IMG/VR virus record: IMGVR_UViG_3300042868_002103
Location: 1-26,113 of that record
Strand: one strand, 5' to 3'
Origin: a virus
Length of the DNA: 26,113 bases
How positions within the stretch are numbered: the stretch's first letter is position 1; each line of letters opens with the position of its first letter. The notes under the pieces are model-generated. The model made no database searches. It was not told where the DNA came from and was given only the letters and a program-made list of their open reading frames with translations. Both the position numbers and the translations under genes were made by a program. This document shows positions 1-26,113 of this stretch, piece after piece.

Positions 1-801
1 TTCTTTTTGTTTATATACTTTGAAAACACTTTCTAGTAATGAATTACCAAACGGATAGTTATTGTCTAGGCCTTCTGATAGGCTGATATGTACAACATTT
101 TTAGCATCAACTGTGATTTCATTTGATTGATTACCAAAGCGTGTACCTGGCGGTTGAGCTGCTGATCCTACCATACCACGTCCAAACCCGCCACCCGATG
201 TATATGAACTTACACCGCTAGGTGCTGTGTTAGTTGTACCATGAGGTGTTACCGCCACCATTTCTTTAAAATTAAAGTTAATGTCACGAATCACATATTG
301 CTCTGGAATTTTACCTTCGCTTTCGTTTACAATGATTTTGCTTACTTTGGCTGCATCAACAAATAACCATTTTTTAGTTTCTGGATCTCTTAGGAAAAAA
401 CAATCGCCATACTTAAACGTGTTACGAACAATTTTAAAAATACGTGTTTCAAATTGTTGTTGTTTAGTCCATTTTTGAAGTGCGTCTTTGATTAACTTAA
501 CTTCAGTACCAGTTGGTTGGCCGCGGAAGAATGTGTGAAATGGTGTGGCATTTTCTTTGTCTTTTTGTGTACAGAATTCTGCCAAAATATCTAAGGCAGC
601 ATTAACTTCACTGTCCATGTCCATAGTGTCATATTGCATATAACGTTCAACACGATTTGGAGTACCAGCATACACATCAGGTAAGAAACTTGAATAGTTA
701 GCACGAGCCGGGCCAGCACGGCCTCTAGAACTACCAACCGGACTTAATGATCCGCCTTGGTTGTTAATATTAACTGGTGTAAAATGTTTTTTCCAACTCA
801 T
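1..801 (-). CDS. 20: Portal vertex protein gp20 (3' end outside window)
   Basis: The reading frame is open from the ATG at 801 down to base 1 (267 codons, no stop), so the C-terminal part is missing. The protein starts MSWKKHFTPV and contains YSSFLPDVYAGTPNRVERY followed by MDMDSEVNAALDILAEFCTQ, the N-terminal signature of T4-like portal proteins. Further in come GDCFFLRDPETKKWLFVDA and the start of the portal core. The portal is a dodecameric ring at one head vertex; it nucleates prohead assembly, passes DNA during packaging and joins the tail. The 21-nt gap after the tape-measure candidate holds AGGA seven bases before the ATG, so the two genes are probably cotranscribed. A Gly/Ser-rich stretch (about residues 195-215) is a likely flexible loop. 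Identification is by recognition of the family; T4 gp20 is 524 residues, so roughly half is here. Confidence 0.93.
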   Translation of the reverse strand, partial: MSWKKHFTPVNINNQGGSLSPVGSSRGRAGPARANYSSFLPDVYAGTPNRVERYMQYDTMDMDSEVNAALDILAEFCTQKDKENATPFHTFFRGQPTGTEVKLIKDALQKWTKQQQFETRIFKIVRNTFKYGDCFFLRDPETKKWLFVDAAKVSKIIVNESEGKIPEQYVIRDINFNFKEMVAVTPHGTTNTAPSGVSSYTSGGGFGRGMVGSAAQPPGTRFGNQSNEITVDAKNVVHISLSEGLDNNYPFGNSLLESVFKVYKQKE

Positions 802-822
802 AAGTAATCCTATGTTGTTGAA

Positions 823-3390
823 TTAGATTGATTTGAGTAAATCATTACTCATTGCCTGTACTGCTGATAGTTGGCGTGTTTCTAATTCAAACTGTCCTTT
901 GTTAACAGCTATTAATTGTTCTAGTTTAGTATTTAAGCTAGACAATAGGCTTTCAGCTGATTCTTGAGCAGGAGCTGGTTTAGATCCTTTTCTCTCTTCT
1001 TCAGTTTTTTTAGCATCATCTTCTTTTTTCTCTGCGGCTGTTTTGGCTTCAACTGCGGCTTTTTTAGCTTCTTCTGCTGAAGTAATTACCGCTTTAGTTC
1101 CATCAGTTGATGCCGGTAATATTCCACTTTTTTGTGCTCTGAGTTCAGAGGCCAATAGTGCCGTTGGATCAGATGTACCGTAATCTAATTGTGCTTTTTC
1201 TTCTTTGGCTGAAATTTCTTTTTTATTGGCATCATCTAATTTTCCAGCGTGCCCTTGTTTGATTCCTAATAGCCGTTGATCAATACTAGCCGCGGCTTGA
1301 TCTCGTTTTTGTTGTTTTGTATCAGCATTTCTTTCGTGGGCTAATTTTGCACGTTCTGCATCTCTAGCCGTTTCTCGCCCGTCAAGGATAGCTTGTTCAG
1401 CTTTAACCCCCTCTCTGGCGGCCTTGACAGCGTCACTGCCTCCAAACAAGCTGGCAATTTTTTCAGCTATCATTAGGTAGATGTCTAGTAATCCTAAACC
1501 AAAACGTTTTATATTATCGCCAACTGCCTGTAAGGCTGTACCAAAACTCTCACCACCGTCATACAATCCTTTGAATATCAATATCAATGATGCAGCAACA
1601 ATGGCTAATGGAAGGAAGGGAGCAACAGCTGCCCATGTTGCTGCGGCTAAGGCTGTAAGTCCACCGCTGGATATAAACAGCAATCCGGTTTGGACCCCAA
1701 TCATGACATTCCTGGCTAGTTCTAATCCTTTAGTTATCAACATTTGACCGTGCGTTAGCAAGAACAAAGTACCTAGAGCAGCCATGATCGGCACAAGATT
1801 ATCCCAAATATATCCAGCAACACTCATAAAAGGTTTCAGCACATAGTCAACAACTATACCACTGATTAATTGCAGAGCAGGCCATACATATTCTGAAATT
1901 ACGCTGCCTAGTTGTTGGAAAATTGGAAGTATGTCAGCAACTAAAAATCCAGCTATGGTTAGAAATGCCGGATATAAAAATTCAAATGCGGCTTGAATTC
2001 CAGTGGTCAACATACTAAACACTGGCACTAACAAGTTCTGAACGATGTTAGCCAATACAGTAAATGCCGACATCATGGTAGTCAATATACCGCTGTTAGC
2101 CAGTGCCATTTGGAAACTATTGCTAAACTCTGCTAATTTTGCTTTGGCTTCTTCTGTGGCTTTTACCTGACCATCTGTAGTTTTAGCAGAATTAGCGATC
2201 TCTACATTGGATTTTTTAAGTCCGTCGGTATTAATCTGTTGAGTAGCTGCTAATCGATTAACTGTACCGCTTAACTCAGCACTAGCAGCTCCTGCGTATT
2301 TTATATTCTGAAGATTTTTTGCCCCTTCCTGCTTCATCATGTTGTTTAGAGCGTTGCGTTCTTCTAAGGTTACTGCTTCGCCTCGCTGCATTTTTTGATT
2401 CATTCTCTGCAGCATGGCCGCGCTCTGAGGCATCATAGCCATGAGTTTTTGATTTTCGTCTGTAGTAGCTGTGCCAGTAGCCATGATATCTTTGGCAAAT
2501 TCGTCAAGTCCTTTAGGTAGCCCGGTTGTTACAGCAAGAAAACTTTTTCTCACTCCATCACCAAGTCCAGACATAGACGCTTGGAACTGCGCATCTTTTG
2601 CCATTGCAGCCATTTGATCTTCTACCTCCTGACGACTTTTGCCTGTGGCTTTAGCCAATAGATCCATTTCTTTAAGATAACTTTTAGCACCTTCTGCTAA
2701 TTGTGCATTAGATTGTTTACCTTGCTGTCCTTGCAGTCTCATAAGATTACCGTAGCTGGCCAATCCTTGATTAATCTCTTCTGTACCGTATCCTAGAGCG
2801 TATAGATCACTGCCTGTTGCACGCAGAGCTTTTGAAACCTGACCAAATCGTTTAGCACCTTCTTCAGTGGTAGTACCAAATCCTAATAATCCAGCACCGT
2901 TTTTAGCAATCAGCTGACCAAACTTGTCCATGGTCATACCTGCTTGACCTGCTGCTATGGCAAAGTTGTTTACACTGCCACCAAATGTAGCACCGGATGC
3001 TGCTGCTGTTTTAAATGCACCTGTGGTTTTTTCAACCGCTTGGGCAACAGCACTAAACACTGTGCCTAAGATAGGTACTTTGTCAAATACACCGGCAGCA
3101 CTTTCTAAACTATCACCAACATTGGCAAACTGTTTAATGGTATTGGTAAGACCATCGGTAAGTTTGATAAATCCTTTGGTTAGGGATGTTGCTTGTTTTT
3201 CTAAACCAGTTAGAGATTTACCAGATTCTTTGATTTTTTTAGGATCAAGAGCTGCACCTCCGCCACCACCGCTACCGCCACCACCTCCGCCTTTCATAGC
3301 TTTTAAGATAGCCTGCAGAGTTGCTTCAGTAGCAGCATTTTTTGCTTCTACGGTACCGACTCCTGGGATGTCTATGAATACTGATGCCAT
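823..3390 (-). CDS. Probable tail tape measure protein
   Basis: This is an 855-residue protein. It has a short N-terminal segment (IDIPGVGTVEAKNAATEATL), a glycine linker at residues 34-45, and a mostly helical part (about 50-420) with motifs such as AAGQAGMTMDKFGQLI that recall tape measure N-termini. A long block of hydrophobic helices follows (about 430-610), and the tail is highly charged and Ala/Lys/Glu-rich (about 640-835). Length, composition and helix block are those of a tape measure, which sets tail length and is ejected with the DNA. T4's own tape measure is gp29 (590 aa); I do not see direct gp29 similarity, so the call rests on architecture and on the neighbouring gp26/gp51 genes, whose T4 counterparts act in hub/tape assembly. 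The minus-strand start has CAGGA about nine bases upstream and a late-type box at 3446-3439. It could be another large virion protein. Confidence 0.62.
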   Translation of the reverse strand: MASVFIDIPGVGTVEAKNAATEATLQAILKAMKGGGGGGSGGGGGAALDPKKIKESGKSLTGLEKQATSLTKGFIKLTDGLTNTIKQFANVGDSLESAAGVFDKVPILGTVFSAVAQAVEKTTGAFKTAAASGATFGGSVNNFAIAAGQAGMTMDKFGQLIAKNGAGLLGFGTTTEEGAKRFGQVSKALRATGSDLYALGYGTEEINQGLASYGNLMRLQGQQGKQSNAQLAEGAKSYLKEMDLLAKATGKSRQEVEDQMAAMAKDAQFQASMSGLGDGVRKSFLAVTTGLPKGLDEFAKDIMATGTATTDENQKLMAMMPQSAAMLQRMNQKMQRGEAVTLEERNALNNMMKQEGAKNLQNIKYAGAASAELSGTVNRLAATQQINTDGLKKSNVEIANSAKTTDGQVKATEEAKAKLAEFSNSFQMALANSGILTTMMSAFTVLANIVQNLLVPVFSMLTTGIQAAFEFLYPAFLTIAGFLVADILPIFQQLGSVISEYVWPALQLISGIVVDYVLKPFMSVAGYIWDNLVPIMAALGTLFLLTHGQMLITKGLELARNVMIGVQTGLLFISSGGLTALAAATWAAVAPFLPLAIVAASLILIFKGLYDGGESFGTALQAVGDNIKRFGLGLLDIYLMIAEKIASLFGGSDAVKAAREGVKAEQAILDGRETARDAERAKLAHERNADTKQQKRDQAAASIDQRLLGIKQGHAGKLDDANKKEISAKEEKAQLDYGTSDPTALLASELRAQKSGILPASTDGTKAVITSAEEAKKAAVEAKTAAEKKEDDAKKTEEERKGSKPAPAQESAESLLSSLNTKLEQLIAVNKGQFELETRQLSAVQAMSNDLLKSI

Positions 3391-3416
3391 TTATTTTTTT
3401 CCTGGTAAAATGCGCA

Positions 3417-3424
3417 TATAAATA
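3417..3424 (+). promoter_or_regulatory. T4-type late promoter, exact TATAAATA, for gp26
   Basis: The box TATAAATA matches the T4 late -10 consensus recognised by gp55-RNA polymerase. It lies 31 bases before the gp26 start codon. Transcription should begin near 3431, giving a leader of about 25 nt. It is mirrored by a minus-strand box at 3446-3439. Confidence 0.75.
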
Positions 3425-3438
3425 CTGTTATATAAATG

Positions 3439-3446
3439 TATTTATC
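3439..3446 (-). promoter_or_regulatory. T4-type late promoter variant (GATAAATA) for the tape-measure/portal genes
   Basis: Read on the minus strand the box is GATAAATA, one base off the late consensus. Transcription should start near 3432, giving a leader of about 42 nt before the ATG at 3390. The box lies inside the leader of the gp26 transcript. Confidence 0.55.
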
Positions 3447-3450
3447 GGAG
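3447..3450 (+). promoter_or_regulatory. Ribosome binding site GGAG that sets the gp26 start
   Basis: GGAG sits five bases before the ATG at 3456. An in-frame ATG at 3384 would add 24 residues, but it lies upstream of the late promoter and has no binding site, so 3456 is the true start. Confidence 0.8.
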
Positions 3451-3455
3451 TAAAA

Positions 3456-4346
3456 ATGAGTGATAATTTAGAGGTGCAACAACCGGAGTTGCCACAAAAT
3501 CCGCAGCCACAGGCTGCTAAAAACCCGTTGTCTAGTTGGTACAGACAACCAAAAATATATGTGTCATTACCAAGCAAGGGAAGATTTTATCCAGCAGGAT
3601 CTTTAGATGTTAGCACCAACGGCGAATATGCTGTGTATGCTATGACCGCTAAAGACGAACTGATGTTTAAAACTCCAGACGCATTGTTAAGTGGCCAATC
3701 AACCGTTGAAATTATCAAAAGTTGTATTCCAGCAATTAAAGATCCTTGGAGCATGCCTAGCATTGATCTTGATTTTGCGTTAATAGCTATCCGCATAGCC
3801 ACTTACGGTGAAAGCATGGAAGTGGGCTGCAAATGTCCAAGTTGTGAAGCTGATAACAGTTATGATGTTAATCTATCTCATTGGATTGGCATGATAGGTC
3901 AATTTAATTATGATGACGTGATCAACGCTGATCCACTGACCATTTATATCAGACCTTATACCTATCAAGAAGTTACAAAAACTTCTATCAAAGCATTAGA
4001 ACAACAACGTATATTCAATATCATCAACGATGATAGTCTCAGCGACGAGGATAAGGTTGACAAGTTTGGCAAGAGCTTTGTTAAAATGACCGAACTCACT
4101 ATTGATATTATCGCTGATACTATCAAAAAAATCGTAACACCGGATGGTGAAACATCAGATAAAGCTCAGATCAAAGAATTTATCAACAACTGTTCAAAAG
4201 ATCTGTTTGATACTATTTCAAACCGTGTGACTTCTATCAAAGAACAGATTGAACTCAAAGCACAGAATGTCAAGTGCAACGAATGTGATCATGAATTTTC
4301 ATTACCGGTTACGATGGATCAATCAAATTTTTTCGCCAAAGGGTAG
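3456..4346 (+). CDS. 26: Baseplate hub assembly protein gp26 (T4_baseplate family), zero-frame product
   Basis: A 296-residue protein starting MSDNLEVQQPELPQN. Recognisable family motifs are YVSLPSKGRFYPAGSL, the segment AKDELMFKTPDALLSG, and SCIPAIKDPWSMPSIDLDFA. Two cysteine pairs, CKCPSC (about residues 125-130) and CNEC (about 276-279), suggest a zinc-ribbon fold interrupted by a helical insert. T4 gp26 is a small protein needed for assembly of the baseplate hub. Here it lies alone with the gp51-like frame on the plus strand between minus-strand genes. The last codons are AAT TTT TTC GCC AAA GGG TAG; the TTT TTC pair forms a -1 slippery site, so a fraction of ribosomes should extend the protein into the next frame. 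T4 gp26 is about 208 aa, so this is a longer member. Confidence 0.85.
   Translation: MSDNLEVQQPELPQNPQPQAAKNPLSSWYRQPKIYVSLPSKGRFYPAGSLDVSTNGEYAVYAMTAKDELMFKTPDALLSGQSTVEIIKSCIPAIKDPWSMPSIDLDFALIAIRIATYGESMEVGCKCPSCEADNSYDVNLSHWIGMIGQFNYDDVINADPLTIYIRPYTYQEVTKTSIKALEQQRIFNIINDDSLSDEDKVDKFGKSFVKMTELTIDIIADTIKKIVTPDGETSDKAQIKEFINNCSKDLFDTISNRVTSIKEQIELKAQNVKCNECDHEFSLPVTMDQSNFFAKG
4328..4334 (+). promoter_or_regulatory. Predicted -1 ribosomal frameshift site, T TTT TTC
   Basis: In the gp26 frame the bases fall as T TTT TTC, a canonical X XXY YYZ heptamer, three codons before the gp26 stop. Slippage by -1 puts the next codon at 4334 (CGC) and continues as RQRVASLALSEILEY into the gp51-like frame, which is open from 4295. 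The fusion would have 293 + 75 = 368 residues. Efficiency cannot be judged from sequence. Confidence 0.72.
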
Positions 4347-4355
4347 CTAGTCTAG

Positions 4356-4397
4356 CCTTGTCTGAAATTTTAGAGTATTCTAAACAGCTAGACAAGG
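4356..4397 (+). promoter_or_regulatory. Hairpin downstream of the frameshift site
   Basis: CCTTGTCT (4356-4363) pairs perfectly with AGACAAGG (4390-4397) across a 26-base loop. The stem starts 21 nt after the slippery heptamer, farther than the usual 5-9 nt spacer. A small GCTA/TAGC hairpin (4346-4356) lies between. It could be a weak frameshift stimulator or chance. Confidence 0.35.
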
Positions 4398-4561
4398 AAG
4401 CAAAAGAAATTAAAAAAGAAATTCTCAAGATGTGTTGGTATATGAGAGGACTAAGTTACTCGGAAGGAATGAATCTAAGTTTTGATGAGCGCCAGATAGT
4501 TGGCGAGATTATCAAAGAAAATCTTGAAACAACTAAAAAATCAGGCCTACCGTTCTTTTAG
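4358..4561 (+). CDS. 51: gp51-like hub/tail assembly protein, probably made as a C-terminal extension of gp26
   Basis: This frame encodes a small, charged helical protein (67 aa from the TTG at 4358, 75 aa from the frameshift point at 4334). The sequence includes KQLDKEAKEIKKEI, then MCWYMRGLSYSEGMNLSFDE and RQIVGEIIKENLETTKK. In T4, gene 51 follows gene 26 directly and encodes a small factor needed for hub assembly; position, size and the pattern of a short acidic/Met-rich segment before a terminal helix support the same role. There is no ATG before residue 26 of the 67-aa form, and the only early start candidate is TTG with a poor binding site, whereas the -1 site in gp26 leads straight in. 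The stop codon overlaps the stop of the converging minus-strand gene by four bases. The gp51 name is by position more than by sequence. Confidence 0.6.
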   Translation: MSEILEYSKQLDKEAKEIKKEILKMCWYMRGLSYSEGMNLSFDERQIVGEIIKENLETTKKSGLPFF

Positions 4562-6201
4562 AATGCGGGCTTGAGTTCTTTGGTCAGTTTGACCTTTACT
4601 TTTCCAATAACTTCGTCACCAGCTTTCTTGATTTCAGCAGCTAATGTGTTGATATCAACCTTGCCAGTGGGTGTAGTATCAGCTGTTGGTTCGTCTGATG
4701 CAGGTTCAGCGGCTGTTGATGTTGCAGCTACGCTTTGATCTGATGTAGCATCTTGTTCAGGAGCAGTGTCTGTAGCATCATCAGAAGCAGCTGGCTGTGC
4801 TGGCGTTGCTAACTTCATAGAGTCGTAAACACTGTTGATCACCTCAGCGTCAACTCCTTGATCTTTCAATAGTTTGTAAACAGCATCGCTGTCTGTGGGA
4901 CTGCCAGCTTTGGTCCAAGCAGTACGCAGTTTGTCTGAGGTAGTTTTGTTAGTAAGATTTTTACCAACCTGTTTGAGTTTGTCACCTACTACACCCGCAG
5001 CACCTTTTACTCCACCTTTTACTGCTGCACCTAATTTGTTTAGGAATGCCGGAGCTTCTGTTAGTTCTTGTGCTGCTATGCGATTAAACAGTAGATAAAC
5101 TTGCCCTTCACTTAGTGGACGAGCCTGTACATAATAACTTTCTTTAGCAGCGTTGCCGGCTGCTTGTCCTGCTAGTGCTGATGCTACTGGAGTAATTACC
5201 TGTTGTAAAGTTGTTATACCTTTTATAGCATCAGCGATAGGTGCTGCTGTTTCACCTGCTTTGGCTGCTGCTGCTATAACTGCCTGTTGATATGACGGGT
5301 CTGCAACTTTTTGTATTAACGCATCTATTCCTGTTTGTGCGGCTTTCATAGCTTTGTTAGCTGGGCTGTTAGGATCCATTAGCGCATCAATCCCGCCTGC
5401 TGGCGTCGCGTTAGCGTCTAACCATTTTTGCACAAGATTATCATACGCTTGACTATCTTTAGGCAACATATTAAATTTTTGTGCCATAGGTGTGCCGGCA
5501 TTGACTGTTATTACGTGTACTTCTCTGCCCTGTTGGATATTAGCCAGAGTATCTTTAAGTAACCCAGCAACTTTAGCCACGGCGGCTGCAGTTAATCCTG
5601 CTGTAAGTCCAGCAGTACCTCCACGTCCAACTGCTGTGGATAGATCTTCACCTTTTAATAATCTGTCTGCGATATTAACAATACCTACAGCAACTCCTGT
5701 ACCTGTACCAATTGCTAGAGCACCAGCTGCTATACCACCTGCGGCAGCAACGCCTAACGCAGCAGCGATAGATCCAACTATGGCCAACAGGAATTTCTGC
5801 ATGGCAGGATTTTTCTCAGCATACTCTGCATACTTGTCAATGGCTGCAATAACTTTACTATCCGGATTAGCAGCACGTATTTTATTTTTTAATTCTTTAA
5901 ATTTAGCATCAGCTGCTGCCACAGGCGCTGATTTTTTAAGCATAGCTCCAAACTTATTAAACCATGCGTCACTGATTGTACCAGCAGCGTCTTTGCCTTT
6001 GCCCAGCAGTGTACGATTTTTACCTGTAGCACTAGCACCTTTTTCAACATCAGCAAACATCTGCATAATTTGATCTGTACTAAGGGCTGCTTCGCATAGT
6101 GTAGGATGTATTTCTCTTTCCCAAGTTTCAAAATACTGATCTTTTAGACCAAGCGTTTCAAATAATGGTGATCGTGATTCTAGTAGTTTTTGAATTTTCA
6201 T
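4558..6201 (-). CDS. Ala/Gly-rich virion-type protein of unknown function, hydrophobic centre
   Basis: I do not recognise a named family. The 547-residue protein begins MKIQKLLESRSPLFETLG, has a charged helical part to about residue 135, a strongly hydrophobic Ala/Gly/Ile/Val region at about 137-178 (two possible membrane helices) and a second one at about 192-216. A long Ala-rich part follows, then a Pro/Ser/Thr/Asp-rich linker (about 470-515), ending in a lysine-rich tail. Starting one base after the stop of the preceding gene (…CTA TAA T ATG), it is probably translationally coupled. The N-terminus (MK, hydrophobic residues, then LE at 7-8) resembles capsid-targeting peptides cut by the T4 prohead protease; LFE at 13-15 is a second possible site. 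With hydrophobic helices it could be an internal or ejected virion protein; this is inference. Confidence 0.75.
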   Translation of the reverse strand: MKIQKLLESRSPLFETLGLKDQYFETWEREIHPTLCEAALSTDQIMQMFADVEKGASATGKNRTLLGKGKDAAGTISDAWFNKFGAMLKKSAPVAAADAKFKELKNKIRAANPDSKVIAAIDKYAEYAEKNPAMQKFLLAIVGSIAAALGVAAAGGIAAGALAIGTGTGVAVGIVNIADRLLKGEDLSTAVGRGGTAGLTAGLTAAAVAKVAGLLKDTLANIQQGREVHVITVNAGTPMAQKFNMLPKDSQAYDNLVQKWLDANATPAGGIDALMDPNSPANKAMKAAQTGIDALIQKVADPSYQQAVIAAAAKAGETAAPIADAIKGITTLQQVITPVASALAGQAAGNAAKESYYVQARPLSEGQVYLLFNRIAAQELTEAPAFLNKLGAAVKGGVKGAAGVVGDKLKQVGKNLTNKTTSDKLRTAWTKAGSPTDSDAVYKLLKDQGVDAEVINSVYDSMKLATPAQPAASDDATDTAPEQDATSDQSVAATSTAAEPASDEPTADTTPTGKVDINTLAAEIKKAGDEVIGKVKVKLTKELKPAF

Positions 6202-6202
6202 A

Positions 6203-7126
6203 TTATAGCATCGCGTATAGTTGTTTTTTCTGCTCAGGATTGAGTTTGGCCAATTGTTTTTCTATGCCCTGCGGTATACCATCAGCACTGATTTTTTCAT
6301 ATTCAGCGCCAGTAATACCAGAAGCTACTCCTCGTCCTATGGCTTTAAGCGCACTGCCAATTCCACCTTGTTTAGTTTGTTGTGTGCTGCCAGCACTGTC
6401 TGCAGATGTTGCTGCTGGTTGAACACCAGATCGTGCAGCATCTTGGGCAGCAGCTAAGAAAGCCGCATCTAATTGATTACCGGCTAGAGCTTCGTATACT
6501 CCTGCTGCTAGTTTTTGTGTGGGTAAAGTTTTTTTAGCAGCACGTTGTACACGTAGACGCTGTGCATTAGGAGTTTGGCTAACCTGTCCAGCGACTTTGC
6601 CACCTGTTTGTGGTTTAGCAGGCGGAGCCTGCGTTGCGGCAGCAGGATCACTAGTGCCTTTTACAGCAGCAGTAGCTTGATCAGCGGGTGTTTGTTTGCC
6701 TAATTCTGCTTGAGCACCCTGTACAGCACCCTTGGCCACATCAGCTACACCTTTGCCTAGAGTTTTAGCAGCACCGGCCACAGCACCTCCAGCAGCTTTA
6801 ACTCCGCCAATGATTTTTTGACCAGAGGCTTTGAGTTGATCTCCAGCACTGGGAGTATTTTTAATAGCTGTCTCAGCACCCTGCGTGGGAATACCTTTGG
6901 ATTTTAAAAAGGCCAACACAGCGTCCACTTCAGCAGTACCACCAGTACGTCCTAGATAGCGTTGGAATTCTTTTTTAAGTTGATTGGCATGGTCACCTGT
7001 TTCTAACTTGCCCTGTGCAGTACCACTGCCTAGTTTAGACAACGCCTTGTTACCTAATTTAGATAACATGCCCATAGGTGCTTCTTGTACTTGTGTTGAT
7101 TCTACTAGAATGTCTGAGATTTTCAT
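6203..7126 (-). CDS. Ala/Gly/Gln-rich virion-type protein of unknown function
   Basis: A 307-residue protein starting MKISDILVESTQVQEAPMG. I chose the ATG at 7126 because GGAAT lies about ten bases upstream; a TTG at 7132 would add only two residues. The protein is low in complexity: Lys/Gly/Ala repeats such as GGVKAAGGAVAGAAKTLGKG (about 120-140), a Pro/Ala/Gln linker (about 155-185), a basic patch (RLRVQRAAKK), and a C-terminus KLNPEQKKQLYAML. Its first nine residues parallel those of the next gene, and of T4 internal-protein targeting peptides (MK…hydrophobic-x-E). The gene is first in a two-gene unit with a late-type promoter box at 7162-7155. No enzyme motif is visible. Internal head protein or tail accessory protein are the reasonable guesses. 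Confidence 0.72.
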   Translation of the reverse strand: MKISDILVESTQVQEAPMGMLSKLGNKALSKLGSGTAQGKLETGDHANQLKKEFQRYLGRTGGTAEVDAVLAFLKSKGIPTQGAETAIKNTPSAGDQLKASGQKIIGGVKAAGGAVAGAAKTLGKGVADVAKGAVQGAQAELGKQTPADQATAAVKGTSDPAAATQAPPAKPQTGGKVAGQVSQTPNAQRLRVQRAAKKTLPTQKLAAGVYEALAGNQLDAAFLAAAQDAARSGVQPAATSADSAGSTQQTKQGGIGSALKAIGRGVASGITGAEYEKISADGIPQGIEKQLAKLNPEQKKQLYAML

Positions 7127-7154
7127 TGACAATTATTCCACATTGTATAAGAGA

Positions 7155-7162
7155 TATTTATT
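7155..7162 (-). promoter_or_regulatory. Late promoter variant (AATAAATA) for the two Ala-rich genes
   Basis: The minus-strand sequence is GAATAAATATC, one base off TATAAATA, placed 28 bases before the ATG at 7126. This gives a leader of about 22 nt with a GGAAT binding site. Confidence 0.5.
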
Positions 7163-7178
7163 CTTAATTACCGCTACA

Positions 7179-7200
7179 ACGAGCTAAAGCTCGTTTGCTT
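7179..7200 (+). terminator. Hairpin plus T-rich tail, terminator-like on plus strand
   Basis: ACGAGCT-AA-AGCTCGT (7179-7194) is a perfect inverted repeat followed by TTGCTTTTT. It would end a plus-strand transcript, but no plus-strand gene lies just before it, so its client is unknown. Confidence 0.35.
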
Positions 7201-7206
7201 TTTCGC

Positions 7207-7222
7207 GCTTCGCGCTCGAAGC
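7207..7222. repeat. Inverted repeat GCTTCG-CGCT-CGAAGC
   Basis: A six-base-pair stem with a four-base loop, 12 bases after the preceding hairpin; followed by ACTTTTCTTTCTT on the plus strand. Together they look like a tandem terminator or two adjacent RNA hairpins. Confidence 0.45.
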
Positions 7223-7285
7223 ACTTTTCTTTCTTCTTGAATTATCTAAGTTGTGAAAGATATGATATATTTGTGATATCACTAT

Positions 7286-7300
7286 AAATGCGAAGCATTT
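7286..7300. repeat. Inverted repeat AAATGC-GAA-GCATTT
   Basis: A perfect six-base-pair stem with a triloop, overlapping the late-like TATAAATG box at 7283-7290. Confidence 0.4.
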
Positions 7301-7327
7301 TAGCATTATCTAGATTATTCAGTCACA

Positions 7328-7348
7328 CTTAGCCCTGAGCGGGCTAAG
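7328..7348. repeat. Inverted repeat CTTAGCCC-TGAGC-GGGCTAAG
   Basis: A perfect eight-base-pair stem with a five-base loop, the most stable single hairpin in the intergenic region. No T-run follows on either strand, so it is not a standard terminator. Confidence 0.55.
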
Positions 7349-7400
7349 AAAATGTACATTATCTGAGTTACACAGTACACAATAGCATTACAACATTACA

Positions 7401-7421
7401 GTGGCGGTCGTCCGGTACCAC
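7401..7421. repeat. GC-rich hairpin, GTGG-CGG / CCG-GTA-CCAC
   Basis: GTGGCGG (7401-7407) pairs with CCG (7412-7414) and, after a three-base bulge, CCAC (7418-7421), loop TCGT. A smaller CGTC/GACG hairpin (7428-7442) follows immediately. The pair looks like a folded RNA domain. Confidence 0.4.
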
Positions 7422-7634
7422 GAGTTGCGTCTTAATACGACGGCGGATTACTATACAGATGCTATCCCATATAATAACCGTAGGTTAATAACCTTCTTTT
7501 AGCCTTTAAATTCTTTTTAAACAGCAAAACCAGTTGTATGAAGGCATATCTGATCATGGTCCTGTTAAGGATACTTGCTGAGTGCTTGGTACAGCGCCAA
7601 GTCTTCCGTCCCTCTTTTTATCGAGTTGTCATAG

Positions 7635-7655
7635 GCACACGTTATTAACCTGTGC
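7635..7655. repeat. Hairpin just after the gp46 operon
   Basis: GCACA (7635-7639) pairs with TGTGC (7651-7655), with an inner GTT/AAC pairing across a C-C mismatch. It starts six bases after the stop of the GIY-YIG gene read on the minus strand. No U-run follows on that strand; it may protect the mRNA 3' end or act as a weak terminator. Confidence 0.4.
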
Positions 7656-7660
7656 TAGTC

Positions 7661-8110
7661 TTATACTGTTTTGTTACTTGCCTGAAATTTCTTGATTATG
7701 TGAGAGCCGTGTACACGAACCTGGATGTGTCCGTTATACCAATCATCAGATTCTAGTACTTTACGTGCGAATTGCTCGCGAGCCTCTGTGTATGAGCATT
7801 CTGCTTTGCTTTGACAGTAAAACAGTATCTCTCTTTTGAAGTTATCTATGCCTAACAGTTCAACATCTTTGGTAAGTTCAGGACTGGAACCATAATATGT
7901 TTGCCAATCTGAATTAACTTTGCTGCGAACCTTCTTTTTCTTTTTTGTGCCGTTTTTTAGTTTATGAACTCTATAAGTAGTGCGTCTGAATTTTGCTAAT
8001 TTTTTGCCTATGTACTTGCGATTTGAGGTGAGATTAGTGATTATGTAAACAAATCCTACACAATCTTCAGGAAGTTCCTCAACTAATTGATTTTCGTAAT
8101 ACCACGACAT
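7661..8110 (-). CDS. SegE-like GIY-YIG nuclease domain protein
   Basis: A 149-residue protein. The GIY-YIG core is seen as GFVYIITNLTSN followed by KYIGKK (about residues 19-37); YGSSPELTKDVELLG follows, then a conserved Glu context (CSYTEAREQFARKVL, about 105-120) and WYNGHI near the end, matching the Arg/Glu/Asn layout of this nuclease superfamily. A lysine-rich stretch (about 51-62) could bind DNA. It resembles the SegE-type GIY-YIG group of T4-like phages. Such proteins include homing endonucleases, but a short single-domain member at the end of a replication operon could also have a housekeeping nuclease role. I start it at the ATG at 8110, which overlaps the preceding stop as TGATG; a TTG at 8113 is possible but poorer. 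The hairpin 7635-7655 lies just past its end. Confidence 0.75.
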   Translation of the reverse strand: MSWYYENQLVEELPEDCVGFVYIITNLTSNRKYIGKKLAKFRRTTYRVHKLKNGTKKKKKVRSKVNSDWQTYYGSSPELTKDVELLGIDNFKREILFYCQSKAECSYTEAREQFARKVLESDDWYNGHIQVRVHGSHIIKKFQASNKTV

Positions 8111-8340
8111 CAACTAGTTATCTTTGGTGGTCTCCCTAGTTTGCCTTTTCTGGCTAGCTTTCTTTCTTCACGTTTTGTCTGTATTTCTGTTCGCCTTTTA
8201 CTTGCCTCGTTGCGTATTTCTGATAGCCAATAGCGTGCCTTAATGCCTGCTTCGTCAGAGCCTTTGTATTCAAAACGTTCCTGCCATTTAAAATATTGCT
8301 GAAACGCTTCAATCATTTTGTCATGGGAATCTGTGGTCAT
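8110..8340 (-). CDS. Small basic protein of unknown function with AT-hook-like tail
   Basis: A 76-residue protein between gp46 (ATGA overlap) and the GIY-YIG gene (TGATG overlap), so clearly part of the operon. The N-terminal half is a helical segment with aromatic residues (AFQQYFKWQERFEYKG), and the C-terminal half is strongly basic (ASKRRTEIQTKREERKLARK) ending KGKLGRPPKITS. GRPPK is an AT-hook-like minor-groove motif. It may bind DNA, possibly with gp46/47, but no function is known to me. Confidence 0.72.
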   Translation of the reverse strand: MTTDSHDKMIEAFQQYFKWQERFEYKGSDEAGIKARYWLSEIRNEASKRRTEIQTKREERKLARKGKLGRPPKITS

Positions 8341-10118
8341 TCTATAATGTCAACATCGTTGGAATAACTGGTAAAGCCATTCTCTTTAATAACTTTTAAC
8401 ACGTGATTTACACGACTGGTCAAGTCATCACGATGACTAATTAAGAATACATTCTTATCACGCTCACGTGTCATGTGTTTTAACACAGCGATACTTGATT
8501 CAACACCACTGGAATCCATGCCAGAGTCTACCAACTCATCAATAAACAGTAAGTTGATGCTGTGATATAGATTCTCCCAAACATCTCGGAATGCCCAACT
8601 CATAGATAATATTAATCTATTGCGTTCGCCTCGGCTTAGATTATCAAAGTCTAAGTCTTGTCCTAACTGTGTAATGATAACTGTTAGATCATTTTGGAAT
8701 TCTACAATGTGCGGTAATCCAATCTTGTCCAAATAATAGGTTAATCGTTGATTTAAGAATGCTAAGTTCTGATCAATAATACGTTTACGCACAAATGAAT
8801 CTTTGTTTGTTAGTAATTTGTATAAGAATTCTTGATGATCTTTAACCCTCATAAGATCATTTACATGATCCCATGTGATTTCTTGTACAGCACTATTTGT
8901 TAAATCATCTATTTGTTCAAGGTACGGATTAATCTCTGCTTGTTTAGCAGCCAACTCTTTCTCTAGACCCTCGACTGTGCTTCGATGATTTAATGCTTCT
9001 TCGAGCGTATCATATATAGTCCTAGGAGAGTTCCCCAAATCACCCAATATAACCCTGGCATCTTTAAGATCAACTAGGTGCGTATTGGTCACTAACCACT
9101 GAGCAGCCGCTTCTTGTTTAGCAGTCTCTTTGGCAGCTAAAACTTCTTCGTGTTTACTGTCATGTAAGTCTTGACCACAGGCATAACATTTGTGATCTTT
9201 GAGATCTGTGATTTCTTTTTCTAGTTTATCAATGTCTTTTTGCTCACGCACTTGATCAAGATCAGCACGAGCAATGGCTTTGTCCAAATCCTGTAGGTCT
9301 TTCTTCTTGGTATTATATTCTACTAATAATTTGTGTGCGGCGATCTCTTCGTCTATGTTAATATTGCTTAATCCTAAAATACCACGATTAAGTTCATCAA
9401 TATTTTTTACCTTGCTTTCATCCCACATCTGTTGTTTGCGTATCAGAGAATCAATACTCTGTTGTATGCGTTCATTACTAGCTTTGACAGTGTCAATACG
9501 AGTGTTTTCTGTTGAGATATCGTCCTTGGTTAAACGCAGTTGTTCTTTAAGTGCTTCTGCCTTTTCAGAGAGTAAGGTAATACCTAACAGTTGTTCAATG
9601 ATCGATCGTTGATCGTTAGGCTTTAATGCCAAGAATGGTTCGGTATATGTGTTTAATGCCACGAGATGTTTAAACATTTCGTGACTCATGCCAATCATCT
9701 CTTCGATCGCTTTTTGTGTTTCTCGACTATCACCTTGTGACTCGTCAAGATCTTCAAGGTCTTGTTCTTGACCATTAATACTAAATTTCAGTAGATTAGG
9801 TTTACGTCCACGCTCGATATGATATTCTTGTCCATCCTTATCAAAGGTCACAGTGACCAACATACCCTTGCCGTTGATCTTGTTTACAAGATTGTCTTTT
9901 TTAATATTTGTTAATGCTGTACCGTAGATGGCATAGCTGAGACCGTTGATAATAGTTGTTTTACCAGTACCATTACGAGCACCGCTGTCATCCCCACCCA
10001 AGTCTAAGTTCTCGCCTAGTACCAAAGTAAGTTGTCCGCGATCAAAATCTATGGCCTGAGTCTGATTACCCACGCTCATAAAGTTTTTAACGGTTAAATT
10101 TTTTATCTTGATTGTCAT
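8337..10118 (-). CDS. 46: Recombination endonuclease subunit gp46 (SbcC/Rad50-like ATPase)
   Basis: A 593-residue SMC-type ATPase, near the T4 gp46 length of 560. The Walker A motif is GARNGTGKTT (residues 46-55). Two coiled-coil arms flank a zinc hook CYAC at residues 313-316. The C-terminal half has the ABC signature LSRGERNR (about 494-501), Walker B LLFIDELVDSGMD (about 523-535) and the switch histidine in LISHRDD (about 559-565). With gp47 it forms the Mre11/Rad50-type complex that resects DNA ends to load UvsX recombinase, drives recombination-dependent replication and helps degrade host DNA. ATGA overlaps join it to gp47 before and the 76-aa gene after. The acidic/Gly insertion before Walker A (LDLGGDDS) is, as I recall, common in aquatic T4-like phages. 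Confidence 0.96.
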   Translation of the reverse strand: MTIKIKNLTVKNFMSVGNQTQAIDFDRGQLTLVLGENLDLGGDDSGARNGTGKTTIINGLSYAIYGTALTNIKKDNLVNKINGKGMLVTVTFDKDGQEYHIERGRKPNLLKFSINGQEQDLEDLDESQGDSRETQKAIEEMIGMSHEMFKHLVALNTYTEPFLALKPNDQRSIIEQLLGITLLSEKAEALKEQLRLTKDDISTENTRIDTVKASNERIQQSIDSLIRKQQMWDESKVKNIDELNRGILGLSNINIDEEIAAHKLLVEYNTKKKDLQDLDKAIARADLDQVREQKDIDKLEKEITDLKDHKCYACGQDLHDSKHEEVLAAKETAKQEAAAQWLVTNTHLVDLKDARVILGDLGNSPRTIYDTLEEALNHRSTVEGLEKELAAKQAEINPYLEQIDDLTNSAVQEITWDHVNDLMRVKDHQEFLYKLLTNKDSFVRKRIIDQNLAFLNQRLTYYLDKIGLPHIVEFQNDLTVIITQLGQDLDFDNLSRGERNRLILSMSWAFRDVWENLYHSINLLFIDELVDSGMDSSGVESSIAVLKHMTRERDKNVFLISHRDDLTSRVNHVLKVIKENGFTSYSNDVDIIE

Positions 10119-11125
10119 AGATTATTATAGATATCCAATAGTAATGCTTTGTCGTAAGTATCACTTTCGATTGCTTGTATTTGATTCATAACAATAGTAT
10201 CAACACTTTCAAAAGTAATATCGATAGGAGTTGCCTGACTGTCAACCTGTACTTTTTCTGGTATTAACATTAATTCGCGCAAGTCATACTGCGGCATGAA
10301 TGTTTCTTTAATAAAGTTTGCTTCTTCAAAACTAATTGGCAAGTCAATAGTAACTCTGGCGTGCATTTTAGTCTTTAACAATCCTTCTGGATTATCAATG
10401 ATCTGACTTAACTTGAATGTACGATACACGGGTTGATCTGGCCATGTGTGATATTCTGGTTTACCACCCCACTCTAGAATCATCATACCGCGGTCGTCAT
10501 CGCCTGCGTCTGCATAGTTGTGTGGGAAAGCATTACCGATATAGGTAATATTACCTTTAGTCTGACGCTTATGGAAGTGACCACTGAACACATACTCTTG
10601 ATTTACAAAGTGATCACCTTGTAACTGTCCGTGGTCTGGCATCTGTATCATAGCATTCATATAGAATAGCGGTAACTCTAAATGTCCAAACACATATCGA
10701 CTTTGGATTTTAGGAACCTGTTTCCACTCGTCACCTATTAACCACGGCATAATAGTTACATCGCCTTCTGTGAGTGTTTCTCTAATAGGAACAATGTTTG
10801 GAAACAATCTCATGAACTCAATACTATTGATTTCGCGTTTGTCTTTGTAAAACAAGTCGTGATTACCTAAGATGAAATATACTTTTTCAAATGATTGACT
10901 CAACTTCTCTAGATTAGAAACTGTATAGTTCATAGTACTCACGTCTGTAGTACTACGATTATGATGCCAATCACCTAGGAAGATTGCTGTTTCACATCCT
11001 TGTGCTTTTGCAGTTTCACAAAACCAATTGACAAATTCTTCGCAATCATGATTATGCACTCTGCTGCCAGTCTTCAATCCAAAATGGATGTCAGTAAAAC
11101 AGGCTACTTTTTTGAATAGACTCAT
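10115..11125 (-). CDS. 47: Recombination endonuclease subunit gp47 (SbcD/Mre11-like nuclease)
   Basis: A 336-residue metallophosphoesterase, almost the same length as T4 gp47 (339). Metal-binding motifs are complete: D-x-H at residues 12-14, GDWHHN (51-56), GNHD (87-90), GHLE (147-150) and GHFHKR (182-187). It is the Mn-dependent nuclease partner of gp46 in DNA end resection. The stop overlaps the gp46 start (ATGA), giving coupled, near-equal synthesis. It follows gp55 by 31 bases; the region before its ATG has only a weak purine-rich binding site (AAGAGA). Confidence 0.96.
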   Translation of the reverse strand: MSLFKKVACFTDIHFGLKTGSRVHNHDCEEFVNWFCETAKAQGCETAIFLGDWHHNRSTTDVSTMNYTVSNLEKLSQSFEKVYFILGNHDLFYKDKREINSIEFMRLFPNIVPIRETLTEGDVTIMPWLIGDEWKQVPKIQSRYVFGHLELPLFYMNAMIQMPDHGQLQGDHFVNQEYVFSGHFHKRQTKGNITYIGNAFPHNYADAGDDDRGMMILEWGGKPEYHTWPDQPVYRTFKLSQIIDNPEGLLKTKMHARVTIDLPISFEEANFIKETFMPQYDLRELMLIPEKVQVDSQATPIDITFESVDTIVMNQIQAIESDTYDKALLLDIYNNL

Positions 11126-11156
11126 AGTTTTATTTTAATATCTCTTAAGTTAAAGA

Positions 11157-12014
11157 TCAATCGAAGTCACTACCTTCGCCAGTTTTTGGTAAACCAACAG
11201 TAGGTCCTGTGCCTGTGCTTGTACCTGAATTTTGTCGAGTCCAACTAGGAGTCATGCCATTCATTTCGAGGATGTCGTCTCTAATATTTTGGTTACGTTT
11301 TTCAATGTTGATGATACGTACAAAACTATTGGTAACAGCAGCAGTATAGTAAGCAAAAGGATTATCAGATTTACTTTCATCAAATTGTAGTCCTATTTGT
11401 GTTAATTGTAAAATAGCCTGACCCTTCATCTCGTCATTGTATGTATATCCACGGACATTACCCCGAGTCGCATATCGCTCACATAATTTTAAAAACATAC
11501 GAGCTAGGTTATCGGTCATCTGCCCGTGTTCTTTATTGAACTCCCCAGTGTCTAGCGGGCCTTTCCAGTGGCTTTTGCCTACACATATTAAGTTGCCTTT
11601 TTCATCAAACTTCCAATGTTGGAATGGAGGAAAGTTGACTTTTTCGTGGCTGTCAGCAACATTTTTTAAAGTCTTTTTACGACCAGGTGCTAGAGGAACA
11701 TGCTCGAATGACATGATACGGAATACTAAGTCCTCTTTTTGCATTTTTTTGTAATCAATTTCAAATTCTTTTGCAGGAATTTTCTTCCCACCAGCTATCA
11801 TAGCAGCCTCGTGTGCTTCTTTAGATAGCCTAGAGGCACGGTTTCTTTTGGCTTCTGCTATAGTTCTTACATTAAGTTTTTCAAGGCTACTTACGATTAA
11901 ATCGTAGTTTGAATATGATTTGTCCAAAAAAGAACAGTAAGTATTTTTGCTTCTGTGGATCTCTTTTAACAGATCTTTGTTGGTTAGGTATTTTATTTTA
12001 GGTACTAGTGACAT
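11157..12014 (-). CDS. 55: Late sigma factor gp55
   Basis: A 285-residue protein. The start (PKIKYLTNKDLLKEIH) resembles the T4 gp55 N-terminus, and residues about 163-250 carry the sigma region-2-like part: YTYNDEMKGQAI, then GLQFDESKSDNPFAYYTAAV and NSFVRIINIEKRNQNIRDD. It replaces the host sigma on RNA polymerase and recognises TATAAATA late promoters, several of which are in this window. T4 gp55 is 185 aa; here about 130 extra residues lie between the N-terminal motif and region 2 (including FEHVPLAPGRKKT and KVNFPPFQHWKFDEKG), a form I recall from cyanophage-type gp55. The C-terminus is Gly/Ser/Thr-rich and ends GEGSDFD, with no clear match to the T4 clamp-binding end. A good AGGAG site (12029-12025) precedes the start. 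First gene of the gp55-47-46 operon. Confidence 0.93.
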   Translation of the reverse strand: MSLVPKIKYLTNKDLLKEIHRSKNTYCSFLDKSYSNYDLIVSSLEKLNVRTIAEAKRNRASRLSKEAHEAAMIAGGKKIPAKEFEIDYKKMQKEDLVFRIMSFEHVPLAPGRKKTLKNVADSHEKVNFPPFQHWKFDEKGNLICVGKSHWKGPLDTGEFNKEHGQMTDNLARMFLKLCERYATRGNVRGYTYNDEMKGQAILQLTQIGLQFDESKSDNPFAYYTAAVTNSFVRIINIEKRNQNIRDDILEMNGMTPSWTRQNSGTSTGTGPTVGLPKTGEGSDFD

Positions 12015-12039
12015 TGATATGATTCTCCTATTACTTAAT

Positions 12040-12048
12040 ATAATAGCA
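12040..12048 (-). promoter_or_regulatory. Extended -10 promoter (TGC-TATTAT) for the gp55-47-46 operon
   Basis: On the minus strand TGCTATTAT fits an extended -10 element of host sigma-70 type, with transcription starting near 12033, 19 bases before the gp55 ATG. No good -35 is seen (TATTTA at the expected place). This suits early or middle expression of the sigma factor and recombination genes. Confidence 0.5.
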
Positions 12049-12060
12049 CATTTTTATAGA

Positions 12061-12068
12061 AATAAATA
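12061..12068 (+). promoter_or_regulatory. Late promoter variant (AATAAATA) for the baseplate operon
   Basis: AATAAATA differs from the late consensus by one base and lies 28 bases before the gp48 ATG. GGAGA at 12078-12082 is the likely, rather distant, ribosome binding site. The box also falls on the weak -35 position of the opposing gp55 promoter. Confidence 0.5.
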
Positions 12069-12095
12069 GAGTATAACGGAGAATATTTACTCAAA

Positions 12096-13220
12096 ATGGC
12101 ATTATCAATTAATCCATTAGCACAGCTAATAACACAGTCGTCTGAAGCAATATCCAGAGCTACTAACGAAGCAAATGCCGCATTACCTCAGATTGGAGAT
12201 GCTATTTCTAAAGCCAATCTTGACGGTACAATATCAAGATTAAGCGGAGGCATTGGTAGTACACTGAATGGGTTAACTGGAACATTGCCGTCGATAGGCG
12301 GATTAAACATTTCCGGAGCTCAGAGCTTAGTAGCAGGTGCAGGAACAGCCTTAGGCGGTATTGGTAATGTTGCTTCAACAACAGTAGGAGGCGCGATCAG
12401 CAGTTTACAAGGGATAACAGGAGCCACTAGTAATATCACAGCAGATATTTCTGGAACGCTCAATAAATTAACCGGTGGCAATTTAGCAGGCGGTTTACAA
12501 AGTCTAGCTGGCAATATCTCAAAATCTGCAGGAATACTTAATAACATTTTAAGCCTAAAACGTGGTGCTAATTTACCGGCCGGTGGAGAATTATTTGCAC
12601 AACGAGGACAGGCAATACAACTTCAACCAGGAGCCAAAAACGATTGGCGTGTACGAATAACCTGCCAATGGAATATTTTTAACAGCCCGTTGTTTAAATT
12701 ATTAGAAAATACAGGTGGAGTTGTTTGGCCATACACACCAAACGTAACAGTATCAACTAAAGCAGAATACAATCCAATTAGTCCTACACACAGCAATTAT
12801 GCTTATCAAGCATATAAGAGTAGTGTAATTGATGACATCACTATCTCGGGTGAATTCACATGTGAAACTGAAACAGACGCAGCGTATTGGATTGCCGCTA
12901 CTACATTTTTTAAAACAGCAACAAAAATGTTCTTTGGACAAGGAGATAATGCTGGTAATCCTCCAATAGTCTGTAACCTAACAGGATACGGATCAAGTAT
13001 ATTTGATAAAGTTCCGGTGATTGTTAAAACCTTTTCAGTAGACCTTAAAGAAGATGTTAATTACATAAAATGTAATACATTTGGAACTAATACATGGGTA
13101 CCGGTAATAAGCACCATATCTGTAACAGTTACACCAGTATACAATAGATCTAGAATGCGTAAATTTAGCCTCCAAGATTACTCAAGAGGAAAAACATCCG
13201 GCGGAGTAGGATACATTTAA
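12096..13220 (+). CDS. 48: Baseplate tail-tube cap/initiator protein (gp48-like, gp54 related)
   Basis: A 374-residue protein, close to T4 gp48 (364). The first 150 residues are low-complexity (Ala/Gly/Ser/Ile/Asn). The conserved part follows: DWRVRITCQWNIFNSPLFKL, GGVVWPYTPNVTVSTKAEYN, HSNYAYQAYKSSVIDDITIS, AAYWIAATTFFKTATKMFFG, and PVIVKTFSVDLKEDVNYIKC. gp48 and gp54 sit on the hub and start polymerisation of the tail tube; both have a tube-protein-like fold. Here only one such gene is seen in the operon, so whether it is the gp48 or gp54 equivalent is uncertain; length and position favour gp48. Its stop overlaps the next start (TAATG). Confidence 0.78.
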   Translation: MALSINPLAQLITQSSEAISRATNEANAALPQIGDAISKANLDGTISRLSGGIGSTLNGLTGTLPSIGGLNISGAQSLVAGAGTALGGIGNVASTTVGGAISSLQGITGATSNITADISGTLNKLTGGNLAGGLQSLAGNISKSAGILNNILSLKRGANLPAGGELFAQRGQAIQLQPGAKNDWRVRITCQWNIFNSPLFKLLENTGGVVWPYTPNVTVSTKAEYNPISPTHSNYAYQAYKSSVIDDITISGEFTCETETDAAYWIAATTFFKTATKMFFGQGDNAGNPPIVCNLTGYGSSIFDKVPVIVKTFSVDLKEDVNYIKCNTFGTNTWVPVISTISVTVTPVYNRSRMRKFSLQDYSRGKTSGGVGYI

Positions 13221-13519
13221 TGGCAACATATACTAAATCAAGCCCTTGGGTGAATACACCAACTAATAATCTATATCTAGAACTTTTAGAAATTAGATCT
13301 GTGCCTGCTGAGGCAGATGACTTCAGATATACTATTGAAAGTCATTACAAACATAGACCAGATTTACTTGCCTACGACCTATATGGTAATCCAAAATTAT
13401 GGTGGGTATTTGTTCAAAGAAACATGAGCGTGATCAAAGATCCTATATATGATTTTGAACCAGGGGTAACGATATATCTTCCTAAGAAGAGTAATCTACA
13501 GAAATTCTTAGGAGTCTAA
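13220..13519 (+). CDS. 53: Baseplate wedge protein gp53-like, LysM-like fold
   Basis: A 99-residue protein. DDFRYTIESHYKHRPDLLAY, then DLYGNPKLWWVFVQRN and a final IYDFEPGVTIYLPKKSNL are the features of gp53-type wedge proteins, whose C-terminal part has a LysM-like fold (also seen in short tail proteins such as P2 gpX). In T4, gp53 (196 aa) clamps neighbouring wedges to one another and to the hub. This one is about half as long, so it may represent only the core. Start overlaps the gp48 stop as TAATG; the next gene follows after one base, preceded by AGGAG. Confidence 0.78.
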   Translation: MATYTKSSPWVNTPTNNLYLELLEIRSVPAEADDFRYTIESHYKHRPDLLAYDLYGNPKLWWVFVQRNMSVIKDPIYDFEPGVTIYLPKKSNLQKFLGV

Positions 13520-13520
13520 A

Positions 13521-15833
13521 ATGGCATTAAGAGATCTTGGTAGAGGAATTACAGATTTAGTAAGACCAGATGGTGGAAGAATTCTTGAAGATACAATTTC
13601 TAATATAATTCCAACAGGAATAGCAACTAGAGCTACAGATCTTACTGTTCCCAGGGCTGCTGACTTTCTTAAAAACGGGGTTAGTAACGTAGAACAAAAC
13701 CCCAATATTCCTAATCCTCAAAATACTAATTTACCTAGCATAGTAAAAAACCCGTTAGAAGAATTTGCTTCTATGACTCCGCTATGGACACTGGCATGTC
13801 TAACCCCCGCCCAATTTAATGATCCTAGATCATATAGAAACAGCACCGGCGATTTAAAAAATGTGATTTTTTCTTCAGGAGGTAGATTTGACAGTCAGCG
13901 CCAAAGTACCTTATTTGGAACACCTGAGTATTTCGTAAACAATTTCATGATGAAATCGATCATTGCCGCCGGTAGTAAAACCGGCAACTCTAATGCTTTT
14001 AAATTTGAATTTGATATCTACGAGCCATACAGCATGGGACTGTTATTACAGAGCATGCAGGCGGCGGCTCTAAATGCCGGATATTTAAATTATATGGAGA
14101 ATTGCCCATATCTTTTAAGATTGGATTTTAATGGATATAAAGAAGATGGTACTATTCTAACTTCTATTAAACCTAAATTCTTTACGATGAAATTTACATC
14201 AGTTAAATTCCAAGTAACAGAAGCAGGCAGTCAATACAAAGTAGAAGCTATACCTTACAATCATCAAGGGTTTACTGATACGGTTAATGTAACCTACAAT
14301 GATTTGAAAATAGTTGCATCAACAGAAGGAACGGTAGAAGACGTTCTAGTCAATAGTCCCGAAAGCCTTGTTGCTGTGTTGAATAAAATCGAACAGAATA
14401 TGGTTGACGAGCAAAAGATAGGATATCCTGATGTATACGATATACAATTTCCTCAAAACTCTAGCGATTTCGTCAGCACTACTAAACCCCCACAGGCAAA
14501 CGCTGCGGTTGTAGATCCTAATGCTCCTCCTGATGTAACAATACAAGGAGATATTGTTCCTTCTATATTGAGAACAAAATTAGCACAGGCTAAACTAGGG
14601 TTTAAAGGTAATGATATAGGCACAGCCAGTCTAGGGTTTACACAAAGTAGCGGCGGTAACTTCGTTATGAAAAAAGAAAGTGACCAGCGCGATGAAAAAA
14701 CAGGTATAATTAACAGAGATGGGATGACTATTGATCCTAACAAGAGAGCGTTTCAATTTGGTAAAGGACAATCTCTCACAGCAATGATTAATAGAATAAT
14801 ATTAAGTTCTGACTATGCTAAAAAGGCAATGGAAACAGATAATATGGTCGATGGATTTATCAAATGGTTTAGACTAGATGTGCAGATAGAACTACTAAAA
14901 TACGATCCTGAAGTTGGAGATTATGCTAGAAAAATAACCTATAGAGTTGTACCTTTCCTAGTCCATCATTCAGTGTTCACAAATCCTAATGCTGCTGTTA
15001 TCGGACATCAAGGCATTAAGAAAGAAATAGCTAAAGCATATGAATATATCTATTCAGGACAAAACTTAGATGTTCTTAAGTTTGATATTAATATTAATAA
15101 TCTATTCTACACAGGAAGTTCACCGAGTGCAGAAAATAAAAGTGCTCAAGTATCTAATCAAGATCAAAAAGGGGTAGCGGCCGACCCAGCTATGACAACA
15201 AAGAATAATCAAGGTACCGCCCCAGAAGCGCAAACTGCTACTCTTGGTAGAAGTCGAGTAAAACGAGATCCTAGTTTATTAGACGCTCCGCCTGGTGGGT
15301 CTGGTGATAGAACTACAGAACAGATGGTTGCAGAACAATTCCATAAGGCATTTATTGAAGGATCAAGTGCAGATATGATTACTGTAGATTTAGAAATTTT
15401 AGGTGATCCTTATTGGATAGTAGATAGTGGACTATCAAATTATTTTGCCGCTAGTGCATCCTCAACCAGTCAGATTACAGAAGACGGTACAATGAATTAT
15501 GAAAGTGGCGAAGTTTATATCTATGTAACATTTAAAACACCAACAGATATTAGTGAAACAACAGGCTTGTTTGATTTTCCTAAAGTAAGTCCGTTTAGTG
15601 GGATATATAGGGTAGTTAACTGTGAAAGCCAGTTTAATGATGGCTTATTTAAACAAAAGATTAAATGCTTGAGAATGCAAGGTCAAGCACTTGACTACGC
15701 TGATAATCCAGCAGGTCTTAAAAATATCAAATCTACTAAACAAGGCGCTCTATCTGTTACTATTGCAGAAGAAGAAACAACTAAAACTTCTCCTATTGAT
15801 GAAACCTTTCCTAGCATATTGAGATCTACATAA
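13521..15833 (+). CDS. 27: Baseplate hub protein (gp27-like)
   Basis: A 770-residue protein directly before gp5. Likely folded parts are about residues 85-270 (PLWTLACLTPAQFNDPRSYR, NAFKFEFDIYEPYSMGLLLQ, YMENCPYLLRLDFNGYKEDG), about 365-520 (KRAFQFGKGQSLTAMINRII, VPFLVHHSVF) and about 600-735 (MITVDLEILGDPYWIVDSGL, FSGIYRVVNCESQFNDGLFK). Low-complexity linkers (about 310-335 and 525-575) separate them. The last part, with the repeated beta pattern and the FxGxYRV motif, is like hub proteins that form the trimeric torus around the gp5 spike base. T4 gp27 is 391 aa, so this is about twice as long and I do not see residue-level similarity to T4; the call rests on position before gp5 and on resemblance to aquatic T4-like hub proteins. 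AGGAG precedes the ATG. Confidence 0.65.
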   Translation: MALRDLGRGITDLVRPDGGRILEDTISNIIPTGIATRATDLTVPRAADFLKNGVSNVEQNPNIPNPQNTNLPSIVKNPLEEFASMTPLWTLACLTPAQFNDPRSYRNSTGDLKNVIFSSGGRFDSQRQSTLFGTPEYFVNNFMMKSIIAAGSKTGNSNAFKFEFDIYEPYSMGLLLQSMQAAALNAGYLNYMENCPYLLRLDFNGYKEDGTILTSIKPKFFTMKFTSVKFQVTEAGSQYKVEAIPYNHQGFTDTVNVTYNDLKIVASTEGTVEDVLVNSPESLVAVLNKIEQNMVDEQKIGYPDVYDIQFPQNSSDFVSTTKPPQANAAVVDPNAPPDVTIQGDIVPSILRTKLAQAKLGFKGNDIGTASLGFTQSSGGNFVMKKESDQRDEKTGIINRDGMTIDPNKRAFQFGKGQSLTAMINRIILSSDYAKKAMETDNMVDGFIKWFRLDVQIELLKYDPEVGDYARKITYRVVPFLVHHSVFTNPNAAVIGHQGIKKEIAKAYEYIYSGQNLDVLKFDININNLFYTGSSPSAENKSAQVSNQDQKGVAADPAMTTKNNQGTAPEAQTATLGRSRVKRDPSLLDAPPGGSGDRTTEQMVAEQFHKAFIEGSSADMITVDLEILGDPYWIVDSGLSNYFAASASSTSQITEDGTMNYESGEVYIYVTFKTPTDISETTGLFDFPKVSPFSGIYRVVNCESQFNDGLFKQKIKCLRMQGQALDYADNPAGLKNIKSTKQGALSVTIAEEETTKTSPIDETFPSILRST

Positions 15834-17491
15834 TGGCAGAATATAAACGCACCCCGTCAAACATATCAGAACAGAGAAACATAGGAAATGGCCCATTTCT
15901 TGCTAGAATTGTCAGCCATCTTGATCCAACATTTATGGGTAGTCTTGAGGTTACTCTTTTAAGACATCAAGCAAATATCGCCAGTGATGATACACAGACA
16001 TATATTGTTCGCTGCGCAAGTCCATTCTTTGGATATACTGGATTTGAATTTATGGGTCAAAATACAGCGACCACCCAGCGTACACAAGGCGAACAGGCAC
16101 TAAATCAACAAGGGGTTGCTGGTGCTAGCACAATTGATGCTTTTAATGATACACAAAAAAGTTATGGTATGTGGATGGTTCCGCCAGATGTTGGTGTTAA
16201 CGTTCTTGTGGTTTTCATAGACGGAGATCCAAGCCAAGGCTATTGGATAGCCTGTGTTCCTAGTAGATTTGCTAACCATATGGTTCCTGCTCTTGCAGGA
16301 TCAACAGAAGTTGATCTAGATAGTGCAGATAAACAAAAATTAAATTGGCCAAATAAAGCAACAGGCTTAAAAATGCCATTACCAGTGGCAGAAGTTAATA
16401 GACGATTAAATCAGAAAGAACAAAATAGTGACGTTGACAAAATTAAAAAACCACTACACCCTATTGCTGAAAAATTTTTAGAGCAAGGGCTATTAGAGGA
16501 TGATGTTCGAGGGGTTACAACATCGAGCAGTAGACGAGAAGCACCGAGTATGGTATTTGGTATTTCAACGCCAGGACCTCTTGATAGAAGACAGGGTGCT
16601 AAAAAAGCTAAGGTAGGAACTTTACAAAGTCCGTCGCCTTCTCCGGTTCCGGTAAGTCGATTAGGTGGAACAACCTTAGTTATGGACGACGGCGATGATA
16701 GATATCGTAGAGAAACATCTGCAGGTGCAGGGCCAGTAAAATACATAGACGTAATCGCTGAAAAAGATAAACCTTCTCAAGGTGATCCAACGATTCCATA
16801 TAATGAATATTTCCGTGTAAGAACTAGAACCGGACATCAGATATTGATGCACAATTCAGAAGATTTAATTTATATTGGAAATGCTAAAGGAACAACATGG
16901 ATTGAATTAACGTCAAACGGCAAGATTGATATCTATGCTCAAGACAGCATTAGCATTCATACAGAGAATGATTTGAACATCAAAGCCAATAGAGATATCA
17001 ATTTGGAAGCTGGTCGAAATATCAACATAAGATCAGAAATTGGTCGACTTCATATGGATGTTGCCACAGACTGGAAAGTTACTGTAGGACAAAATAATAA
17101 AATTACAGTTGGTAAAGATTGTGAACATGTAGTTGGCGGTAATACAAAAATCACCACTTCAGAAAATTTTGATTTAGGCAGCGGCGGCTATAATAGATTT
17201 ACAGCCAGCGGAAATACAGATATACGCAGCGGCGGTAATCATACTGAATCTGCAGCCAGGATCGATATGAACGGACCGTTAGCACAAGCAGCAGTTCAAG
17301 CAGTTGAAATAACTCCGCTAAATCTACATGCTAATCCAAGTACCAGCACACAAAATGGTTGGGATGCCAAATATCAGGGTGGAAATATTGCCAGCATTAT
17401 GAAACGTATTCCAATGCACGAACCTTGGGTTCTGCATGAAAATCAAACCCCTCAATTTTTAACACCAACAAATACAGATAGAGAAATCTAG
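15833..17491 (+). CDS. 5: Baseplate central spike protein gp5-like, no lysozyme domain
   Basis: A 552-residue protein. Residues about 15-165 form the OB-fold domain (GPFLARIVSHLDPTFMGSLE, SYGMWMVPPDVGVNVLVVFI, GDPSQGYWIACVPSRFANHM). A linker region (about 170-310) contains FGISTPGPLDRRQGAKKAKV. Then come RTRTGHQILMHNSEDLIYIG and GTTWIELTSNGKIDIYAQDS, leading into the triple beta-helix repeats (about 375-480: SIHTENDLNIKANRDINLEA, ITVGKDCEHVVGGNTKITTS). The trimer is the membrane-piercing needle of the contracting tail. T4 gp5 carries a lysozyme domain between OB fold and helix; nothing like it is seen here. Start overlaps the preceding stop (TAATG). Confidence 0.88.
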   Translation: MAEYKRTPSNISEQRNIGNGPFLARIVSHLDPTFMGSLEVTLLRHQANIASDDTQTYIVRCASPFFGYTGFEFMGQNTATTQRTQGEQALNQQGVAGASTIDAFNDTQKSYGMWMVPPDVGVNVLVVFIDGDPSQGYWIACVPSRFANHMVPALAGSTEVDLDSADKQKLNWPNKATGLKMPLPVAEVNRRLNQKEQNSDVDKIKKPLHPIAEKFLEQGLLEDDVRGVTTSSSRREAPSMVFGISTPGPLDRRQGAKKAKVGTLQSPSPSPVPVSRLGGTTLVMDDGDDRYRRETSAGAGPVKYIDVIAEKDKPSQGDPTIPYNEYFRVRTRTGHQILMHNSEDLIYIGNAKGTTWIELTSNGKIDIYAQDSISIHTENDLNIKANRDINLEAGRNINIRSEIGRLHMDVATDWKVTVGQNNKITVGKDCEHVVGGNTKITTSENFDLGSGGYNRFTASGNTDIRSGGNHTESAARIDMNGPLAQAAVQAVEITPLNLHANPSTSTQNGWDAKYQGGNIASIMKRIPMHEPWVLHENQTPQFLTPTNTDREI

Positions 17492-17500
17492 GAGTGACAT

Positions 17501-17938
17501 ATGGCCAATAAACTTTACAATCAAAAAGTCGTAGCAGTAAACAAAGCATCTGTTGGCGATAAAGGCGGAGTTTTTACCTATAAAGGATTTAGTTCTAAAG
17601 AAGTTAATCGTAACTATAAACTTTATGATATTGATCTAGTGAAACAAGATTTGATCAACCATTTCTATATTCGCAAGGGTGAAAAATTAGAAAACCCGGA
17701 GTTTGGCACAGTAATCTGGGACATGATTTTTGAACAGTTTACAGAAGATGTTAAAAATATTATTGCTAAAGACGTTGAAGAAATTATTAATTATGATCCA
17801 AGAATCATAGTAAATGAGGTTCAAGTTGATAGCACTGATCAAGGTATAAGGATTGAAGCCAACATTACTTACATACCGTTCAATATTAATGAACGTATGA
17901 CGTTTGACTTTGATAAAGACAATTCTATCATAAACTAA
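17501..17938 (+). CDS. 25: Baseplate wedge protein gp25
   Basis: A 145-residue member of the GPW/gp25 family (T4 gp25 is 132 aa). Characteristic segments are YDIDLVKQDLINHFYIRKGE, then KLENPEFGTVIWDMIFEQFT and IINYDPRIIVNEVQVDST. gp25 joins the gp6 ring to the sheath and is the platform from which sheath assembly starts. An AGGAG overlapping the gp5 stop gives a strong start at 17501. Confidence 0.93.
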   Translation: MANKLYNQKVVAVNKASVGDKGGVFTYKGFSSKEVNRNYKLYDIDLVKQDLINHFYIRKGEKLENPEFGTVIWDMIFEQFTEDVKNIIAKDVEEIINYDPRIIVNEVQVDSTDQGIRIEANITYIPFNINERMTFDFDKDNSIIN

Positions 17939-17954
17939 GCACTTTATTTTGCTT

Positions 17955-17962
17955 GATAAATA
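17955..17962 (+). promoter_or_regulatory. Late promoter variant (GATAAATA) for gp6
   Basis: GATAAATA differs by one base from the late consensus and lies 26 bases before the gp6 ATG, in the only gap of any size (42 bases) inside the baseplate operon. AGGA at 17969-17972 is the likely ribosome binding site. Confidence 0.5.
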
Positions 17963-17980
17963 TGATATAGGAAATAACAA

Positions 17981-20236
17981 ATGACCACTACAAGTAGACA
18001 AAATAACCTAATACTCAACGAAGATTGGACACGTATCTATCAGACATTTAAAAATGCTGATTTTAAATCATACGATTTTGAAAATCTACGTCGAGTAATT
18101 ATATCATATCTAAGAGAAAATTATCCTGAAGATTTTAACGACTATATTGAATCATCAGAATACATGGCACTCATTGATGCTATTTCTTTCTTGGGTCAAA
18201 GTTTAGCCTTCCGTTTAGATCTAGCGTCAAGAGAAAACTTTTTAGAATTAGCAGAACGTAAAGAATCTGTATTACGTCTAGCTCGTATGTTAAGTTACAA
18301 TGCTAAACGTAATGTGTCAGCTAGTGGTCTACTTAAATTTTCTACAATATCAACAACAGAATCTTTAATAGATAGCAACGGAAAAAATTTAGCTAACCAA
18401 GTAATCCAATGGAATGACCCAACTAACACAAACTGGTTAGAGCAATTTCTTACAGTATTAAATTCTGCAATGGCAGATAATACAGAATTTGGTCGCAGTC
18501 AAGGTAATGCTATCATACAAGGAATTCCCACAGAACAATATAGATTTCGAACAATATCACAAGATGTTCCAATCTATACATTCAGTAAAACTGTTGCCGG
18601 TCGAGGAATGGTATTTGAGATAGTTTCAACATCATTCAAAAGTAGTGAATCTATATACGAAGAACCACCTGTGCCAGGAAACCAGTTAGGATTTGTTTAT
18701 AGAAATGATGGCAGCGGTCCAGGATCACCAAACACAGGATTTTATTTGATGTTCAAGCAAGGATCGTTAGAACTTGCCGACTTCAGTATTACTGTTCCAA
18801 CAACTAATGAAAAAGTATCTGTAGACAGTACAAATATTAATAATGATGACGTGTGGTTATTTAAAGTGGGCTCATCTGGAACACAACAAGACCAATGGAC
18901 TAAGGTGTCAAATCTTATTGGCAATAACATCGCTTACAACAGTTTATCACAGGATATTAGAAATATTTTTGCTGTACAAACAGAAGAAGATGATCGAATT
19001 GATCTAGTATTTGCTGATGGCGTTTATGGTAATTTACCACAAGGGAGTTTCCGTGTTTATTATAGAGTAAGTAATGGTTTATCATATACTATCGCCCCAA
19101 ACGAACTACGTGGCATTAATATTTCCGTTCCATACGTTAATAAATCTGGAACAGAACAAACAATCACTATCGGGTTAGCATTACAAGCAACAGTAGCTTC
19201 TAGTGCTGCAACTGAAGATATTGACACAATTCGTATAAATGCCCCGGCACAATATTATACACAGAATAGAATGATTACAGGTGAAGATTACAATCTTGCA
19301 CCGTTGGCAAGCTCACAAAATATTTTAAAAATAAAAGCAGTTAATAGAACATCAAGCGGCATTAGTCGTAACTTTGAAATTATTGATGCCAGTGGAAAAT
19401 ATTCTAGTGTGAACATTTTTGCCGACGACGGCTTTGTCTATAAAGAAGAAATAGAATCGCAGATCAATTTCAAATACAGTAGCAGAGTTGACGTAGTTAA
19501 TACTATTAGAAATATTATAGAACCGGTATTCACTGAAAAGGATGTTTACAATTTTTATCTTACAAAATTTGATAAGGTATTCTTTACAGATGAAAACTCT
19601 GTATGGCAACAAAGCACATCAGACGTTAATATAACTACCGGTTATTTTAAAAATATTGTTGACAATACTTTATTAAAAGTAGGATCGTATTCTACCAGCC
19701 CTTTAAAATATCTCTCATTTGGGGCATTAATTAAATTTGTCCCCCCAACAGGATATGCGTTTAAGAAAGGAGCATTGGTTGTTGCTAGCCCAACAGACGC
19801 CGGTCAAACAGATCGAATCTGGACCAAAGTTATTAAGGTAGTTGGTGACGGTACTAACGCAGGAAGAGGTGCGTTAACTAGCGGATTAGGTCCTGTAACA
19901 TTTAATGATACGGTACCAAGCGGTGCTATAGCTAAACGAATTATTCCTAAATTTGTAACAGATTTGCCACCAGCACTTGAAACTGAAATTGTTAATCAAA
20001 TACTACAGAATTTAAATTTTGGATTGCGCTATGATGTAGTTACAGCATCTTGGAATATTATCACAGCATCTAACCTTAATCTAACAGACTCGTTCAGTCT
20101 TGGTAAAGAAGGCGATACTAGTAATGTTAATCTTGACTCATCATGGACAGTTGCGTTCATTAAAGAAGTTGATCAATATGTTGTAAGAATACGAAAATTA
20201 AGTTATAGATTTGGTAGTGTAGAACAAATCTTTTAA
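17981..20236 (+). CDS. 6: Baseplate wedge protein gp6, N-terminal part (frame ends early)
   Basis: 751 codons. The start is typical of gp6 (NEDWTRIYQTFKNADFKSYD, YIESSEYMALIDAISFLGQS, LAFRLDLASRENFLELAERK), followed by baseplate-J-like beta parts and RINAPAQYYTQNRMITGEDY, a conserved core segment. gp6 forms the ring of the wedge heterotrimer (gp6)2-gp7 that holds the baseplate together. The frame stops at TAA (20234-20236) after GSVEQIF, whereas the conserved gp6 C-terminus continues in the -1 frame. One added T in the TTTT run at 20231-20234 would rejoin both parts into about 1095 residues. This is either a sequencing or assembly error or a real split gene. Confidence 0.9.
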   Translation: MTTTSRQNNLILNEDWTRIYQTFKNADFKSYDFENLRRVIISYLRENYPEDFNDYIESSEYMALIDAISFLGQSLAFRLDLASRENFLELAERKESVLRLARMLSYNAKRNVSASGLLKFSTISTTESLIDSNGKNLANQVIQWNDPTNTNWLEQFLTVLNSAMADNTEFGRSQGNAIIQGIPTEQYRFRTISQDVPIYTFSKTVAGRGMVFEIVSTSFKSSESIYEEPPVPGNQLGFVYRNDGSGPGSPNTGFYLMFKQGSLELADFSITVPTTNEKVSVDSTNINNDDVWLFKVGSSGTQQDQWTKVSNLIGNNIAYNSLSQDIRNIFAVQTEEDDRIDLVFADGVYGNLPQGSFRVYYRVSNGLSYTIAPNELRGINISVPYVNKSGTEQTITIGLALQATVASSAATEDIDTIRINAPAQYYTQNRMITGEDYNLAPLASSQNILKIKAVNRTSSGISRNFEIIDASGKYSSVNIFADDGFVYKEEIESQINFKYSSRVDVVNTIRNIIEPVFTEKDVYNFYLTKFDKVFFTDENSVWQQSTSDVNITTGYFKNIVDNTLLKVGSYSTSPLKYLSFGALIKFVPPTGYAFKKGALVVASPTDAGQTDRIWTKVIKVVGDGTNAGRGALTSGLGPVTFNDTVPSGAIAKRIIPKFVTDLPPALETEIVNQILQNLNFGLRYDVVTASWNIITASNLNLTDSFSLGKEGDTSNVNLDSSWTVAFIKEVDQYVVRIRKLSYRFGSVEQIF

Positions 20237-21267
20237 GAAATGAATTTTCATTTGAAATTTACGATACAATTAAATTTGAAGATGGGTACGAAAGTTCTGT
20301 TGAGATTGAAGTTGCATTCTCTGATACAGACGACGACGGTGTGGTTGATAATCCAGAATCTTTTGAACAGATCGTGGGTGAGGATACAGATTTAAATTAT
20401 CTATTCTTCCAAAGTATTACAGATACAACAGGAGAAACAATCACTAGATTAATTGATAGTGATACAGTTAAAATATATCAGTTAGAATCTCAAGTAAACA
20501 TTAACGATGAAGAAAACGGACAATTAATATATTTCTATGATGTTAATGAAGATAGAGTTAAGAGGGTAAACAAAACTACAAATACTTTAGATCTAGAAAC
20601 AGAGTATAAAGGTGTTATAGGTAGAGATGCATTAAAATTCCAATACACTCACAACGCTAATGTAGATCGAAGAATAGATCCAAGTGTAAGTAATATCATT
20701 GATATATACCTATTAACAAGAAGTTACGATGAAGCTTACAGAGTATACTTGGCCGGAGGTACTTTGGTTGAACCAACTGCGCCATCCAGTGATAACCTGA
20801 GAATCACATTTGGCACTACACTTGACGCTATTAAAGCAATCAGCGATGAAATCATATATCATCCGGTGAAATATAAAGTATTGTTTGGATCAGTAGCTGA
20901 AGAGAAGTTAAGAGCACAATTTAAAGTAGTTAAAAATCCAACACAATCTATTAATGATAACGATTTGAAAGTTAGAATTGTTTCAGCCATTAATGAATTT
21001 TTTGATATTAATAATTGGGACTTTGGTGATAGATTCTATATCAGTGAATTGATCACATATATTTTAAATCAGACAGCACCGGATATTAGTAATCTTATTA
21101 TTGTTCCTAGGCAATCAAGTCAGGAGTTTGGTAGTTTATTTGAAATACAAAGTACTCCTGATCAATTATTAATCAGTGGTGCAACGGTAGACGACATAGA
21201 AATAGTATCCGCGATAACTGCATCAGAAGTTAGAGCTTCCGCAACCAGCATAGTAACGACAACATAA
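20236..21267 (+). CDS. 6: Baseplate wedge protein gp6, C-terminal part in the -1 frame
   Basis: This frame is open from 20218 and encodes LRNEFSFEIYDTIKFEDGYE and VAFSDTDDDGVVDNPESFEQ straight after the upstream frame ends. It closes with NNWDFGDRFYISELITYILN, then FGSLFEIQSTPDQLLISGAT and VDDIEIVSAITASEVRASAT, which is the conserved C-terminus of gp6. The only ordinary start codon near the front is a GTG at 20341, in the middle of an acidic repeat and without a ribosome binding site, so independent translation is unlikely. Treated as the second half of gp6. The next gene starts one base after its stop. Confidence 0.8.
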   Translation, partial: RNEFSFEIYDTIKFEDGYESSVEIEVAFSDTDDDGVVDNPESFEQIVGEDTDLNYLFFQSITDTTGETITRLIDSDTVKIYQLESQVNINDEENGQLIYFYDVNEDRVKRVNKTTNTLDLETEYKGVIGRDALKFQYTHNANVDRRIDPSVSNIIDIYLLTRSYDEAYRVYLAGGTLVEPTAPSSDNLRITFGTTLDAIKAISDEIIYHPVKYKVLFGSVAEEKLRAQFKVVKNPTQSINDNDLKVRIVSAINEFFDINNWDFGDRFYISELITYILNQTAPDISNLIIVPRQSSQEFGSLFEIQSTPDQLLISGATVDDIEIVSAITASEVRASATSIVTTT

Positions 21268-21268
21268 T

Positions 21269-24200
21269 ATGGCAAATGATAAATTCCCTAAGAGTGGGTT
21301 ACCAATAAGAAAAACGGTTGACCTATTACCGGCAACTTTTAGATCAGAGTCTAACGACAAGTTTATGTCGGCAGTTGTTGATCCATTAGTTCAACCTGGT
21401 GTTCTTGAAAAGATAGTTGGATATGTAGGTCGTAGATTTGGTAAAACTTATGGCGGTACTGATGTTTATCTAGACTCTGACGAAACACTAAGAAGTAGAT
21501 ATCAGCTCGAACCTGGTGTAGTTATTAAAGATAACAACGGCAACGTAGAAAAATTTTACGATTATATCGATTTCAAAAATCAATTAAAGTTTTTTGGTAA
21601 CAATGTAGAACGTGATGATCTAACCACAGCACAAGAACACTTTGCATGGAATCCACCAAAACACTGCGACAAATATGTAAACTTTCTAGAATGCTATTGG
21701 ATACCAGAAGGTCCTCCTCCTGTTGACGTATTTGGGCAATCTGATAAAATAGTCACCCAATACCAAGTAACATTAGGAGCTACTGGCAATTCTTATATTT
21801 TCTCTCCTAATTATACTAATGCTAGTTATATTAATAATCCCACATTAACTTTCTATAGAGGAGCAACCTACAAATTTAGAGTTATCTGTCCTCAAGAAGG
21901 ATTTGTAATTAGATCAAATTATGATACAGGATCCCTATTGTTAAACCCAAATAGAGCGTATCAGCCAGGAGAATTGGCGGTATATGACAATAAACTTTGG
22001 AAAGCCAAAGTATTTGTTGCTCCCGGTGATGGAAGTAGTATCGATGCAGATAGCCAAGATTGGGAATTTGTAGAGATTGCTACATCTACTTCAGTTTTAG
22101 ACTATAATGATGGAGTAACCAACAACGGTGTAGAAAATGGATTTATGGATTTTACAGTTCCATATAATGCTCCCGATGTACTCTATTATCAAAGTAAAGT
22201 TACTCCTGATAGATTTGGTCGTATTATTATCGCAGATATTGAAGCCAACACATTTGTAGATGTTGAAAAAGAAATTATTGGCAAGGCAACGTATACTAGT
22301 GGTAATGGTGTTAAATTTACCACGGGTCTTATTGTTGAATTCAAAGGTAATGTAACTCCTGCAAAATATGCTAAAGGTCGATATGTAATTGAAAACGTTG
22401 GTGCTAAAATCAATGTGGTCAATTGGGACGATCTGGTAATTCCAAGATTATCCAAAGTCGTACCCGAAGTAACATTTGATGATGGTGGATTTGATACCGG
22501 ACCATTTGATGATGCTACGGCCTATCCATCAGAAAAAGATTATCTTGTAATCAGTCGTGATAGTATTGATCTCAATCCTTGGACCAGATATAATCGTTGG
22601 TTTCATCGAGCTGTATTAGATTATGCCTACGGTTTGCGAGGACAAGAATTTACAGCACCAGAAGAGGCAAGAGCGAAACGACCAATTTATGAATTTCTAC
22701 CAGGTATACAACTATTCAATCATGGAAGAATTGCCAAAGAAACTGTTGACTACATCGACACCTATACTGACGATATACTTTCCAAAATTGAAGGTAGTGC
22801 AGGCTATAGTGTCGACGGTGAAGAATTGTTTGAAGGTGCAAGGCTTTTAGTAGTTGCAGACACAGACGATCTAACCAATAACAAAATATATGAAATACAA
22901 TTTATAGTACACAACGGCAAGAACCAAATCCATTTAGCTGAAACAGAAGACACTGTTTCTAAAGAAGGTGAATGTGTATTAATACGTCGTGGAACAAATA
23001 ATCAAGGACTAATGTTCCACTTCAATGGAACCGCCTGGGTTAAGAGTCAAGAAAAAACTAAAGTAAATCAACCTCCGTTATTTGATGTATATGATGAAGA
23101 TGAAGTAAGTTTTTCAGATACTACTAAGTATCCAGATTCTACATTTGCTGGATCTGAGATTGTTGGCTATAAGGTTAACCCCAATGGCATACCGGATCCT
23201 GAATTAGGAATTAAATTAACATTTCTTAATATTGATAATATTGGTGACGTTGTACAACATTTTAATTGGGACACTGATACATTCACATATAGAGACGGTA
23301 ATAATGTAATCACTAAACGTATTGCCACAGGATACTATTATCTAGATCCTACTGGCGGATATGGCGGATGGGGCAATGGGTGGACACCGTTATCATCAAA
23401 ATACACGATGCCAATATTAGACAGTGTTAAAATTACATCGACGACAAATACATTTACTATTGATACTGTTGATTGGACTCTTCTTCCGAACGATGATGAG
23501 TTTGCAATTAGATTCTATGTAAACGGAGGTATTTACAAAGGACCCTATGTCAGGACTCGCGGAACATTTACCTTTACTGAAAGAACATTTAAAGAAAATG
23601 ACATCATAACCATAAAGGTAGTTGCCAACGTAGAACCAAAATCTGGTTACTATCAGATACCGTTAGGATTAGAAAAGAATCCATTAAATGCACCGGTGGC
23701 ACAATGGACACTAGGTCAAGCAGCTGACCATTTAAATTCCGGATTAGATTTTAACACATTGTGGTCAGGGGTTGTTCCCGGTCTTAACGACCTCCGTGAT
23801 ATTCCTTTCGACGAATTTGGCCAACCGTGGAATACATATAGTACTCGTTATCTACATCATTCTGGAATTACACCATTAGCGATTGCATTGCTATGTGATA
23901 AAACAACTAATATTGTTAAAGCATTACAATATTCTAAAAAATCATACACAGATTTTAAAAATAACTTTGTAGCAAAAGCTATAGAATTACCGTATAACGA
24001 AAATATTCCAAACTTTGTTGATGATATTATTTCTAATTTAAGTAGAACGAAGAATATTAATAGTCCTTTCGCCGACAGCGATATGGTTGGTAGTGGAGCA
24101 TATACATCTATTAATTATACTGTTGAAGATACTGGAATTAAAATATTTGCATTATCAACAAGATTTGTATTAACTGAATTAAGTCGACGTGCAGTATATG

Positions 24201-26113
24201 TCTATATAAATGGAACACAATTATTACACGGAAAAGATTACGAATTTAATGGAACATTTGGCTTTGTAACTATTCTCAAATCATTAAATGAAAACGATCT
24301 AGTAGATATTAGAGAATATGTTTCAACAGCATCGTGTAATATTCCATCAACCCCATCAACTTTGGGATTGTATAAAAAGTATACTCCGATGAAATTCGTT
24401 GATGATACATATCGCGAACCTAAGGAAGTCATCCAAGGACACGATGGTAGCATCACTATTGCCTATGGTGACTTCCGTGATGATCTGTTGTTGGAATTAG
24501 AATATAGAATTTACAATAATATCAAGACAGAATATAATGCTAAGGTATTTGATATCGACGCAACTATTGGCGGATATTACGGTAATGCTCTATTCAACAG
24601 AGAAGAATTAAATGATGTAATTAATCCAGAATTTTTAAAATGGGTTCAAAATACAAATATTAATTATACCTTAAATGAATATTTTATAGAGTATGAACCT
24701 TTCACATACACCTATACTAATATGTCAGACCCAACCGGCACACAAAACTTGCCAGGATGGTGGAGAGGTGTATACAAATGGTTCTATGACACAGATCGCC
24801 CACATCGTTGCCCATGGGAAATGTTAGGCTTCTCAGAACAACCAACATGGTGGGAAGCACAATACGGTGCTGCACCTTATACCAGCAACAATCTAATCTT
24901 ATGGGAAGATTTGCGTGATGGAGTTATCCGTCAAGGAACAAGAGCAGGTCGGTATGACAGATATAAACGTTCATCATTGATGAGTCATTTACCGGTCGAC
25001 GGTGACGGTAAATTATTAAGTCCGTTAGATTCTGGACTAGCTAGAGATTTTGTTTTATTGAATAATCGAGGATCATTTACATTGGGTGATGTATCACCGG
25101 TTGAATATGCTTGGCGATCAAGTTCTGAATGGCCTTTTGCTATAGCTATCGCAATGTGTCTGTTAAAACCATTTGATTTTATCGCTAATAGTTTTGACAG
25201 ATCTACAACTAGAAAAAATAAATTAAATCAAACTATCAATAAAACCACAGGAACATTTGTTACTCTTGAAGATCTTATTATTCCTGAAACAGCAGGAACG
25301 CAAGCAGCAGGTTTAGTAAATTATCTAGTCAGCTATGTTAAATCTAAAAATTTATCATTAGATATTCTGTCTAATAATATTAAAAATCTATCAGTTCAGA
25401 TGTCTACAAGATTAAGTGGATTTGTAGATAAAGAACAACAAAAATATCTATTAGATACTAAGAGTCCTCAATCAGCAACTAGTGGAATTTTTATTCCTCC
25501 CGAGAATTACGATATTGTATTCAATGTCAGCTCTCCTGTTAAGATTTTAACCTATAGTGGGGTATTGCTAGAAAAAACAGAAGGCGGATGGATACTCAAC
25601 GGATATGATGATGTATTACCATATTTTGGATATTATGAACCATTAGTTAGTCAAGGGGATCCTTTAATATCAGTCGGCGGCGTAAGTGAAAATTTTGTTA
25701 ATTGGGAATCCGATTATAGATATTCAAATGGCCAGATAGTTCTATATAAAAATGATTTTTACAGAGCAAATATAACACACGAAAGCTCAACACAGTTTGT
25801 TTTAGCCAACTGGAAGAAACTACCTAAGCTACCAGTAACAGGTGCTGTAGAAGCATTGAAAAGAAGAGAATTTAACAAGATACGAATTAAAAAATTAAGT
25901 TACGGTTCTAAACTAACAACGATACAACAGGTAGTTGATTTTCTTTTAGGATATGAAGAATACCTTAAAGACCAAGGATTTATTTTTGATAATTATGATC
26001 TAGTAAACCAAGTAAGCCAAGACTGGACCACAAGTTGTAAAGAATTTATGTATTGGACCAAGCATAATTGGGCTATAGGATCGATTATAGCTCTAAGTCC
26101 AGCAGCAGAAAAA
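21269..26113 (+). CDS. 7: Very large baseplate wedge protein, gp7-like (3' end outside window)
   Basis: Open from the ATG at 21269 to the last base, 1615 codons without a stop. It starts MANDKFPKSGLPIRKTVDLL and follows gp6 by one base, the position of gene 7 in T4 (gp7 is 1032 aa). Visible parts: an N-terminal domain (1-165, with FAWNPPKHCDKYVNFLECYW); a short beta segment around 190-215 (PTLTFYRGATYKFRV) like the cupredoxin-like folds in marine phage tail proteins; a CBM5/12-like patch (YQPGELAVYDNKLWKAKVF, about 231-249); an Asp/Phe/Trp-rich core with RPHRCPWEMLGFSEQPTWWE (about 1177-1196); and a second CBM-like patch (SNGQIVLYKNDFYRAN, about 1486-1501). The role inferred is wedge initiator and peripheral baseplate structure. 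It could be a different large virion protein inserted after gp6. Confidence 0.72.
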   Translation, partial: MANDKFPKSGLPIRKTVDLLPATFRSESNDKFMSAVVDPLVQPGVLEKIVGYVGRRFGKTYGGTDVYLDSDETLRSRYQLEPGVVIKDNNGNVEKFYDYIDFKNQLKFFGNNVERDDLTTAQEHFAWNPPKHCDKYVNFLECYWIPEGPPPVDVFGQSDKIVTQYQVTLGATGNSYIFSPNYTNASYINNPTLTFYRGATYKFRVICPQEGFVIRSNYDTGSLLLNPNRAYQPGELAVYDNKLWKAKVFVAPGDGSSIDADSQDWEFVEIATSTSVLDYNDGVTNNGVENGFMDFTVPYNAPDVLYYQSKVTPDRFGRIIIADIEANTFVDVEKEIIGKATYTSGNGVKFTTGLIVEFKGNVTPAKYAKGRYVIENVGAKINVVNWDDLVIPRLSKVVPEVTFDDGGFDTGPFDDATAYPSEKDYLVISRDSIDLNPWTRYNRWFHRAVLDYAYGLRGQEFTAPEEARAKRPIYEFLPGIQLFNHGRIAKETVDYIDTYTDDILSKIEGSAGYSVDGEELFEGARLLVVADTDDLTNNKIYEIQFIVHNGKNQIHLAETEDTVSKEGECVLIRRGTNNQGLMFHFNGTAWVKSQEKTKVNQPPLFDVYDEDEVSFSDTTKYPDSTFAGSEIVGYKVNPNGIPDPELGIKLTFLNIDNIGDVVQHFNWDTDTFTYRDGNNVITKRIATGYYYLDPTGGYGGWGNGWTPLSSKYTMPILDSVKITSTTNTFTIDTVDWTLLPNDDEFAIRFYVNGGIYKGPYVRTRGTFTFTERTFKENDIITIKVVANVEPKSGYYQIPLGLEKNPLNAPVAQWTLGQAADHLNSGLDFNTLWSGVVPGLNDLRDIPFDEFGQPWNTYSTRYLHHSGITPLAIALLCDKTTNIVKALQYSKKSYTDFKNNFVAKAIELPYNENIPNFVDDIISNLSRTKNINSPFADSDMVGSGAYTSINYTVEDTGIKIFALSTRFVLTELSRRAVYVYINGTQLLHGKDYEFNGTFGFVTILKSLNENDLVDIREYVSTASCNIPSTPSTLGLYKKYTPMKFVDDTYREPKEVIQGHDGSITIAYGDFRDDLLLELEYRIYNNIKTEYNAKVFDIDATIGGYYGNALFNREELNDVINPEFLKWVQNTNINYTLNEYFIEYEPFTYTYTNMSDPTGTQNLPGWWRGVYKWFYDTDRPHRCPWEMLGFSEQPTWWEAQYGAAPYTSNNLILWEDLRDGVIRQGTRAGRYDRYKRSSLMSHLPVDGDGKLLSPLDSGLARDFVLLNNRGSFTLGDVSPVEYAWRSSSEWPFAIAIAMCLLKPFDFIANSFDRSTTRKNKLNQTINKTTGTFVTLEDLIIPETAGTQAAGLVNYLVSYVKSKNLSLDILSNNIKNLSVQMSTRLSGFVDKEQQKYLLDTKSPQSATSGIFIPPENYDIVFNVSSPVKILTYSGVLLEKTEGGWILNGYDDVLPYFGYYEPLVSQGDPLISVGGVSENFVNWESDYRYSNGQIVLYKNDFYRANITHESSTQFVLANWKKLPKLPVTGAVEALKRREFNKIRIKKLSYGSKLTTIQQVVDFLLGYEEYLKDQGFIFDNYDLVNQVSQDWTTSCKEFMYWTKHNWAIGSIIALSPAAEK

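Follow-up and report, generated by a model that had tools for sequence, protein, structure and literature searches.

The window, by which we mean the whole stretch of 26,113 nucleotides analysed here (IMG/VR record IMGVR_UViG_3300042868_002103), contains a gp26-type gene that begins at an ATG within a mechanical open reading frame starting at 3384 (Table 1). Its product matched the baseplate hub domain PF12322 well above the curated cut-off (66.8 bits versus 24.5; E 2.8e-18) as well as the PHROGs baseplate hub family phrog_150 (E 7.7e-24), and this is the single copy of PF12322 in the window record. A blastn comparison of the region with phages gave no match. The structure of the protein was predicted with a pLDDT of 85, that of the -1 frame tail described below was predicted to be all-helical with a pLDDT of 90, and neither matched the PDB when searched with Foldseek; the matches in a viral structure library were gp26-type hub proteins. 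The preliminary description had placed the gene next to a tape measure candidate. The two are indeed adjacent, but they are divergently oriented, rather than the one lying upstream of the other in a single operon. On the other side of the locus, two Ala-rich ORFs lie 3' of the tail on the minus strand (4558-6201 and 6203-7132), with no convincing family match in Pfam or PHROGs.

Table 1. Features of the gp26-type locus, in window coordinates
Feature	Position	Strand	Basis
Tape measure protein candidate, 855 aa; divergent neighbour and presumed client	823-3390	-	phrog_1538, E 5.2e-7
Short form (TAC-N), 296 aa; gp26-type baseplate hub / hub assembly domain	3456-4346	+	PF12322, phrog_150
Second, overlapping candidate heptamer A AAT TTT, in the same phase as T TTT TTC	4325-4331	+	direct reading
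Putative -1 slippery heptamer T TTT TTC, in gp26 phase	4328-4334	+	direct reading; codons invariant in the window and cyanophage clades
-1 frame tail (TAC-C), 75 aa plus stop at 4559-4561; predicted C-terminal domain of the long form	4334-4561	+	open frame, protein-level conservation
Zero-frame stop TAG, end of the short form	4344-4346	+	direct reading
Predicted RNA hairpin, 21 nt after TTC; not the stem of the clade	4356-4397	+	folding of 4329-4425

The gp26 frame closes with AAT TTT TTC GCC AAA GGG TAG, so that three codons lie between TTC and the stop. Direct reading bears out what had been claimed here: the heptamer T TTT TTC is in the correct phase, the -1 frame is open from 4295 to 4561, and after a slip it would read RQRVASLALSEILEY... 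for 75 codons (4334-4558). Also as claimed, this frame has no early ATG; close to the junction nothing resembles a start except a TTG at 4358, and this has no ribosome binding site. A slip on the overlapping A AAT TTT would give a protein identical to that from T TTT TTC, and in the window clade AAT is almost always preceded by a codon with A in third position (TCA, GCA or ACA; synonymous excess at this codon 0.95). Since TTTTTTC occurs nine times on the plus strand of this AT-rich window, the heptamer alone is little proof; the weight of the evidence for a putative frameshift site is in its conservation.

The first relatives examined were 83 loci, comprising the nearest 80 in IMG/VR (60-97% identity) and the isolates Atu_ph07, Phosso and PA5oct (33-38%). 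All 83 (relatives share ancestry, so that here and below locus counts do not equal independent events) carried T TTT TTC at the same Phe-Phe codons together with a -1 frame that runs on beyond the gp26 stop; where the contig did not end first, this extension measured about 206-227 nt in nearly every locus. The +1 frame of these 83 relatives gave no consistent extension. The same heptamer and an open -1 tail were also present in 79 of 80 cyanophage-type, two KVP40-type, three 121Q-type and two PA5oct-related loci (a PA5oct-related locus, L216, was too short for judging the site), and in RaK2, 121Q, BF, Vibrio 2.275, P-SSM4 and S-CAM1, with T TTT TTT in place of T TTT TTC in HTVC008M, XacN1 and CM1. 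Altogether the slippery site is common to about ten lineages at less than 40% identity.

At the codon level, both Phe codons were invariant, TTT and then TTC, in 63 sequences of the window clade and 74 of the cyanophage clade; at the gene's other Phe positions in the window clade, TTT was used 737 times and TTC 162 times (82% TTT). The preceding codon varied (AAT, GAT, AGT, CAT, GCT, TCT, CGT, TAT), as did the residue that it encodes (Asn, Asp, Ser, His, Ala, Arg or Tyr), with the third-position T always kept. Because heptamer and -1 tail are maintained across the first relatives, the cyanophages, KVP40 and the giant phages RaK2, 121Q, BF and PA5oct, the arrangement is not attributable to chance. 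An alignment of gp26 homologues thus agrees with the preliminary description, in that the heptamer is kept at the same FF codons and is followed by a -1 frame without a shared start. In the ackermannvirus Vi01 (L115, 1366-2265) the -1 tail is open, yet the sequence there, GAA ATT TTC ATT TAA, contains no classical heptamer.

The tail is conserved at the protein level in 55 distinct window-clade tails, from the first residue on. It resembled the tails of giant phages (E 1.1e-20), and the tails of cyanophages and KVP40 resembled residues 209-244 of T4 gp51 (E 4.7e-4). The window-clade tail itself had no significant sequence similarity to T4 gp51, although it occupies the same position; its earlier designation as gp51-like is therefore apt as regards position, and by way of the cyanophage and KVP40 tails, but not as regards direct similarity. 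Searches of Pfam and PHROGs with the tail alone gave no convincing match. In one cyanophage-type contig (L180, 1501-2400) domain and tail lie in a single frame, with TCT TTT TGG instead of TCT TTT TTC GG. Two bases seem to be missing from the slippery site, which would make this either a natural fusion or an assembly error.

The organisation in T4 is different. T4 gp26 (E 8.8e-64) and gp51 (E 3.9e-52) each contain a full PF12322 domain, the domain that they share with the window protein, and gp51 has in addition a tail of about 45 extra C-terminal residues. The two genes lie on opposite strands. Gene 26 is short, is abutted by gene 25 and ends TTC TTT; the heptamer is therefore gone. On these sequences, T4 encodes both products in separate paralogous genes and is not itself a case of -1 frameshifting. 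While T4 has two copies of PF12322, 37 of 38 other genomes or large contigs have one (many of these contigs are fragments, but the set includes the complete genomes of several isolates), and in Mel-JY01 none reached the threshold. Since T4 has two copies and nearly all the others one, the gp26/gp51-type pair would represent a tail-assembly-chaperone pair. Vladimirov and colleagues reportedly found frameshifting in several T4-like groups and, for the T4 group, two distinct genes, 26 and 51. The role of the T4 proteins in hub assembly comes from the genetics of gp26 and gp51 (PMC3004832), and a chaperone function in T4 itself would rest on these genetics together with analogy.

The tail might instead have a small gene of its own, with translation depending on coupling or on re-initiation past the gp26 stop. 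Separate annotations of the tail do exist, in P-SSM4, HTVC008M and KVP40, and in Atu_ph07 and Phosso an ATG at the junction forms an ATGA overlap with the gp26 stop in the -1 frame. These two phages are exceptions, however: an ATG is missing from the first 30 tail residues in 30 of 65 distinct loci, no start position is common to all, and the window offers just its TTG without a Shine-Dalgarno (SD) sequence. A separate tail gene also fails to explain why TTT TTC is invariant and always preceded by T, why the tail is conserved from residue one and why it is fused to the domain in T4 gp51. We consider this explanation very unlikely. According to the KVP40 annotators, KVP40.0327 is similar to 40 residues at the C-terminal end of T4 gp51; for cyanophage and marine vibriophage gp51, Sullivan et al. 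(2010; PMC3037559) reported that the first ~200 residues are missing. A separate gene 51 in cyanophages was rejected on the start, slippery-site, tail-conservation and fused T4 gp51 evidence, and the analysis indicates that the separately annotated 'gp51' of cyanophages and vibriophages in fact represents the extension of gp26 in the -1 frame.

Candidate RNA stimulators were found at the level of clades. In the window clade, a 9-bp stem beginning 3 nt after TTC had 92% of cells paired, compared with just 19-57% when it was slid to other registers, a lead that is partly built in because the stem was read from the same alignment. In this stem 23 cells had changed on both sides, above all 500 shuffles, and such double changes are less easily explained by the built-in bias. 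In cyanophages, an 11-bp stem beginning 5 nt after TTC, likewise read from the alignment members used for scoring, had 76% of cells paired and 17 double-change cells (0/500 shuffles). RNAalifold returned just one 5-bp stem for the window clade and no stem for the cyanophages. Upstream of the heptamer, an SD-like motif starting 12-15 nt 5' was present in 74 of 79 cyanophage- or KVP40-type loci, compared with 9.9% of control zones. As GAGGG, it is conserved about 12-15 nt 5' of TTTTTTC in the cyanophage loci L129-L208, where it is a possible dnaX-like stimulator; in the window's clade, GAGGG is absent upstream of the slippery site. The window phage itself has neither the stem of its clade nor the SD-like motif. 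Its predicted fold (-18.1 kcal/mol, z -0.70) includes the hairpin listed in Table 1, which is no better than that of shuffled sequence.

A stem-loop on the 3' side and an SD-like motif on the 5' side are ribosomal stimulators of the dnaX type, and their occurrence in the relatives points to ribosomal stimulation rather than to transcriptional slippage on the six-T run as the source of the long form. Slippage of RNA polymerase would yield nearly the same protein, and the T run is conserved; but polymerase slippage has no need for the final C of the heptamer, which is invariant in all but a few relatives, and six Ts are a short run for efficient transcriptional slippage. An origin of the long form in transcription is, in our judgement, extremely unlikely. 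Finally, although artefactual 1-nt errors are common in homopolymers and the single-frame version in L180 exists, the idea that one longer gene has been split by sequencing or assembly error, or that the -1 frame is open by chance, is refuted by the recurrence of the same break and the same heptamer in more than 160 contigs and isolate genomes assembled independently of one another, and deserves practically no credence.

Because the site and -1 coding are conserved, no start is conserved, the domain is present as a single copy outside T4 and stems showing compensatory changes are found at the clade level, we hold it to be highly probable that the gp26-type gene produces two forms of a tail assembly chaperone (TAC) via a -1 slip on T TTT TTC. 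In this scheme most ribosomes would end at 4344, giving the 296-aa short form, while a minority would move one base back on the heptamer and continue into the 75-aa helical C-terminal domain, for a long form totalling about 368 aa. Slippage itself, and its rate, are inferred. By analogy with lambda G/GT, the short and long forms would together chaperone the tape measure protein. The window gene thus very probably makes a short and a long version of a tail-building helper protein, like its relatives in many T4-like phages.

Several known systems bear comparison with this arrangement. Lambda G/GT and P2 E/E' similarly consist of a short and a -1 frameshifted long tail chaperone encoded next to the tape measure gene. 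However, the lambda slippery sequence differs from T TTT TTC, we found no sequence or fold similarity to G/GT (Foldseek versus PDB), and the window gene is divergent from its tape measure candidate. The proposal in the preliminary description that gp26/gp26-51 is a counterpart of G/GT can be retained for the -1 joining of a gp26-type domain to a short C-terminal domain, but it does not extend to T4 itself. The combination of SD-like motif, slippery heptamer and stem-loop is the arrangement of E. coli dnaX, and the cyanophage relatives have the same three elements in the same order; unlike them, the window phage lacks the SD-like motif and the stem of its clade, and both gene and heptamer differ from those of dnaX.

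Atkins et al. (2016; PMC5009743) described the G-T frameshift as widely conserved in long-tailed phages, with T4 excepted. The TAC genes of T4-like phages were subsequently identified by Vladimirov, Gautam and Davidson (2022; Virology 566:9-15), as reported in two papers that cite the work: according to the first, some T4-like phages have a short gene and a long fusion gene (PMC10885494), and according to the second, the T4-like TAC-N genes contain poly-T -1 signals (PMC12846349). The suggestion that a gp26/gp51 frameshift had not been described therefore fails and, since the 2022 study and the papers citing it cover TAC frameshifting in T4-like phages, the core of our finding was already known. 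The -1 arrangement itself is real and widespread. By the accounts of the citing papers, the window gene has in common with the TAC-N/TAC-NC set the gene family, both products and the poly-T -1 signal of several groups, the short and long genes being separate in the T4 group; it differs in that its clade is aquatic, unclassified and akin to giant phages. The present analysis extends the known -1 frameshift to this abundant clade and to giant phages where the tail either goes by the label 'hypothetical' or has no annotation.

In phages of Gram-positive hosts, namely the Streptomyces BRock group, Streptococcus GXN1, Bacillus SP-15 and Listeria LIS04, we observed the tail in the +1 frame (L218-L232; L104, 2980-3729; L234, 1201-1941; L235, 1201-1929). 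The 15 BRock-type Streptomyces loci share the gene end CTR TTT C... and a +1 frame that opens at the same distance, -26; only the C after TTT is kept, the zero-frame residue being Arg or Gln. The BRock-type tails resembled those of cyanophages (E 3e-4), and +1 tails were also present in SP-15, GXN1 and LIS04, the last of which reads TTT TTT A. A +1 slip at the same Phe is compatible with these sequences, which we regard as a lead rather than proof.

Such considerations would lead to a decoding rule that depends on lineage: -1 slippage on T TTT TTC in most phages of Gram-negative or cyanobacterial hosts, with clade-specific stems and, in cyanophages, the SD-like motif; +1 slippage at the same Phe in the BRock group, SP-15, LIS04 and GXN1; and duplication in T4. 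We consider the case for and against this rule to be evenly balanced. If it holds, one need, that for a short and a long chaperone, would be met in three ways, by -1 slippage, apparently by +1 slippage and by gene duplication. The +1 branch and the stimulators may so far have gone undescribed. A further +1 tail, here after a run of seven Ts, follows a gp26-like gene below the PF12322 threshold in the Microcystis phage Mel-JY01 (L105, 2890-3970).
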